Assembly: GCA_022448085.1 (NCBI GenBank)
Contig: JAKUTH010000006.1
Coordinates: 1-64,000, forward strand
Origin: Pseudomonadales bacterium
Lineage (GTDB): Bacteria > Pseudomonadota > Gammaproteobacteria > Pseudomonadales > Azotimanducaceae
Length of the DNA stretch: 64,000 bases
Reading direction: 5' to 3'
Shown piece after piece: positions 1-64,000 of this stretch (the stretch's first letter is position 1; every line of letters begins with the position of its first letter). A program made the translations under genes and the position numbers. Below the pieces are notes generated by a model, which made no database searches, was not told the DNA's origin, and saw only the letters and a program-made list of their open reading frames with translations.

Positions 1-1
1 T

Positions 2-400
2 ATCGTGGATGGATTATTCGAAAAAGTACTTTCAGGGGGTGGCGTAGTCACGGTTGAAGGCGAGTACAAGTCGTTCGACAACGACATGACAGCGACAGCC
101 ATGAGTTCATCCGATTGTTTCTGCTTGTTCGATGGCAGTTCGTACTTTTTTACGGCGGCGTACCTGTTCCCGAACGAGGCAGGCGTTGGGAAATTGCAGC
201 CGTACATCCGACGCACATCCAATGAACCCGACTTCGATGGGGCATCGGAGAGCGATCTCACGGAAATCGGGGTCAATTACATAATTAATGCTCATAACCT
301 TCGCGTGAACATGAATTTCACGGACGGCGACGCGAACCTTACGGGGATGGCGGGCGCGGACGTGGATGGCTTCTCGGTCGGTTTTCAGATACAGATTTAA
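2..400 (+). CDS. Outer-membrane porin, C-terminal fragment (cut by window edge)
   Basis: The reading frame is open to the left edge, so the 5' part lies outside the window; an in-frame GTG at 5 need not be the start. The visible 132 residues alternate polar and hydrophobic residues with short turns, and the protein ends in a beta-strand pattern (GFSVGFQIQI), as expected for the last strands of an outer-membrane barrel, although the last residue is Ile rather than the usual Phe. Only 15 bases, containing the Shine-Dalgarno GGGAGG, separate it from urtA, so it is probably cotranscribed with the urea transporter. By inference it is the outer-membrane entry route for urea or short amides; the fragment alone does not show substrate specificity. 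Confidence 0.6.
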   Translation: MVDGLFEKVLSGGGVVTVEGEYKSFDNDMTATAMSSSDCFCLFDGSSYFFTAAYLFPNEAGVGKLQPYIRRTSNEPDFDGASESDLTEIGVNYIINAHNLRVNMNFTDGDANLTGMAGADVDGFSVGFQIQI

Positions 401-415
401 GGGAGGAACCAAATC

Positions 416-1696
416 ATGAAATCTATAACTCGTAGTGTGGCGCTGGTTGCCACGTTGTTACTCGGTCCGTTCATTTGGTCGGCCGACACCATCAAAGTTG
501 GTGTGTTGCATTCCTTGTCGGGGACTATGGCCATTAGCGAGACCACCCTCAAAGACACGGTTTTGATGATGATTGATCGGCAGAATGAAGCCGGTGGATT
601 GTTAGGCAAGAAACTTGAAGCCGTCGTGGTCGATCCAGCGTCGGACTGGCCATTATTTGCGGAAAAAGCTCGCGAACTGCTGGAGAAACAACAGGTCGAT
701 GTGGTGTTCGGTTGTTGGACCTCGGTCTCTCGGAAATCCGTACTTCCGGTTTTTGAGGAGTTGAACGGACTGCTCTTTTACCCCGTGCAATATGAGGGGG
801 AAGAGTCGTCCAAGAACGTTTTCTACACCGGCGCCGCACCCAACCAGCAAGCGATCCCAGCCGTCGACTACCTCATGAACGATATCGAGGTTAAGCGGTG
901 GGTATTGGCGGGCACCGACTACGTCTACCCGCGAACCACCAATAAGATTCTCGAAGCGTATCTCAAAGCTAATGGGGTCGCTGACGAGGACATTATGATC
1001 AACTACACGCCGTTCGGGCACTCCGACTGGCAGACGATTGTCTCGGATATCAAGAAGTTTGGTTCTGCTGGGAAGAAGACGGCCGTGGTTTCGACCGTGA
1101 ACGGCGACGCGAATGTGCCGTTCTATAAAGAGCTGGGGAATCAGGGAGTCTCGGCAGAGGATATTCCGGTGGTTGCGTTTTCTCTCGGGGAGGAAGAACT
1201 CTCGGGTTTTGATACCGGTCCGCTGGTCGGTCATCTAGCCGCGTGGAACTATTTCATGAGCGTTGATGCTGAAATCAACGACGAATTCATCGATGCCTGG
1301 TTAGAGTTCATTGATGACGACGATCGCGTGACCAATGATCCGATGGAAGCGCACTACATCGGGTTCAACATGTGGGTCGAGGCGGTCAACAAAGCGGGGA
1401 CGACGGATGCGACTGCGGTTCAAGACGCCATCATCGGCGTTACCGTACCAAACCTTTCTGGCGGTATGGCAACCATGATGCCGAACCATCACATTACCAA
1501 GCCGGTTCTGATCGGTGAGATCCAAGCAGATGGTCAGTTTGACATCGTTTGGGAAACTCCCGGGACGGTAGTCGGTGATGCTTGGACCGACCACTTGGAG
1601 GGTTCGCGGGACATCACGGCGGATTGGATGAAGCCGCTCGCTTGCGGCAACTACAACGTGAAGACAGGCACGTGTTCGGGTCAGAATTACGAATAG
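416..1696 (+). CDS. urtA: Urea ABC transporter, periplasmic substrate-binding protein UrtA
   Basis: 426 residues, the usual UrtA length. A signal peptide covers about residues 1-22 (positive start, hydrophobic core, cleavage near WSA/D). The mature protein begins with IKVGVLHSLSGTMA, the start of branched-chain-amino-acid/urea type binding proteins, and carries the UrtA-like stretches VVFGCWTS and LFYPVQYEG. It would bind urea in the periplasm and deliver it to UrtBC. The ATG at 416 has a good Shine-Dalgarno (GGGAGGA, 401-407). First gene of urtABCDE; the family call is supported by the urease genes that follow. A stable hairpin after the stop probably separates the level of this abundant protein from that of the membrane genes. 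Confidence 0.97.
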   Translation: MKSITRSVALVATLLLGPFIWSADTIKVGVLHSLSGTMAISETTLKDTVLMMIDRQNEAGGLLGKKLEAVVVDPASDWPLFAEKARELLEKQQVDVVFGCWTSVSRKSVLPVFEELNGLLFYPVQYEGEESSKNVFYTGAAPNQQAIPAVDYLMNDIEVKRWVLAGTDYVYPRTTNKILEAYLKANGVADEDIMINYTPFGHSDWQTIVSDIKKFGSAGKKTAVVSTVNGDANVPFYKELGNQGVSAEDIPVVAFSLGEEELSGFDTGPLVGHLAAWNYFMSVDAEINDEFIDAWLEFIDDDDRVTNDPMEAHYIGFNMWVEAVNKAGTTDATAVQDAIIGVTVPNLSGGMATMMPNHHITKPVLIGEIQADGQFDIVWETPGTVVGDAWTDHLEGSRDITADWMKPLACGNYNVKTGTCSGQNYE

Positions 1697-1723
1697 GTAA
1701 CTGATCGAACCGCACTAGCACCA

Positions 1724-1749
1724 CGACGGGCGGCGCTGACCGCCCGTCG
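1724..1749 (+). promoter_or_regulatory. Hairpin between urtA and urtB
   Basis: A perfect 10-bp stem (CGACGGGCGG at 1724-1733 with CCGCCCGTCG at 1740-1749) closes a six-base loop. No T-run follows, so it is not a full intrinsic terminator. In binding-protein operons such hairpins often protect the 3' end of the abundant binding-protein mRNA or partly stop read-through. That role here is inferred from position. Confidence 0.6.
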
Positions 1750-1761
1750 AGAAGGGTCTAC

Positions 1762-1785
1762 ATGAGTCGCCGGTACAAACAATGA
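1762..1785 (+). CDS. Seven-codon leader ORF overlapping the urtB start
   Basis: ATG at 1762 opens a reading frame of seven codons (MSRRYKQ) whose TGA stop (1783-1785) overlaps the urtB ATG (1782-1784) as ATGA. A purine-rich Shine-Dalgarno (GAGAAGGG, 1749-1756) is correctly spaced for this mini-ORF, whereas none is well placed for urtB itself. The arrangement suggests that urtB is translated by termination-reinitiation. The peptide has no recognisable function, and the mini-ORF could be chance. Confidence 0.35.
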   Translation: MSRRYKQ

Positions 1786-3443
1786 AGGTCGCTGCGCGAA
1801 GTTCAACTCGGATTGAGTTTGGGCGTTGGGTGCGATCGTGCCTCGTCATTGTGGTCGCGGCCGGGCTCGTTCCGTGTTTCGGCTTGGAAGAGAAGAGTGC
1901 TCTAGACGCTAGCTTTCAAGCCACCGTCGATCTCCTAAAGACTCGTTCTTTTGGGGAAAAGGCGGAAGCAGCAAGGGCGATTGCGGCACACACGCACCCG
2001 CGCACGCTAGAAGTGTTGACGGCGCTGTTAGATGCGGAACTCTACACAGAGCGTAAAACGGATCGTGTGGTCTTTGCGAATGGGCTCGATGGTGGCGGGT
2101 TCAACATTCGCGATGCCGTCACCGGTGAAGGGCTCGGTCAAGTGGGGCGCCGAGGGGCGAAAAAAATTAGTGTCAACAATCGTTTGCGAGGTCTTCTGCG
2201 AGGTCTGATCGCGGGTATTCGCCTCGACGATAAGGACCCCGATGATCGGATTGCGGCAGCCGAAGCGATTGCCGACGGAGCTGACTCTTCCATGCGAGAA
2301 GTTCTTGATGCGCGGTTGCTTGTCGAATCGGACGCCAAAGTGATTGCAGCGATCGAAACTGCGTTGGTTGTATTTGATTTGGACGCAAACGATGAAACCA
2401 TACGCTTAAGGGCGATCCGTGCGTCGGCAAGCAATCTAGATGGTCGCGTTCGCGAAAAGCTGACAGGTATTTCTAACGATCCGGTAGCAAGTGAGGCGAT
2501 TCAAGAGGCCGCACGCGAGACACTAGAAAGTATCGAAGAGACGGTGGCGCGGTACAAGACCATCGAAACGGTATTCTTTGGTCTAAGCCTTGGATCCGTG
2601 CTGGTGTTGGCGGCTATCGGTCTTTCCATCACCTTTGGGGTGATGGGCGTCATCAATATGGCTCACGGCGAGCTGATTATGCTCGGCGCTTACACCACGT
2701 ATGTTGTACAGACGTTGTTTCCTGGGGCGCTGGAATACTCGCTCCTCATTGCCGTCCCCGCGGCTTTTTTTGTATCCGGTCTGGTCGGCATTGGGATTGA
2801 ACGAGGAATCTTTAGATTCCTTTACGGGCGACCGTTGGAAACACTTCTCGCCTCGTTTGGCGTCAGTTTGGTGTTGCAACAGGCGGTCAAAACTATCTTC
2901 ACAGCCCTCAACCGGCCCGTTGCCACCCCACAGTGGATGAGCGGGTCTTTTGAACTTTTGGACGGCCTTTCACTCACCTTCAACCGCCTCTACATCTTGA
3001 TTTTCGCTGGACTCATTTTTGCGGCGTTGGTGCTTGTTCTACAGCGGACGCGACTTGGCCTTGAAGTGCGTGCTGTTACCCAGAACCGGGCCATGGCACG
3101 CGCGATGGGTATTCGAAGTGCTCGGGTGGACGCGCTGACATTTGGCCTTGGGGCGGGGATTGCGGGTGTCGCCGGCGTCGCTTTGTCTCAACTGACCAAT
3201 GTCGGGCCCTATCTGGGGCGGGGCTACATCGTTGATTCGTTCATGGTGGTTGTGTTTGGGGGTGTCGGGAATCTATGGGGGACACTCGTGGCTGGACTTT
3301 CGCTGGGTGTGGCCAATAAGTTTCTCGAACCCTATGCAGGCGCGGTCGTCGCAAAAGTTCTCGTGCTCGTTTTCATTATTCTATTCATTCAGTGGAGGCC
3401 ACGCGGTTTGTTTCCGCAGAAGGGACGCGCGGCAGAAAGCTGA
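1782..3443 (+). CDS. urtB: Urea ABC transporter permease UrtB
   Basis: 553 residues. A signal-like hydrophobic stretch lies at about 15-35, followed by an alpha-helical, HEAT-like extracytoplasmic region (about 40-250) typical of proteobacterial UrtB, then a LivH-type permease from about 265 with many transmembrane helices and the family stretch GVMGVINMAHGELIMLGAY. It forms the urea channel together with UrtC. It follows urtA after a hairpin, its ATG overlaps the stop of a tiny leader ORF, and its TGA overlaps the urtC ATG (TGATG, 3441-3445), so translation of the permease genes is likely coupled. Confidence 0.96.
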   Translation: MKVAARSSTRIEFGRWVRSCLVIVVAAGLVPCFGLEEKSALDASFQATVDLLKTRSFGEKAEAARAIAAHTHPRTLEVLTALLDAELYTERKTDRVVFANGLDGGGFNIRDAVTGEGLGQVGRRGAKKISVNNRLRGLLRGLIAGIRLDDKDPDDRIAAAEAIADGADSSMREVLDARLLVESDAKVIAAIETALVVFDLDANDETIRLRAIRASASNLDGRVREKLTGISNDPVASEAIQEAARETLESIEETVARYKTIETVFFGLSLGSVLVLAAIGLSITFGVMGVINMAHGELIMLGAYTTYVVQTLFPGALEYSLLIAVPAAFFVSGLVGIGIERGIFRFLYGRPLETLLASFGVSLVLQQAVKTIFTALNRPVATPQWMSGSFELLDGLSLTFNRLYILIFAGLIFAALVLVLQRTRLGLEVRAVTQNRAMARAMGIRSARVDALTFGLGAGIAGVAGVALSQLTNVGPYLGRGYIVDSFMVVVFGGVGNLWGTLVAGLSLGVANKFLEPYAGAVVAKVLVLVFIILFIQWRPRGLFPQKGRAAES

Positions 3444-4594
3444 TGCTATTAGGTCGTTTAATCAAACAAGATTGGGGACGGTCGATCCTGTTGGGGACTC
3501 TTGGTGTGATGTGTGTGGTCGTACCCGTCGCCAACCTTTTGGTTCCCGAAGACTCTGCGTTTCATGTCTCCACATACACGGTTACGTTGCTTGGTAAATA
3601 CCTGTGTTATGCGCTCCTAGCAATGGCCCTCGACCTTGTGTGGGGGTATTGCGGCATCCTCAGTCTTGGACACGGGGCTTTTTTTGCGCTGGGTGGATAC
3701 GCAATGGGCATGTATCTCATGCGCCAAATCGGTACGCGCGGTGTCTACGGGCATCCAGAACTGCCCGATTTCATGGTATTCCTCAATTGGGAGGAACTGC
3801 CTTGGTATTGGTTCGGCTTCGATGCGTTCTGGTTTGCCATGCTGATGGTTGTTCTAGTTCCCGGATTGCTTGCGCTGGTGTTCGGTTGGCTCGCGTTCCG
3901 TTCAAGGGTCACAGGCGTGTATCTCTCGATCATGACGCAAGCCCTAACGTACGCGCTGTTGCTGGCGTTCTATCGAAACGAGATGGGGTTTGGCGGCAAC
4001 AATGGCCTCACCGACTTCAAAGACATCCTGGGCGCGTCGCTGCAGTCGGACGTCACACGCGTTGTACTTTTTGTCGTTTCAGCTATTGCGCTGGCGTTGA
4101 CCTATTTATTCTGCCGCTTTGTCGTGACGTCGAAACTTGGGCGCGTCGTCACCGCCGTGCGCGATGCCGATGACCGAACCCGTTTCATCGGTTACCGGGT
4201 AGAGAACTATAAAGTCTGGATTTTTACCGTGTCCGCCGTATTGGCTGGCATTGCGGGTGCGCTATACGTCCCGCAAGTGGGAATTATTAATCCGAGCGAA
4301 TTTGAGCCACTGAAGTCGATCGAACTGGTGGTGTGGGTGGCCCTTGGGGGTCGTGGAACGTTGTACGGTGCCGCGCTCGGTGCCGTGATCGTGAATTATG
4401 CCAAAACGTGGATGACCGGCGCGTTCCCGGAAGTTTGGCCGTTCGCTCTCGGCGGTTTATTCATCCTCGTGACCCTGTCGTTACCAAAGGGCGTCGTCGG
4501 TTTGGTGCGCAGTCTGCCGTATTGGCTGGCATTGCGGGTGCGCTATATGTACCACAAGTGGGGATCATTAATCCGAGCGAAATTCAGCCACTGA
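3443..4594 (+). CDS. urtC: Urea ABC transporter permease UrtC with altered C-terminal tail
   Basis: The start was placed at ATG 3443 (MLLGRLIKQ), which overlaps the urtB stop; an in-frame upstream ATG at 3392 lies inside urtB and is unlikely. The 383-residue LivM-type permease has multiple hydrophobic helices and the stretch LVWGYCGILSLGHGAFFALGG. The family-like sequence runs to about LPKGVVGLVR (near 4508). The last roughly 27 residues are read out of frame from a second, diverged copy of an internal urtC segment (4512-4595 matching 4231-4314), so the tail is not ancestral. The core looks intact, so function is probably kept. It is followed by urtD with a clear Shine-Dalgarno (AAGGAG). Confidence 0.95.
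   Translation: MLLGRLIKQDWGRSILLGTLGVMCVVVPVANLLVPEDSAFHVSTYTVTLLGKYLCYALLAMALDLVWGYCGILSLGHGAFFALGGYAMGMYLMRQIGTRGVYGHPELPDFMVFLNWEELPWYWFGFDAFWFAMLMVVLVPGLLALVFGWLAFRSRVTGVYLSIMTQALTYALLLAFYRNEMGFGGNNGLTDFKDILGASLQSDVTRVVLFVVSAIALALTYLFCRFVVTSKLGRVVTAVRDADDRTRFIGYRVENYKVWIFTVSAVLAGIAGALYVPQVGIINPSEFEPLKSIELVVWVALGGRGTLYGAALGAVIVNYAKTWMTGAFPEVWPFALGGLFILVTLSLPKGVVGLVRSLPYWLALRVRYMYHKWGSLIRAKFSH
4231..4314 (+). repeat. urtC internal segment, copy 1 (in frame)
   Basis: This 84-base stretch encodes the AVLAGIAGALYVPQVG region of UrtC in its native frame. It matches copy 2, 281 bases downstream, at 76 of 84 positions by hand alignment. Six of the eight differences fall on synonymous third positions, so both sequences were coding in this frame while they diverged. 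Confidence 0.9.
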
Positions 4595-4595
4595 A
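4512..4595 (+). repeat. urtC internal segment, copy 2 (displaced, read out of frame)
   Basis: Second copy of the internal urtC segment. Its native frame still reads AVLAGIAGALYVPQVGIINP and would stop at 4617, but urtC reads through it in another frame and ends at 4594. Against copy 1 it has two amino-acid changes (Phe to Ile, Glu to Gln) plus silent changes. This fits a fragment of a diverged urtC relative joined to the 3' end better than a recent tandem duplication. Confidence 0.88.
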
Positions 4596-4618
4596 TATGT
4601 CGGGTAAGGAGACGTAAG

Positions 4619-5473
4619 GTGTTTAGGCGATCGGTCGATAAAGATAAGCCAGCGCGCGGTTTTCAACCGCTCGACGATCAGAGCTCTCGCTTCTTGGCTC
4701 GGAAACCGAGCCGTGATGAATTGGTCAACACGGATTCCGGATACATTCTTTATCTGGAGGACATTACCGTGAGTTTCGACGGGTTCAAGGCCCTAAACGA
4801 GCTCACGCTCTACATAGAAACGGGGGAGCTCCGTTGCATCATTGGGCCGAATGGTGCGGGCAAAACGACCATGATGGATGTCATCACGGGGAAAACGCGA
4901 CCCGATTTTGGCACCGCGTTCTACGGGCAGCGTCTCGACCTGTTACGACTTACAGAACCTGAGATTGCTTCGCTCGGGATCGGTCGAAAGTTTCAAAAAC
5001 CGACCGTTTTTGAGAACCATACAGTTCATGACAATCTTGAGTTAGCGATGGAGGCGGACAAACGGGTCTGGGCGACCCTCGCACGAAGATTGAGTGGCGA
5101 GGAACGCGATCGGATTGCCGAAGTGCTCGACATTATTGGTCTAAAAGAGGAAGTGTCGGCGTTGGCGGGATCGTTATCGCATGGTCAGAAACAGTGGCTC
5201 GAAATTGGCATGTTGTTAATGCAGAACCCGCTGGTATTGCTTGTGGACGAGCCCGTTGCAGGCATGACTAAGCAAGAATCGGAGTCCACGGCGGAACTGC
5301 TGACGACGCTTGCGGGCGACCATTCGGTCGTCGTGGTCGAACACGATATGGAGTTTGTACGCTCCATTGCACGAAGAGTTACCGTGCTGCACGAAGGGCG
5401 AGTGCTTGCTGAGGGTCCCTTTGAAGAGATACAGCATGACGCAAAAGTGATCGAGGTATACCTGGGTGAGTGA
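4619..5473 (+). CDS. urtD: Urea ABC transporter ATP-binding protein UrtD
   Basis: 284 residues from a GTG start at 4619 preceded by AAGGAG (4606-4611). An unusual N-terminal extension of about 45 residues precedes the ABC domain. Walker A is GPNGAGKTT, the signature is LSHGQKQWLEIGMLL and Walker B is LVLLVDEPVAG; this LivG-type pattern matches UrtD. It would power urea import through UrtBC as a pair with UrtE. Its TGA overlaps the urtE ATG (TGATG), so UrtD and UrtE are probably made in equal amounts. Confidence 0.96.
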   Translation: MFRRSVDKDKPARGFQPLDDQSSRFLARKPSRDELVNTDSGYILYLEDITVSFDGFKALNELTLYIETGELRCIIGPNGAGKTTMMDVITGKTRPDFGTAFYGQRLDLLRLTEPEIASLGIGRKFQKPTVFENHTVHDNLELAMEADKRVWATLARRLSGEERDRIAEVLDIIGLKEEVSALAGSLSHGQKQWLEIGMLLMQNPLVLLVDEPVAGMTKQESESTAELLTTLAGDHSVVVVEHDMEFVRSIARRVTVLHEGRVLAEGPFEEIQHDAKVIEVYLGE

Positions 5474-6168
5474 TGCTTAAGGTCGAAGGACTCAATCAAT
5501 CGTATGGACAGAGTCATACGCTTTGGGATGTCAATCTCGAGGTGGACGACGGAGCTTGCGTGAGTCTAATTGGGCGAAACGGTGTCGGTAAAAGTACATT
5601 GCTTGAGTGCGTCATGGGATTGTTAAAAGTGGATTCTGGATCTATCGCATTTAATGGTTCAAACCTGTTGGTTGAAGCGGCCGAACGCCGTGCCGCTCTG
5701 CACATTGGGTATGTTCCACAAGGACGCATGATTTTTCCGTTGCTCACAGTTGCCGAAAACTTGGAGATCGGTCTTGGTAATCAGCCTCGGTCGAATCGCA
5801 ACATTCCGGACCATGTGTTTGATCTTTTCCCGGTCCTAAAATCGATGTTGCGGCGTCGGGGCGGCGACCTGTCTGGCGGACAGCAACAGCAGCTAGCCAT
5901 CGCACGCGCTCTGGTTATCAACCCGGATTTTCTGATTCTCGACGAGCCTACTGAGGGCATCCAGCCGAATATCGTGCAGGAGATCGGCGATGTCATTATG
6001 CAGTTGAATCGCGAGCTCGCAATGACGGTGTTGGTCGTCGAACAAAAGCTACCTTTTGTCCGTCGTGTGTGTGGTCAGTTCTTTATTATGACGAAGGGAG
6101 CCGTCGTCGCGTCGGGTAGTATGGAAGCGCTCACCGATGAGCTTGTCCAAGAGCACCTGTCGGTATGA
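5473..6168 (+). CDS. urtE: Urea ABC transporter ATP-binding protein UrtE
   Basis: 231 residues from ATG 5473, which overlaps the urtD stop; a GTG three bases earlier is also in frame. LivF-type ABC protein with Walker A GRNGVGKST, signature LSGGQQQQLAIARAL and Walker B FLILDEPTEGIQP, the last being typical of UrtE. It is the second ATPase of the urea importer. The stop overlaps the ureD start (ATGA), tying transporter and urease genes into one transcription unit. Confidence 0.96.
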   Translation: MLKVEGLNQSYGQSHTLWDVNLEVDDGACVSLIGRNGVGKSTLLECVMGLLKVDSGSIAFNGSNLLVEAAERRAALHIGYVPQGRMIFPLLTVAENLEIGLGNQPRSNRNIPDHVFDLFPVLKSMLRRRGGDLSGGQQQQLAIARALVINPDFLILDEPTEGIQPNIVQEIGDVIMQLNRELAMTVLVVEQKLPFVRRVCGQFFIMTKGAVVASGSMEALTDELVQEHLSV

Positions 6169-7010
6169 GGTATGCGGCTAAAAAGGCTGAAGTGACGGCA
6201 GAAGGTTGGTCGGCGAAGTTGTCGCTCAGTTTTGAACGCGCGTTAGCAAGAACCAATTTACGGGTGAGCGAGCGGGTTGGCCCGCTGTCTGTGCAACGGC
6301 CGTTCTACCCCGAAGAAGACGTTTGTCATGCATACGTGCTTCACCCTCCCGGAGGCGTGGTCGGAGGAGATCAACTTGAACTTAATGTTCACGTCCGGCA
6401 AAACGGCTCAGCGCTAATCACGACACCAGCGGCGAATAAGATATATCGGAGCAACGGTCCCGAAAGTCAGATCAAACAACAACTTTCTGTTGAAAGTGGG
6501 GGAACTTTGGAGTGGCTCCCTCAGGAAACCATTCTATTTGGAGGAAGTTCTCTTTCGACCTGTACCAGGGTCAATCTCAACCCGTCCGCGCGCTTTAGCG
6601 GATGGGATATGATCGTTTTGGGCCGTCCTTTCAGCGGTGATAGGTACGAACGGGGCGCGTTTGATCAGAAGATGACTATTGCTGTCGCTGACAAGCCTAT
6701 CCTGAACGAACGGCACCGTTGGCGATGCGAGGAACCTATGCTGGGGGCGGCATGGGGGTGTAGAGGCAATTGTGCCCTTGCTTCGGTCTATGCCTACCCG
6801 GCGGACGCAGATCTGCTCAAACGGGTACAGCGACTTATCGCCCCTCCGCCCGTGGATGCAGGGGCAACGCTTCTAGGTCAGCTTCTGGTCGTCCGGGTCC
6901 TCGGAAGCGCCCCGCAAATAGTCCGTGCACTTGCGGAAAAACTATGGACGGGGATGCGTCCGCTCCAGATGGGTCGAGCGGCTAGTCGCCCCCGTATCTG
7001 GTCAACCTGA
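6165..7010 (+). CDS. ureD: Urease accessory protein UreD
   Basis: 281 residues, the usual UreD length, starting at ATG 6165 inside the urtE stop. Recognisable family stretches are VQRPFYPEEDVCHAYVLHPP, GGVVGGDQL and TTPAANKIYRS. UreD is the scaffold that, with UreF and UreG, carries nickel to the apo-urease active site. It is the first gene of ureDABCEFG, the common order in proteobacteria. Confidence 0.96.
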   Translation: MRYAAKKAEVTAEGWSAKLSLSFERALARTNLRVSERVGPLSVQRPFYPEEDVCHAYVLHPPGGVVGGDQLELNVHVRQNGSALITTPAANKIYRSNGPESQIKQQLSVESGGTLEWLPQETILFGGSSLSTCTRVNLNPSARFSGWDMIVLGRPFSGDRYERGAFDQKMTIAVADKPILNERHRWRCEEPMLGAAWGCRGNCALASVYAYPADADLLKRVQRLIAPPPVDAGATLLGQLLVVRVLGSAPQIVRALAEKLWTGMRPLQMGRAASRPRIWST

Positions 7011-7046
7011 CATGATGTTTCAAATACCGCGACAAGGGGAAAGTTG

Positions 7047-7349
7047 ATGGATCTGAGTCCACGCGAGAAAGACAAGCTGCTGATCTTCGTCGCAGCGCAA
7101 GTAGCGGAGCAACGTCGGGCGAGGGGTGTAAAGCTGAACTATCCAGAATGTGTTGCATTAATTTCATCCGCGATTATGGAGGGTGCGCGGGACGGAAGAA
7201 CGGTGGCCGAACTCATGACTTCCGGGGCTCAGATTATCGTGAGAGACGACGTGATGGATGGAATAGCGGAAATGTTGCCCGATGTACAGGTCGAAGCGAC
7301 GTTCCCCGATGGGACCAAACTCGTCACTGTCCATAATCCAATTCAATAG
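7047..7349 (+). CDS. ureA: Urease gamma subunit UreA
   Basis: 100 residues from ATG 7047; a TTG three bases earlier is in frame but less likely. The start [14 protein letters not shown] and the stretch [14 protein letters not shown] are typical of the urease gamma chain. It assembles with UreB and UreC into the cytoplasmic (UreABC)3 enzyme that hydrolyses urea to ammonia and carbamate. A purine-rich Shine-Dalgarno (AAGGGGAAAG) lies just upstream. Confidence 0.98.
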
Positions 7350-7358
7350 GAAATGCCA

Positions 7359-7676
7359 ATGATCCCTGGAGAATACTTGATCGATGACGATGACCTGACA
7401 CTTAACGAGGGAAGACGATCGTTTCGTACGATGGTTTCAAATACCGGCGATCGACCCATTCAAGTCGGCTCCCACTTTCACTTTTATGAAACGAACCCAG
7501 CGTTAGCGTTTGATAGGGATGCCGCACGGGGCTTTCGCCTGGATATTCCGGCGGGGACAGCGGTACGTTTCGAGCCTGGCCAGGAGCGGGAGGTTCAACT
7601 GGTTGAATATTCAGGATCACGTCAGATATTTGGCTTCAATGCCAAAGTGATGGGTCACCTGGAGGATACAGAATGA
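7359..7676 (+). CDS. ureB: Urease beta subunit UreB
   Basis: 105 residues. ATG 7359 (MIPGEYL) was preferred over the in-frame ATG 7353 because MIPGE is the usual family start and AGGA (7348-7351) is then correctly spaced. The stretches [17 protein letters not shown] and [11 protein letters not shown] are diagnostic of the beta chain. It forms part of the shell around the UreC active site. Its last four bases overlap ureC (ATGA). Confidence 0.98.
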
Positions 7677-9376
7677 GCACACTCAACCGTCGAGCATATG
7701 CCGAGATGTATGGACCAACCACGGGTGATCGAGTACGGCTTGCAGACACGGACCTAATTATCGAGGTCGAGAAAGACTGGGCGGTGTATGGCGACGAGGT
7801 GAAATTTGGTGGAGGCAAGGTGATTCGCGACGGCATGGGCCAGAGCCAGAGATCATCGGACGAGACGGTCGATACGGTTATTACGAATGCACTCATTGTC
7901 GATTATTGGGGGATCGTCAAAGCTGATGTGGGCATAAAAGACGGGCGTATTGCTGCAATTGGTAAGGCGGGAAATCCCGACACCCAACCTGAGGTGGACA
8001 TCGTCATCGGCCCCGGAACGGAGGTGATTGCGGGGGAAGGCAAGATACTTACTGCGGGTGGTATCGATGCACACATCCACTTCATCTGTCCTCAACAGAT
8101 AGAAGAAGCACTGATGTCGGGAATTACAACAATGCTTGGAGGCGGGACAGGCCCGGCGACCGGTACAAATGCCACCACGTGCACTCCAGGTCCGTGGCAC
8201 ATCGGGAAAATGCTGCAGGCGGCCGATGGATTACCGATGAATATCGGCTACATGGGCAAGGGAAACGCGAGCCTCCCAATTGCATTGGAGGAGCAGGTCC
8301 GGGCCGGAGCCATGGGGCTAAAACTTCACGAGGATTGGGGCACAACGCCCGCCGCCATCGACAATTGCCTTAATGTTGCCGAAGCGGCAGATGTCCAAGT
8401 GGCCATACATACAGACACCCTCAACGAATCGGGATTCGTGGAAGATACGCTCGCAGCATTCAAGGGACGATCGATCCATACTTTTCATACCGAAGGCGCT
8501 GGGGGAGGTCATGCGCCGGACATCATCAAGGCGTGCGGTTTACCTAATGTCTTACCCTCATCAACGAATCCGACGCGTCCCTATACGGTCAACACGGTTG
8601 ATGAACACCTCGACATGCTCATGGTCTGTCATCATCTTGATCCGAGTATTCCCGAAGACGTTGCTTTTGCGGAATCGCGTATACGACGCGAAACGATTGC
8701 CGCCGAAGATATTCTGCATGATCTAGGAGCGTTCTCGATGATCGCCTCTGATTCGCAGGCGATGGGCAGAGTGGGAGAGGTTATTTGTCGCACCTGGCAG
8801 ACTGCTCACAAAATGAAAGTGCAGAGAGGTTATCTTGCCGAGGACAATCCTCGACATGACAACTTTCGGGTCAAACGCTACATCGCGAAGTACACCATCA
8901 ATCCTGCCATCGCCAATGGGATGGCGGAACATATTGGTTCTGTCGAAGCAGGAAAACTTGCAGATCTGGTGCTTTGGGAACCTCGATTTTTTGGTGCTAA
9001 ACCGGCATTAATCATAAAAGGCGGCATGATTGTCGCGGCCCCTATGGGCGATCCAAACGCGTCGATACCAACCCCACAACCCGTCCATTATCGCCCCATG
9101 TTTGGGGCCTTTGGGGGAGCACTGGCTGCGACGTCGGTCTCTTTTGTTTCGCGTGCAGGAAGCGAAGCCGGGATAGCCGAACGTCTTGGGCTAGCCAAAG
9201 AGGTCGTGCCGGTTAAGGGAACTCGGGTGATCGGCAAAGCGGACATGGTGTTGAACGACTGGACCCCAGAAATCGAAGTCGATCCCGAGACGTACGAGGT
9301 CCGTGCCGACGGTGAACTGCTGACATGTGAACCGGCGACCGAACTACCCCTGGCGCAAAGATTCTTTCTCTTTTGA
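7673..9376 (+). CDS. ureC: Urease alpha subunit UreC, catalytic
   Basis: 567 residues, the standard length, and the residue numbering coincides with that of the Klebsiella enzyme. Nickel ligands and active-site residues are all present: His134 and His136 (DAHIHF), Lys217 (GLKLHE, carbamylated in the family), His219, His246, His272 and Asp360 (SDSQAMG). The mobile flap carries Cys319 and His320 (MVCHHLD). It catalyses urea hydrolysis in the cytoplasm and depends on UreDEFG for nickel loading. The start overlaps ureB by four bases. Nothing suggests loss of function. Confidence 0.99.
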
Positions 9377-9393
9377 AGGGAGACACGGGGACT

Positions 9394-9852
9394 TTGGAGA
9401 CATACACAATTTGTGACCGAACAGATCGAACCGCAAGTTCGGATTCGGATGGGACCGTCATACTCTCGTTTCAGCGCCGACAGAAGACTCGGCAGCGGAC
9501 GCAAACTCGGTCAGGCCAGAATATAACGATCAACCTACCGAGAGGAACGTTGATGCGTGGAGGCGACAGTCTGGTTTCTGATGAGGGGAGTATTGTTCAC
9601 ATTATCGCGGCGTGTGAGCGGGTGTCGACGGTCGCCAGTGATGACACTGAAGTATTGGTCAAGGCCGCGTATCACCTAGGTAATCGCCACGTTTCGGTAC
9701 AGATTGGTTTGGGTTGGCTGCGCTATCTCCAGGATCATGTCCTGGACAGCATGTTGCAAGAGCTCGGATTAGAGCCTAAAGAGCACTGGGCGCCTTTTGA
9801 ACCAGAATCGGGGGCGTACAGCGCCCACTCACACTCCCATGCCTCCGCATAA
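9394..9852 (+). CDS. ureE: Urease accessory nickel metallochaperone UreE
   Basis: No ATG lies near the expected start. TTG 9394 is favoured because AAGGGAG (9377-9383) sits upstream; another TTG at 9373 would place that site inside the gene. From 9394 the protein is 152 residues, with the UreE peptide-binding-like N-terminal domain and the metal-binding core around LGNRHVSVQIG and LRYLQDHVL, including a conserved His. The C-terminus carries only a short His run ([10 protein letters not shown]), so nickel storage capacity is probably low. The 3' end overlaps ureF by 14 bases. Confidence 0.9.
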   Translation: METYTICDRTDRTASSDSDGTVILSFQRRQKTRQRTQTRSGQNITINLPRGTLMRGGDSLVSDEGSIVHIIAACERVSTVASDDTEVLVKAAYHLGNRHVSVQIGLGWLRYLQDHVLDSMLQELGLEPKEHWAPFEPESGAYSAHSHSHASA

Positions 9853-10495
9853 CCACGCAAAGCTCTGGCAGCTCATTAGCCCGATGCTTCCTATTGGGGC
9901 CTATCAATATTCCCAAGGTCTCGAGCATGCCGTGCAGTGCGGCTGGATTGGCGATCGGACCGATGCCATGAAATGGATATCCGAGCTACTTCACCACACC
10001 ATCGCCCATATCGATTTACCTATCATCCATCGAGCCCATCGGGCTTGGAGTTCTAAGGACACGGCCGACCTTCGATATTGGGATGATGTTTGTCGGTCCC
10101 ACCGCGAAACGCGGGAGCTGCGTGACGAGGAAGACGCAATGGGTATAGCACTCATGCGATTGGCCGCGGAGCTGGATCAACCAATCCCTAAGTGGCGGCC
10201 TGGGTATGTGGTCGCGTTTTCAGTGTTCGCTGTTAACGCTGGAATTACTGGTTTAGATGCATTGAGTGGATACGCCTGGGCATGGTGTGAGAATCAAGTG
10301 TTAGGCGCTACAAAATTGATTCCTCTTGGGCACACGGAGGGTCAACTGGTACTCCGGGATCTGATCGAACATATACCAATGGCCGTTGACGAAGCGCTCG
10401 AGTGTTCGGATGAAGACATTGGCAATAGCGCACCTGGACTGGCTCTTGCCAGCATGTGGCATGAAACACAGTACTCAAGGATCTTTCGATCGTGA
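9839..10495 (+). CDS. ureF: Urease accessory protein UreF
   Basis: 218 residues from ATG 9839 inside the 3' end of ureE; the open frame extends upstream but [15 protein letters not shown] matches the family start. The stretches [18 protein letters not shown] and [11 protein letters not shown] are typical. UreF is all-helical, binds UreD and recruits the UreG GTPase during nickel insertion. Ten bases separate its stop from ureG. Confidence 0.95.
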
Positions 10496-10505
10496 AGGCT
10501 TCAGG

Positions 10506-11123
10506 ATGAAACCAGCGTTGAGAGTTGGAATTGGCGGTCCTGTGGGCGCGGGTAAAACGACGCTAGTGGAAGCGTTGTGTAAACGGATGCGCGGAGACTA
10601 CGAAATAGCTGTGGTTACCAACGATATCTACACGCACGAAGATGCTGAGATGTTGGTCCGCTCTCAAGCACTGTCGGAAGACAGGATCGTTGGGGTGGAG
10701 ACTGGCGGTTGTCCTCACACGGCCATTCGAGAAGATGCTTCGATGAACATGGTCGCTATCGAAGATCTTACGACGAGATTTCCCGAGCTCGACGTTGTGA
10801 TTTTAGAAAGCGGTGGTGACAATCTGAGCGCGACGTTCAGCCCAGAGCTAGTTGATATTACGATTTATGTCATCGACGTTGCGGCGGGCGAAAAGATACC
10901 CAGAAAGGGTGGGCCGGCGATTACGCGTTCAGACTTACTCATCATTAATAAGACGGACTTAGCGCCACACGTAGGCGCATCGCTTGATGTGATGGAACGC
11001 GACGCGCGAAAAATGCGTGGCGAGGCACCTTTTGTTTTCACCAATCTTTTGACGGGTCAGGGCCTAGAGGAAGTCGTCGGTTTCGTCGTCGATGAAGGAG
11101 TGCTTACAGATAATGCAGTGTGA
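10506..11123 (+). CDS. ureG: Urease accessory GTPase UreG
   Basis: 205 residues from ATG 10506. The P-loop GGPVGAGKT (about residues 10-18), the stretch [12 protein letters not shown] and [15 protein letters not shown] are hallmarks of UreG, a SIMIBI GTPase that drives nickel delivery. The reading frame extends upstream into ureF, but the family start and the preceding AGG support 10506. It closes the urease operon. Confidence 0.97.
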
Positions 11124-11269
11124 ACCTTTGGGTGTCCCCCACATAAGCCGCCGCGACAATAACAACCTGGGCAACTCGAGGGGACCGTTGATGCCGATGG
11201 CTAATGTGTTCAAGATGTTTGGCAGAGAAATTTTGGCGAGGAGAGATTGTTTTGGGGTCTTGGCCCTGA

Positions 11270-11632
<363 letters not shown>

Positions 11633-11691
11633 ACAAGTCCCATTTGTAACTGGACGACGGGCGTTATCGGAGCAAGAATTGGAGGTCGGGG

Positions 11692-12999
11692 ATGAAATTT
11701 AGCTCGAGCGATTGGGTTCAGCAGGCTAAACGTATTTCGGTGGTTGCGTTGGTACTTGGCGTTAACTGGGCGAGCGCAGACGATCTGAATGCCGGTGATA
11801 CCGCATGGATTTTGACGTCAACGGCGTTAGTACTCTTCATGACCATTCCCGGGCTGTCGCTTTTTTATGCCGGTTTGGTGCGTTCGCGCAACGTCCTTAG
11901 TGTGTTGATGCAATGTTTCTCGATTACCTGTGTGGTGACGATCCTTTGGCTCTTGATTGGCTACAGCCTTGCGTTTGATGTTGGCAATTCTCTAATTGGA
12001 GGACTTTCGAAAGCCCTCTTCGCTGGCGTCGGCGAGGAAGCATTATGGGGAACGATTCCGGAGTCGAGCTTCGCGATCTTCCAACTGACCTTCGCGATTA
12101 TTACGCCGGCACTCATTGTGGGTGGTTTTGCAGAACGGATGCGCTTTGTTTCGGTCCTGCTGTTTACAGCGCTTTGGTCAATTATTGTGTATGCACCGAT
12201 CACGCATTGGGTTTGGGCCGAAAGCGGCTGGTTATTCGAACGGGGATTTCTCGACTTTGCCGGTGGCAGTGTCGTACACATTACGGCGGGTACAGCGGCT
12301 GTCGTGACGGCGTTGGTGCTGAAAGCGCGTCAAGGATTTCCCACCCAGCCGATGCCACCGCACAACATGACACTGACGATGGCGGGGGCGGGTATGCTCT
12401 GGGTTGGTTGGTTCGGTTTTAATGGCGGGAGCGCATTGACCGCCGGTGGTAATGCAGCCATGGCTATCGCTGCGACTCATATCTCAGCAGCAGCCGGTGC
12501 GTTCACGTGGATGTCCGTCGAATGGATTAAGTACGGAAAACCAAGCGCCCTCGGCGCAGTGACCGGTATGGTAGCCGGCCTCGGAACCATTACACCCGCG
12601 TCTGGCTTTGTTGGACCTGCTGGTGCGTTGGTGATCGGTGTTGCCGCTGGCCTGGTCTGTTTTTATGCAACCAACATCATGAAACAGAAGTTGAAAATCG
12701 ACGACACTCTCGACGTTTTTCCGGTGCACGCAGTTGGAGGATTTCTTGGAATCATGATGACGGCAGTTTTTGCTAGTAAAACGCTTGGTATTTTTGCCGG
12801 TCAAGAGACTATTTCCATAGGTAGTCAGTTGTTGACGCAGTTTATCGGGGCAGTTGCCGTCATGGTCTATACGGCCGTGGTTACCTGGGCGATTCTTCTT
12901 CTGGTCGGGCGGCTCGTTGGAACTAATCGGGTCACAGGTGACAACGAGGTTCTTGGGTTGGATCTTTCCGAACACAATGAACGTGGGTACGTTCTGTAG
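11692..12999 (+). CDS. amtB: Ammonium transporter AmtB
   Basis: 435 residues. An N-terminal signal peptide (to about ASA/DD) precedes eleven hydrophobic helices. The twin-histidine pore residues are visible in LDFAGGSVVHITAG and DVFPVHAVGG, and the family stretch AGAGMLWVGWFGFNGGS is present. It conducts ammonium across the inner membrane and is gated by GlnK. Here it would recapture ammonia lost during urea hydrolysis. The Shine-Dalgarno GGAGG is at 11680-11684. Confidence 0.97.
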   Translation: MKFSSSDWVQQAKRISVVALVLGVNWASADDLNAGDTAWILTSTALVLFMTIPGLSLFYAGLVRSRNVLSVLMQCFSITCVVTILWLLIGYSLAFDVGNSLIGGLSKALFAGVGEEALWGTIPESSFAIFQLTFAIITPALIVGGFAERMRFVSVLLFTALWSIIVYAPITHWVWAESGWLFERGFLDFAGGSVVHITAGTAAVVTALVLKARQGFPTQPMPPHNMTLTMAGAGMLWVGWFGFNGGSALTAGGNAAMAIAATHISAAAGAFTWMSVEWIKYGKPSALGAVTGMVAGLGTITPASGFVGPAGALVIGVAAGLVCFYATNIMKQKLKIDDTLDVFPVHAVGGFLGIMMTAVFASKTLGIFAGQETISIGSQLLTQFIGAVAVMVYTAVVTWAILLLVGRLVGTNRVTGDNEVLGLDLSEHNERGYVL

Positions 13000-13104
13000 A
13001 CGGCCGAAACTCGCCCGCAGGTGAGGTAGCCATCAAATTGGGTCACTGTCTTCTGAGTAATTGACATTCCACTTGAGGATGTTCGGAAAGGTGAGGGAAG
13101 TCAC

Positions 13105-13299
13105 ATGAGCGACAAGATCGACGACCCGGTGGCGCGTATTGCAAGCCTGGAAGACCTCGAAGCCATTCGGCATACGTGGCGAGACTATTGCCTTCGACTG
13201 GATTCCGCGGATTGGATCGCGCTCGCTGGGGGCATGCGGCCACCACCGTCGGTCACGAAGGCACGTGCTCCACATCCTTTTCAAACAGGCATTAGATGA
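13105..13299 (+). pseudogene. Truncated SnoaL-like (NTF2-fold) gene
   Basis: ATG 13105 has a good Shine-Dalgarno (GGTGAGGGAAG). The first 40 or so residues (IASLEDLEAIRHTWRDYCLR, then LDSADWIALAG) match the start of SnoaL-like polyketide-cyclase/dehydratase proteins, which are normally about 130-160 residues long. From about 13228 the frame becomes unrelated sequence and stops at 13299. A small helix-turn-helix gene starts in another frame at the breakpoint, so this looks like a gene start left by a deletion or insertion. Confidence 0.55.
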
Positions 13300-13480
13300 G
13301 AAGTCTTTCCGGGAAGGCCGCCGGATTACTTTGAATGAGGTGAGCGAAGAGACCGGAATATCTCGGCCAACGTTGACCAGGATTTCAAACGTGCTGGGTT
13401 ACAACACGAACACGGATACGATCAGTGCTTTGGGTGATTACTTTGAGATTGAGCCGGGGGAGTTGCTCAAAAGAGTGTGA
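13265..13480 (+). CDS. Small XRE-family helix-turn-helix protein, possibly 5'-truncated
   Basis: From GTG 13265 the frame gives 71 residues that read as a Cro/CI-type domain: KSFREGRRITLNEVSEETG, ISRPTLTRISN, then LGDYFEIEPGEL. This is the small HTH protein type of about 70-75 residues common in bacteria and phages. Relatives usually start just before the first helix, so the gene is nearly complete, but the start overlaps the broken SnoaL-like frame and no good Shine-Dalgarno is seen. Expression and function are uncertain. It may be a remnant of an element once inserted beside the tRNA gene. Confidence 0.6.
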   Translation: MLHILFKQALDEKSFREGRRITLNEVSEETGISRPTLTRISNVLGYNTNTDTISALGDYFEIEPGELLKRV

Positions 13481-13583
13481 AGTTCGTGCGCAAGTTGGGC
13501 ACGGTTTGGGCACAACATTCTCCGGGGACGCTATCGCGATTTTGCTACGCAAATTCGCTCTCGCTCTGAAGGGTTTGTAGGCT
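13481..13583. other. Non-coding stretch between the HTH gene and the tRNA
   Basis: No coding frame, promoter or repeat of note was seen in this stretch apart from a short direct repeat (TGGGCAC twice near 13496-13516). Together with the tRNA and the region up to 13866 it forms the longest protein-free part of the window. Confidence 0.4.
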
Positions 13584-13616
13584 CAACATTTTCGGCGCGT
13601 AGCGCCGAAAATGTTG
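13584..13616 (-). terminator. Strong palindrome just downstream of tRNA-Met
   Basis: A perfect 15-bp inverted repeat (CAACATTTTCGGCGC at 13584-13598, three-base spacer, complementary arm at 13602-13616) begins two bases beyond the tRNA CCA end in the direction of tRNA transcription. It probably ends or protects the tRNA transcript. The usual T-run is missing after the stem, so an attachment or protein-binding site is also possible. Confidence 0.5.
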
Positions 13617-13617
13617 T

Positions 13618-13694
13618 TGGTAGCTACGGGTGGACTTGAACCACCGACCCCAGCATTATGAATGCTGTGCTCTAACCGACTGAGCTACGTAGCC
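13618..13694 (-). tRNA. tRNA-Met (CAT), elongator type
   Basis: On the minus strand a 77-base cloverleaf begins GGCTACGTAGCTCAG and ends with encoded CCA. The anticodon stem CAGCA/TGCTG encloses the loop TTCATAA, giving anticodon CAT. The acceptor stem pairs fully apart from a G-T first pair. The sequence closely resembles gammaproteobacterial elongator tRNA-Met rather than the initiator, because the first position is paired and the anticodon stem lacks three G-C pairs. A strong palindrome follows. Confidence 0.95.
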
Positions 13695-13866
13695 CCAGGG
13701 CCCCACGGCGGGCAGGAATTCTGGCGAGATGCCCTGTTGAAGTCAATCCATGGGAGATAGGGGTACGGAATTTCGTGCGAAGCAAGATGAACCACGATTG
13801 CTTCAAAAGATGTTGTTAGAGCACAATATGTCGGTACGAATTGATTACGTTTATTGAGGTGACGAA

Positions 13867-14523
13867 ATGGCTGAGCCGCTGGGTCCTATTGTCGACGCTG
13901 GACGCGCGATTGAAGTTAACAGAGTACTTCGCAGCACATATTTGTTGCTGGCGATGGCGATCGGATTTGCCGCGCTTACGGCGTTTATTGGTATCGCGAT
14001 GGGTCTACCTTTCATGGGATTTTGGCCGTACTTGATCGGTTTTTTTGGGCTCTCCTGGGCCGTCAATAAAACCGCGAATACTAGCTGGGGCATTGTACTG
14101 ACGTTTGTTTTTACCGGTTTTATCGGTTTTGCCATTGCGCCTATTCTGAACGTGTACTTGCAAGTGAATCCGGGAGTTGTGTTGCAGTCCCTGGCGATGA
14201 CGGCGGCGGCATTCGTGGGGTTATCTATTTATACGATATTTACGCGGACAAATTTTAGCTGGCTCGGGCAGTTTCTCGCGGTCGCGTTTTTTATCGTCCT
14301 TGGCATTATCGTGGCGTCGATCTTCTTTGATCTGTCAGCATTTTCCTTACTTATTTCGGGACTAATGGTTTTTGTTGCGTGTGCCCTGATTCTCTTCCAG
14401 ACGAGCCGGATCGTATTGGGTGGCGAGACAAACTACATTATCGCCGCGAACAATCTGTTCGTTTCGATCTATATTTTGTTCATGAATTTGCTGTCCATTT
14501 TCGGAATCATGGGTGATGACTAA
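13867..14523 (+). CDS. Bax inhibitor-1/YccA family membrane protein
   Basis: 218 residues with about seven hydrophobic segments and the family-like stretches NRVLRSTYLLLA, GFIGFAIAPIL and SIYILFMNLLSIFG. A conserved acidic residue (FDLSAF) lies in a late helix. Bacterial members (YbhL, YccA) are inner-membrane proteins; YccA interacts with the FtsH protease and others act as calcium leak channels, so the exact role is not fixed by sequence. It is monocistronic, between the divergent tRNA gene and a strong terminator. Confidence 0.88.
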   Translation: MAEPLGPIVDAGRAIEVNRVLRSTYLLLAMAIGFAALTAFIGIAMGLPFMGFWPYLIGFFGLSWAVNKTANTSWGIVLTFVFTGFIGFAIAPILNVYLQVNPGVVLQSLAMTAAAFVGLSIYTIFTRTNFSWLGQFLAVAFFIVLGIIVASIFFDLSAFSLLISGLMVFVACALILFQTSRIVLGGETNYIIAANNLFVSIYILFMNLLSIFGIMGDD

Positions 14524-14546
14524 GCCTGGTCGTTAGCTGGATCGAA

Positions 14547-14572
14547 ACAACGGGAGCTGTGGCTCCCGTTGT
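14547..14572. terminator. Bidirectional terminator-like hairpin
   Basis: A perfect 11-bp stem (ACAACGGGAGC at 14547-14557 with GCTCCCGTTGT at 14562-14572) around a four-base loop lies between the converging ends of the Bax-inhibitor-like gene and the VWA protein gene. The arms are flanked by A/T-rich bases, but no long T-run follows on either strand. It probably ends transcription from both sides. Confidence 0.65.
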
Positions 14573-16587
14573 TATAAGTGTGTTAGACGCCGGTAGGCTT
14601 TCTGAAGCGCGGTAGGGAGTTCCTCTGTTTCTTCGATCACCATGTAGTGTTCCTCCGGGCACATGCGTCGTAAGTAGTCATGTCCGGACCGATCAACCGT
14701 GATGCAGAACGTTTTAATCCCGCGTTGTTCGGCCTCAAGAAGTGCCTTGGCGGTGTCCTGGACACCGTACTCGTGGTTCCCGCGATCGGGGCCATAGTCA
14801 CAATCTTGGGGGAATCCGTCGCTGATGATCATCAAGACTTTCAGAGCTGCACCGCTCGCTTCGAGTTTTGCCGCGGCGTGCCGTATAGCGGGCCCCATGC
14901 GTGTGGAGCGTTTTGGTTTCATGGCGGCAATAGCGTCAAGTGCTCGTGCGTCGAGCGCCCGTCTGAATTCTTTCGCTATATAGAATTCAACGCAGTCGTG
15001 GCCATAACCCGAAAAACCATACACTCCATACTGGTCACCGAGTCCCTCCATGGCACCGGCCATCAACACCACAGCTTCCCTCTGGATATCGATGATTCTG
15101 CGTTTTGCGTCTTCTGCCTTACGCCGACTCTCCAAATCGAAGTTGAATTCGTCATCATCGTCTGGGTAGGGATCGCGGAGATTAAGCCCGGCCCGCGCAT
15201 CCGAATTATCCATCGTTGGCGTGTCGGCAGGAGACTGATCGATCGGATCGTCGGTGGATGCTGATAAGTCGACCAAAAACGCCGCGCCCACATCGCGTTT
15301 CTGGCGTTCGCGCCGACTGTAGACCCGCTCATCAGGTGAACCGCCGACACGGAGATCGGCTCGAATATCAACGACAGCGCTCAAGTAGAGTTCGTCACCG
15401 TCGGTGACTTTGTTGACGCGTTGGTATCCGGACGGACGGATTTGTTCAAAATGCTTACGGACGCCTTGGACGAGAGGTCGGAGCGTATGCAGCAGCGCCA
15501 CTCCATCACCGGTTTGATCTTCCTGAAGTTGTTCTTCGTAGACGCGGCACCAGCCGCGAAGATATTGCGAGTTTAAGTAATCCCACTCGTCGTATAGGTA
15601 ACTACGGACATTGTCGTGTTCGTTGCCAAGCGCATGGCGAATGGCTGAACGTTCCATATCGATTCGACGCTGCGCCTGGTCGCGTTCTTTAACCATGTCA
15701 GCGTTGGTTTCTCGGATGGTCCCGTCGCCCTCCGTCTCGCCCATGACGACTTCCTTCTCGGCTGCGTTGTCGGCAAGCTCAAACGCTGCTAACTGTGCAT
15801 TCATCGACTCGAGGTCGTCTTGCCAATCTTCAAGTCGCACCTGTCGCTGCAGCCATTCCATCGGCGGACCTTCGGTCGTTTCGATCAACTCGTCGACATC
15901 ATCCGTGGCGATTTCGATGAGGTGAGCTAACGCCTGATAACAGTCGATGGTTGCCTGAACGCTGGTGTATACCGTTGCTTTAGGGTCTTGAATGGGGTTA
16001 ACGAAGATGGCGAGGTTTGTCTGGGCGTTCGGGACGCTATTCAAGAACCCCTGCAACTTTTTCAAGGCCCCTTTAACACCGACTTCGTGGGATTCGTTGT
16101 TGTAGTCGTTGTCGAATTTTTTCTGTAACCGTTTTCGGTACGGAATCGCGCCGGGGTAATGGCGCAGCACGGCGGTTTCGATGCGTGCGGTTTCGATAAT
16201 GCTGAATAGCTGGCGTGCAAGGACCGAATATTCGAAATGCCGAAACAGAAGCTCCAGGTCTGATTCTCGATGTTGCTCCGGAAGCTCGTGTTCCCGTAGA
16301 TCGTTGCATTCGCGTCGAGCTTGATGGATGTCGAAGCGGTAGGTGCCAAATTCGCGGAAACCAAGCTGCTGCAGTATCAGCCAACGATAGGTTGCGGCGT
16401 TACTTGCCGGGATTGAAAAATAGTCGATACTGCCGGGTAGATAGACGCTATACGCATCGTGGCTTGCCTCCGAAGCGTGCGTGTTCGCATTGCTGCGCTC
16501 AGATAGATCGCGGATATGAAAGTAGCGTCCGGCAATGCCTTCGGCAAAGAGCGACAGAGGACGCTCCACCTCAGCGAGTGTGGTCAC
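14572..16587 (-). CDS. VWA-domain protein of the CbbO/NorD type
   Basis: 671 residues from a GTG start that overlaps the upstream ATPase stop (GTGA). A long helical N-terminal region is followed by a von Willebrand A domain at about 430-670 with an intact MIDAS metal site: DLSAST, the later Thr in [12 protein letters not shown], and Asp in [12 protein letters not shown]. Paired CbbO and NorD proteins act with a hexameric AAA+ ring as an adaptor that docks on the client enzyme. Known clients are rubisco and nitric-oxide reductase, and neither is present here. Two VOC-fold enzymes at the head of the same operon are the likely client candidates (inference). Confidence 0.88.
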
Positions 16588-17402
16588 GGCCAGATGACGT
16601 CGACGATGTCTGCGACAGCTTGTTGCACAGCGGCATCGTCGGACACTGCCTGCACAACGGCGATTTCCGACGCGCGTCTTGGTTCGATGCCTCGCTTGAT
16701 GAGTTCCCCTGCGTAAATCAACAGTCGAGTGCTAACGCCTTCCTCGAAGCCATGTTCGCGAAGATTACGCACTTTGACGCCGATGGTGGCCAAACGTCCG
16801 GCAATTTCCGGATCGATGCCACTCTCATGCGCGATGATTTCTGCTTCTCGGTCTTCCGGCGGGTAGTCAAACGTCAGGCTGACGAATCGTTGACGCGTGC
16901 TTGGTTTGAGGTCTTTTAGGATGCTTTGATAACCAGGGTTGTAAGAAATGATTAAGAGAAAATCTGCGTGCGCGGAAACGATTTCTGAGGTCTTATCGAT
17001 GGGAAGTACACGTCGATGATCTGTTAATGAGTGAATCAAAACCGTCGTATCCTTTCGCGCTTCAACGATCTCGTCGAGGTAACAGAGCGCACCGGTTCGT
17101 ACTGCTAGTGTAAGAGGCCCGTCTTGCCAGATGGTTTCATCTCCCTTTAGAAGATAGCGACCCACCAGGTCCGTGGCGGTGAGGTCTTCGTGACAAGACA
17201 CCGTGACCAGCGGTTCGGTTAACGCGTGACGATCTGATTCGGTCTGGCAATAGAGTCGCCAAGTCATGTGTTCGACGAAACGGGTTTTACCGCACCCGGT
17301 GGGCCCTTTGAGCAATACCGGAAGACGACTCTGGTACGCAGCTTCGAACGCCTCGATCTCGTCGCCTAGTGGCAGATAATAAGGTTCCTCTTGCAACGAC
17401 AC
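16584..17402 (-). CDS. MoxR-family AAA+ ATPase of the CbbQ/NorQ type
   Basis: 272 residues from a GTG start. Walker A is GPTGCGKTR, Walker B is [11 protein letters not shown], and the arginine-finger region contains [11 protein letters not shown]. The C-terminus has the CbbQ/NorQ/NirQ lid ([16 protein letters not shown]). Such ATPases form rings that remodel or activate metalloenzymes together with a VWA partner, which is the next gene here. Only three bases separate it from the VOC gene upstream and four bases overlap the VWA gene, so all four genes are probably one translationally coupled operon. Confidence 0.92.
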
Positions 17403-17405
17403 GGA

Positions 17406-18272
17406 CTACTCAGGGACGAAAGCGTCGCGCCCACTCCTGTAATTGAAAAAAGATTGTGCCGGATTTCGATTCACCAGATTGCGCTTGAACATGGGGTGGT
17501 GAAGGCTCCGTACTTCGTGTTCGATTTCTGTGAGGAATTCCCCGCTGTTCGGGTCGACGATCCGTTGGAATCGGTACTGGTGCTGATCGGATTCTTCGGT
17601 AATCAACCCGTTCTCAGCCAAGTAGGTATGGGGTTTCGAGAAATTCGACACATAAATAGCGATGTGATGCCCATCGTATTCGGCGATTTCCTCGTCGGTC
17701 TCGTCAAAGACAAACTGCTGATCCGTACCCATCGAAACGACCGCGCGTGCACCTTCGTTGTCTTCGATTCGTTCGGCGGGTGTCTCCAGGACTTCGCGAT
17801 AAAAGCGAGCGATCCCGGCGGTGGTTCCGGGTGGAACGTCCATTACGGCCAAGGGAATGCCGAGGCTCATATCGCCGTGTTGGCCGGGTCCATAGACGTG
17901 AATTTGGTTTCCCCATGGACAGGTGACTGCAATGTGATCTTTTTTCTCCTCCCAAGTGAACTCCGAGCCTTGCATTGGCTTGTCGATGAATTTAAAGCGG
18001 CGTTTCAAATCCTCCAGATCCGGGACGACCACAACGATGTGTCCGCGAAATTTTTGGGCATTGTTTTTTGGTAGATGGAATTGCTGTCCGCCCGCGTTGA
18101 TCCACATATTAAAGGTGCCAAAATCGATATAGGGGTCACGCGTAAAGCCAAGGCCGGAAACGTAAAAAAGAGCCGCTAACTGTTGATCAGGAACGGTCAG
18201 ATTGACATGCTCCATGTTGAGGATATTGCCGACATTCTCTTCTGCGCGGTTGAATTCAGCGGCCTCGCTCAC
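17406..18272 (-). CDS. Two-domain VOC-fold protein (extradiol-dioxygenase-like)
   Basis: GTG 18272 was chosen: it overlaps the stop of the preceding VOC gene (GTGA) and has the Shine-Dalgarno AAGGGGG. The frame extends upstream but overlaps that gene. The 288-residue protein has two vicinal-oxygen-chelate modules, about residues 18-125 (MEHVNLTVPDQQLAALFY, later NQIHVYGP) and 135-260 (ARFYREVLETPAE, DGHHIAIYVSN). His and Glu at module ends fit metal ligands of glyoxalase/extradiol-dioxygenase relatives. The substrate is unknown. It is followed by an AAA+ activase gene. Confidence 0.8.
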   Translation of the reverse strand: MSEAAEFNRAEENVGNILNMEHVNLTVPDQQLAALFYVSGLGFTRDPYIDFGTFNMWINAGGQQFHLPKNNAQKFRGHIVVVVPDLEDLKRRFKFIDKPMQGSEFTWEEKKDHIAVTCPWGNQIHVYGPGQHGDMSLGIPLAVMDVPPGTTAGIARFYREVLETPAERIEDNEGARAVVSMGTDQQFVFDETDEEIAEYDGHHIAIYVSNFSKPHTYLAENGLITEESDQHQYRFQRIVDPNSGEFLTEIEHEVRSLHHPMFKRNLVNRNPAQSFFNYRSGRDAFVPE

Positions 18273-18817
18273 GTTTGACCCCCTTCCCGCCGTGCCAGAT
18301 GCGACGAGCGTTCCTCGTAATAATCGTTGATGGGTCCGAATTCGGACGCGCCCTTGAACGCCGTTTGAGTAGCGTTGACGATATCGTCGGTCGCCATGGT
18401 TGGATCCCAGGGACCCCCCTGTGGCTGGGCCACATGCCAGGGGGTATCGCAAAAAATTTCGATGCCGTTGTCTTCTGGATCATTGAAATATACCGACCAG
18501 GCATTACCGTGCGTGATCGGCATAATATTGGTGACGCGGTCGTCCTTAGTAAGCACCTGGTGCATCGTCTTCACAGTATCGAGATCGTCGACTCGAAAGG
18601 CGAAATGAGCGACGTTGTTGCTGCGACCGCTCTGTTCTCGTGTTGCGGAAAAGCCCAACTGATGATGGTCGGTCTCGACCTGGCTTAAAAAGACAAATTC
18701 GTTCCCGCCAACATCGCCTCGATCTGTAACCTCAAAACCAAGAACGTTAGTGTAGAAATCGACCATCGCTTCCATATCGGTGACGTGAACGAAAGCGTGT
18801 GACCATCTAAGTTGCAT
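18269..18817 (-). CDS. VOC-fold protein, catechol-2,3-dioxygenase-like
   Basis: 182 residues from ATG 18817 (MQLRWSHAFVHVTDME); the open frame extends far upstream but that part lies antisense to the hydrolase gene. The module shows the extradiol-dioxygenase pattern of possible metal ligands: His in SHAFVHV, His in NVAHFAFRVDD, and Glu in DNGIEIFCDTPW. It is shorter than classical two-domain catechol dioxygenases. It starts the four-gene VOC/VOC/AAA+/VWA operon and is divergent to a hydrolase, suggesting ring-cleavage or related metal-dependent chemistry. The substrate is not evident. Confidence 0.82.
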   Translation of the reverse strand: MQLRWSHAFVHVTDMEAMVDFYTNVLGFEVTDRGDVGGNEFVFLSQVETDHHQLGFSATREQSGRSNNVAHFAFRVDDLDTVKTMHQVLTKDDRVTNIMPITHGNAWSVYFNDPEDNGIEIFCDTPWHVAQPQGGPWDPTMATDDIVNATQTAFKGASEFGPINDYYEERSSHLARREGGQT

Positions 18818-18880
18818 GACGTGGTGTCTTATCGCAGCGAGCGTTGCATCAGAGTACTCCAAAACGCCATAGTTGAGCAC

Positions 18881-19990
18881 ATGGAAGAAATCGATACCGA
18901 CAGACTTCTTGACGCGATCACGGCCGTGGTACCGCCGGTCCTTGCCGCGTTGGAAACGCTGGCGTATGTGAGCCGTCACTTGCACCCGCCCAATGTTGCG
19001 TCGCTCGCCGACGCAGCGAGCCAAGCGGTGGTGCCGGTTCGTGAAGGTATGGACGTGTTCAAAAGTGTGGCTCTGCCGGATCATCTGGCCCAGTTTGCGG
19101 TTCACCTCGAAAAAGTGGTCGACGAGGTCTGTCTTGCTTGCGACGGTCTGGCGCAGAGTGTGGAGGATCCGAATGGTCTCATGGGCGCATATCGGGCTTT
19201 GCGTCACCAGACCCGTGCCGTCGAAGCGTTGTACCCCATCGCGTTGATGCTTCCCCCCGTCGGTCGTTTTTTTATTGAAGAAGGTCTGCGAGAAAATAAG
19301 GCGTTAGCGGCAAAATTAGCAGATGTGGATCCGGCCCGAGACAACGTCGGCATCATTCATGCAGGAAACGAAAAAGGCACCCGCGGTGGGTTTTCGATGT
19401 ATGTCCCCGAGTACTACCAGGAGTCGGACGCATGTCCATTGATCGTGGCGTTGCATGGAGGATCCGGACACGGACGGGACTTCCTATGGACTTGGGTTCG
19501 GGAAGCGAGAAGTCGCGGCGCTATCCTGATCAGCCCGACCGCGATGGATGACACGTGGTCATTGATGGGTCCGGACATCGATAGCGCGAATATTGATCGC
19601 ATGGTGCAACACGTCGGTGAGCGTTGGAACATGGATCCATCGAAGCGATTACTGACGGGGATGAGCGATGGCGGCACGTTTACCTACGTCTCCGGGTTAC
19701 GGGATGAATCTCCGTTTACCCACCTCGCGCCGAGTTCGGCGAGTTTCCATCCCATGCTGCTTGAGGGCTATACGAGTGCCCGCATGAGCAACCTACCGAT
19801 ATATATCATACATGGCGTACTCGATTGGATGTTCCCAGTCGACGTCGCTCGTGCCGCTGACGCGGCCTTGCGTGCGGCCGGTGCCAGGGTGATTTATCGA
19901 GAAATCGACGACCTTTCCCATACCTACCCCCGAGACGAAAATCCTCGCATCATGGATTGGTTGCTAGCGGCCGACTCCCCCGAAAACTGA
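18881..19990 (+). CDS. Dienelactone-hydrolase/carboxylesterase-like protein with helical N-terminal domain
   Basis: ATG 18881 (MEEIDTDRLLD) was preferred; ATG 18812 is in frame but overlaps the start codon of the divergent VOC gene. From 18881 the protein is 369 residues. Residues 1-150 are mostly helical and unrecognised. The C-terminal half is an alpha/beta hydrolase with oxyanion region ALHGGSGHGRDF, nucleophile GMSDGG, acid around GVLDWMFPV and His in DLSHTYPRDEN. It shares a roughly 60-base divergent promoter region with the VOC operon, so both sides may serve one pathway, with ring cleavage followed by hydrolysis as a guess. Confidence 0.78.
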   Translation: MEEIDTDRLLDAITAVVPPVLAALETLAYVSRHLHPPNVASLADAASQAVVPVREGMDVFKSVALPDHLAQFAVHLEKVVDEVCLACDGLAQSVEDPNGLMGAYRALRHQTRAVEALYPIALMLPPVGRFFIEEGLRENKALAAKLADVDPARDNVGIIHAGNEKGTRGGFSMYVPEYYQESDACPLIVALHGGSGHGRDFLWTWVREARSRGAILISPTAMDDTWSLMGPDIDSANIDRMVQHVGERWNMDPSKRLLTGMSDGGTFTYVSGLRDESPFTHLAPSSASFHPMLLEGYTSARMSNLPIYIIHGVLDWMFPVDVARAADAALRAAGARVIYREIDDLSHTYPRDENPRIMDWLLAADSPEN

Positions 19991-20016
19991 CTTAGTTGTT
20001 TTGAGGAGACAGGTTT

Positions 20017-20307
20017 TTAGGCTTCGGCTTCCGCGGTCACCGGATCGATCATCTTGCGTACCGGAGTGACCACCGACGCGGGAAAGCCGCTGCGCTCAGA
20101 GTGTTCCTGGATCAGCGTTGGGTCGTCTGCAATATAAATACAGAATGTTTTATCCCCGGCGACGTAAGAGTGTTCCCATTGGATGTTCTTATGTTCGCTT
20201 TTCATCGCCGCGAGGACCTCGTTTGATTTCGAGGCTGCGTCCCGAAGTGCATCTCGCTCCGCTGAGCCAATTTCGGGAATATCCCTTTCGATCACGTACC
20301 TAGGCAT
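20017..20307 (-). CDS. DUF4242 (SCO4226-like) small protein
   Basis: 96 residues beginning MPRYVIERDIPEIG, with IQWEHSYVAGDKTFCIYIA and HSERSGFPASVV, the conserved stretches of DUF4242 proteins. A Streptomyces member (SCO4226) was described as nickel-binding, but the general role of the family is unclear. It lies just downstream of, and in line with, the GST gene (26 bases), which lies behind an ABM monooxygenase gene, so the three may form an operon. Confidence 0.82.
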   Translation of the reverse strand: MPRYVIERDIPEIGSAERDALRDAASKSNEVLAAMKSEHKNIQWEHSYVAGDKTFCIYIADDPTLIQEHSERSGFPASVVTPVRKMIDPVTAEAEA

Positions 20308-20333
20308 TAGTCCTTCCTCTTTGTCTGAATGAA

Positions 20334-20963
20334 TTAAGCGCCGGCACTGACTGAAAAATTCAGTGCGGCGGCGGTTTTATACGCTGGTCGTTCGTGCAGT
20401 GTAGCTCGGTATTCGTTTAAGTTGTCAGCGAGTTCAAAATCGTAAGCATGGGCCCAATCCAAGCAAGACGTTAACAAAATGTCGACACCGGAAAAGCTGT
20501 CGCCCACGGCGTATTCTCTGTCACCAAGTTTCATCTCGGCCCATCGAATTTGTTTATTGAACCCATCGCGCGCTGCTCGCAAGGCTTCTGGCGCTTTCCC
20601 GTACAAGTGTGCAAGGTCATTGTGCCGACGGATGATGTAAAGCGTGTGGGCGTCGAGCTCCATCAAAATGTAGGAGGTCCACTCGTCGTAGCGAGCCCGT
20701 TCTCGACTGCCGGACGTCGGTGTGAGCAGACCGTGCTTGTCCCCCAAATAAGTCACGATGGCTGCGCTTTCCGTTAGCACGAAATCGTCGTCGACCAATA
20801 CGGGTATCTTTTCTTTGGAGTTTAAGCCCTGAAACGTTTCCCCTTGCGTTTCGCCGGTTCGCGATCCGATTAATTTGGGTTCGTAGTCGAGGCCGAGTTC
20901 GTGCAGTGCCCAATGCACACGAATCGTCCTGGATGTCGCAGCGCCCCATACCGTGATCGTCAT
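20334..20963 (-). CDS. Glutathione S-transferase family protein
   Basis: 209 residues from ATG 20963 (MTITVWGAATSRTIRVHWAL). The N-terminal thioredoxin-fold domain shows the glutathione-site stretch KIPVLVDDDFVLTESAAIVTYL, and an all-helical C-terminal domain follows. The Ser in ATSRT occupies the position of the usual catalytic Ser or Cys. The substrate is unknown. The start lies one base beyond the stop of the ABM monooxygenase gene, indicating cotranscription. Confidence 0.9.
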   Translation of the reverse strand: MTITVWGAATSRTIRVHWALHELGLDYEPKLIGSRTGETQGETFQGLNSKEKIPVLVDDDFVLTESAAIVTYLGDKHGLLTPTSGSRERARYDEWTSYILMELDAHTLYIIRRHNDLAHLYGKAPEALRAARDGFNKQIRWAEMKLGDREYAVGDSFSGVDILLTSCLDWAHAYDFELADNLNEYRATLHERPAYKTAAALNFSVSAGA

Positions 20964-20964
20964 C

Positions 20965-21267
20965 TCAAGGCCTCGGCAACTCACGTTCAACTTCGTAGAA
21001 ATGAACCTCGGCATTCGCTGGTGGATGTTCTGCTAGGGCAGTCTGGAATTCGCCCATGTGTGATGAGGCAAAGTGAACGCGCAGCGCGTCCATGCTTTCC
21101 CACCTTTCGGTGATTCGAATGGTGCCGGGTTCGTTCACCTCGACCGAGAACGCGTAGTCGAAGCAACCGTTCTCTTCACGGCTCGCTTGTTCCATTGCAG
21201 CGAGTACGGGTTTGAGCGCGTCAATGTGGACGTCGGTTAGTTCCAGACGACCGTTCACGATGATCAT
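20965..21267 (-). CDS. Putative quinol monooxygenase, ABM domain
   Basis: 100 residues. The ABM (antibiotic biosynthesis monooxygenase) pattern is clear: MIIVNGRLELT, ASREENGCFDYAFSVE, RITERWESMDALRVHFAS and HMGEF. These small ferredoxin-fold dimers oxidise quinols or similar aromatics without cofactors, or serve as accessory proteins. It heads the ABM-GST-DUF4242 gene run and is divergent to the SOS-boxed radical SAM gene. Confidence 0.85.
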   Translation of the reverse strand: MIIVNGRLELTDVHIDALKPVLAAMEQASREENGCFDYAFSVEVNEPGTIRITERWESMDALRVHFASSHMGEFQTALAEHPPANAEVHFYEVERELPRP

Positions 21268-21349
21268 GGGCTACTCCTCTATTAGCCGGTTTCGGTTCGT
21301 TATCTCGAACAGAAACTGGGGCAAGAATCGATCATACCAAGGCTTTTAA

Positions 21350-21365
21350 CTGTATAAATATACAG
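21350..21365. promoter_or_regulatory. LexA (SOS) box upstream of the radical SAM gene
   Basis: CTGTATAAATATACAG fits the gammaproteobacterial LexA consensus CTGT-N8-ACAG with a nearly palindromic A/T core. It lies 25 bases before the radical SAM start codon, where LexA would block transcription, and about 80 bases upstream of the divergent ABM gene. The PA0069 homologue in Pseudomonas aeruginosa is, as far as I recall, a LexA-regulon gene, which supports the call. Confidence 0.85.
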
Positions 21366-21390
21366 TTATCCTACAGTTCCTCGTGAGACC

Positions 21391-22479
21391 ATGGCCGTGA
21401 ACGAAAAAAAACTCCACAAGGGTCGAGGAGCCATCTCCAATCCCGCGTCACGGTTCGACCCGCACGTGAGCGAGCCCGTGGATGATGGTTGGAACGAGGT
21501 TGAATCGGCGGATATCAGCTCGAGCGCACCGAAAACAAAGTTTTTCCCTGACCAGACGCGGAACATCATCGCAACCAATAAATCCCCTGACATTCCGTTC
21601 GATCGATCCATTAACCCCTATAAGGGTTGCGAACATGGTTGTGTGTACTGCTATGCCCGTCCGACGCATGCGTTTTTGGGACTGTCCCCAGGACTCGACT
21701 TTGAAACTCATATTTTCTACAAGACCGAGCCTGCGGCGCGGCTGGGTGAAGCACTCGAACGGCGTGGATACAAGGTACGACCGATTGCTATGGGAACCAA
21801 TACCGACCCGTATCAACCCGGTGAGCGGAAGCTCGGTATTACACGGGAGATCTTGAAGACGCTGTTAAGGTACCGTCACCCTGTCACGCTCGTCACTAAA
21901 AGCACGCTGATATTGCGGGATCTCGATATTTTGGCGGAGCTGGCAACGCTCGGACTTGTCCAGGTATCTGTCAGCGTTACGACGCTCAATAACGGGTTGA
22001 AAACGGCTTTGGAGCCACGTACGGCGGGCCCACGGGCACGGCTGCGAGTCCTCGATTCTCTTCACCAAGCGCGCGTCCCGGTCGGGGCCATGATTGCTCC
22101 CGTAATCCCTTGCATCAACGACAATGAGCTTGAGGATATTGTTGCGGCGGTTTCCAAGGCTGGCGCTTCAACGGTCGGCTATATTCTGTTAAGGCTTCCG
22201 CTTGAGGTTGAGGATCTGTTCGTGGAGTGGCTTCAGCAGCATTATCCGAATCGCGCGGACCACGTCATGAGTCACATCCGCGCGATGAGAGGCGGTGTTG
22301 CTTATCGGGCTGAGTGGGGTACGAGGATGCGGGGCCAAGGAACGTATGCTGACCTGCTAGCCAGGCGCTTCGAATTGGCGACGAAAAGAGCGGGTCTCGG
22401 GACTGACCTGTCGGTGCCATTGCGAACGGATTTATTTCGGCCAACGAACGATCAGCTCAGTTTGTTCGGGAATCCCTGA
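21391..22479 (+). CDS. PA0069-family radical SAM protein, SOS-regulated
   Basis: 362 residues. The radical SAM cluster motif is CEHGCVYC (Cys80, Cys84, Cys87), preceded by the family stretch DRSINPYKG. It ends in a short tail (NDQLSLFGNP) resembling the clamp-binding QLSLF-type peptide found in DNA-repair proteins. The family is distantly related to spore photoproduct lyase, but its substrate is unknown. A near-perfect LexA box 25 bases before the start puts it in the SOS response and, with the possible beta-clamp motif, points to DNA damage repair. The 3' end overlaps the converging permease gene by 23 bases. Confidence 0.92.
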   Translation: MAVNEKKLHKGRGAISNPASRFDPHVSEPVDDGWNEVESADISSSAPKTKFFPDQTRNIIATNKSPDIPFDRSINPYKGCEHGCVYCYARPTHAFLGLSPGLDFETHIFYKTEPAARLGEALERRGYKVRPIAMGTNTDPYQPGERKLGITREILKTLLRYRHPVTLVTKSTLILRDLDILAELATLGLVQVSVSVTTLNNGLKTALEPRTAGPRARLRVLDSLHQARVPVGAMIAPVIPCINDNELEDIVAAVSKAGASTVGYILLRLPLEVEDLFVEWLQQHYPNRADHVMSHIRAMRGGVAYRAEWGTRMRGQGTYADLLARRFELATKRAGLGTDLSVPLRTDLFRPTNDQLSLFGNP

Positions 22480-23827
22480 AGAGCCAGCAAACGAGTCCCA
22501 ACAAGGCCCAGCCAAGTGCGATTCCCCATTCATACGGCCAGATAAGAGATGAAGGGCTCCAAGGAAAGTAAAACGAGAGCAATACCAGTCCCAATACGAT
22601 GGCGATGACTCCGACTAGCGACGGATAGCGGACGCGAAAAGGGCGGGCGAGATCGGGTTGTTTGCGCCGCAAAACAAGAAACGCGATCGGTACAAAAATG
22701 TAAGCGATGACGACGGCAAAACTGCCCGTGTCCACGAGCCAGACGAGGATGGTGCGGCCAAAAAAAGGCGATACTGATGCCATCAAACCCAAGACGCATA
22801 CGCCTATGTAGGGTGTTTTGTACTTGGGATGAAGGCGTGAGAACGAAGCGGGTAGGAATCCGGATTCCGAGAGAGCAAACATCACGCGGCTGCCACCGAT
22901 AATAAAAGCATTCCAGCTCGTCAAAATGCCGCCGATACCGCCGACAATGAGAACGGTACCTGCCCAGCTTCCGTGCCATAACGACGTCGCGGCATCGGCC
23001 GTGGCCATGGACGTGGATGCCAGGGCCCTGGGATCAAGGGCCATGGAAACCGCGAACGAAATGGCGCCGTACCATAAGACGGCCATCAAGAGCGATAGCA
23101 CAAGCAACCAACCGATTCGCCGCGGCGGTAGGTTAATTTCCTCCGCGGATTGCGGAAGCACGTCAAATCCCACCATCATCGCGGGGACCATGATAAGTAC
23201 GGTGAGTATCCCCGTCGCGGGGATAGCGATGGGCGGCTCGGTATTAGCGAGACTCCCGAAGCTGGCCGCGCCGACGATCAATAGGACGCCGGCACCAAGC
23301 ACGGCGGCGGTGATCACGCTTTGGACCAGGGCGGCGGCTCGTATACCGATGACGTTAATCCACGTCATCAAAAGGGCAGCTACGATGCCGATGGCAACAA
23401 AACCTGCGGACACGGGCGCGCCTAACACGGTCCAGAGAGTGGCGAGACGTATCGAGGGAAACAAATACTCGATGGCTGTCGGCAAGGCGACGGATTCGAA
23501 CACGCACACGGTCGCGTATGCCATAAGCAACGCCCAGGTACAGACGAAGGACCAGGCCGGGCCCAATGCGACGCGCGTGTAGACGTGTTCGCCGCCGGCC
23601 TTCGGCATCGCGGCGGCGAGCTCGGCATAAGTAAGTCCGATAAATAGGATGACCGCGCCGCCCGCGCTAAAAGCGAGCAAGGTGCCTATGGATCCTGCGC
23701 TAAGCACCCAGTGGCCGGTGAAAAGGACCCAACTCCAGCCGATCATCGCACCGAAGGAGAGCGCGAGGACGTCGCGAGTTCGCAATACGCGTTTGAATCG
23801 GTCGGGAGGGATGTCAAAATCTGCCAC
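22457..23827 (-). CDS. APC-family amino acid permease
   Basis: 456 residues, about twelve hydrophobic helices. The APC-superfamily features include the unwound first helix region LSFGAMIGWSW, then GGEHVYTRVALGP and VMFALSESGFLPASF. It would be a secondary transporter for amino acids or polyamines in the inner membrane; the substrate cannot be told. Start ATG 23827 lies 30 bases from the divergent small gene at 23858, so the two share a compact promoter region. Confidence 0.9.
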   Translation of the reverse strand: MADFDIPPDRFKRVLRTRDVLALSFGAMIGWSWVLFTGHWVLSAGSIGTLLAFSAGGAVILFIGLTYAELAAAMPKAGGEHVYTRVALGPAWSFVCTWALLMAYATVCVFESVALPTAIEYLFPSIRLATLWTVLGAPVSAGFVAIGIVAALLMTWINVIGIRAAALVQSVITAAVLGAGVLLIVGAASFGSLANTEPPIAIPATGILTVLIMVPAMMVGFDVLPQSAEEINLPPRRIGWLLVLSLLMAVLWYGAISFAVSMALDPRALASTSMATADAATSLWHGSWAGTVLIVGGIGGILTSWNAFIIGGSRVMFALSESGFLPASFSRLHPKYKTPYIGVCVLGLMASVSPFFGRTILVWLVDTGSFAVVIAYIFVPIAFLVLRRKQPDLARPFRVRYPSLVGVIAIVLGLVLLSFYFPWSPSSLIWPYEWGIALGWALLGLVCWLFRDSRTN

Positions 23828-23857
23828 TATTCATTACAAGCATTCTCGCGGATTGCC

Positions 23858-24121
23858 ATGGCTGACGGTAGAGCGTTTGAATTTCCTCTGGGCCACAAGA
23901 AATTTGAGGTGGTCATCGCGAACGATAATGGCTTAGAGCTCTGGTTGGACGGGTGTTTGCGTAAACGTCGCGAACCATCGTCGCGCGAACCGTTGTACGT
24001 ATGGACGAACGTGGAGCTTTTGTGGGAGGAGCACCGGTACGTTGAAGCCCGATTCTTTCCGAGTAGCGGAATGTTAGAAGTCACCGTGAACGGCGAGCTT
24101 GTGGACCAACGAGCCGTTTAG
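23858..24121 (+). CDS. Conserved-looking small protein of unknown function
   Basis: ATG 23858 gives 87 residues (MADGRAFEFPLGHKKFEVVI). Codon use is normal and the sequence is rich in Trp, Glu and Arg, with a compact core (NGLELWLDGCLRKRRE, YVWTNVELLWEEHRYVEA) that looks like a small beta fold. No signal peptide or membrane segment. I do not recognise the family. It lies back to back with the APC permease and ends 26 bases before the converging RND pump gene. Confidence 0.65.
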   Translation: MADGRAFEFPLGHKKFEVVIANDNGLELWLDGCLRKRREPSSREPLYVWTNVELLWEEHRYVEARFFPSSGMLEVTVNGELVDQRAV

Positions 24122-24146
24122 TGATCAGGCGAACGGGGTATTTTGA

Positions 24147-27100
24147 CTAAGGCTGCTGCCCTACTGGCTGGTTCGCCGTATCAGGAAGGGCCGTTGGAAG
24201 GGGCCTATTGGTCCAAAACGCTATGAATTTCCCGAAGGTGGTACCACGTTCGCCTAGGATGTTGAACAGACAAGGTAAAAAGATCAGCGTGATGACGGTG
24301 GAGAATAGGATTCCGAACGAAAGCGACACCGCCATGGGGACTACCATCTGAGCTGCCATGGAGGTTTCTAATAACACCGGGGTCAGCCCAAAGAACGTGG
24401 TCAACGACGTGAGGAGAATTGGTCTGAATCGAACAGCGCCAGCTTCGACTGCTGCGTCAGACGCGCTGTAACCTGCTTCCGTGCGTTTGTTGACGTGATC
24501 GACCATGAGGATCGCATCATTGACGACCACGCCTGCGAGCGCGATAAGACCCAGCGATGATAAAGACGTGATTGGAATGCCAACGATCATGTGCCCGATC
24601 ACAGCACCGATCATGCCAAAGGGGATGATGAACATAATAATTAGGGGTTGGACGTACGATTTGAGCGGAATCGCAATGAGCGCATAAAGCAAAATCACGG
24701 CCAAGAGCATCGAACGGAGCATCTGACTTTGCGAGTCGTCTAGTCGTTGCGACGCACCGGTGACGTCGTATTTGACGTCGGGATAGCGGTCGAGCAAGTC
24801 GGGCATGAATTGGGCTCTTACCGCTCCGATGACTTCTCCGACTTGAACGATGTCAGGGTTCAAGTTGGCGGCCACGGAGACGGTCCGCCTGCCGTCCAAG
24901 CGTTGTACGCTGCTGTAGCCTGTTGAGAGTTGGTAATCTGCCACGGCATCGAATGGCACTTCACGACCGTCAGGCAGACGGATCCACATGTTCTCAAGAT
25001 TGCCGACCGATTTTCGGTTGACTTCGGGATAACGCACCATCACGCGCACTTCCGACTCTCCACGCTGGATACGTTGGGCCTCGGCACCGTAGAACGCCTG
25101 GCGTACCTGACTCGCGAGATCGGTAAGCGTGATACCCAACGCTTCAGCTTCCGGACGAATCCGCAGTTTCAGTTCTTCGGGTCCGGCGTTATTGGAGCTT
25201 TCGACTTCGTAGACGCCATTAAATGTCTGTAAATAAGACGCTAATTCGTCGGCTGCCTGTTCAAGACTTCGGTAGTTGTAGCCCTGGAGCTTCAACGCGA
25301 TCGGTGGACCGCCGCCGCTGTGTTGTCCAGACGAAAACGACAATTTCTTGGTTCCCGCGATATCGCCGAGCTTTTCACGCCAGCGATTTTCAAGCTCCTT
25401 GCCGGATACGGGTCGTTCGTCTTCGGGTTTGAGCTCCACGTTAAATCGCGCGCTTTTGCCGCCCTGAACGAAGGCAAACGAGTGCTCGATGATTCGCCGT
25501 TGGATTCCGTATTCCATTTGGATTTCACGTTCAACCTCGGTGAGCGAGCCCTCCATTTCCTCGACGATACCGACGATCAGCTGTTCGGGAGCTCCGTCTT
25601 GCAACTCCACCTGCGCCATGACGTAGTCCATCTGCATGTCGGGAAACCAGTTCATGCGTACGTAGCCGCCGCCCATTAGACCGATCGTCAATATCACCAA
25701 GCTGACGAAGAAAGCTAGAGTTGGCCAACGGTTCTTGATGGTAAAGGCGAGAAACGGCCGATAACGATGCTCGATGAAAGACTTCAACCGTACGTCAACC
25801 CATTCTGAAACGCCTTTCTTGGACGAACCGTGCGCAGACTTCATCGATGCGAGGTGGGAAGGCAAAATGAGTTTGCTTTCGATCAGAGAGAACGTGAGCG
25901 CGAAGACCACTACCCATGCGATGTTCCTGGAAAACGCCGACGTGTGACCCGACTGGATCAGCATCGCGCCGAATACAGCGATCGTCGTTAATACGCCGAA
26001 GGTGGCGGGTATCGCAACGCGTTGGGCTCCGGTGACGATGCTGTGCACCGAGTACCCCTTATCCTCGGTTTCGGTATACGCGCTCTCGGCGATGATAATC
26101 GCATCGTCCACCACGATACCGACCACCATAATGAAGGCGAACAAACTCATGATGTTGATCGAAACGTCGACGGCTTCGAGCAACATGAAGCCGCCAAGCA
26201 CGGCGGTGATGAGACCGACAATCACCCAGATTGCTATTTTGAAGTGCAAGAAGATGCCTAGAAGAATGAAAACGAGACAGGCACCAATCAACATGTTGAT
26301 GGCCATCGATTCCTGGCGTTCCTTGAGCATCTCCGACTGATCGCCCCAGATATTCAAATTGATTCCGTCGGGAAGCGTTTGGTTGCGCTCATCGACGTAG
26401 GCGTTCACCGCCTCCGATATTTCAATGGGATTCTCGTTCTCGCTCGCGGAAATCATCACGGCGACAGAACGTTCTCCGTCAAAAAACGCATAACTCTCTG
26501 TTTCGGCAAACCCATCGCGTATGGTGGCGACGTCACCCAAGCGAATGCGGGTCCCATCGGGTCGAGTGAGCAACAAAATGTTCTCGAACTCCTGACCCGT
26601 ATAGGCTTGTCCCTTGGCCCGTAAGCGAATATCGCCGGAATCGGAGCGTATCGTGCCGCCGGGGATATCGATGGACCAGAGTCGGATTACTTGCGCAACT
26701 TGGTTTAGGGTCAGACCGTACTGGCGAAGTGAATCTTCAGAAATTTCGATGGAGAGCTCGAACGGTCGAGTGCCGGCTACCGAAGCATAGGAGACGCCGT
26801 CTAAGGCCGTAATCTCGTCGCGAATGCGTTCGGCGAACTCCTTCATCGTTGCTTCGTCCGTGAGCCCCGTCAGCTGCACGTTCATCACGCCGCCCCATTG
26901 ATTCCCGCTTCGCTTGGAGATGATGGGGCGCTCGCTTTCCCGGGGAAAGGTGGAAATACCGTCGACGGCTAACTTGATTTCGTCGAGGATCGTTTCGAGT
27001 TCGTAACCGTCATCGATTTCTGCTAACACTTCGCCCATGCCCTCGTAGGCGGTCGAGGAGATCTGTGAAATGCCTTCGATACTTTTGATCGCTTCTTCGA

Positions 27101-27323
27101 CCCGAATGACGACGCCTTCCTCAACTTCCAGCGGTGCTGCGCCGAGGTACGGTACCCGTACGCTGACCTGATCGATTTGAACTTCAGGAAACATTTCCCG
27201 TTTCGTCGTGAACAATCCCCAGCATCCCGCCCCAATGATAAAAATCATCAACAAATTGGCGGCAACGTGATTGGTTGCGAACCACCCGATCAGGCCTGAA
27301 ACAGGAGGTGTGGTTTCACTCAT
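24147..27323 (-). CDS. RND-family efflux transporter, inner-membrane pump
   Basis: 1058 residues, full length for an HAE-RND pump: two repeats of six helices with two large periplasmic loops. The proton-relay acidic pair appears in GIVVDDAIIIAESAY, and the porter stretch RVPYLGAAPLEVEEGV is typical. It belongs to the AcrB-like/CusA-like group often annotated as multidrug efflux. ATG overlaps the adaptor gene stop (27320-27323). No outer-membrane channel gene is adjacent, so a TolC-like protein elsewhere is presumed. Confidence 0.95.
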   Translation of the reverse strand: MSETTPPVSGLIGWFATNHVAANLLMIFIIGAGCWGLFTTKREMFPEVQIDQVSVRVPYLGAAPLEVEEGVVIRVEEAIKSIEGISQISSTAYEGMGEVLAEIDDGYELETILDEIKLAVDGISTFPRESERPIISKRSGNQWGGVMNVQLTGLTDEATMKEFAERIRDEITALDGVSYASVAGTRPFELSIEISEDSLRQYGLTLNQVAQVIRLWSIDIPGGTIRSDSGDIRLRAKGQAYTGQEFENILLLTRPDGTRIRLGDVATIRDGFAETESYAFFDGERSVAVMISASENENPIEISEAVNAYVDERNQTLPDGINLNIWGDQSEMLKERQESMAINMLIGACLVFILLGIFLHFKIAIWVIVGLITAVLGGFMLLEAVDVSINIMSLFAFIMVVGIVVDDAIIIAESAYTETEDKGYSVHSIVTGAQRVAIPATFGVLTTIAVFGAMLIQSGHTSAFSRNIAWVVVFALTFSLIESKLILPSHLASMKSAHGSSKKGVSEWVDVRLKSFIEHRYRPFLAFTIKNRWPTLAFFVSLVILTIGLMGGGYVRMNWFPDMQMDYVMAQVELQDGAPEQLIVGIVEEMEGSLTEVEREIQMEYGIQRRIIEHSFAFVQGGKSARFNVELKPEDERPVSGKELENRWREKLGDIAGTKKLSFSSGQHSGGGPPIALKLQGYNYRSLEQAADELASYLQTFNGVYEVESSNNAGPEELKLRIRPEAEALGITLTDLASQVRQAFYGAEAQRIQRGESEVRVMVRYPEVNRKSVGNLENMWIRLPDGREVPFDAVADYQLSTGYSSVQRLDGRRTVSVAANLNPDIVQVGEVIGAVRAQFMPDLLDRYPDVKYDVTGASQRLDDSQSQMLRSMLLAVILLYALIAIPLKSYVQPLIIMFIIPFGMIGAVIGHMIVGIPITSLSSLGLIALAGVVVNDAILMVDHVNKRTEAGYSASDAAVEAGAVRFRPILLTSLTTFFGLTPVLLETSMAAQMVVPMAVSLSFGILFSTVITLIFLPCLFNILGERGTTFGKFIAFWTNRPLPTALPDTANQPVGQQP

Positions 27324-28495
27324 CGGACGTTGCTAAGCCTAGGTAAGGTATTCACGCGTACCGGCATGCCGGGAAGCGGCTGGTCGATGGGGGTGATGGT
27401 GTAGCGATCCCCGTTAACTAGTCCGCCATCGACGTAGGCGTATTCCTCGTCTGTGCTGACGATTTGTACGTCGCGGGGGTAGATCTTCTGTTGCTCGTCA
27501 ATGATCCACAGCGTTTCACCACGCTGCAGCGCGTGGCGTGGAATGGTAAAGAGAGCGCCACCGAATCGACCCTGAATGCTTGCAGTCACGAAGGTTCCAA
27601 TACGGAGGAGTTCACCATTCCGACCGCTTTGGTTGTATGGGTCCTCGACCTGGGCCACCACGTACAACACTCGACTGGCGCTGTCGAAAACGCCCTCAGA
27701 ACGCACGATCAGGCCTTGCCATGTGTGTTGGATCTTTCCGGCTTGAGACGTCAGGGTCACCGGGAGGGGTAAACTCGACCCATCTGCCGATGGAAGATCG
27801 ACGAGAGCGAGTTCGCGTTGCGTAATCGGTAAACGAATCTCGGCGTAGTCGGTTGCGAATATTAGAGCGAGCTGGCTGCCGGTGTTGACGTATTGGCCTA
27901 CATCCGCACGTTTTTCTTGGACCATACCGTCGTAGGGTGCTCGAATGCTGGTTCGGTTGAGGTCTTCTTGAGCTTTCTCAAGCGCCGCTTCCGCCGAAAT
28001 CGATTCGGCAATGGCCTCAGCCAGTTGCGGTTTACGCAATGCCAGATCGGAGATCGGTCCTGTTGAGGCGTTCAAGTCTCGGAGTGTCTTCCAATCATCC
28101 AGCGCGAAATTCGCCAGCGCGTTTTCTTTAGCCACTTGTGTTTGGACCCGGGCGACATTGGCTTGTGCGCTTTTGAGCGCGGATTGATAATTTCTCGGAT
28201 CGATTCTTAGCAGCAGTTCGCCTTTGCGAAAAAAACCGCCCGCTACATAGTTCGATGCAACCTCGACGATTTGGCCAGAGACTTCCGAAACGAGATTCGA
28301 TTCGGTACGTGGAGTCACTGCGCCCTGCGTGTTGACACGAAAGAAAACGGGTTCGCGACGTGCCTCGATTGCATCGACCAAAAGTACTGGGATCTCTCGT
28401 TCCATTTGTGTCGGAGCAGCGCGTGTTTGAACCATAACGAATGCCCCGCCAACAGCAGACGCGAGGATGGCGATCGATATCAACCAGGTCTTCAT
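27320..28495 (-). CDS. RND efflux periplasmic adaptor (membrane fusion protein)
   Basis: 391 residues. An N-terminal signal/anchor (about 5-25) is followed by the lipoyl/hairpin/barrel layout of HlyD-type adaptors: VSEVSGQIVEVASNYV, RKGELLLRIDPRNY, a helical hairpin, then IRAPYDGMVQEKRADVGQYV. It bridges the RND pump and an outer-membrane channel. The promoter about 110 bases upstream carries two matching palindromes, which indicates repression by a regulator not encoded next door. Confidence 0.93.
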   Translation of the reverse strand: MKTWLISIAILASAVGGAFVMVQTRAAPTQMEREIPVLLVDAIEARREPVFFRVNTQGAVTPRTESNLVSEVSGQIVEVASNYVAGGFFRKGELLLRIDPRNYQSALKSAQANVARVQTQVAKENALANFALDDWKTLRDLNASTGPISDLALRKPQLAEAIAESISAEAALEKAQEDLNRTSIRAPYDGMVQEKRADVGQYVNTGSQLALIFATDYAEIRLPITQRELALVDLPSADGSSLPLPVTLTSQAGKIQHTWQGLIVRSEGVFDSASRVLYVVAQVEDPYNQSGRNGELLRIGTFVTASIQGRFGGALFTIPRHALQRGETLWIIDEQQKIYPRDVQIVSTDEEYAYVDGGLVNGDRYTITPIDQPLPGMPVRVNTLPRLSNVR

Positions 28496-28592
28496 GAGCG
28501 ACTTTGCATCCGATTAATTGAACAACTAGTGATCGAGACGCCGATACTGCGCGAATACGACACGTGAATTCGTCCTCAACAAGTAAAAATAA

Positions 28593-28610
28593 TGTAACGT
28601 ATACGTTACA
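28593..28610. promoter_or_regulatory. Operator 1 of the RND pump operon
   Basis: TGTAACGTATACGTTACA is a perfect 18-base palindrome. It covers the predicted transcription start just downstream of the -10 box. The arms GTAAC-N6-GTTAC recur in operator 2, with centres 34 bases apart, about three helical turns. This suggests a dimeric repressor of TetR or MarR type binding both sites. Confidence 0.75.
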
Positions 28611-28637
28611 TATACTAAACTCAGAAGGTAACGTCAA
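28609..28637 (-). promoter_or_regulatory. Sigma-70 promoter of the RND pump operon
   Basis: On the minus strand a -35 TTGACG (28632-28637), a 17-base spacer and a -10 TATATG (28609-28614) form a good vegetative promoter. Transcription would start near 28602 and leave a leader of about 107 bases before the adaptor ATG. The -35 lies inside operator 2 and the start inside operator 1. Confidence 0.65.
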
Positions 28638-28643
28638 GGTTAC
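28628..28643. promoter_or_regulatory. Operator 2 of the RND pump operon
   Basis: GTAACGTCAAGGTTAC repeats the arms and spacing of operator 1 (GTAAC-N6-GTTAC) with an imperfect centre, and it encloses the -35 box. The weaker symmetry suggests a lower-affinity site filled cooperatively (inference). Confidence 0.7.
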
Positions 28644-28729
28644 ATCGTGGTGAATCTCCAACGCGCCCAATACGGAGTGTTAACCAACAGCCACAAAGCT
28701 CCCAGGACGGGATTAGCCCTTGAAAATGG

Positions 28730-29848
28730 TCACAATCGGCCTTTGTCGAGTTCGAAGCGGCCGCGTGCGAGGTTGAGACGTAGCACGTCGCTCGCACCTT
28801 CCGCGAGCCTCAGTGCGCGAACGCGTCGATAGAGTATCTCAAGTGGATGGCCTGACCGAAGCGCAATTCCGCCGACCAGTTGGATTCCCCAATCAACGAT
28901 GTCGCCAATCGCTTCGGTCGCAAAGACTTTACAAGCGATGCCTTCATTGACGATGTTTTCGCCCGTGTCGCCGAGCCTGGCGGTCCGATACACCATGCTC
29001 CGCGCCGCAAACGCTTTGATGCGCATGTCTGCGTAACGTATTCGAACGCCCTCCCGCGAACTCAGAGGCTCGCCACTTCGGTGGGGTGCTGCGAGATGCT
29101 TTTCCACAAAATCAATGACCCAACGCGCGAGACCGACGCTATCAGCGGCAAAGGCGAGCCGGGTGTTACCGATTTGGCCTAGTGCACGCGGCATACCCTC
29201 GCCCGGCTTGCCGATGATATGAGTTTCTGGGACAACGACGTTGTGAAATTCGATGTATGCGTGCTGCGTTCCGTCGACGGACCCAAATGTATTTTTGATC
29301 ACGACGCCCTCGAACGAAGTGTCGATCAAGACCATGGCCGGACCGTGGCCTTCAATTTCCACCAACGTATTGACGAAATCGGCGTCTGCGCCTCCCGTGA
29401 CATAAGATTTCTGGCCGTTTATCGTGAGCTCGTCCTCCTCAAGGGTTGCCCACGTAGCGCGTTCGGCAGAGTCCGGTTCCGTAAATCCGAACGCGCCACG
29501 CTTTTCTCCGGCGAGCACGGGAGCAAGGTAATCACTTTTTAGCGGTTCTTCGACACCGACAAGAACGCCGGGTCCGGGGCCGAAAATTCCTGACAAGTGT
29601 GAAAGATTCATTGATCCAAGTGCGTCGCGCACGACGGTGAGTTCGAGAAGGGAGGCAGCGCTACCACCGAATTCTTTCGGTTGTGTCATGCCAAACAGAC
29701 CGAGTTTCTTGGATGACTCGACGATCACACGGTGGCGCTCCGAAGAACTTAAGGAGCTGTCAGCCAGCGTCGGTGAAAGAACGTTGTTTCCAAGATCGAC
29801 GACGTCATCACGCAAACGGATGAGTTCACTTGAGAGTAGTTCTGGCAT
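28730..29848 (-). CDS. Acyl-CoA dehydrogenase family protein
   Basis: 372 residues with the three-domain acyl-CoA dehydrogenase layout: helical N-terminus, beta domain (GAFGFTEPDSAERATWATLE, then INGQKSYVTGGADADFVN), and helical C-terminus. The catalytic Glu is normally in the last third, and AEGASDVLRLNLARG near the end is in the family style. It is an FAD enzyme that desaturates an unknown acyl-CoA. The start lies nine bases downstream of the small membrane-anchored protein gene, so the two may be cotranscribed. Confidence 0.92.
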   Translation of the reverse strand: MPELLSSELIRLRDDVVDLGNNVLSPTLADSSLSSSERHRVIVESSKKLGLFGMTQPKEFGGSAASLLELTVVRDALGSMNLSHLSGIFGPGPGVLVGVEEPLKSDYLAPVLAGEKRGAFGFTEPDSAERATWATLEEDELTINGQKSYVTGGADADFVNTLVEIEGHGPAMVLIDTSFEGVVIKNTFGSVDGTQHAYIEFHNVVVPETHIIGKPGEGMPRALGQIGNTRLAFAADSVGLARWVIDFVEKHLAAPHRSGEPLSSREGVRIRYADMRIKAFAARSMVYRTARLGDTGENIVNEGIACKVFATEAIGDIVDWGIQLVGGIALRSGHPLEILYRRVRALRLAEGASDVLRLNLARGRFELDKGRL

Positions 29849-29857
29849 AGTCAGCTC

Positions 29858-30220
29858 CTAGATCGCCGGTGCGATCGCCATCACAGCAATTAAAAAGACA
29901 AGCAAGACCATCGCGATGAAAGCGTAGTAAAGCCAAGATTCTCGGCGCACTTGCTGGTCGATCAAGTGCTCGATTTCGGTGACTGTGCGGGCCGTTGCCG
30001 TGGTTGTCAGTCGATAACGGGTTAGACCGTCGCGTTGTCCCGGCAGCTTGACGAATAGCTCCGGGATCTGGTCCATTCTCGCAACAACGTCGAGCATGGG
30101 AATTCCGGTCATACGTGAAAGTTCTTTGGGATGTAACCCTTGCCCCGGATGATCCAAAAAGCTCTGATACAACGCCAGTATCCGTTGGTTTTTCCCGCGG
30201 AAACGAAACGAATAAATCAT
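29858..30220 (-). CDS. Small C-tail-anchored protein of unknown function
   Basis: 120 residues. The first 90 look like a small winged-helix-like soluble domain (LYQSFLDHPGQGLHPKELSR, MTGIPMLDVVARMD). A single hydrophobic helix at about 98-118 (YYAFIAMVLLVFLIAVMAIA) ends the protein, so it is probably tail-anchored with the domain in the cytoplasm. I do not recognise the family. It lies between cmoB and the acyl-CoA dehydrogenase on the same strand, with a GC-rich hairpin (30231-30256) ahead of its start. Confidence 0.6.
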   Translation of the reverse strand: MIYSFRFRGKNQRILALYQSFLDHPGQGLHPKELSRMTGIPMLDVVARMDQIPELFVKLPGQRDGLTRYRLTTTATARTVTEIEHLIDQQVRRESWLYYAFIAMVLLVFLIAVMAIAPAI

Positions 30221-30369
30221 CGCGGTAGGCCGGTCGAGTCGAGCGGTTCTCGACCGATAAAGTGTCTGGAAAATCCACTCATCAGCAACGTGAATGCCTC
30301 AACAATTGGCGTGTTCGATCTCTTAGTGTGGATAATGGATTTGAATAGTCAACCGAGCGCGGAGTCCTG

Positions 30370-31278
30370 TTAGATCCGAACGGCGATAATCGTCGCCCGA
30401 ACGGGAGCCCCATACCCCTCGACGGTCTCGAGCGCATTTTGATCGGAAAGTGCCTTGGCTAATGATTCGAATGGCATGTTGTCAGTGCTCCGTTGCTCGA
30501 GTGTTCGCGTCAGCGAGACGTTCTTGACGTCGACGTCGTTGAACCCCAATGCTTCTAGGTCATGGCAGAGATCCGCGATGGAAGGGATTTGGACGTTCTT
30601 CATGCGCGCATAACGTTCGTTCGGAACGAGAGTCGTGGGGTAGACGAGGGTTTCTAAGACCAAGGTCCCGCCGGGTGAAAGCAGCTTGCAGACTGCATCA
30701 AGGTGGGCCTCGGGATTCGTTTGGTGGTAGAGGACGCCCATCGAGAAAACAACGTCGTAGAGCCTTTGCGCGCTGAATTCCTCCAGCCGAAGGGGCAGGA
30801 TCGCCTGTTGATTGCCCATGTATTGAGCAAATAGTGCGTGCTGAAGAACGAAAAGGAGGGTTGAGTCGATACCGGTGACCGACGAAGCCCCCGCTTCGAG
30901 CATACGCCACCCGTAATAGCCATTACCGCAGCCCACGTCGAGAACTGAACGGCCGTGGAGATCGATGTGTGATCGGACGCGCTCCCATTTGAGATCGGAC
31001 CGCCATTCGCTGTTGATCGGGCGGCCGAACAGCCGAAAAGGGCCTTTTCGCCAGGGTGCAAGGGTTTGGATGCAACGATCGATAACGTCGTTATCGTTGA
31101 TTTCCCGGGCGTCCCCGATCGTCACTATGTTTCCAAGGGATACGTGCTTCGGTGCGGTGTTGGGAAGTAAATCAATGACCTCGAGCCAACGTGGCAAATC
31201 GCCATGATTGAGGTCGTCGATAGAAATATTGAGGCCTTGGCTTCTCCATGAGGTCTCGAGATATTGGGCTACACGCAT
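30370..31278 (-). CDS. cmoB: tRNA 5-carboxymethoxyuridine-34 synthase CmoB
   Basis: 302 residues. The SAM-type Rossmann motif is SVLDVGCGNGYYGWRM, with CmoB-specific stretches APWRKGPFRLFG before it and FSMGVLYHQTNPEAHL after it. CmoB transfers the carboxymethyl group from carboxy-SAM to 5-hydroxyuridine at the wobble position of several tRNAs. It directly follows cmoA with three bases between, the standard gammaproteobacterial arrangement. It is slightly shorter at the N-terminus than the E. coli protein. Confidence 0.95.
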   Translation of the reverse strand: MRVAQYLETSWRSQGLNISIDDLNHGDLPRWLEVIDLLPNTAPKHVSLGNIVTIGDAREINDNDVIDRCIQTLAPWRKGPFRLFGRPINSEWRSDLKWERVRSHIDLHGRSVLDVGCGNGYYGWRMLEAGASSVTGIDSTLLFVLQHALFAQYMGNQQAILPLRLEEFSAQRLYDVVFSMGVLYHQTNPEAHLDAVCKLLSPGGTLVLETLVYPTTLVPNERYARMKNVQIPSIADLCHDLEALGFNDVDVKNVSLTRTLEQRSTDNMPFESLAKALSDQNALETVEGYGAPVRATIIAVRI

Positions 31279-31281
31279 GAA

Positions 31282-32001
31282 CTATGAAGTGGCGAGGATC
31301 GAGATCCAGTTGAGGCATCGAAACCAGATACGGCAATGGGTAAACCCCGCATCGTTGAGTCGAGCCAAGATCATATCTTGCGTATCGATCTTCATAACGT
31401 TTTCGAGCGCCGCGCGTTTTTGGCTTATCTCAAGGTCGCTGTAACCGTTTTCGCGTTTAAAGTCGACGTGTAATTCGGCGAATTCTTTGTCGTCATCGAT
31501 TTTTTCAGAGACTAGGAAAACGCCCTCCGGCCTGAGCCCGTTAAGAACGTTCCTCAAAAAAGCGAGGCGATCTTCGGGAGGGAGGAACTGGAGAGTGAAA
31601 TTCGCCACGACGAAGGACGCGTCGACGTATTCGATGTCCCTGATATCCGCATGCTGAAACGAAAGCCTTGGATCAACTAAGTTGGCGCTCGCGGCCGCAA
31701 TCATGGGTGCGGAGCTGTCGACCGCCACGATCTTGCATTCGCGATCACCAATAGCTTTCAAAATCGAAGCGGTGGTCGCGCCACGCGAACACCCGAGGTC
31801 GTAACACATGGTGCTCGGTTGTAAACGTTTCGCCGCGATAAGCCCGGTCATGTCGATAACACTTTGGTATCCGGGAATTGAGCGGCGGATCATATCCGAG
31901 AACACTTTAGTGACCGAATCGTCGAATGCGAACGGATCGATCTGCTCTCTCTTATTCTGATACAGGCCGTCCGTCACAATTCTGTCTTTCGTGATTGTCA
32001 T
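31282..32001 (-). CDS. cmoA: Carboxy-SAM synthase CmoA
   Basis: 239 residues from ATG 32001 (MTITKDRIVTDGLYQ); a GTG six codons earlier is also in frame. Family stretches are DRIVTDGLYQNKREQIDPFA, MIRRSIPGY and YDLGCSRGATT. It makes carboxy-S-adenosylmethionine from SAM and prephenate for CmoB, the next gene. The pair is a useful marker for Gammaproteobacteria. Confidence 0.96.
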   Translation of the reverse strand: MTITKDRIVTDGLYQNKREQIDPFAFDDSVTKVFSDMIRRSIPGYQSVIDMTGLIAAKRLQPSTMCYDLGCSRGATTASILKAIGDRECKIVAVDSSAPMIAAASANLVDPRLSFQHADIRDIEYVDASFVVANFTLQFLPPEDRLAFLRNVLNGLRPEGVFLVSEKIDDDKEFAELHVDFKRENGYSDLEISQKRAALENVMKIDTQDMILARLNDAGFTHCRIWFRCLNWISILATS

Positions 32002-32109
32002 GGTAGGATCGCCGGTCACCCAAGCCTACCCTATTGTATATGGACGCTCTGGACCGAAGCAGTCCCGGCCTGCACATCGGGCTCAATGTCGACAGAAGCG
32101 CACTGGCCC

Positions 32110-32583
32110 ATGGATAGGCAGAAATTCCGCGAAGGGATGGGCCAGTTTACGACCGGAGTCGTAGTCGTGACAGGGATCGAGTCGGGCTCCTTGGTTGGTT
32201 TTGCGGCGCAGTCTTTTGTCTCGTTATCACTCGAACCGCCGTTGGTATCGATATCTCCACAGATCGCAAGTACGAGTTGGCCACGTATTCGAGAAGGGCG
32301 TGATTTTTGCATTAATGTTCTAGCCGAGGGTCAACGCGATGTGAGTGAGGCGTTTGCGGTCGTCGGTGAAGTAGCGGCGATTGGATGGCAGCCGTCAGAC
32401 GTTACTGGAATGCCCATCGTAGAGGGGTCTATTGCGCACATCGATTGTAGGTTTCGTACCGAACACGAAGCGGGTGATCACACCATCGTGATCGCAGACG
32501 TTATCGACCTGGAAGTACACGATCAGACAAGACGTCCTCTGGTGTATTTTCGCGGAAGTTACGGTGGGTTTGCACCGGACTGA
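32110..32583 (+). CDS. Flavin reductase domain protein
   Basis: ATG 32110 (MDRQKFREGMGQFTTGVVVV) fits the family start better than the in-frame ATG 32086. The roughly 157-residue protein has the FMN-binding split-barrel core (GFAAQSFVSLSLEPPLVSI, FCINVLAEGQ, VYFRGSYGGF) of flavin reductases that supply reduced flavin to two-component monooxygenases. Divergent from cmoA and followed by converging SDR and LLM oxidoreductase genes. The partner monooxygenase is not obvious; the LLM protein nearby is one possibility. Confidence 0.88.
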   Translation: MDRQKFREGMGQFTTGVVVVTGIESGSLVGFAAQSFVSLSLEPPLVSISPQIASTSWPRIREGRDFCINVLAEGQRDVSEAFAVVGEVAAIGWQPSDVTGMPIVEGSIAHIDCRFRTEHEAGDHTIVIADVIDLEVHDQTRRPLVYFRGSYGGFAPD

Positions 32584-32625
32584 ACGACGCTCCATTATCA
32601 CGATTGCAAACGTTCTATGTCGGCC

Positions 32626-33294
32626 TTACGAAAGTCCCTCGACCGGAATGGCGGCGCCGTGGATCGGATCCGCGGCTTCCGAGGCAAGGAAACGAACGAC
32701 CTTTGCGAGCGCATTAGGCGCTACCCACTGATCAAAATTTGCGTTTGGCATATCGGCCCGGTTGCGTTCGGTATCGATGATGCTCGGTAGTATGCAGTTA
32801 ACGTTAATGCCTGTTTCTTTAAGTTCGTCGGCGAGGCTTTCCGTCAGGCGGATCACGACGCTCTTAGAAGCCGCGTAGGCGGCCATTGATGCGCTTCCAC
32901 GGAGTCCCGCCCGGGCACCGATATTAATGATCTTGCCGGACTTTCTTTCGACCATACGAGGAACCACGGCTCGCGCCATGTTCAACACAGTCCGGGTATT
33001 AAGATTGAACATGAAATCCCAGGTTTCGTCGCTGGTGTCCGCAACTGAGTCTCCCATGGTGAATCCGCCCGCAATGTTGGCAAGGACGTCGATGGCACCG
33101 ACAGACTTGACCACTTGCGCAGCTCCCTCGGGATCAATTAAATCGGCTTGGCGCGTCTCGTATGCGGCTTCGAAGGGGATCACGTCGACGCCGATGACGC
33201 GTGCGCCGCTCCTGTGGAAAATATTTGCGACTGCCTGACCGAGTGCCCCTGCGGCGCCGGTTACGACCACAGTTTTGTTATCGAATTCACTCAT
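32626..33294 (-). CDS. Short-chain dehydrogenase/reductase
   Basis: 222 residues with the SDR glycine motif VVVTGAAGALGQAV, the NAG-equivalent ANIAGG, catalytic Tyr and Lys in YAASKS and the stretch INVNCILPSIIDTERNR. An NAD(P)-dependent oxidoreductase of unknown substrate. It sits 19 bases downstream of the LLM oxidoreductase on the same strand, in a cluster with an enoyl-CoA hydratase, so it may act on an acyl-CoA or terpenoid intermediate. Confidence 0.92.
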   Translation of the reverse strand: MSEFDNKTVVVTGAAGALGQAVANIFHRSGARVIGVDVIPFEAAYETRQADLIDPEGAAQVVKSVGAIDVLANIAGGFTMGDSVADTSDETWDFMFNLNTRTVLNMARAVVPRMVERKSGKIINIGARAGLRGSASMAAYAASKSVVIRLTESLADELKETGINVNCILPSIIDTERNRADMPNANFDQWVAPNALAKVVRFLASEAADPIHGAAIPVEGLS

Positions 33295-33313
33295 TCATTT
33301 TTCCCATTGAGCG

Positions 33314-34183
33314 TCACGCTAGTGCCTCAAGCACGCGCCAATCGATGTCTCCCATTCTCCCCTCGGGATGAATAGGTTGAACACACACGTGCGAAGCTCC
33401 GGCATCGTAGTGTTCTTGCACGCGGTTTTTGATTGCATCGATTTCTCCCCATGCAAAGGTCGCATCGATGAACGTGTCGGAACCGTCACCGTCGATGTCC
33501 GCTTCACCAAGACCCATGCGGAGCCAATTGTTTCGGTAATTGGGGAGCCGCTGGTAAGTCTGGGCGGCCTTTCGCGCGATGTCCCTGGCTTTTGCTGGGT
33601 CGGTTTCGAAAATGACTTTCTGCTCGACGCAAAGAAGTCTGTCCGGACCCATCACGTCTCTCGCCATTTTGGTATGGGACGGTGACGTGAAATAGGGGTG
33701 AGCGCCGTCACATTTTTCCGAAGAAAGCTCTAACATTTTTGGTCCGAGGGCAGCGATAACCGTCGGTGGCTTGTCCTTGGGAGGTGGACCCGTATATGGG
33801 GAGGCGGCCATCTTGTCGAGGTAATCGCGCATGGTCGCGACAGGCGGGCCGTAAGTCAGTCCGCGCAATCCTTCCACGAGGGGTTTATGGGAGACGCCTA
33901 AACCGAGGAGGAATCGATTGTCGGACTGCTCAGCCAGGGTGTTTTGAGCGGCTAGCGTAACGCCCGGCTCTCGGTGGTAAATATTGGCGATGCCTGTTGC
34001 GATGATGAGGGAGGAGGTATTTGCGAGCAACCACGCTGCATGAACGAATGGATTGCGGCCGACGGTCTCTGGTATCCATAACGCGGAAAATCCCAAATCT
34101 TCGATGCGTTTTGCCGTATCGGCAGCTAAAGGCGCCGCCATTCGATCAGTAAAGAACCACACTCCGAGTTTTGAAAGATCCAT
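33314..34183 (-). CDS. LLM-class (TIGR03620-like) flavin-dependent oxidoreductase
   Basis: 289 residues from ATG 34183 (MDLSKLGVWFFTDRMAAP); the open frame extends upstream into the neighbouring gene. Luciferase-like TIM barrel features include GFSALWIPETVGRNPF and FLLGLGVSHKPLVEGLRG. The closest remembered group is the TIGR03620 set of F420-dependent oxidoreductases, mostly actinobacterial. Cofactor use here (F420 or FMN) is not decided by the sequence. Confidence 0.85.
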   Translation of the reverse strand: MDLSKLGVWFFTDRMAAPLAADTAKRIEDLGFSALWIPETVGRNPFVHAAWLLANTSSLIIATGIANIYHREPGVTLAAQNTLAEQSDNRFLLGLGVSHKPLVEGLRGLTYGPPVATMRDYLDKMAASPYTGPPPKDKPPTVIAALGPKMLELSSEKCDGAHPYFTSPSHTKMARDVMGPDRLLCVEQKVIFETDPAKARDIARKAAQTYQRLPNYRNNWLRMGLGEADIDGDGSDTFIDATFAWGEIDAIKNRVQEHYDAGASHVCVQPIHPEGRMGDIDWRVLEALA

Positions 34184-34193
34184 GAAGCGATTC

Positions 34194-34997
34194 CTATGTC
34201 CCGGTGAATTGCCCGACGCGGCGTTCGGCGACTGCTTTGATACCCTCCTCAGCGTCATTTGTTGCCCGCAACCATTGTTGCTCGGACAGTTCGTGATCCG
34301 TCGCTTTGTCGATTCTTTCGGCGAGTCCTTGGCGTGCCGTTGCACGTACGGATACGATCGCGAGGGGCGCATTTACGGCAATTTCACTCGCAAACTCAAC
34401 TGCACGATCCCTGAGTCCCTTTTGCTCAACGAGTTCGTCGATCAACCCCATTTCCAGGGCCTGTTCTCCCTTGAGACGACGACCTGTCAGGAACATCAAA
34501 TTAGCCGCCTGCTGACCCACGATGGCGGGGAGTGTGACGGTAAGGCCAAATCCAGGATGAATGCCGAGTTTGGCGAAATTCGCCGCAAACCTAGCTTCCG
34601 GAGATGCGATTCTGAAATCGGCGACGAGCGAGAGTCCGAGACCCCCACCGATGGCGGCGCCCTGAACTGCCGCGACGATGGGCTTTCGTGCTGAGAATAG
34701 TCGGACGCCCTCGCGATAGAGCGTGCCGGTGGTGTTCATGAAGCCTTCCTCGGTAAATTCAGCGCTCGCGGACGTATCACTTCCACCGCTACCAAAATTG
34801 GCACCGGCACAGAATGACTTACCTTCGGACGCGAGCACGATGGCTCTGCAGGCAGGGTCGTTGTCTAGGGTGTCGAAGGCATTCGCGATTTGTCGAATAA
34901 GGCTTACATCGAAGAAATTGTGTGGTGGTCGTTGGATTTCGACGACCGCGACGTGGTCGTTCAGGGTCACCGAGATATCGTCGTATTGATTCGTCAT
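34194..34997 (-). CDS. Enoyl-CoA hydratase/isomerase family protein
   Basis: 267 residues. The crotonase-fold oxyanion region is VAAVQGAAIGGGLGLSLVADF, and SFCAGANFGSGG forms the first part of the site. A Glu/Asp catalytic residue falls in the usual region (KLGIHPGFGLT), though the residue after the pocket varies. It would hydrate or isomerise an enoyl-CoA. It is the first gene of a same-strand run with the LLM oxidoreductase and SDR genes. Confidence 0.9.
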   Translation of the reverse strand: MTNQYDDISVTLNDHVAVVEIQRPPHNFFDVSLIRQIANAFDTLDNDPACRAIVLASEGKSFCAGANFGSGGSDTSASAEFTEEGFMNTTGTLYREGVRLFSARKPIVAAVQGAAIGGGLGLSLVADFRIASPEARFAANFAKLGIHPGFGLTVTLPAIVGQQAANLMFLTGRRLKGEQALEMGLIDELVEQKGLRDRAVEFASEIAVNAPLAIVSVRATARQGLAERIDKATDHELSEQQWLRATNDAEEGIKAVAERRVGQFTGT

Positions 34998-35092
34998 GTA
35001 AGCGTCTCCCCGCGTTCGAGCAGAGCATGGTAGCAGCAGACAATGGGGAACAGGAACGGTCGACGAAGAGACGTTAAGCTGCCCGTTCTCGA

Positions 35093-36208
35093 CTACGAGA
35101 CGGAGGAGTCGTTACGCATTTCGGTTGAAGAGACATCGACGCGAAAATCTTGCTCAGACACACCCTCAGAGATTCTATTGAGCGGGTCCGGAAGCGATAA
35201 GTCGTTCAGTGTTTCGAAGCCACGCTCGCCCAAACGACCGTAGACAAGAAATTGAGTACCTAAGTTTTCGAGTTCGTCGAGGGCAGCGTCTCGCGCCACG
35301 CTATCAGCGTAGTAGCGGGCCTCGCCAATCCGCTTGATGGTATCTGTGCCGACTACAAAAGTTACACCGTTCCCTCGACCCAACAAGTTTGCCTTTTCAA
35401 CGAATGTGGGTGTGTTGGTCAGAACAAATTCGGACTCGGTGAATTGTTCGCGACGGCGAGCCAACTCGATGAAATCGAGGGGCGGTTTGTCAACGTTACG
35501 CACACACAGTTCGAACTGGACCGGCTGCCCAATGCGGCGGCTTGCATCGGTTCGCATTTGTACGTGTCCGTCATGCAATGGGTCGAAAGAACCCGGTAGA
35601 AAAGCGGCTCCTGGCGTCCCGCAAACACCACCCGAACCATCGAATAACGCAACGACGTCTGCCGGTGCCGTTTCGACAAAGTCACGCGTCGTTATTTCGA
35701 GGGGGGTACTCCCGAGTCCAAGGGAACGAGCTAGCAGGTTGACTGCCGCGTCTGCCACAACGCGTTCCTCTGAGTCTCTCGTTCGAGCACCTTTGCGTAG
35801 CTCCGCGAACCACGTTTGTGTCGTTGTGCGCGTTTGCATCGCGATATGGGCTCTGTGTATTCCTCGCTTATTCGTCACGCTAGCTAAACTTGCGGTGATG
35901 GCGAATCCGAAGGCTTCGGCATCGGCTTTTCCAGACGTGGCCGACAGGGTTGAGGCGCGCAGATACGCACCAACCGCCATCCTTCGGGCTGTTTCGTCAC
36001 TGCAGGCACCGATATCACTGCTCCCGACCATGTCAGCGCGAGCTTCGGACGAGTAGGGTATTTGGGCTTCGAGCACTGTATTTGACGCACCGGGGACCGT
36101 TAGTAAGTCCGAAAGAAAAAGCGAACCACCACCAGTGACATAGAAAACGCCTTGTTGTGGCGCGTCGTGAATTTTGCGAACCGTGATGTTGCGTTGGTCA
36201 CGTTTCAC
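35093..36208 (-). CDS. Fusion of a CinA-like amidase domain and a nucleotidyltransferase domain
   Basis: 371 residues from GTG 36208, which overlaps the stop of the upstream hydrolase (GTGA). Residues about 20-165 resemble the CinA C-terminal (NMN deamidase) fold (VTGGGSLFLSDLLTVPGAS, then ARRMAVGAY), but the usual ESCTGG active-site stretch is altered. Residues about 200-371 form an HIGH-type nucleotidyltransferase: FLPGSFDPLHDGHVQM carries HDGH (212-215), and VSSTEMR near the end matches the ISSTxxR signature. A role in nicotinamide-nucleotide salvage or a related cofactor pathway is inferred from the domain pairing. Confidence 0.75.
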   Translation of the reverse strand: MKRDQRNITVRKIHDAPQQGVFYVTGGGSLFLSDLLTVPGASNTVLEAQIPYSSEARADMVGSSDIGACSDETARRMAVGAYLRASTLSATSGKADAEAFGFAITASLASVTNKRGIHRAHIAMQTRTTTQTWFAELRKGARTRDSEERVVADAAVNLLARSLGLGSTPLEITTRDFVETAPADVVALFDGSGGVCGTPGAAFLPGSFDPLHDGHVQMRTDASRRIGQPVQFELCVRNVDKPPLDFIELARRREQFTESEFVLTNTPTFVEKANLLGRGNGVTFVVGTDTIKRIGEARYYADSVARDAALDELENLGTQFLVYGRLGERGFETLNDLSLPDPLNRISEGVSEQDFRVDVSSTEMRNDSSVS

Positions 36209-37080
36209 GAATCGAGAAACTCCCTTGCAACGTGAAGAAATCGCTCGAGTTGATCATGGTGAACCCAGTGGCCAGCGCCCTCGATTCCGGCAACAGACGA
36301 ATTGTTAAACGCCTTGGAGCGACCGTCATCTTGTGGATTCGATGCCCAAGATTCGGCCCCGTGTATCAATAGCGTCGGGCAATCAATTCGCGCATAAATT
36401 TTCCACGTTTCTTCCGGAGATAAGCCGATTGGCGCAAAGGCCCTTACATAGTTATCGAACTTCCAACTGTAACTGCCGTCTTCATTCTGATTGCTGCCAT
36501 GGATAGTGAGATGTCTGGCCTGGTCCTCACTCAAGTGAGGGTTTTCCGTCTGCATCCGTTGGAAGGCATCTTCTAGCGAGGCGTACCGCTTTGGCATGCG
36601 GCCTGAAAGCTGGCGTAGGTTTCCGACCCAAGCTTCCAGGCGTGCGTGAGGGCCTGTTTTCCCATACATATCGAACATCCCCGGGGGTGGCCCCATTCCC
36701 TCAATGGAAATCAATTTCGCGACGTTTTCTGGATAGATGCCCGAATACAGGAGCGAGATTGAACCACCTAACGAGTGTCCCATAATCACGGATGGAGTTG
36801 CTCGAGTCTGGTGAAGTAGCTGCGCGATATCGTAGACATAATCAATAATCGTATAGCTGCCACCAAGCATCCATTGGGAATCCCCGTGCCCCCGTAGATC
36901 TGGCGCGATGATGTGGTAGTCGTGTCGTAACTCATCAGCAACCCAATCCCAGTTTCGACAGTGATCGCGACCTCCATGGACCATCAGCAGGGTTGGTGCA
37001 TCTTCGTTGCCCCAGTCCACGTAGTGAAGGCGCAGTCTTTGAGAGAAATAAATGTGCGAAGTAGGACCACCTTTAGGCAT
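36205..37080 (-). CDS. Alpha/beta hydrolase
   Basis: 291 residues. HYVDWGNEDAPTLLMVHGG holds the oxyanion region, GHSLGGS the nucleophile Ser, and GAGHWVHHDQ the catalytic His near the end. It resembles the broad haloalkane-dehalogenase/epoxide-hydrolase-like group of alpha/beta enzymes; the substrate is unknown. The stop overlaps the fusion gene start, so the two are probably cotranscribed. Confidence 0.9.
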   Translation of the reverse strand: MPKGGPTSHIYFSQRLRLHYVDWGNEDAPTLLMVHGGRDHCRNWDWVADELRHDYHIIAPDLRGHGDSQWMLGGSYTIIDYVYDIAQLLHQTRATPSVIMGHSLGGSISLLYSGIYPENVAKLISIEGMGPPPGMFDMYGKTGPHARLEAWVGNLRQLSGRMPKRYASLEDAFQRMQTENPHLSEDQARHLTIHGSNQNEDGSYSWKFDNYVRAFAPIGLSPEETWKIYARIDCPTLLIHGAESWASNPQDDGRSKAFNNSSVAGIEGAGHWVHHDQLERFLHVAREFLDS

Positions 37081-37164
37081 CCGATCATTCTACCAGTCCT
37101 CCCCGTCGCTTCGGTTTGCATGTGCGATCCGACTGAGATGACGCCGGTATGATTCCCGTTTGGT

Positions 37165-39417
37165 CTAGGAGGGTCCGTCTCGTTTGCGAATGGCGAGGAG
37201 CATCTGCGCTCGAAGAGTGCGATAGACGTCGCCGCCAAAGCGTTCTTCTAGACGCGTTGCGTATCGCAGGGCCTCATCGAACGATTCTGCGTCTCGATAC
37301 ATGGTTGCGAGTAGCTCCAGTAAGATCCGATGGTCACCAAAGCGATCGACAGCCAATTCGGCGACCCCGATCGCCTGTTCTCGTCGGTTATTCGCGTTTA
37401 AGGCGAGGGCGTAGATATAGCCGTTTTGGAGTCCTTCGGGTTCGAGCTCGTAGCTACGTTGAAATTGATTTAATGCATCGCTGGACCTACCGCTGCGAAT
37501 TAACCACATTCCGTATGCTATTTGGACTTCTGCGATCGGAGGTTTGATCGCGATCGCTTTTTCCAGGAAATCGCCAGCCTCGGAATCCCGGCCAACCCGG
37601 CGATAAAGATCGGCTAGATTTACCAGGCCTGGAATCCACTCGGGCTCGATTGCGAGGGCGTTTCTTAGCTGTTTTTCGGCGGCGTCAAATTGACCGAGTG
37701 CAATAGAAATGGCCGCTAAATTGGTATGGGCCTCGGGTAGGTCGCTTTGTTGCGTCTGGATGGCCTTATATTCTTCGAGAACCGATAAAAGCAGGGCCCG
37801 TTCCGACGGTTCGGTGAAGTCGGAGAGATGCTCAACGGCAATTCGAGCCACGTCTGTTCGAATTGCCTTGATCGGGTCGCTCAGAAGGCGTTTGAGAGCG
37901 TCGTGACGTTTGTTTTGGCGCATGCGGCCGATGCTTTGCAATGCGTGCAATCGGACCAAGGGTTCGGGATCGTTGAGACCGACGGCGACCGCCTCTGCGG
38001 AGTAGCCTAGCTCGTAGCCGCCAAGTAGCAGCAAGGCATTGGCCCTCGCCATCGGGGGCTGTCCTTGATCCTTGGCTAGTTCGGCTAGGTCGCGCTCAGC
38101 ATCGAAATGTCGTCGACTTCCCGACAGTAGCGTTTCGGAAAAATGTGATCGACGACGGCTACCGTGATACTGAATGATTTGTTGCATTGCCCATTCGTCA
38201 CCTTCGTCGTGGCAGTTGGAACAGGCATTTGGAGTTCCATATTTGATGCTGAGGTCGGGCCTGGGCACACGTAGGCTATGGTCGTGTCGATCGTCGATTT
38301 GCATGTATGTGCGCTTTGGCATGTGACAGTCAACGCACTCAATTGGGGTCACTGGGTGCATATGATGATGGGGGGTATCGAAATTCCCTAAAGCGTCTTG
38401 GAAATTGTTGGGCGGATTTTCGTTGTGGCAGCGAAGGCATAACGCGTTACCGCTTGACTGTAACCGCGCCGAGTGTGGTGCGTGACAGTCCGAACACGTG
38501 ACGCCGGCCATATGCATGCGGCTTTGGAGGAATGAGCCATAAACGTACACTTCGTCGCGGATCTGTCCGTCATCGAAATACAAAGGCCCTATCGTTGGCG
38601 CCGGCACGTAATAATCGAGCAGTTGATTGGGGGGTTGAAACCCCTCTGCGATTTGACTGCGCCTGCTGTGACACGGCGCACATGCTACGTCGGCATACGG
38701 TTTGGAGGTATCGTTCGTATGGGGTAGCCCGGCACCATGACAAGCCTCGCACGCTACGTTATGTGCATCGAATCGTGTTTCATAACCACCCTTTGCCAAC
38801 CCGACCTGCACGTTGGTGGAATGACAATCTGCACACTGCCTATTCCAATTGAAGCCGCGGCTAGCCCAATGTACGCCTTCGGGCACTGTTTCAACTCCCG
38901 AACTTGCGCTTCGATGTTCAAAAACCGGGGATAGATGGAACCATCGTTGCCGTTGGGTGTCCCAGGCAATATCGAACGCCTGATAGCGGCCGTCGTCAAG
39001 TTCGATGAGGTATTGTTGCAGGGGATCCACGCCGAACGTATAGGCGATGGTGAATTCCTTGTACGTACCTTCTGCTGCTTTCGTTCGGACGATGTAGCGA
39101 CCATCAATTTTCCTAAACAGGGTTTCAATGCCACCATGCGAAAATGCCGCTTCGTCGAAGTTACCTAAAACGCTTTCGGATGTGGCCGGTTGCATGGACA
39201 TTGCGTGGTGCGATGTCAGCCATGATTGATACTGGGTTGCGTGACATGTGCCGCAAGAATCAGAGCCCACGTATTCAGTTAACGCCGACGACCTTTTCAG
39301 GTGATCGTCGGGCAGTTCACAGCCCCCGAGAAAAAAGGCTGCTGAAGCCAAAGCAACTAACGAGGGATTAAGGTTCTTTACCCTCTGCGTCCTCAATTGC
39401 CTCCGGTTCTTCTTCAT
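37165..39417 (-). CDS. Octaheme c-type cytochrome lipoprotein with HEAT and TPR repeats
   Basis: ATG 39417 (MKKNRRQLRTQRVKN) gives 750 residues and a lipoprotein-like signal ending FFLGGC. Eight CxxCH heme motifs follow: CGTCH, CADCH, CEACH, CAPCH, CSDCH, CLRCH, CVDCH and CSNCH. The C-terminal half has HEAT-like then TPR repeats (EAHTNLAAISIALGQFDAAE and others). It would be a periplasmic or outer-membrane-anchored electron-transfer protein with a protein-binding arm. The partner and redox role are unknown. Its 5' end overlaps the acidic-tail protein gene by about 50 bases in another frame. Confidence 0.85.
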   Translation of the reverse strand: MKKNRRQLRTQRVKNLNPSLVALASAAFFLGGCELPDDHLKRSSALTEYVGSDSCGTCHATQYQSWLTSHHAMSMQPATSESVLGNFDEAAFSHGGIETLFRKIDGRYIVRTKAAEGTYKEFTIAYTFGVDPLQQYLIELDDGRYQAFDIAWDTQRQRWFHLSPVFEHRSASSGVETVPEGVHWASRGFNWNRQCADCHSTNVQVGLAKGGYETRFDAHNVACEACHGAGLPHTNDTSKPYADVACAPCHSRRSQIAEGFQPPNQLLDYYVPAPTIGPLYFDDGQIRDEVYVYGSFLQSRMHMAGVTCSDCHAPHSARLQSSGNALCLRCHNENPPNNFQDALGNFDTPHHHMHPVTPIECVDCHMPKRTYMQIDDRHDHSLRVPRPDLSIKYGTPNACSNCHDEGDEWAMQQIIQYHGSRRRSHFSETLLSGSRRHFDAERDLAELAKDQGQPPMARANALLLLGGYELGYSAEAVAVGLNDPEPLVRLHALQSIGRMRQNKRHDALKRLLSDPIKAIRTDVARIAVEHLSDFTEPSERALLLSVLEEYKAIQTQQSDLPEAHTNLAAISIALGQFDAAEKQLRNALAIEPEWIPGLVNLADLYRRVGRDSEAGDFLEKAIAIKPPIAEVQIAYGMWLIRSGRSSDALNQFQRSYELEPEGLQNGYIYALALNANNRREQAIGVAELAVDRFGDHRILLELLATMYRDAESFDEALRYATRLEERFGGDVYRTLRAQMLLAIRKRDGPS

Positions 39418-39862
39418 CAGTGGTATCAGCATTAGCAACATCGTCCGACGAATCGGATGCAGTGGATGTCTCTGAATCTTCCTCGTCACTCGCGTCAGCG
39501 GTTTCCTCGGGTGCAGAGTCTTCGGCTTCGGTCGCGCTAGACGATTCCTCTTGTGGGTTGGCAGCTTCCTCTATCTCCGGTTCTTCCGCTTCTGAATCGA
39601 TGGAACCTGGGGCGTCATCGATGGGGCTATCCTCTTCAGCGACCGCTATATCGGGGGTAGCGGCGACCTCCGTGTCGTCGGCCGCTTCGCCGGCATCCAC
39701 GTCTGGCTCAGGTGGAAGGGTTGTTTCAATTAGGCCTTCGGCTAAGAGGATCCGAGTTTTAGAGATACCGTTGATCCAATCGTGATCGGTGTTTTTTACG
39801 CCGTAACGACCGGAACGTTTCAGGTAAACAATGTATTCGTCCGTCTTTTTAATGAGCTTCAT
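39368..39862 (-). CDS. Small protein with conserved N-terminal domain and long acidic tail
   Basis: 164 residues from ATG 39862 (MKLIKKTDEYIVYLKRSGRY). The first 45 residues form a basic, structured-looking domain with the stretch HDWINGISKTRILLAEGLI. The remaining roughly 115 residues are almost all Glu, Asp, Ala, Ser and Thr, hence disordered and highly acidic. Similar basic-domain-plus-acidic-tail proteins are, as I recall, uncharacterised in Gammaproteobacteria. It overlaps the cytochrome gene and is probably cotranscribed with it. Confidence 0.72.
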   Translation of the reverse strand: MKLIKKTDEYIVYLKRSGRYGVKNTDHDWINGISKTRILLAEGLIETTLPPEPDVDAGEAADDTEVAATPDIAVAEEDSPIDDAPGSIDSEAEEPEIEEAANPQEESSSATEAEDSAPEETADASDEEDSETSTASDSSDDVANADTTDEEEPEAIEDAEGKEP

Positions 39863-39933
39863 GAACGTTGGTCCTGAAATCAAACCGCCAGAGTTTACGT
39901 GTGCGCGTCGCGGCTGGCCAATGTTGCTGGACG

Positions 39934-40776
39934 CTAGGGGTAACCAGCTCCAGCTACCGACACAGGTACTGTTTCAACGCGTGCTCCACGTAGTGCGCGG
40001 CACTCCGCGGGTGAGGATGTAGGTGACGTCATCACAAAAAGTAACGGTGTATCCGTCCCGCCGATCATGCAAGCGTATGCGCCTTGGTCGACCTGAATGC
40101 GCTCAAGGACCTCGCCCCCTTCGGCGAGCCGAAGGCACTCATTCGTTGGGGGCGATGCAACCCAGATAGCACCCTGGGCATCTAGACATATGCCGTCTGG
40201 CGCCGTGCCGGCTGGTAGCTGCCCCCACAGTCGGCGATTCTCCAGGTCCCCATTGGCGACGATATCAAATGCGGTAAGGCGGCCCGCAAACGTTTCCGCA
40301 ACCACGAGGGTCGCGCCATCGGGTGTGATGACCGTCCCATTGGGGAAGGATAAGTGGTCCGCGACGACACGGGATTTGCCGTCCGTCTCGATTGCGATCA
40401 AGGATGCGTGGTTGAAACTCGCGCCGCCGTTAAGGTCGAAGCCAAAGTGACCCACGTATGCCCGCCCCGTGGAATCGACGATCATGTCATTACACTCGAA
40501 AGGCGCGAATGCAGACAGATCCGCATGTTCGGACAAGACAGAGCCGTCGAACAGGAGGATTCGACGGTCAAGCATGGAAACAATCAGTAAGTCGCCGTTC
40601 GGTAACCATCCAAGTCCGGAGGGTCGGTTTTCGACTTCGACTACGCTGCTAACCCGTCCGGTCTCCGCAACAGTTTTTACTTGCTGGTCGTGCATGTCGG
40701 AAAAATAAAAGCGGCCATCGTGCCAGCGGGGCCCTTCTCCGAAACAGATGTCGTCTGCGAGAACCTGGGTTGCCAT
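39934..40776 (-). CDS. SMP-30/gluconolactonase/LRE family protein
   Basis: 280 residues, a six-bladed propeller. The metal-site Glu appears in CFGEGPRWHDGRFYFSD, with later stretches SGLGWLPNGDLLIV, APDGICLDAQGAIWVA and LSFPNGTVITPDG. It hydrolyses sugar or other lactones in the cytoplasm; substrate unknown. It is divergent to the thiolase gene over about 210 bases that contain competing hairpins. Confidence 0.92.
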   Translation of the reverse strand: MATQVLADDICFGEGPRWHDGRFYFSDMHDQQVKTVAETGRVSSVVEVENRPSGLGWLPNGDLLIVSMLDRRILLFDGSVLSEHADLSAFAPFECNDMIVDSTGRAYVGHFGFDLNGGASFNHASLIAIETDGKSRVVADHLSFPNGTVITPDGATLVVAETFAGRLTAFDIVANGDLENRRLWGQLPAGTAPDGICLDAQGAIWVASPPTNECLRLAEGGEVLERIQVDQGAYACMIGGTDTPLLFVMTSPTSSPAECRALRGARVETVPVSVAGAGYP

Positions 40777-40848
40777 TTGTTGTCCTGAACCGTTTAGGGA
40801 GAATCATAGCTTGCAAATGAGTTAAGGTTCCACCTCAGGATTGGCTAA

Positions 40849-40888
40849 AACCCTTGTAACTAAAGGGTTATAAGCTTTTCACAAGGGT
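40849..40888. promoter_or_regulatory. Alternative hairpins in the SMP-30/thiolase intergenic region
   Basis: The arm ACCCTTGT (40850-40857) can pair either with AAGGGTT (40863-40869, as AACCCTT/AAGGGTT) or with ACAAGGGT (40881-40888). The two pairings exclude each other. This may be a regulator binding region with repeated half-sites or a small RNA switch before the thiolase gene. The function is not known. Confidence 0.35.
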
Positions 40889-40984
40889 AGAGCGCCAAGG
40901 TAGTAACAGCGTGCTACACTCAATCGGTTTTCGGTTTGAACAATTCAAGCTGACGTAAATTGGGCCTATGGGGGAAATATAAAA

Positions 40985-42169
40985 ATGACTGACGTGGTAG
41001 TCGTAGACAGTGTCCGCACCGGACTTGCTAAGTCCTTTCGCGGCAGCTTCAACCTGACGCGTTCCGATGACATGCTCGCGCACTGCATCGATTCGCTTCT
41101 TGAAAGAAACCCAAGTGTATCGGCTGAGGAAGTCGAAGACGTGGTTGTTGGTGCAGCGAGTCATGCGGGCGAACAAGATGGGAATTTAGCGCGGCTTGCG
41201 GTAGTGCTTTCAAAACTACCGATCACAACTGCGGGTATGACGATCAACCGATTCTGTTCATCAGGACTCCAATCCATCGCCATTGCTGCAAATCAAATTG
41301 CGTCCGGCCAATCACAGGTCGCGATTGCGGGCGGTGTAGATTCAATCTCGATGAGAAATCGTCAAACCACTGGTAAAGCGGAACAGAACAAACGCCTGAT
41401 CGAAGAGAAACCCGAAGTTTTTATGGCGATGGGTAACACGGCTGAAGTGGTCGCGCGTCGATATCAGGTGACGCGAGAAATGCAGGATGTATATGCGCTG
41501 CAGAGCCAACAACGCTACGCCAACGCCGTTGAACAAGGCTGGATTTCCGAAGAAATCGTTCCGATGAACGCGACGATGCTTAAGGTTGACAAGGAGACAG
41601 GCGACGAGAGCCGAGTTGAAGTGAGTGTTGACAAGGACGAGTGTAATCGTCCTCAAACCACGCTCGAAGGCTTGAGTGGTCTAGCACCAGCTTTTGAAGA
41701 AGATGGAACGGTCACTGCAGGTAATGCGTCGCAACTTTCCGACGGTGCTTCCATGACGATGCTCATGAGCTCGGATCGTGCGGCCCAATTAGGAATTGAG
41801 CCGATTGGTATTTATCGCGGCTTTACGGTTGCTGCATGCGAACCAGATGAGATGGGTATTGGTCCGGTGTTTGCAATCCCGCGGCTGCTGCAGAATGCGG
41901 GTCTCAAGCAGGACGACATCGATGTATGGGAGCTTAATGAAGCGTTTGCTTCGCAGTGCGTCTATTGTCGAGATCAACTCGATATCGATAATGAAAAGTA
42001 CAACGTTAATGGCGGCAGTATCAGCATTGGCCATCCGTTTGGAATGACTGGATCACGGTGCACGGGTGCTGTGCTTCGCGAATTGCAACGACGGGAACAA
42101 CGCTACGGTGTTGTAACCATGTGCATTGGTGGTGGCCAAGGAGCTGCGGGTCTGTTTGAGCGTGCTTGA
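40985..42169 (+). CDS. Acetyl-CoA acetyltransferase (thiolase)
   Basis: 394 residues. The nucleophile Cys lies in NRFCSSGLQSIAIAA (about residue 90), the catalytic His in GGSISIGHPFGMTGSR, and the second Cys in CIGGGQGAAG. Degradative or biosynthetic thiolases are not separable by eye; the length fits both. It splits or joins acetyl-CoA and acyl-CoA units. The start follows a weak Shine-Dalgarno (GGGGGAA). No 3-hydroxyacyl-CoA dehydrogenase is adjacent, which argues against a complete fad operon. Confidence 0.95.
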   Translation: MTDVVVVDSVRTGLAKSFRGSFNLTRSDDMLAHCIDSLLERNPSVSAEEVEDVVVGAASHAGEQDGNLARLAVVLSKLPITTAGMTINRFCSSGLQSIAIAANQIASGQSQVAIAGGVDSISMRNRQTTGKAEQNKRLIEEKPEVFMAMGNTAEVVARRYQVTREMQDVYALQSQQRYANAVEQGWISEEIVPMNATMLKVDKETGDESRVEVSVDKDECNRPQTTLEGLSGLAPAFEEDGTVTAGNASQLSDGASMTMLMSSDRAAQLGIEPIGIYRGFTVAACEPDEMGIGPVFAIPRLLQNAGLKQDDIDVWELNEAFASQCVYCRDQLDIDNEKYNVNGGSISIGHPFGMTGSRCTGAVLRELQRREQRYGVVTMCIGGGQGAAGLFERA

Positions 42170-42296
42170 CGAGTGAGACGTACGGTGGACTAGGCGTATA
42201 TATATGGACTGCCGTACGGTTACTTCGCCATGACATCCATGGGAATCGCGTACTAAGGCGCGAGGCGCATGGGAGAGGTCGAGGACCTTGGGTTGG

Positions 42297-42749
42297 ATGG
42301 TTAAATCGACGTTTATGCGACGGTTGGTCGGTGTCGCGGTTGCCCCGGTGCTTGCGTGGTTTTCGCACGCCGAGATCCCATTGCTTATTCCACCGGAGAA
42401 CGGCGTCGATACAGTAACCGCAAATGCGAGGCCGTCCTTTATTGACTATACCGATGCCGAATTAACCGAAATTGCGGGTCGGATTAGAGCCTTAAACGCC
42501 GCCGAGCGTCGTGGTCTGATTACAGAGATGCGAAAACGCATGGCTGCCAGCGGGCTGAAACCCAAGATCGAAGCCCATTTCGGACGAATCATTCGAAGTG
42601 CAGACGGGACCGTCACGCAGGTCGAGTCTATTCGCGTCATTCGGCAGGGTGAATACGGTCGCGGTCGGGGTGAGGACGCGGTGATGGAAGCCAATTCTGA
42701 AATTCAGAACGCTACGAAGACCGGCGCGATCGAAGATAAAACGCCATAG
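42297..42749 (+). CDS. Secreted protein of unknown function
   Basis: ATG 42297 was chosen over an upstream in-frame TTG. A signal peptide (MVKSTFMRRLVGVAVAP, hydrophobic, cleaved near SHA/E) precedes roughly 125 mature residues with a helical, charged middle (DYTDAELTEIAGRIRAL, ERRGLITEMRKRM). I do not recognise the family. It lies just before an OmpR/EnvZ-type two-component pair (117 bases), so it could be a periplasmic partner or a target of that system; the spacing does not prove cotranscription. Confidence 0.65.
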   Translation: MVKSTFMRRLVGVAVAPVLAWFSHAEIPLLIPPENGVDTVTANARPSFIDYTDAELTEIAGRIRALNAAERRGLITEMRKRMAASGLKPKIEAHFGRIIRSADGTVTQVESIRVIRQGEYGRGRGEDAVMEANSEIQNATKTGAIEDKTP

Positions 42750-42866
42750 ATATTCGGATGTCGACGCGATCTATATCGACGGCTAATACCGAGTGCCAAC
42801 TCAGCTCTTCCGTGGCATGCGCTGGCATCTGCGCGTTTATTTGTCTTCCGACTAAGGTGTCGCTAC

Positions 42867-43562
42867 ATGGCTGAAGCGGCGAAGCTACTGCTTGTCGATG
42901 ATGACCCCGAATTACGTGAGCTGATTGGGGCGTACCTGACAAAACAGGGGTTTGACGTCAAGACCGTGGCAAACGGTCGGGAAATGGATGACGTGTTACA
43001 ACGTCATGGAATCGATCTCGTGCTCCTTGATCTGATGTTACCTGGTGAAGATGGGCTTTCGATTGCGAAAAGACTCAAGAAGACTGGAGGCTTGCCTATC
43101 ATCATGATTTCGGCGCAGGGACAAGACGTGGACCGGATCGTCGGCTTAGAGATCGGTGCGGATGATTACCTCGGGAAACCATTCAATCCGCGTGAACTTC
43201 TAGCTCGAATTCGCGCCGTGATGCGACGTAGTCAGGGGTCATCTGCAGCATCTGAAATGGTCGAATTTGGAGAGTTTGTACTCGATCGCAAAGCCCGCCG
43301 TCTGACCTGCGCTGGTCGCAATGTTCAACTCACCTCTGGCGAATTTGACCTTCTTGGGATTTTCGTTGATTACCCGGATACCGTCATGGATCGAGACAAG
43401 ATCCTCGATCTCTTGACGGGAGCTGACCGCTCTCCCTTCGATCGAAGTATCGATGTACGCATCACGCGACTTAGAAGCAAGATTGAAGCGGACCCTTCTG
43501 CACCTGCATATATAAGGACTATCTGGGGCAAAGGCTATATGTTCTGCCCCGATGCAACCTAA
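42867..43562 (+). CDS. OmpR-family response regulator
   Basis: 231 residues. The receiver domain has the acidic pocket DDD near residue 12, the phospho-acceptor Asp55 in LVLLDLMLPGEDG and Lys104 in DDYLGKPFNP. A winged-helix DNA-binding domain follows (SGEFDLLGIFVDYPDTVMDR, RSIDVRITRLRSKIE). It would activate or repress target promoters after phosphorylation by the kinase encoded next, whose ATG overlaps its stop (TAATG, 43560-43564). Confidence 0.96.
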   Translation: MAEAAKLLLVDDDPELRELIGAYLTKQGFDVKTVANGREMDDVLQRHGIDLVLLDLMLPGEDGLSIAKRLKKTGGLPIIMISAQGQDVDRIVGLEIGADDYLGKPFNPRELLARIRAVMRRSQGSSAASEMVEFGEFVLDRKARRLTCAGRNVQLTSGEFDLLGIFVDYPDTVMDRDKILDLLTGADRSPFDRSIDVRITRLRSKIEADPSAPAYIRTIWGKGYMFCPDAT

Positions 43563-44845
43563 TGGCCCGTACAGGCTCGCTCCGCGCGCGAACTAACAGC
43601 GTTCTCGGACTTTCGGCAATTGCAATCGCGATCATCGCGGTGGTCGCATTAGATACTTTTGTGACAACGCCTATCACGGAACGTGCAGCTAGTGATGAAG
43701 CCGGACTTCTCGTTCTTTCCGCGCAAACGTGGGTCGAACTTCTCCCGGATCGGCGCCCTCATTTTGAGCTGGAACTTTTGATCAATCACGATCTCACAAT
43801 TAGCGGCGAGAATCGCGATCTACCTGCCGTACTGCCGGGGAACGAATACCACGAAATACTTGTGAAGGAGATAGGAGCGCGGGTTGGTGAAACGGTGGTT
43901 TTGCTGGAAGGAGACGATCTGTTGTGGGTGAATGTCCCAACAGAAAGTGGGCTAGCCCCCCAGATTGGTTTCGCTTCCCAACGCGGGAATGTTCAACCGG
44001 GTTACGTTGCGTTGTTAATTCTTGTCGCCGGTACGATTGTTGTTTTCGGGACTTCCTTTTTGATGGTCCGCTGGGTGGCAGATCCGCTTAATCGAGCGGC
44101 GAAAGCAGCACAGTCGTTCCGCGGAGCGACTGGGTTCGTTCCATTACCCGAAGAAGGACCTAGAGAACTGGTTTCATTGGCTTCAAGTTTTAACGATATG
44201 GCTCACGAGATTATGTCGCTCATGGCGAATCGAACAACATTGTTGGCAGGCGTGTCTCATGATTTAAGAACGCCACTTGCCCGAATGCGTTTCGCGCTCG
44301 AGCTTTTACCGGAAGGTGTAGATCAAAACCTGGTTGACCGGCTTGATCGTAATCTCGGAGCTATGGATGAACTCATCGAAGACGCGCTGAGATTCGCCAG
44401 AGGAACCCAGGAAGCGAGTGTCGAGATTGAGCTGCGAGAGTTTCTTCGGTCGGTGGTTAATGGAGTGGATAAGACAATCTCATTTACATGGGAAGGAGAT
44501 GAAGAAGTAATCGTGAATACGGCGCTAGGAGCTCTTGAGCGAGTGTTCAACAATCTTCTCGCAAATGCTCTGCAGCATGGTGGAACAACAGAAGTACGAG
44601 TCGACGCTGGGGAGAATATCGATATCCATGTGATCGATAATGGTCCGGGCATACCCGCGCAAGATCGAGAGAAGGTGTTCCAACCTTTTTATCGAATTGA
44701 AGGCTCGCGGAGCCGCCATACTGGCGGAAGCGGCTTAGGTCTTGCGATTGTCCATCAGCTATGTCAGGCGCACGGATGGCGAATCGAGCTGTCCGATGGC
44801 GATGCAGGTGGGACCGACGCGCGCTTGACGCTACCAACTGCCTAG
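43562..44845 (+). CDS. EnvZ-like sensor histidine kinase
   Basis: 427 residues. Two membrane helices (about 14-32 and 149-170) bracket a periplasmic sensor region of about 115 residues. A HAMP linker (about 170-222) and the H-box LLAGVSHDLRTPLARMRF (His233) follow, then N-box NNLLANALQHGG, G1 IDNGPGIPAQDR and G2 GGSGLGLAIVHQ. It phosphorylates the OmpR-family regulator next door. The periplasmic part shows no ligand-specific motif, so the signal is unknown. Confidence 0.95.
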   Translation: MARTGSLRARTNSVLGLSAIAIAIIAVVALDTFVTTPITERAASDEAGLLVLSAQTWVELLPDRRPHFELELLINHDLTISGENRDLPAVLPGNEYHEILVKEIGARVGETVVLLEGDDLLWVNVPTESGLAPQIGFASQRGNVQPGYVALLILVAGTIVVFGTSFLMVRWVADPLNRAAKAAQSFRGATGFVPLPEEGPRELVSLASSFNDMAHEIMSLMANRTTLLAGVSHDLRTPLARMRFALELLPEGVDQNLVDRLDRNLGAMDELIEDALRFARGTQEASVEIELREFLRSVVNGVDKTISFTWEGDEEVIVNTALGALERVFNNLLANALQHGGTTEVRVDAGENIDIHVIDNGPGIPAQDREKVFQPFYRIEGSRSRHTGGSGLGLAIVHQLCQAHGWRIELSDGDAGGTDARLTLPTA

Positions 44846-44978
44846 AAGGGCCGTTGGGCGCATGCTGGTACAATCGAACTGATAATCCGATGTTCGGTGA
44901 CTTGACGAGGAATCTCGGTCGAACGGGTTTCGAGAGCACGCGGGTAGGGTTCTAAAAGAACGACGATTCGGAACAAGA

Positions 44979-45755
44979 ATGGCGTACGACAACATACTTT
45001 ACGAGGTCGATGGCCCGATGGCTCTCGTCACGATTAATCGACCCGCGAAGCACAATGCCATCTCGCTCGCGACGTTGGATGAATTGCAAGCTGCAGTGCG
45101 TGAAGCGGAGCAAGATGATGCGGTGCGCGTAATCACGATCACAGGCGCAGGTGGGCGCGCTTTTGCGTCTGGATCTGACCTCGGTGAAGTGGTCGATCGC
45201 GACTTAAGCAAGGCACTCGAACCGATCGTCCAAGGGCTCGCTGATCAATTAGAGCGAATGCCGAAGCCAGCTATCGCGGCGATCGATGGTATTTGCATGG
45301 GAGGTGGGCTTGAGGTCGCGCTCGGGTGTGACCTTAGGATCGCGACCCCTTCCTCTCAGTTCGCTACGCCAGAAGGGAAACTAGGGATCATTCCGGGTGG
45401 AGGGGCGACGGCGCGTTTACCCCGTATTATCGGTAGAGGTTGGGGAATGCATATGTTGCTTATGGGCGAGCCGATTGACGCGGAGCGAGCCCTCGTTGTT
45501 GGACTAATAACGAGGATCGTCGAAAAGAGCGAGCTTTTACCCGAAGCTCGGCGTATGGCCGAACACTTGGCCGCGTTTGCACCGTTTGTGCCTAGGACGA
45601 TGAAAGCAATGGTAAATTTTGGCATGGAAGCTAGTACAGCCGCGGCGCTTATGTTTGAAAAGTACGCACAAGGGGCGTTGGTCCAGACCGAAGACAAACA
45701 AGAAGGCATTGCCGCTTTTCTAGAGAAACGGAAACCATCGTTTAAGGGGCGTTAA
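44979..45755 (+). CDS. Enoyl-CoA hydratase/isomerase family protein
   Basis: 258 residues. The crotonase core shows AFASGSDLGEV, the oxyanion stretch AIDGICMGGGLEVALGCDLR and the catalytic Glu region EGKLGIIPGGGATARLPRII, with a Glu in the usual place. It acts on unsaturated acyl-CoA esters. It lies 133 bases downstream of the histidine kinase and before a MaoC-type dehydratase pair, so it may feed the same acyl-CoA route. Confidence 0.93.
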   Translation: MAYDNILYEVDGPMALVTINRPAKHNAISLATLDELQAAVREAEQDDAVRVITITGAGGRAFASGSDLGEVVDRDLSKALEPIVQGLADQLERMPKPAIAAIDGICMGGGLEVALGCDLRIATPSSQFATPEGKLGIIPGGGATARLPRIIGRGWGMHMLLMGEPIDAERALVVGLITRIVEKSELLPEARRMAEHLAAFAPFVPRTMKAMVNFGMEASTAAALMFEKYAQGALVQTEDKQEGIAAFLEKRKPSFKGR

Positions 45756-45873
45756 GTAGCGATTGAGACGATGGTGCTGCATCGCCTTCAATAACGATAT
45801 TTGTTGTTCGCTTCCGTAATCTGGCTTTGCTAAGTTAGGTTTTTTGATCTGATCAGTTCAACAAGGGGGAAGT

Positions 45874-46386
45874 ATGGCCGTCGGAAAGTTTCCCATCGAG
45901 GCTAGCCACATCATGATGTTTGCTCGCTCGATCGGGGATGGCAATAAAATTTATTACGATGAAGACTATGCAAAAGGAGGAGAAGCGGGGGGTATCATTG
46001 CGCCGCCGACGTTCGTTCAAGCGAGTGCGCAGTTTGATCCAGATTACGGGTTGCGACCGAAAATTGGAGGTGACGGTTGGTTTGGATCTGGTGGTAAGCC
46101 TACGGGTGTAAAACCGCGAGAAGACAGCGTTGGAAGCACTGGTGATTCCGGAGGTGGCGGCGGTCTCCACGCCGAACAGCGATACATTTACCATCGGCAT
46201 CCTAAGGTCGGTGACGTGCTGACCGCGACGAACAAGCCAGGTAAAAGCTGGGAAAAGGAAGGGAAACGCTCGGGCAAATTGGTATTCAGTGAATCGATTA
46301 CGGAATACCGTGACCAGGACGGAGAACTTGTTGTCACAGCGATTGGCACGGGGGTTCGAACAGAACGACCCGTCGACCAGGGATAG
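45874..46386 (+). CDS. MaoC-like dehydratase subunit, FAS1-type N-terminal domain
   Basis: 170 residues. A hotdog-fold domain (FARSIGDGNKIYYDEDYAKG, IIAPPTFVQ) is interrupted by a glycine- and serine-rich loop (about residues 85-100: EDSVGSTGDSGGGGG). It matches the N-terminal half of the actinobacterial/marine HadA-type heterodimeric dehydratases; the catalytic hot-dog partner is the next gene. It would help hydrate an enoyl-CoA. The gene pair is separated by eight bases. Confidence 0.85.
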   Translation: MAVGKFPIEASHIMMFARSIGDGNKIYYDEDYAKGGEAGGIIAPPTFVQASAQFDPDYGLRPKIGGDGWFGSGGKPTGVKPREDSVGSTGDSGGGGGLHAEQRYIYHRHPKVGDVLTATNKPGKSWEKEGKRSGKLVFSESITEYRDQDGELVVTAIGTGVRTERPVDQG

Positions 46387-46394
46387 GGGGAGTC

Positions 46395-46805
46395 ATGGCA
46401 TTAAAAGCGAGTGAATTGAAGGTCGGTGATACCTACACGGAACGCTTGGTTGAAGACCTAAAGAGAACGCAAGTGGTGATGTATGCGGGGGCGTCAGGTG
46501 ACTACAATCCAGTGCATACGGATGAATTGTTTACGACCAAAGTGGCCGGTTATCCGGGTGTGTTTGCGCATGGGATGTTGACCATGGGGATGACAGGCAT
46601 GATGTTGACCAACTACGTTGGCGACGGACGCTTGACGGAATTTGGGGTGCGTTTCACTAACCAGGTCTTCCCTGGTGACACGCTCGACTCCACGGCGACC
46701 GTAACGGCTATTAATGAGGGGCTTGTCGATATTGAGGTGTCGACGATTAACCAAGAAGGCGTCGAAGTCGCGAAAGGTTCAGCTCAAGCACGTATCGACG
46801 ACTGA
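46395..46805 (+). CDS. MaoC-domain dehydratase, catalytic subunit
   Basis: 136 residues. The hydratase-2 motif is clear: YAGASGDYNPVHTDE carries the Asp and His, and GVFAHGMLTMGM completes the active site. It forms a heterodimer with the preceding MaoC-like protein by analogy to HadB-type enzymes. It would catalyse reversible hydration of an enoyl-CoA. The converging SDR gene ends 64 bases downstream. Confidence 0.92.
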   Translation: MALKASELKVGDTYTERLVEDLKRTQVVMYAGASGDYNPVHTDELFTTKVAGYPGVFAHGMLTMGMTGMMLTNYVGDGRLTEFGVRFTNQVFPGDTLDSTATVTAINEGLVDIEVSTINQEGVEVAKGSAQARIDD

Positions 46806-46869
46806 ACGATCGGTTATGGGTAGAAGAAGAGACAGGGGGCGTCGAATCGCTTCCCGTCTCGACCTGTCT

Positions 46870-47592
46870 TTACCACTCTTCAATCGATGTTCTTACGTCA
46901 ACTTCGAACGACCATGCGTTGCGGGGTTGTCGGTAGAGATAATCGAAAGCGTCAACGATTCCATTGATGCTAATCATGCCGGCGTCGCCGAGTTTCTCCG
47001 CGTATTCTGGGAAAGCTTTACGAATTTTCTCACCACCGATCGGACCGTCGACAACAACATGGCCGACGTGAATACCGTCGGGCCCGTATTCCTTGGCCAT
47101 GGCTTGGGCGAGGATTCGGAGCGCAGATTTACCAGAGTTAAATGCGGCGAAGCCAGCTCGCCCCCGCATGGAAGCACTCGCACCCGTGAATAAAAGGGTT
47201 CCACCCGACCCTTGCATCCGTCGCAGGGTCTCTCGGCCAAAAAGGAACCCGCCGAAACAGAGAACACGCCAACTCTGCTCGAAGTAGTCAGCGTCCATCT
47301 CGATGATCCGGCCGGGGGTATTGTTTCCGGCGTTGTAGATTGCGAGCGTGAGATCACCCTTTTCGCTATCAACGGCTTCAAGTAGGTTAACGATGGACAG
47401 CTCGTCGGTTGCGTCTGTGACGACGGCGGTGGCGCGCCCGCCGCTTCCCTCGATGACGCTGGATAACTCATCAAGCGATGCTTGGGTACGGCCGGCGACG
47501 AAAACGTGGTGGCCACTTGAGCCAAATCGGATTGCTAATTGGCCACCCAGACCGTCCACGGGACCGACGCCGAGAACAATGGCTTTATTCAA
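46870..47592 (-). CDS. SDR-family protein lacking the catalytic tyrosine
   Basis: 240 residues. The nucleotide-binding turn is atypical (GVGPVDGLGGQLAIRFG) and the usual YxxxK is FNSGK, so the Tyr is replaced by Phe. The stretch KEYGPDGIHVGHVVVDGPI after it is typical of a known SDR group with the same change. NAD(P) binding is likely, but classical oxidoreductase catalysis is doubtful or uses another residue. It is 15 bases downstream of an alpha/beta hydrolase gene on the same strand. Confidence 0.85.
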   Translation of the reverse strand: MNKAIVLGVGPVDGLGGQLAIRFGSSGHHVFVAGRTQASLDELSSVIEGSGGRATAVVTDATDELSIVNLLEAVDSEKGDLTLAIYNAGNNTPGRIIEMDADYFEQSWRVLCFGGFLFGRETLRRMQGSGGTLLFTGASASMRGRAGFAAFNSGKSALRILAQAMAKEYGPDGIHVGHVVVDGPIGGEKIRKAFPEYAEKLGDAGMISINGIVDAFDYLYRQPRNAWSFEVDVRTSIEEW

Positions 47593-47607
47593 TGCGAATT
47601 CCTCGTA

Positions 47608-48531
47608 TCAGTTGAGTGCGGACTTGAGCGCATCACAGGCTTTTTGCATTGCAGGGCGTGTCGCCGAAACGGTTTGCGTTTGGGCGAAAAACCCGTGGAT
47701 GAATCCGTCGAACCGAATGATTTCAACGGCCACGCCGGCTTCTGCGAGGCGCGCGCCGTAGGCCTCACCTTCGTCGCGGAGTGGATCGTACTCTGCGGTC
47801 ATAACCAGTGCAGGCGGCAGTCCCGAGAGGTCATTGGCGAGAAGTGGTGATGCCCGGGGATCCAGGCGTTGCTCAGCATCGGCGTAAAGATCCCAAAACC
47901 ATTTCATCGAGTCTAAAGTCAACATATAGCCGTCGGCGTTTGAGATATAGGACTCGGTATCGAAACGGCTTCCGTCCGTGGCCGGGTAGACGAGCAGCTG
48001 GAATCGAAGGTCTGGGCCAGCTTCCTTTGCCATTTGCGCGACGACGGCCGATAGCGTGCCTCCAGCACTATCGCCAGCGACAGCAAGACGATTTGAGTCG
48101 CCGCCAAAATTCTCGACATTTTCATGGGCCCAATTTAATGCTGCAAAACAATCGTCTGCGGCGGCAGGGAATTTGTGCTCAGGAGCCAGGCGATAATCGA
48201 CAGAGATTACGATTGCTTCAGCTCCTCGGCACACTTCTCGGCTTTGCGCGTCCGCGGTTACCAAATCTCCGATAACCCAACCGCCACCGTGAAACATCAG
48301 CACGATGGGAAACGGGCCATCGCCATTTGGTGTGTAAATTCGAATAGGAATGTCGCTGGCTGGACCTGGGATTTTCCGGTCGTGAACGCCCCCGACCACC
48401 AATGCTGGATTTTCTGGTTGCATCATTCGATACATTTCTCGGCCCTGATCAACGGGCATATCGGATAAATTCGGTCCGCCGACTTCGGCCATTTGCTTCA
48501 GCAGCGCTTCGTATTCCGGGTGCAGAGGCAT
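47608..48531 (-). CDS. Alpha/beta hydrolase, hormone-sensitive-lipase family
   Basis: 307 residues. The HSL motif HGGGW (FHGGGWVIGD) and nucleophile motif GDSAGG (VAGDSAGGTLSAV) are both present, with catalytic Asp in ALVMTAEYDPLRDEG and His in GFIHGFFAQ. It is a cytoplasmic esterase/lipase for short acyl esters. The start codon lies about 90 bases from the divergent ClpP paralogue gene; it is followed by the SDR gene. Confidence 0.94.
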   Translation of the reverse strand: MPLHPEYEALLKQMAEVGGPNLSDMPVDQGREMYRMMQPENPALVVGGVHDRKIPGPASDIPIRIYTPNGDGPFPIVLMFHGGGWVIGDLVTADAQSREVCRGAEAIVISVDYRLAPEHKFPAAADDCFAALNWAHENVENFGGDSNRLAVAGDSAGGTLSAVVAQMAKEAGPDLRFQLLVYPATDGSRFDTESYISNADGYMLTLDSMKWFWDLYADAEQRLDPRASPLLANDLSGLPPALVMTAEYDPLRDEGEAYGARLAEAGVAVEIIRFDGFIHGFFAQTQTVSATRPAMQKACDALKSALN

Positions 48532-48622
48532 AATGGGTATCCTTCAGGTTTCTTTGTTCGCGAAGCATAACCTTGTCCTGTGGAAATTCGGTAACATGGC
48601 GTCCCCCTGAAGGAGGCTTGCG

Positions 48623-49219
48623 ATGAGCGAATTTGGTCTGGATGACGTTGAAGAAGCGGCTGAAGCGGCGAAGAAATTCGCGTTTCTCGAAAACACGTTA
48701 TTTAAAAGCCGGACGCTAACGATTTTCGGGGAGATCAACAAAGACGTTGCCCAACGAACGGCCGAAAAGCTCTTGGCTCTGTCGTACGAAAGTGGCGATC
48801 CCATCACACTCTACATTGGTTCTCCGGGAGGACACGTGGAGTCCGGGGACACGATTTTTGACATGATCCGGTTTGTCGAACCCACCGTGCGAACGGTTGG
48901 TACGGGTTGGGTAGGTAGTATTGCAACGCACATCTACTTGGCGACGGAGCGAGAGAACCGGTTTGCTTTGCCAAATACCCGATTCCTAATCCACCAGCCC
49001 GCGGGCGGGACGGGCGGGGACGCGTCTGATATCGAAATTCAAGCGCGAGAAATCCTAAAAACGCGCGAGCGCATCAACCAAATTATTGCCGATCAAACCG
49101 GTCAATCGTTGGAACGCGTTACCAAGGACACCGATCGAGATTATTGGATGAGCGTTGAAGAATCCCTGGAGTACGGCCTGGTAGGAACGATCATCAAATC
49201 GGTTAGTGAACTGCCTTAG
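48623..49219 (+). CDS. ClpP-like serine protease subunit (paralogue)
   Basis: 198 residues from ATG 48623 with a strong Shine-Dalgarno (GAAGGAGG). The ClpP fold is recognisable: GSPGGHVESGDTIFDMI, the Ser in GWVGSIATH (Ser99), His124 in FLIHQPAGG and Asp173 in DRDYWMS. The triad is intact, but the serine pocket reads GSIA rather than the canonical ASMG, so substrate or partner preference may differ. It is not next to clpX or clpA, which argues for a second ClpP acting with a shared unfoldase. It overlaps the next hydrolase gene by 14 bases. Confidence 0.88.
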   Translation: MSEFGLDDVEEAAEAAKKFAFLENTLFKSRTLTIFGEINKDVAQRTAEKLLALSYESGDPITLYIGSPGGHVESGDTIFDMIRFVEPTVRTVGTGWVGSIATHIYLATERENRFALPNTRFLIHQPAGGTGGDASDIEIQAREILKTRERINQIIADQTGQSLERVTKDTDRDYWMSVEESLEYGLVGTIIKSVSELP

Positions 49220-49880
49220 ATCCCCTTTGGCTGGACTTGCGCTTACTGTTGGGGACCGAAGGGTTGGGGCGATCTATAAGGACGTAGCCGAGCCGCTCGC
49301 GACGCTGGTGTTCGGCCATGGTGCCGGCGGCGATATGCATCATCGGACCATGAAGGCCATTGCAGAGGCGTTCTCGAAGGTCGGTATTGCAACATTGCGT
49401 TTTAATTTCCCATTCAAGGAAGATGGGCACGCGCGAGTAGATTCGAAAGCTGTATCCGAGGCAACGGTAAAAGCGGCGGTCGAATTTGCGGCCGCAAATT
49501 ATCAAACCGCATTGTTCCTGGGAGGTCACAGCTTTGGTGGCCGAATGGCATCCCACGCCATGGTTGACTACGAATTGGACGTGGACGGAATGATCTTATG
49601 TTCGTTTCCTCTGCATCCGCGCGGAAAGCCTAGCATCGCAAGAGCCGATCACCTTGCGTCCATTGGGTGTCCCCTGTTGTTTTTGTCTGGGACACGTGAC
49701 GCGCTTGCTGAACCCGATTTGTTGGGCTCCGTGGTCAAGGCAGCGAGAGCGAAACTGCAGTGGCTTGAAACGGCCGACCACGGCTACGGCATCCTTAAAC
49801 GAACACGCCAGCGTAAAGACGACGTTTTTGACGAGATGGCAAGCCACGCTAGAGACTTTGTCGTTTCAGTAACGTTGTGA
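49206..49880 (+). CDS. Alpha/beta hydrolase of the KANL3/Tex30 type
   Basis: 224 residues from GTG 49206, overlapping the ClpP gene by 14 bases. The stretches LVFGHGAGGDMHHRTM, LFLGGHSFGGRMASHA (nucleophile Ser) and LFLSGTRDALAEPDL (Asp) with late His in ADHGYGILK match the small KANL3/Tex30-like hydrolases. The biochemical role of the bacterial members is unclear. Tight coupling to the ClpP gene suggests coexpression. Confidence 0.85.
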   Translation: MNCLRSPLAGLALTVGDRRVGAIYKDVAEPLATLVFGHGAGGDMHHRTMKAIAEAFSKVGIATLRFNFPFKEDGHARVDSKAVSEATVKAAVEFAAANYQTALFLGGHSFGGRMASHAMVDYELDVDGMILCSFPLHPRGKPSIARADHLASIGCPLLFLSGTRDALAEPDLLGSVVKAARAKLQWLETADHGYGILKRTRQRKDDVFDEMASHARDFVVSVTL

Positions 49881-50009
49881 TGACTCGGACCATTCGGGTT
49901 CGTACTCGGGAACCAATACGAACATTCATACAAAGTTCGATATGGCGTGTAAGTGGAAGCTCTTTCATTCGGCTTTCCCTTCCACGTCGATCCTGAACAT
50001 AATCTCCGG

Positions 50010-51128
50010 ATGACGGAACGGAAGCATATTGTTGTCGTCGGTGGTGGAATCGCAGGTCTGTCGTTGGCATCCGAACTAGCTCACGATAACGAAGTCACAA
50101 TATTAGAAGCGGAGATGCAGCCCGGTTATCACAGTACCGGGCGTTCGGCAGCCGTCTTCGTCATACCGTTTGTAAACGATGTCGTTCATCGCTTGTCTGT
50201 GGCGAGTGAGCGGTTTTTCGTGGAACCGCCCAAAGGATTCGATCGTTTGAGTCAGCGGCTCACCAATGTGTTGGTTGCGGAAGCAGACAATGCGGACCAA
50301 GTCACCACTTTCCTCGATACTTGGTCGCGACGTTGTCCCTGGCTGAAGCGAGTGACGGGTGGGGAGATTCGGGATGAAGTCCCCATCTTAAAAAAGGAAA
50401 TCGTTTGCGGTGCGCGCGACGAGCGTAGCCTGGCGCTAGACGTTCATAATATTTTGGAGGGACATCGGCGTCGCCTGTTGGAGCGTAATGGCTTCATTGA
50501 AACGCGTGCACGCGTGGTCGAGATGAGCTGGCAGGCTGACCGCTGGCGCGTTGAGCTCGATAACGGCAAAGTGCTATTTGGCGATATGTTGATTAATGCG
50601 GCAGGGGCGTGGGCGACAGAAGTTGCCGAGCTAGCTGGTGCAGTTCAGGTATCTCTGCAGCCCAAGAGGCGCACGGGAATTATCGTTGACCCCGGCGTCG
50701 ACTCGACGTCATGGCCGATGATTCATGTTGCGAGCGGCGACTTATATTTCAAACCCGAAGCGTCGATGTTGATGGTGTCCCCGGCAGATGAAACCGATTC
50801 GACCCCTTGCGATGCGCAACCCGACGAATGGGATGTGGCAGTGGGTATGGATCGGTTGAACCAGCTCGTCACGATCGACATTGATCGCCCCGAGCGGACG
50901 TGGGCAGGCCTTCGCTCGTTCGTCCCGGACAGAGCGCCCGTTATCGGCTTTGACCCTCAAGCGCCAAGTTTTTTTTGGTTGGCTGCATTTGGCGGGTTTG
51001 GTGTTCAGACTTCGCCCACTTATAGTCGGATGGCGTCCGGGCTGATCAACGACGAGTCGTTGCCGGACGATTTGGAAGCATTGCGAGAATTGGTCGCTCC
51101 GGATCGACCGAATTTGGATAGGGGTTAA
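50010..51128 (+). CDS. FAD-dependent oxidoreductase (DAO family)
   Basis: ATG 50010 gives 372 residues; an in-frame GTG at 49953 adds 19 residues and is less likely. FAD binding is shown by IVVVGGGIAGLSLASELA, with a DAO-type substrate domain (DMLINAAGAWATEVAELAG, DRAPVIGFDPQ, WLAAFGGFGVQTSPTYS). It probably oxidises an amino or hydroxy acid. It is two bases before an FAH-family enzyme gene. Confidence 0.9.
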   Translation: MTERKHIVVVGGGIAGLSLASELAHDNEVTILEAEMQPGYHSTGRSAAVFVIPFVNDVVHRLSVASERFFVEPPKGFDRLSQRLTNVLVAEADNADQVTTFLDTWSRRCPWLKRVTGGEIRDEVPILKKEIVCGARDERSLALDVHNILEGHRRRLLERNGFIETRARVVEMSWQADRWRVELDNGKVLFGDMLINAAGAWATEVAELAGAVQVSLQPKRRTGIIVDPGVDSTSWPMIHVASGDLYFKPEASMLMVSPADETDSTPCDAQPDEWDVAVGMDRLNQLVTIDIDRPERTWAGLRSFVPDRAPVIGFDPQAPSFFWLAAFGGFGVQTSPTYSRMASGLINDESLPDDLEALRELVAPDRPNLDRG

Positions 51129-51130
51129 AG

Positions 51131-52006
51131 ATGAAACTTGCAACGTTTACGCATGGCGGTGATACGCGCATTGGGGTTGTTGTCGGTGAGTTGGTTGTCG
51201 ATTTATCGAAAGCGGCGCCCGAGCTTCCAACCGATATGCGAGATTTTCTTGTGGGGGGTGACGCGGCGATGACGGTCGCGCGCGAGGCACAAACGGCTAG
51301 CGAACACGCACTCGCGGTGGTGGATGTTGAGCTTCAATCACCAGTCATTAATCCCGGAAAAATATTAGCCATCGGACTCAACTACGCGGACCACATCGAA
51401 GAATCCGGTGCTGAGACGCCCAAAGTGCAGATGTGGTTCAACAAACAAACCACAGCGACCAACGGGCCGTATGACGACATTGCTAAGCCCAGCGTCTCTG
51501 ATTTACTCGATTACGAGGGAGAACTCGTGTTCATCGTTGGGAAACGGGCAAAACATGTTCCCAGGGAGCGGGCACACGAGGTGATCGCGGGTTATTGCTG
51601 CGGTAACGATGTCAGTGTGCGCGACTGGCAGATGCGCTCACAGACCATGCAGATAGGGAAATCGTTTGATACGCATGCGCCTTTTGGGCCTTGGATGGTT
51701 ACACCTGATGAAGTAGGCGACCCGCACGACCTTGCGCTTCGTACCTACGTGAACAGTGAAAAACGCCAGGACACCAACACGCAGCACATGGTGTTTGATT
51801 GTTTTGATCAGATAGCACATCTAACCCAAGCGTTCACGCTCGAACCTGGCGATGTCATTTATACCGGCACCTCGAGCGGAGTAGCAGCGGCGCAGACCCC
51901 GCCACCGTGGCTGACTGTGGACGATCTAGTCCGCGTTGAAATCGAAAACATCGGCTATATTGAAAACAAGGTCTTTTTGGATCGGGGTGATTCAATCGTC
52001 GAGTAG
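51131..52006 (+). CDS. Fumarylacetoacetate hydrolase family protein
   Basis: 291 residues. Metal-binding acidic residues occur in DYEGELVFIVGKRA and nearby; further family stretches are KILAIGLNYADHIEESG, CGNDVSVRDWQ and GDVIYTGTSSGVAAA. Such enzymes cleave C-C bonds or act as decarboxylases/hydratases on beta-keto acids from aromatic or sugar catabolism. It starts two bases after the FAD oxidoreductase, which may provide the keto acid. Confidence 0.93.
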   Translation: MKLATFTHGGDTRIGVVVGELVVDLSKAAPELPTDMRDFLVGGDAAMTVAREAQTASEHALAVVDVELQSPVINPGKILAIGLNYADHIEESGAETPKVQMWFNKQTTATNGPYDDIAKPSVSDLLDYEGELVFIVGKRAKHVPRERAHEVIAGYCCGNDVSVRDWQMRSQTMQIGKSFDTHAPFGPWMVTPDEVGDPHDLALRTYVNSEKRQDTNTQHMVFDCFDQIAHLTQAFTLEPGDVIYTGTSSGVAAAQTPPPWLTVDDLVRVEIENIGYIENKVFLDRGDSIVE

Positions 52007-52036
52007 ATGGACAAAAATAGTACCAACTCGGCAAGG

Positions 52037-52561
52037 TTAGTTCGTATCGAGGTCTAGTTTTTTTCGAACCAGTGCGTCCAGCCGGAAGACGTGATCGTCA
52101 TTGATTCGAAGGTCTTTCAACGCCTCCGCCAATTTCGTGAGGTATTCGACGTTGCTTCCGCTGGGGCCCTCGCTTTGACAGATCTGATCGGCAATGGCTT
52201 CGAGTGGTGCGTCCCCAAGGAAGGCAGCGTTTTGTTGACTAGCGATGTAAACGATTCCAGCAACGCGCGTGGACGGTAATTGAATCGACACGTCGTGTCG
52301 CTTGTAGCCGTTCTTTTCGCGCTGGTCGAGATGGGACAACACCTCTTTAGTGACTCGGAACGCGCGGCCATAGCAACGTTTCCCTTCGCTCGCGATCAAC
52401 GTCAGGACCCGACCGGGGCGGTTTTCAGTTCCTCTATGATCGTGCGATCCCTGCCAGAAACGTCGCGACCAGTGACAGATATTCCCAGGTCTTGACTCTA
52501 GAAACGGAAAATCGGGGCGCCAGATTAACGAGCCGTAACCGAAAACCCAGAAATCTTGCAC
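52037..52561 (-). CDS. Gamma-glutamylcyclotransferase, ChaC-like
   Basis: 174 residues. The ChaC start FGYGSLIWRPDFPFLESRPG, the RFWQGSHDHRGTENRPGRV stretch and Ser/Glu of the cyclotransferase pocket are present. It would release 5-oxoproline from glutathione. It is the last gene of a minus-strand run that starts with the acyl-CoA synthetase and M20 hydrolase genes; nine bases separate it from the M20 gene. Confidence 0.94.
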   Translation of the reverse strand: MQDFWVFGYGSLIWRPDFPFLESRPGNICHWSRRFWQGSHDHRGTENRPGRVLTLIASEGKRCYGRAFRVTKEVLSHLDQREKNGYKRHDVSIQLPSTRVAGIVYIASQQNAAFLGDAPLEAIADQICQSEGPSGSNVEYLTKLAEALKDLRINDDHVFRLDALVRKKLDLDTN

Positions 52562-52570
52562 TCGTTTGTC

Positions 52571-53755
52571 TTAGGCAAGCCCCTTCGACACGTCGAACGC
52601 CTGTTGAGACGCTTGTTGAAGGGCTGGGTCATTCAAGAAATCGAGAGCCGTCATGGCGAGGGCCTTTGCTCCGTCCAGCGCGGCATGGTCACCCATCTCG
52701 CCCCCTGCCCATTTTTCGAATTCCGGGTTATGAATGACGACGTCGGGAGGAGCGGCCGCCAGCATGGGGTGAATGGAAGGTACGCGGTGACTGACGTTGC
52801 CCATATCGGTGCTGCCAGCACCCGCGCTGCCTAGTTTCTCATAGGGAAAAAAGTCGCGGCCTAAGGCTTCAGCATTGTGTTGGAAACGTTCGGCCAAGGG
52901 CCAATTGGTATTTAGATCGAGGTAATCGACTTCTCCCCACGTGGTTTCAACAGCGCTTCCAGAACCCTTCGCGCCCGCTTCAAAACATGCTTGTACTCGG
53001 GGTTTCAATACTTCAAGTTCGTTGGCGTTCGCGGCGCGAACGTAAAACTCGCCGCATGCCCGATCGGGGACGATGTTGGGAGCTTGACCTCCTTCTGTGA
53101 TGATGCCGTGGATGCGTTCGGTGTGTTGGATGTGCTGACGCAAATTGGATATGGCTTGGTACGCAAGGAGCAAACCATCCAGGGCGTTGACACCGCGATG
53201 TGGCATAGCCGATGCGTGCGCCGATCGTCCCTGGTAGACCGCGCGTACTTCGGCGACACAGATACACGGCATCGTCGCCAGGTTGATACCCGCGGGGTGC
53301 ATCATGATCGCTGCGTCGGTTTTATCGAAGGCCCCGTTGCGTGCCATCACTTCTTTGCCACCGCCACGCTCTTCTGCCGGTGTTCCAAGCAGTCGAACGC
53401 TGCCGCTTAAGGATACGTCTACGGATTTGAGCGCCAGGAAAGCTCCTAACGCCGAAGTTGCAATAATATTATGCCCGCAGGCGTGGCCAATACCGGGTAA
53501 GGCATCGTACTCGGCTAGGATGTCGATTCTTGGTCCGTTATCGGCTGGAATCTTCGCTTCGAACGCGGTTTCGAGCCCGTAAACCTTCGAGTTCACTTGC
53601 TGCTTGTGATGCTCCAACGTACGAGTCAGAAGGGCGCTCGCCTCGTACTCTTTGAACGCAAGTTCTGGATTTGCATGAATCGCGTGCGATACCTCTAATA
53701 ACGCAGACGCATGGGTATCAACGTAGTGAGCGATGTCTTCTTTTACCTTATCCAT
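52571..53755 (-). CDS. M20-family amidohydrolase
   Basis: 394 residues. The M20 metal-site stretches are visible: GHACGHNIIATS, TPAEERGGGKEVMARNGAF and MHPAG, and a dimerisation domain occupies the middle. It resembles the AbgB/HipO type that removes aromatic or acyl groups from amino acids. Substrate unknown. It lies about 46 bases downstream of the acyl-CoA synthetase. Confidence 0.92.
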   Translation of the reverse strand: MDKVKEDIAHYVDTHASALLEVSHAIHANPELAFKEYEASALLTRTLEHHKQQVNSKVYGLETAFEAKIPADNGPRIDILAEYDALPGIGHACGHNIIATSALGAFLALKSVDVSLSGSVRLLGTPAEERGGGKEVMARNGAFDKTDAAIMMHPAGINLATMPCICVAEVRAVYQGRSAHASAMPHRGVNALDGLLLAYQAISNLRQHIQHTERIHGIITEGGQAPNIVPDRACGEFYVRAANANELEVLKPRVQACFEAGAKGSGSAVETTWGEVDYLDLNTNWPLAERFQHNAEALGRDFFPYEKLGSAGAGSTDMGNVSHRVPSIHPMLAAAPPDVVIHNPEFEKWAGGEMGDHAALDGAKALAMTALDFLNDPALQQASQQAFDVSKGLA

Positions 53756-53801
53756 AGATCGATCCTAATTGAATGCGTGCGCGCGAAACGACGTTGTTGG
53801 C

Positions 53802-55355
53802 TCACACGATCCGGGAACCGGTTTTGCCCCAGTATTCGTCTTTAAGCAGGCGCTTGTATAGCTTGCCGGTAGGCAACCTTGGTAACTCAGCCCGAAAGTC
53901 GACACTTTTCGGGCACTTGTAGTGTGCAATTCTTTCTCTTGTGTAGTGGAGTAGTTCTTCCGCTAGATCGTCATCAGTCTCTATGCCCGCTGCTGGCTGA
54001 ACAATCGCCTTAACTTCTTCGCCCATTTCGGCGTTGGGAACGCCGATGACTGCCACGTCGGCGACTTTGTCGTGCATGATCATGGCGTCTTCGATTTCTT
54101 GTGGATAGATGTTGACTCCGCCGGAAATGATCATAAACGTCGCGCGGTCGGTAAGGTAGAGATAGCCTTCTTCGTCGACATAGCCAACGTCGCCGAGTGC
54201 GGTCCAGTTGACGTGCTCGGGGTGTTGCGCTTCTCGAGTCTTGTCGGGATCTTTGAGATATTCAAACGGCATCTTCTCCAATTCGAAATAAACGATACCG
54301 GACTCGCCAATGGGGAGTTCGGTTCCTTCTTCATCACATATATGAATCGTCCCCAAGAGCGAACGTCCTACGGTCCCTGGATGGGCGAGCCATTCTTCCG
54401 GGCCGCAATGCGTAAACCCATTTAATTCGGTGCCACCGTAATATTCATAAATAATGGACCCCCACCAATCAAACATTTGGCGTTTGACGTCGGGCGGGCA
54501 CGGCGCAGCGGCGTGGATGGCGACTTTGTGAGATGACAGGTTAAAGCCCGAACGATCTGCTTCGGGGAGTTTGAGCATTCGTGAAAACATTGTTGGGACC
54601 CATTGGCTGTGGGTAACTTGGTAATCCTCAATAGCGTGTAATGCTTGTATCGGATCAAAGCGGTGCATCATTACGACGGTGCCCCCCAAGGCTTGCGTAC
54701 CCGACGAAAAACTAAGTGGAGCAGAGTGGTATAGGGGCGCGGGCGAGAGGTAGACAACGTTTTCGTCGAACTGCCATAAACCACTGAGAAGACCGCCAAC
54801 TAAATTGTCAGCACTGGAAATCAAACCCTCTGGCAGTGGACGGAGAATTCCTTTGGGCCTCCCCGTGGTGCCAGAACTGTATAGCATGAATGTTCCCGCT
54901 GGTTCTTGCTCCAAAGGTTGCGCGGGAAGGGCGTTGATACCGGCTTCATAATCTTCATAGCCGTCCAAGGAGCCCCCGACGCAGAGCCAGGTATGGCAGT
55001 TCGGAGCGTACAGAGGCAGATCTGCGGCGACTTCTGCGACCCCGGTTGAGGTGATTAACACTTGCGATTCAGAGTTATCGACAATATATCCGGCTTCCTC
55101 GGTTGTTAAGTAACGGTTCACCGAGGTGAAATAGAGCCCGGACCGAAGCGCTGCCCACAGCACCTCGAAATATGCCAGATTGTTTTCCATAAAGATGGAG
55201 ACGTGATCACCGGGTCTTAAACCGCGGTCCCACATCAGTTGAGCCAAACGGTTGGAACGATCGTTCAACTCACGGTAAGTTATGGTCTCCCCGTTTGCGG
55301 TGTTGATGGCCGCAGGTTTATCGGGAAATATCGTTGCCCAGTGCCCCGGATACAT
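53802..55355 (-). CDS. Acyl-CoA synthetase (AMP-binding enzyme)
   Basis: 517 residues. The phosphate loop is LYSSGTTGRPKG, and adenylate-binding motifs YEYYGGTELNGF, YLYLTDRATFMIISGGVNIYP and PTGKLYKRL follow. It activates a carboxylic acid to its CoA thioester; chain length cannot be judged. It sits between the SulP gene and the M20 gene, all on the minus strand. Confidence 0.95.
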   Translation of the reverse strand: MYPGHWATIFPDKPAAINTANGETITYRELNDRSNRLAQLMWDRGLRPGDHVSIFMENNLAYFEVLWAALRSGLYFTSVNRYLTTEEAGYIVDNSESQVLITSTGVAEVAADLPLYAPNCHTWLCVGGSLDGYEDYEAGINALPAQPLEQEPAGTFMLYSSGTTGRPKGILRPLPEGLISSADNLVGGLLSGLWQFDENVVYLSPAPLYHSAPLSFSSGTQALGGTVVMMHRFDPIQALHAIEDYQVTHSQWVPTMFSRMLKLPEADRSGFNLSSHKVAIHAAAPCPPDVKRQMFDWWGSIIYEYYGGTELNGFTHCGPEEWLAHPGTVGRSLLGTIHICDEEGTELPIGESGIVYFELEKMPFEYLKDPDKTREAQHPEHVNWTALGDVGYVDEEGYLYLTDRATFMIISGGVNIYPQEIEDAMIMHDKVADVAVIGVPNAEMGEEVKAIVQPAAGIETDDDLAEELLHYTRERIAHYKCPKSVDFRAELPRLPTGKLYKRLLKDEYWGKTGSRIV

Positions 55356-55413
55356 AATCAGTCCTCCACCCTATTTTTGGAGGCTACCAACGTGTTGTGC
55401 CGCGCGTCCACAG

Positions 55414-58328
<2,915 letters not shown>

Positions 58329-58365
58329 CTGATTTTTTAAAGCTTATATTTCGAGGAGGAATTTT

Positions 58366-59367
58366 ATGGACCGACGAGCATGGTTAGATCAAGTCGTTGA
58401 GGAAACGCTTGAACCAGACCTCCCGATTTGTGATCCCCACCATCATCTTTGGGATTATCCCCAAAGTCGTTACCTACTCGACGAGCTACTGGAAGATACC
58501 AACAGCGGACACAATGTGGTTTCAACCGTTTTCATGGAATGTGGTGCGATGTATAGGGCTGCGGGGCCAGAGGCTTTTAGTCCAGTCGGTGAGACGGAGT
58601 TTGTCAACGGCATCGCGGCGATGAGCGCTAGCGGGTTGTACGGTGAGACGAGGGCATGTGCATCGATCATTGGTTTTGCGGATCTGTCGATGGGGACTGC
58701 CGTTGGCGATGTTTTGGACGCGCACATGGCCGCGAGCGGTCGATTTCGTGGCATTCGGCATGCAACGGGCTGGGATGCCAGCAACGATATCCGTAATTCA
58801 CACACGTCCCCACCGGAGAAGCTTCTTGGGGACAAGGTTTTTCGCGAGGGGTTCCGTGAATTGGGAAAGCGTGATCTGACCTTTGACGCGTGGTTATATC
58901 ACTCGCAGATCTACGAACTTACCGCGCTCGCACGCGCGTTTCCGGAACAACCCATCGTTTTTGATCATTTTGGTGGCCCATTGGGCATCGGTCCGTATCA
59001 AGGCAAGCGCGACGAAATCTTTTCATTCTGGAAAGCGGCAATAACTGAGCTCGCACGATGCGAAAATGTTGTTGCAAAGCTAGGTGGATTGGTTATGCCG
59101 ATCAATGGATTTGGGTTCCACAAGGCGGCTGAACCGGCATCGTCGGAAGCGTTGGAATCAACCACGCGAGATTACTATTTCCACATGATTGAACAGTTTG
59201 GTGCGGGAAGGTGTATGTTCGAAAGTAATTTTCCGGTCGACAAAGCAAGCTGCTCGTACAACGTGTTGTGGAACTCGTTTAAACGTATTGCGGCCGGTTT
59301 TTCGGCCGAAGAAAAGTCGGAGCTATTTCACAACACCGCGGCGAGGACCTATACGGTTATTGTATAA
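58366..59367 (+). CDS. Amidohydrolase-family protein, TIM-barrel type
   Basis: 333 residues. The metal-binding start CDPHHHLWDYP and later stretches IVFDHFGGPLGIGPYQGK and CMFESNFPVDKAS match the PDC/LigI-like amidohydrolases, which open lactone or pyrone rings. The catalytic Asp appears as SNFPVD. Strong Shine-Dalgarno GAGGAGGAA precedes ATG 58366. It follows the formaldehyde dehydrogenase on the same strand. Confidence 0.92.
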   Translation: MDRRAWLDQVVEETLEPDLPICDPHHHLWDYPQSRYLLDELLEDTNSGHNVVSTVFMECGAMYRAAGPEAFSPVGETEFVNGIAAMSASGLYGETRACASIIGFADLSMGTAVGDVLDAHMAASGRFRGIRHATGWDASNDIRNSHTSPPEKLLGDKVFREGFRELGKRDLTFDAWLYHSQIYELTALARAFPEQPIVFDHFGGPLGIGPYQGKRDEIFSFWKAAITELARCENVVAKLGGLVMPINGFGFHKAAEPASSEALESTTRDYYFHMIEQFGAGRCMFESNFPVDKASCSYNVLWNSFKRIAAGFSAEEKSELFHNTAARTYTVIV

Positions 59368-59400
59368 ATCGCGTGCGAAACTTCGTAAAAGCCAAGCACA

Positions 59401-60408
59401 TTAGATAAATAGCATACAGGTCGGAGTGGGGATGCTGGCTGTGCTCGCAGCCTCCGTGGGTCGACCGTTAACGAGGGGATAAACCGTGACATTGTCTGAT
59501 TGTTGGTTCGCAACCATGAGCCATTTTTGAGTTGGGTCCAAACAAAAAAAGCGCGGGTGTTCTCCATACGTCGGGATCCAGGAAGGCGCACAAGGTAAGC
59601 CGCGATCGTCTATAGCCATCGTTACTATCGAGTTATGACCCCGATTTGACGCATAGACGAAGCGACCGTCGTTACTTAACTGAATTTCTGCGGTCGTACT
59701 TGAGCCACGATAGCCGGTGGGAAGTGTGCTGACGAACTCTTGTTCATGATGAATATCAGTGCGGTGTAAAACGGCGATCGTGTTGCTCAGTTCGTTGAGC
59801 AAATAATTGAGGGGGTGTTGGGGATGGGCAACGATGTGGCGGGGTCCTGAACCGGGTTTAACGGACGTTGTCGATGGATTGACGTTCAACACCCCGCGAG
59901 GGTCGATTCGGTAGTGGTACACGCAATCCGCACCAAGATCCGGAACCATTAACTCGGTGTCGGATACCAGGTGTACTTCATGGGCATGCGCGCACCGTTG
60001 TCGATCGCTGACGGGCCCGCTTCCTTCATGTATAACGTGGCTCGTTTTTTCGCCAATTGCACCATTGGAATCACGCCGAAAGACGGCGACACTGCCGCTT
60101 CCATAGTTCGCGACCGCGATCCAATGAAGGCTGGCCGTAATATGACAAGGCAAAGAACCCAACGACGATTCGCGATTAATGAAACGTAGTGTGTCCGCGC
60201 GAAGTTCGAAAGCGGAAACACCACCTTCCACTGCTTCGTTGACGGCGTAGACGTGATTGTCGATACGACAAAGAAAAGCAGGGCTCTCGGATTCAATCGC
60301 GAGCCCCTGGCCGTCAAATTGACCGTTCTTGTCGTTGAACGAGGCCCAGTAAATGCCCTGTGCATCGTCCTGAGTATAAGTACCAACGAGAATGCGATGA
60401 ACGGTCAC
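59401..60408 (-). CDS. Beta-propeller lactonase, Pgl (YbhE) family
   Basis: Start placed at GTG 60408 (VTVHRILVGTYTQ), matching the family start; an in-frame GTG at 60441 is also possible. The roughly 335-residue protein shows propeller blades with HAHEVHLVSDTELMVPDLGA, GSGPRHIVAHPQHPLNYLLN and YASNRGHNSIVTMAI. E. coli Pgl hydrolyses 6-phosphogluconolactone; other members act on further lactones, so substrate is open. Terminates 34 bases from the converging amidohydrolase gene. Confidence 0.88.
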   Translation of the reverse strand: MTVHRILVGTYTQDDAQGIYWASFNDKNGQFDGQGLAIESESPAFLCRIDNHVYAVNEAVEGGVSAFELRADTLRFINRESSLGSLPCHITASLHWIAVANYGSGSVAVFRRDSNGAIGEKTSHVIHEGSGPVSDRQRCAHAHEVHLVSDTELMVPDLGADCVYHYRIDPRGVLNVNPSTTSVKPGSGPRHIVAHPQHPLNYLLNELSNTIAVLHRTDIHHEQEFVSTLPTGYRGSSTTAEIQLSNDGRFVYASNRGHNSIVTMAIDDRGLPCAPSWIPTYGEHPRFFCLDPTQKWLMVANQQSDNVTVYPLVNGRPTEAASTASIPTPTCMLFI

Positions 60409-60479
60409 GAGCCGCGGTTTTGTCGGATGGTTAGGACACACGCTGGCTTAGGCAGCGCCATGGGCTTACGCAGCGTTGA

Positions 60480-62522
60480 TCAGTTGAACTCTAACTCCGC
60501 GCCTACGTAAAACTGCCGCGGTAGACCGGGGAAATATCGATAACTCCCAAAGGCGTAATCCGCGCGGTCAGCGTATTCCTTATCGAGCAAATTGATGATT
60601 CGTGCGAATACACGGACGTTGTTGGAAAGCTCGTAGTTGCCGCGCCAGTTGAGCAAGGTGTGTCCCGAATATTTCGCTGTGTTGGCTGCATTGATGAAGT
60701 GCGATCCGATATGACTGAGTTCAAATTCGGAGGTGGCGCGTTCGGTGAACCGGGCCCGCCAATGCGCACTCGCTAACCACCTAGGGGCAGTATCAACGTC
60801 GTTGCCAGAGATAATCGTCTCACCGCGCGATGCGTCTCGTGTGAAATCGTATCGGTGGCGAGCATAGGTCGCGACGAGCGCGAGAGTATGGTCGTCGTTC
60901 GGGTGAAACGCGAGATCCGTTTCGATGCCGCTAGATCGCGTTTTCCCATCGCTGACGTTATAACCGTCTGCGTCGCGGAAGATCAGGTTGTTAGAGCGTT
61001 CGAGATAGGTGCTGACATCGACATCGAGCCGACCTTTTGTTGCGTTGACCCCGACTTCGAGAGACCGTAGTGACTCACTCGTTAGACTTGCAACGGTTTG
61101 GCCGCTCTGAAGGCGATAAAGTTCGGTCGCTTGCGGTGGCCTGAAACCGATTCCGGTCAGGGCGTAGAGTTTTAACCTCGGGTTGGCCTCCCAACGGATG
61201 CCGATGCGACCGGCGACGTCCGTGAAATCGTCTTCACGATCAGCTGGACGGGTGTATAGACAACCCCCAAATCCGCATAGGCTGCCGTCATCGCGACTGT
61301 TTCCATCGAGGTGCCGATTATCGTAATCGTAGTTAAGACGCTCCAATCGCATGCTGTGAATGAGTTCGACGTTTTCAGCAATCTCCCAACCAAGGTCATA
61401 AAAAGCTGCCATCAAGAAACTTGATATCTCGTAGTCGTAGTGTGTGCCCTCGGGTCGGGTACCGACCAAATAGGCGGATCCGGTCGTCGGTTGATCCTGT
61501 TGTTCTGACAGCGCGCCACGCATCGTCTCGACGTGAGCACCTGCCATCCAGCGGATATTCGTAGAGGAGCCTTTCACGCGGGCGAGGACACCGAAACTTG
61601 TTTGATCATTGTTCTCTAAAGGTTTTCCAGGAAGAAAATGCTGTCGAAATTCCATATCCGAGCGGCGTAGATAAGGAGCGACTGACCACTCTCGATCGCT
61701 CTGCTCGAGATTCCAGTGGCTCGTGATCCTCAATGAAGCTGCGTCACGGTAGGCCTCGGGGTTGGGGTTGGTGCGTCGTATCGTCGCATCTTCGTACGCA
61801 AGCTCGCCTTTTACGTAACCCCCTGTTTCTTGGTTTAAGCGGGATGCGGAGAGCGTATGGATGGCTTTCCAACTCCCCGTGTTGGTCGATAGGTTGGAGG
61901 TGACTTTATATTGGTTATACCCAGTGTCGTCGCGGTAGCCATCGCTTCGGCTTCCATTTGCGTTAAGCTGAAAGCGGTCTGAACCCGCAGATAAACGACC
62001 TTGTAGGTAGTCGTACGATCCGACTTCGACAGCTACTTGGGTCGATTCATTGTGGGTGAAAGAAATTGAGTTAATCACGCCATGCAGCGCGTTGCCGCCG
62101 AATCGAGCACTCGCCGGTCCGCGGACAACTTCGAGCGCTGACGCCTGTTCGCTGTTGATCTCGAATAGGTTGTTGACGTTGCAGAATCCGGCGGGCCTGA
62201 CCGGAATACCGTCTTCCAAGAAGAGGAATCCGCCGCAAGCACCGGGGCCTGTGAGAACGCCGGATCGAATTGCGGTCAGGTGTTCTTGTCCAGAGCCTCG
62301 AGACACCCACACACCAGGGATCCGGACAAGCGCTTCATGGACGTGGTTGGCGCGCACGAGTTCCAGAGTTTTAGCGTTTATGGTGGAGCCGCTACCCACG
62401 GTTTTAGTCGACGCTATGACGGAAGCCTCAGCACGCACGATAATCTCTTCCAATTCATCGGCACCGGCCATTGGGGAGGCGAGTACCGACGTTAGAAAAC
62501 CAAGTGTAAGGATTCGCTTCAT
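60480..62522 (-). CDS. TonB-dependent outer-membrane receptor
   Basis: 680 residues. A signal peptide (MKRILTLGFLTSVLASP) is followed by a TonB-box-like segment (EEIIVRAEAS), a plug domain with GGFLFLEDGIPVRPAG and LEVVRGPASARFGGN, and a 22-strand barrel ending RQFYVGAELEFN. The plug has three Cys close together (ACGGFLF, GFCNVNN, plus loop CGFGGC), unusual for the group. It imports an unidentified substrate such as a siderophore or vitamin. No cobalamin or other riboswitch was seen in the about 105-base upstream region. Confidence 0.94.
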   Translation of the reverse strand: MKRILTLGFLTSVLASPMAGADELEEIIVRAEASVIASTKTVGSGSTINAKTLELVRANHVHEALVRIPGVWVSRGSGQEHLTAIRSGVLTGPGACGGFLFLEDGIPVRPAGFCNVNNLFEINSEQASALEVVRGPASARFGGNALHGVINSISFTHNESTQVAVEVGSYDYLQGRLSAGSDRFQLNANGSRSDGYRDDTGYNQYKVTSNLSTNTGSWKAIHTLSASRLNQETGGYVKGELAYEDATIRRTNPNPEAYRDAASLRITSHWNLEQSDREWSVAPYLRRSDMEFRQHFLPGKPLENNDQTSFGVLARVKGSSTNIRWMAGAHVETMRGALSEQQDQPTTGSAYLVGTRPEGTHYDYEISSFLMAAFYDLGWEIAENVELIHSMRLERLNYDYDNRHLDGNSRDDGSLCGFGGCLYTRPADREDDFTDVAGRIGIRWEANPRLKLYALTGIGFRPPQATELYRLQSGQTVASLTSESLRSLEVGVNATKGRLDVDVSTYLERSNNLIFRDADGYNVSDGKTRSSGIETDLAFHPNDDHTLALVATYARHRYDFTRDASRGETIISGNDVDTAPRWLASAHWRARFTERATSEFELSHIGSHFINAANTAKYSGHTLLNWRGNYELSNNVRVFARIINLLDKEYADRADYAFGSYRYFPGLPRQFYVGAELEFN

Positions 62523-62629
62523 GTGGACGGGTAATTGACAGCCTGGAGTCGTCGAATGATAAGCGGATGTTCGAAAAAGTCATACCAGCAATACGGTTTG
62601 CGGGGTGAATACGTGTCTGAAGTGTACGA

Positions 62630-63172
62630 ATGGGTTGCCGAAAGCGCATTGAGCGATTGTCGAAAAAACCCTTATTCTTGTGGCCGAGTCTTGCAGGATA
62701 CGGTTCGTTGAAGATACCCAAAACACTACTCGGCGTACTGAAGAACCCGAGGGCTAGTAGGTTCTTTAAGGGCGTCGCGACGGTCGTCGATGGACCGCTA
62801 ATGCGCTGGTCGCGCGGTCGCATACGCCTCTCATTCGTGATCCCAGTGCTGCTTCTTGAAGTCATGGGAGTGCGGAGCGAGACACTGCGACGAGTGCCGT
62901 TGCTATACGTCGACACGACCGACGGCCTGATCATCGTTGGGTCAAACGGAGGGTCGGTTCGAGAACCCGCGTGGTGTAACAACATAAGAGCGAATCGTTC
63001 GGTGGCTTGTTTAGTTAAGGGCCGACGAGAGCGTTATGAGGTGACTGAATTGGAGGGTTCGGTGTACGCGGAGGCGTGGGAAAAAGCGTTGGTTGTGTAT
63101 CCCAATTACGACGTATACCAGCGGCGTCTTCCCTTGAGGACGATTCCTCTTTTTCGACTCTCGAGGTTATGA
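62630..63172 (+). CDS. Nitroreductase/quinone-reductase family (Ddn-like) protein
   Basis: 180 residues from ATG 62630. The split-barrel core includes LLYVDTTDGLIIVGSNGGS, REPAWCNNIRAN and the end stretch YPNYDVYQRRLPLRTIPLFR, typical of deazaflavin-dependent nitroreductase (Ddn) relatives. Actinobacterial members use F420; Gammaproteobacterial cofactor use is uncertain. It is divergent to the TonB receptor and precedes the sulfotransferase-like gene. Confidence 0.85.
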   Translation: MGCRKRIERLSKKPLFLWPSLAGYGSLKIPKTLLGVLKNPRASRFFKGVATVVDGPLMRWSRGRIRLSFVIPVLLLEVMGVRSETLRRVPLLYVDTTDGLIIVGSNGGSVREPAWCNNIRANRSVACLVKGRRERYEVTELEGSVYAEAWEKALVVYPNYDVYQRRLPLRTIPLFRLSRL

Positions 63173-63266
63173 GCGTGTGACAACGTTGGCGGATGACGAG
63201 CAGACTTTGGATATCCCACATCGGCTGTTTCTGATCAAATGGCCACTGTCTGTGGGAGCTTTTGAT

Positions 63267-63917
63267 ATGCCGCTAGACATCATCGGCGTCGGGTATGGCC
63301 GTACCGGCACGTTGTCGTTGAAACAAGCGTTGGAAATATTGGGGTACTCAGATTGCTATCACATGTCGGAAGTGGTCGCACACCCTGAGCACTCAGCCTT
63401 ATGGATTAACGCGTGGAAAGGTGACGATCCTTGGGAAGCTATTTTTGATGGATACCGAGCGACTGTGGATTGGCCTGCGGTCGCGTTCTGGCCGCGTCTC
63501 ATGAACTATTATCCCAAGGCGAAGCTGATTCTCACGACGCGCGATGTGGAAAGTTGGTACCGAAGTGCGTCAAATACGATCTTCAAAGCCATGAAGGAGG
63601 GGATGCTTTCTGACGAACCTACGCGGCGCGAACGGGTCGAAATGGCCAAGGACATTATCGTGGATGGTACGTTTGGCGGCGATCTAGACGACAAGGCAAC
63701 GGTACTCGCTGCCTATCAGCAAAATATCGATCGAATATATAACGAGGTTCCGAAAGAGCGTTTGATCATCTTTGATTCGGCTGAGGGATGGGATCCGTTG
63801 TGCGAAGCATTGGGGACGCCTATACCGAAGGTTCCATACCCGAGGATTAATACCACCGAAGAATTTGAACAGCGCTGGCGAGGTGGTGATCCTCGACGGG
63901 GTTTGCGTTCGACCTAG
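63267..63917 (+). CDS. Sulfotransferase-family protein
   Basis: ATG 63267 (MPLDIIGVGYGRTGTLSLKQ) was chosen because GGGAG lies correctly spaced upstream and the P-loop-like PAPS motif then stands near the N-terminus; an in-frame GTG at 63177 adds 30 residues. The 216-residue protein carries GYGRTGTLSL and the second family stretch KLILTTRDVESWYRS. It belongs to the group that includes uncharacterised bacterial and fungal sulfotransferase-like proteins. It overlaps the end of a minus-strand gene by about three bases. Confidence 0.88.
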   Translation: MPLDIIGVGYGRTGTLSLKQALEILGYSDCYHMSEVVAHPEHSALWINAWKGDDPWEAIFDGYRATVDWPAVAFWPRLMNYYPKAKLILTTRDVESWYRSASNTIFKAMKEGMLSDEPTRRERVEMAKDIIVDGTFGGDLDDKATVLAAYQQNIDRIYNEVPKERLIIFDSAEGWDPLCEALGTPIPKVPYPRINTTEEFEQRWRGGDPRRGLRST

Positions 63918-64000
63918 GGGTTATCGCCGAGGTCGGCCTTCGCGGAATGGCGCCTATCGATAAGACGGAAAACCCATGTCGCCAACGCTGCTCCGATAAA
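63914..64000 (-). CDS. C-terminal end of a membrane protein gene (cut by window edge)
   Basis: On the minus strand an open frame enters from the right edge and stops at TAG 63914-63916. The 28 visible residues begin with a hydrophobic segment (FIGAALATWVFRLI) and end in a charged tail (DRRHSAKADLGDNP), as the last helix and cytoplasmic tail of a membrane protein would. Only this short end is visible and chance is not excluded. Confidence 0.3.
   Translation of the reverse strand, partial: FIGAALATWVFRLIDRRHSAKADLGDNP

Follow-up and report, generated by a model that had tools for sequence, protein, structure and literature searches.

The analysed window, a stretch of 64,000 nucleotides from a marine bacterium, contains four tightly coupled minus-strand genes, VOC1-VOC2-MoxR-VWA, with an esterase-like hydrolase gene lying divergent to them. 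The features of the locus are as follows.

13867..14523, plus strand: gene for a Bax1-I (YccA-like) membrane protein, convergent with VWA and downstream of it, frequently conserved
14572..16587, minus strand: VWA protein, NorD/CbbO type, 671 aa
16584..17402, minus strand: MoxR AAA+ ATPase, CbbQ/NorQ type, 272 aa
17406..18272, minus strand: VOC2, two-domain VOC protein, 288 aa, GTG start
18269..18817, minus strand: VOC1, single-domain VOC protein, 182 aa, first gene of the operon
18881..19990, plus strand: alpha/beta hydrolase, esterase-like, in a frame open from 18812
20334..21014, minus strand: GST-like gene, a recurring neighbour
20965..21267, minus strand: ABM-family (antibiotic biosynthesis monooxygenase) gene, a recurring neighbour

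The first-pass annotation had described the four minus-strand genes as joined by overlaps or a three-base gap, and this is seen in the coordinates: MoxR and VWA overlap by 4 bases, VOC2 and MoxR are separated by 3 bases and VOC2 and VOC1 overlap by 4 bases. The hydrolase more likely starts at the ATG at 18881, some 63 bases away from the start of VOC1. No sigma-70-like promoter site was found in the promoter scan, which was uninformative.

The MoxR protein scored 106.2 and 100.1 bits with the Pfam families AAA_5 and CbbQ_C, against cut-offs of 22 and 20.6. Its Walker A and B motifs are intact and it carries the NorQ-type hairpin GRxLLxxxxT; in MoxR proteins of the CbbQ/NorQ type this helix-2 hairpin is the contact for the VWA finger. 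The pattern GRxL[LI]xxxxT was found in 73 of 75 type-A MoxR loci, and the MoxR motifs were intact in all 32 loci labelled as having no adjacent VOC2. The VWA protein consists of an N-terminal helical domain (about residues 1-330), a finger region and a VWA domain over the Pfam cut-off, in which the MIDAS residues D440-S442-S444, T562 and D590 are invariant across 30 aligned sequences. The Pfam scores and this alignment thus agree with the earlier assignment of a CbbQ/NorQ-type MoxR and a CbbO/NorD-type VWA protein with intact MIDAS. Their sequence, their motifs and their fold show that the two genes encode a predicted ATP-driven remodelling machine of the NorQD/CbbQO type, and they belong to a family-specific branch of these paralogues, here called type A.

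NorQ/NorD, which inserts FeB into cNOR in Paracoccus denitrificans, likewise consists of an AAA+ CbbQ_C protein and a VWA partner in tandem; according to PMC13036017 and PMC9976466, it loads iron into nitric-oxide reductase (NOR) and the MIDAS is required. The structures of NorQ (9qh4) and NorD (9qh6/9qhd) were among the PDB sequence matches of MoxR and VWA, the predicted VWA model matched NorD VWA chains first, and the hairpin and MIDAS motifs are kept. However, the N-terminal domain of VWA is only distantly NorD-like (hhalign 98.3%, 17% identity), and in this genome VOC enzymes adjoin the pair and no norB-like hit was obtained. The rubisco activase CbbQ/CbbO belongs to the same AAA+/VWA class, CbbQ 5c3c and 6l1q being the top PDB matches of MoxR, whereas this genome gave no rubisco hit and the N-terminal domain of VWA showed no match to CbbO from two relatives in the order (19%, in a comparison with just these two sequences).

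In the draft genome (94.6% complete) no hit was obtained for RuBisCO_large. The COX1 profile gave only two hits, of 543.6 and 454.7 bits, both cytochrome-oxidase-like in score; two NorB-type proteins (the name NorB being assigned from context) scored 261.7 and 177.5 bits in comparison. The second hit is closest to CtaD/CoxA, though below the cut-off of that model. The absence of rubisco and nitric-oxide reductase, noted earlier for the window, therefore extends to the whole draft genome. The window MoxR is also its only CbbQ_C gene. A broken rubisco or NOR helper, including a broken copy of a cbbQO pair tied to rubisco elsewhere in the genome, as the first-pass annotation had considered, is rejected on the basis of the intact motifs, the sole CbbQ_C gene and the lack of rubisco and NOR hits.

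VOC2 scored 25.3 bits with the Pfam Glyoxalase family (cut-off 20.6), and a PDB sequence search with it gave no relative better than E 0.098. Its fold was compared with a structure list using VIA-align, which covers only the families in that list; full-length matches (Z 13.1-15.2, 219-233 residues, identity 8-15%) were obtained with maize glyoxalase I (GLX1), GLOD4, Bacillus cereus 1zsw, PcpA (4huz) and B. subtilis 3oaj, well above most other rows; these are two-domain VOC proteins that depend on a metal. VOC2 is thus a two-domain protein of glyoxalase I/PcpA-type fold, with pLDDT below 50 at residues 43-67 of the predicted model. Residues H22, H66, H202, H203 and E251 are invariant and are the candidate metal ligands. 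For comparison, the ligands of PcpA form a 2-His-1-Glu site to which modules 1 and 4 contribute; H22, H202/H203 and E251 may correspond to it, and H66 is a possible fourth, glyoxalase-like ligand.

VOC1 is over the Pfam Glyoxalase cut-off and resembles the C-terminal half of PDB 1mpy and of catechol 2,3-dioxygenase, with 44.4 bits for the NCBIfam catechol 2,3-dioxygenase model, far below its cut-off of 320.2 bits. The extradiol-like residues H7, H71 and E120 are kept in 12 of 12 sequences. The hydrolase was earlier given a dienelactone-hydrolase-like core; it is indeed divergent, but this likeness is weak (DLH, 19.2 bits against a cut-off of 21), and PHB-depolymerase and feruloyl-esterase types fit it better, although these too fall short of the NCBIfam cut-offs. 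A VOC-fold enzyme beside an alpha/beta hydrolase is likewise described for MhqE/MhqD and mhqPOD (quinone or aromatic ring-cleavage dioxygenase with carboxylesterase), likened here by description, and the available portions of PMC6798810 and PMC12673573 mention no MoxR/VWA pair.

Neighbour counts were taken from tblastn, since antisense ORFs displaced real genes (for example VOC2) in an ORF-based count. MoxR adjoins VOC2 at 42 of the 44 named loci, therefore the adjacency is not due to chance. In a sample of 150 genomes of the family, 44 of 79 VOC2 places adjoin MoxR, two of these 44 being broken VOC2 copies, and the VOC2 tree has one branch (SH-aLRT 96) with 42 of 51 rows adjacent to MoxR. Gene order is kept across VWA identities from the 90s to about 43%. 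In one genome (G047), MoxR and VWA are retained beside a 40-residue VOC2 relic. VOC1 is present at only 15 of the 44 named loci, so as a core partner of the pair it was rejected as a general rule. The linkage survey proposed with the first-pass annotation has thus confirmed a recurring VOC-MoxR linkage within the family, which holds for the two-domain VOC2 and not for the catechol-dioxygenase-like VOC1.

At the loci surveyed outside the family this linkage was not seen. They were the best-scoring only, 60 from the class and phylum and a further 24 from the order, each taken with some 1.5 kb of flanking sequence to either side. None of the 78 ORFs upstream of CbbQ/NorQ genes (an ORF in these loci need not be a gene) matched a VOC model, no Glyoxalase-type family was among the 23 families found for them, and tblastn with VOC1 and VOC2 gave no hit in the 84 loci; VOC2 itself was not found outside the family. 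The upstream gene in such loci is often the known client, with RuBisCO_small at 21, RuBisCO_large at 9 and COX1 at 10 of the 78 ORFs (40 in total). Linkage between VOC and MoxR genes is genuine, but specific to the family.

The dependence between VOC2 and the pair is asymmetric. Among genomes with a clade-II VOC2, 47 of 50 hold the type-A pair, and 27 of 74 type-A genomes have no clade-II VOC2 and keep the pair intact; these counts ignore kinship. Clade-I VOC2 has the same ligands and tail as clade II, with the type-A pair in 0 of 25 genomes, and 10 of these 25 carry neither type A nor the other pair type, type B. On the type-A MoxR tree the presence or absence of VOC2 changes at least 10 times. 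The proposal of a VOC client, supported for VOC2 by linkage within the family, is weakened by the type-A genomes without clade-II VOC2 and by the clade-I VOC2 genes without a type-A pair. The asymmetry suggests that VOC2 is plausibly one client of the type-A pair, not its sole client. The C-terminal tail of VOC2 (265-288; conserved, low pLDDT) was considered as a chaperone-specific handle and rejected, being also present in clade-I VOC2 without the type-A pair. Only A34 and T53 sharply separated the clades at the threshold used (conservation in >=92% of the clade-II rows, 45 after removal of five second copies and L091, and in <=15% of the 23 clade-I rows), therefore no chaperone-specific surface shows and that candidate was also set aside.

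The hydrolase is adjacent to the operon at 37 of the 44 named loci; its action on the cleaved product, as proposed in the first-pass annotation, is a putative role. Clade-I VOC2 genes mostly adjoin a methyltransferase-like gene instead: among 24 neighbour proteins of clade-I and second-copy VOC2 genes, hand-picked from a total of 108, a single cluster takes in 16, and the five of these scanned with profiles all score as methyltransferases. The idea of VOC2 and the hydrolase as a fixed pathway is weakened because of this cluster. For another VOC2 neighbour, at L229:2776-4908, the score is that of a molybdopterin-binding protein.

The reading that VOC2 is one client of MoxR/VWA, with the pair also serving one or more others, is put forward tentatively; the broader claim of an activase for extradiol enzymes is unproven. 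In such a mechanism the VWA MIDAS would grip VOC2, the VWA finger would occupy the pore of MoxR, and the client would be distorted by ATP hydrolysis. Metal could then be inserted into the candidate site, H22/H66 of module 1 with H202 or H203 and E251 of module 4, or metal or a stuck ligand could be removed from it. At least one further client would have to be encoded elsewhere, because the pair persists intact in genomes without VOC2. A comparably open case can be made for a pair serving an unlinked client widely held in the family, with VOC2 and the hydrolase as neighbours through vertical inheritance or shared regulation only, and types A and B as one inherited pair whose neighbours changed. 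Type A or B occurs in 111 of 150 genomes and never both, the pattern that a single pair passed on vertically, with an unlinked client common to both types, should give; moreover, the pair persists where VOC2 or the hydrolase has been lost, and type B adjoins unrelated enzymes (hydrolase, enoyl-CoA hydratase, PdxA). However, clade-II VOC2 is seldom found without the pair, and the gene order kept down to about 43% VWA identity also speaks against it.

That the divergent hydrolase is itself the client, or works directly with the pair, is improbable. In 52 of 69 type-A rows, many without VOC2, it is found close to the pair, but it is not nearby in the other 17 and is transcribed divergently, and esterases of its fold work through a Ser-Asp-His triad and do not require a metal. 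Even less probable is VOC1 as an Fe(II) extradiol dioxygenase needing reactivation: its invariant H7, H71 and E120 and its place as first gene of the operon in the window are in keeping with this role, whereas its presence at so few named loci is not. A functionless, decaying cbbQO/norQD copy would fit a genome with no rubisco or NorB-like hit, but is hardly credible given the open frames, the invariant MIDAS, the ATPase motifs intact in most relatives and the order kept across the family.

To our knowledge, MoxR/VWA pairs are common and few of their clients are known. The clients named in the literature available in part are nitric-oxide reductase, rubisco, fumarate reductase and lysine decarboxylase; no title or abstract opening in it describes a VOC and MoxR/VWA operon, subscription papers being mostly outside its scope. 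The machine class is known, and what is new here is a lineage-specific NorQD/CbbQO paralogue with a putative new client. VOC2 may stand for a further class of NorQD/CbbQO client, though this is rather doubtful: a soluble metalloenzyme of the VOC fold, its candidate site made up of three His and one Glu, that a dedicated AAA+/VWA pair would load or reactivate, the arrangement having evolved within one gammaproteobacterial family. A pair without rubisco or NOR hits, beside a small soluble VOC enzyme, would offer a simple test of general metal loading, and the family supplies natural controls in clade II (enzyme and pair), clade I (sister enzyme without the pair) and the genomes with the pair and without the enzyme.

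The four genes of the operon were found to be transcribed on the minus strand in the order VOC1, VOC2, MoxR and VWA, with overlaps of 4 bases at VOC1/VOC2 and MoxR/VWA and a gap of 3 bases between VOC2 and MoxR, which confirms the four coupled genes and divergent hydrolase proposed in the first-pass annotation.

18269-18817, minus strand: VOC1
17406-18272, minus strand: VOC2
16584-17402, minus strand: MoxR ATPase
14572-16587, minus strand: VWA protein
18881-19990, plus strand: divergent alpha/beta esterase-like hydrolase

The hydrolase is followed by ABM and GST genes, and a Bax1-I gene lies past VWA. Ahead of the operon (9797-12999), ORFs read in translation like UreF, UreG, a PII protein and an ammonium transporter. 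The window lies inside a contig of 69,834 bases (C94) of a draft genome of 2.66 Mb (94.6% complete), and its closest relatives with a name are metagenome-assembled genomes of Gammaproteobacteria, UBA1119 among them (VOC2 identity 99%).

The predicted CbbQ/NorQ-type ATPase and NorD/CbbO-type VWA protein with intact MIDAS are well supported. MoxR carries AAA_5 and CbbQ_C domains, with CbbQ and NorQ as top PDB matches; the VWA protein has two NorD-matching stretches within residues 331-669 in the PDB sequence search, NorD VWA chains are the first structural matches of its predicted model (pLDDT 72.7), and its MIDAS residues are invariant across 30 aligned sequences. The GRXLL/IXXXXT hairpin, which contacts the NorD finger according to the available text of PMC13036017, is present in the window MoxR as [10 protein letters not shown]. 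The N-terminal domain is regarded as the part in which NorD and CbbO diverge along with their targets (available part of PMC9976466); background on CbbQO is given in PMC5437159. In the window VWA protein this domain is distantly similar to NorD (hhalign 98.3%, 17% identity), whereas no good match was obtained with the two CbbO sequences compared (hhalign 19%).

The reported lack of rubisco and nitric-oxide reductase extends from the window to the draft genome, where no RuBisCO_large match was found and the two COX1 matches score 543.6 and 454.7 bits, the latter nearest CtaD/CoxA, though under that family's cut-off; the scores of two NorB-type proteins encoded beside MoxR genes in the order are 261.7 and 177.5. 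As the genome is a draft, these absences are not absolute. It holds a single CbbQ_C gene and the pair is not broken, which goes against the refuting case of a damaged copy beside a rubisco-tied cbbQO.

Recurring linkage of VOC genes to CbbQ/NorQ-type genes was indeed observed inside Azotimanducaceae. One scan with VOC2 gave 44 loci on named contigs, chosen by closeness to the window VOC2, and at 42 of these a co-directional MoxR lies downstream, no more than about 320 bases away. In the remaining two, the contig stops 66 bases past VOC2 (L040) or the pair is absent from the fetched stretch (L042). VWA lies about 3 kb past MoxR at L044 and L047. The hydrolase is adjoining and divergent at 37/44. 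In a sample of 150 genomes of the family (79 VOC2 and 117 MoxR places), 44 of the 79 VOC2 places have a same-strand MoxR within 1 kb. Two of these 44 are broken: VOC2 is split in G085, and in G047 a 40-residue C-terminal relic (L118, C68:70116-70235) directly precedes MoxR well inside a contig of 200 kb, suggestive of VOC2 loss with the pair retained.

Outside the family, VOC2 was found in 0/368 other genomes of the class at 1e-15 and, with a profile at 1e-10, in 0/187 genomes belonging to the order's other families. Among 84 control MoxR loci (24 of the order and the 60 best-scoring of the class and phylum), an upstream ORF was available at 78; these gave RuBisCO_small 21, RuBisCO_large 9 and COX1 10 times, so that such pairs often have their known client as neighbour. 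No Glyoxalase-type family was among the 23 families found. The VOC neighbour is thus special to the family, as far as sampled. Among the papers that the literature searches listed, no title or abstract opening reports an operon of this composition.

The VOC2 model (pLDDT 78.5; residues 43-67 and 265-288 below 50), also searched with Foldseek, gave full-length matches to two-domain VOC proteins.

Fold matches of the VOC2 model
maize glyoxalase I, Z 15.2
GLOD4, Z 15.1
1zsw, Z 13.9
PcpA (4huz), Z 13.7
3oaj, Z 13.1

H22, H66, H202, H203, E251, E253 and H259 are invariant across 76 VOC2 sequences, one being gapped at H22. In PcpA, iron is bound by a His of module 1 and a His and Glu of module 4; by this analogy the VOC2 counterparts would be H22, H202 or H203, and E251, with H66 as a possible fourth ligand. 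A PcpA/MhqO-like role with an esterase-like partner is a guess from the MhqE/MhqD analogy (available parts of PMC6798810 and PMC12673573).

In the family MoxR tree, the window pair belongs to type A (VWA about 670 aa; SH-aLRT 88) and a second branch forms type B (VWA about 1000 aa; SH-aLRT 94 without locus L083). By our own assignment, type A is present in 74 of the 150 genomes, type B in 37, a NorQ-like gene in one and both types in none. At L223 (G681:C22:223000-242900) two different CbbQ_C MoxR/VWA pairs lie within about 10 kb. Elsewhere, a type-A pair that lacks both VOC2 and the hydrolase follows a BacA gene ahead of an AI-2E transporter gene (L076; same neighbour clusters at L124).

The VOC2 tree (76 rows) placed the linked genes in one branch, clade II (51 rows, SH-aLRT 96), of which 42 adjoin MoxR. 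The other nine comprise a contig break (G094), pairs located elsewhere (G031, and G078, about 3.4 Mb away on the same contig), second copies (G006, G062, G096), two type-B genomes (G046, G125) and the 98% complete G005, in which VOC2 and hydrolase are kept (L091, C1) with no MoxR match; its VOC2 retains the ligands and sits on the tree's longest terminal branch. The sister clade I, with the same ligands and C-terminal tail, occurs in 25 genomes (G019/G049 branch included). Its downstream gene is mostly methyltransferase-like, and at L229 (2776-6448) a molybdopterin-binding (xanthine-dehydrogenase-like) gene lies upstream, possibly marking a second VOC2 pathway.

The earlier idea that a VOC enzyme is the client thus survives in part: its emphasis on the extradiol VOC1 finds no support, VOC1 being present at only 15/44 named loci, and the linkage of VOC2 makes it a tentative candidate for the true client. 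Clade-II VOC2 is seldom without type A (47/50 genomes; Fisher odds ratio 42, p 5e-16, kinship ignored), which favours VOC2 and speaks against the alternative of an unlinked client encoded elsewhere. That alternative is given the same tentative standing. Against VOC2 as client, 27 type-A genomes lack clade-II VOC2 and clade I never accompanies type A (type B in 15 genomes, neither in 10). Moreover, at the 32 loci whose label says that no VOC2 adjoins the pair (among them NorQ-like L172, and L135, L112 and L167 with VOC2 elsewhere in the genome), all three MoxR motifs are intact in 32/32 and DxSxS in 28/30 VWA proteins. Odd rows there are the short L081, L107 and L143 and full-length L135; in the set of 43 VOC2-bearing loci they are L116 and L138 (MoxR) and L103, L114, L142, L152 and L164 (VWA). 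At least 10 changes are needed to account for VOC2 presence (44) and absence (25) over the type-A MoxR tree; many forks of this tree are weak, and it does not represent a species tree.

Type B often neighbours alpha/beta hydrolase, enoyl-CoA hydratase and PdxA genes; L088 (4047-9436) comprises alpha/beta hydrolase, enoyl-CoA hydratase, MoxR and VWA of about 1000 aa, and such loci (also L084, L085, L087, L090) often lie near FxsA and PdxA. Types A and B, never found together in the sample, may represent a single pair passed on by vertical descent while its neighbours changed, and this would argue for a shared client encoded elsewhere. The asymmetry of an enzyme rarely without the pair and a pair often without the enzyme fits a client that adopted a machine having other duties, and fits side-by-side inheritance of the genes as well.
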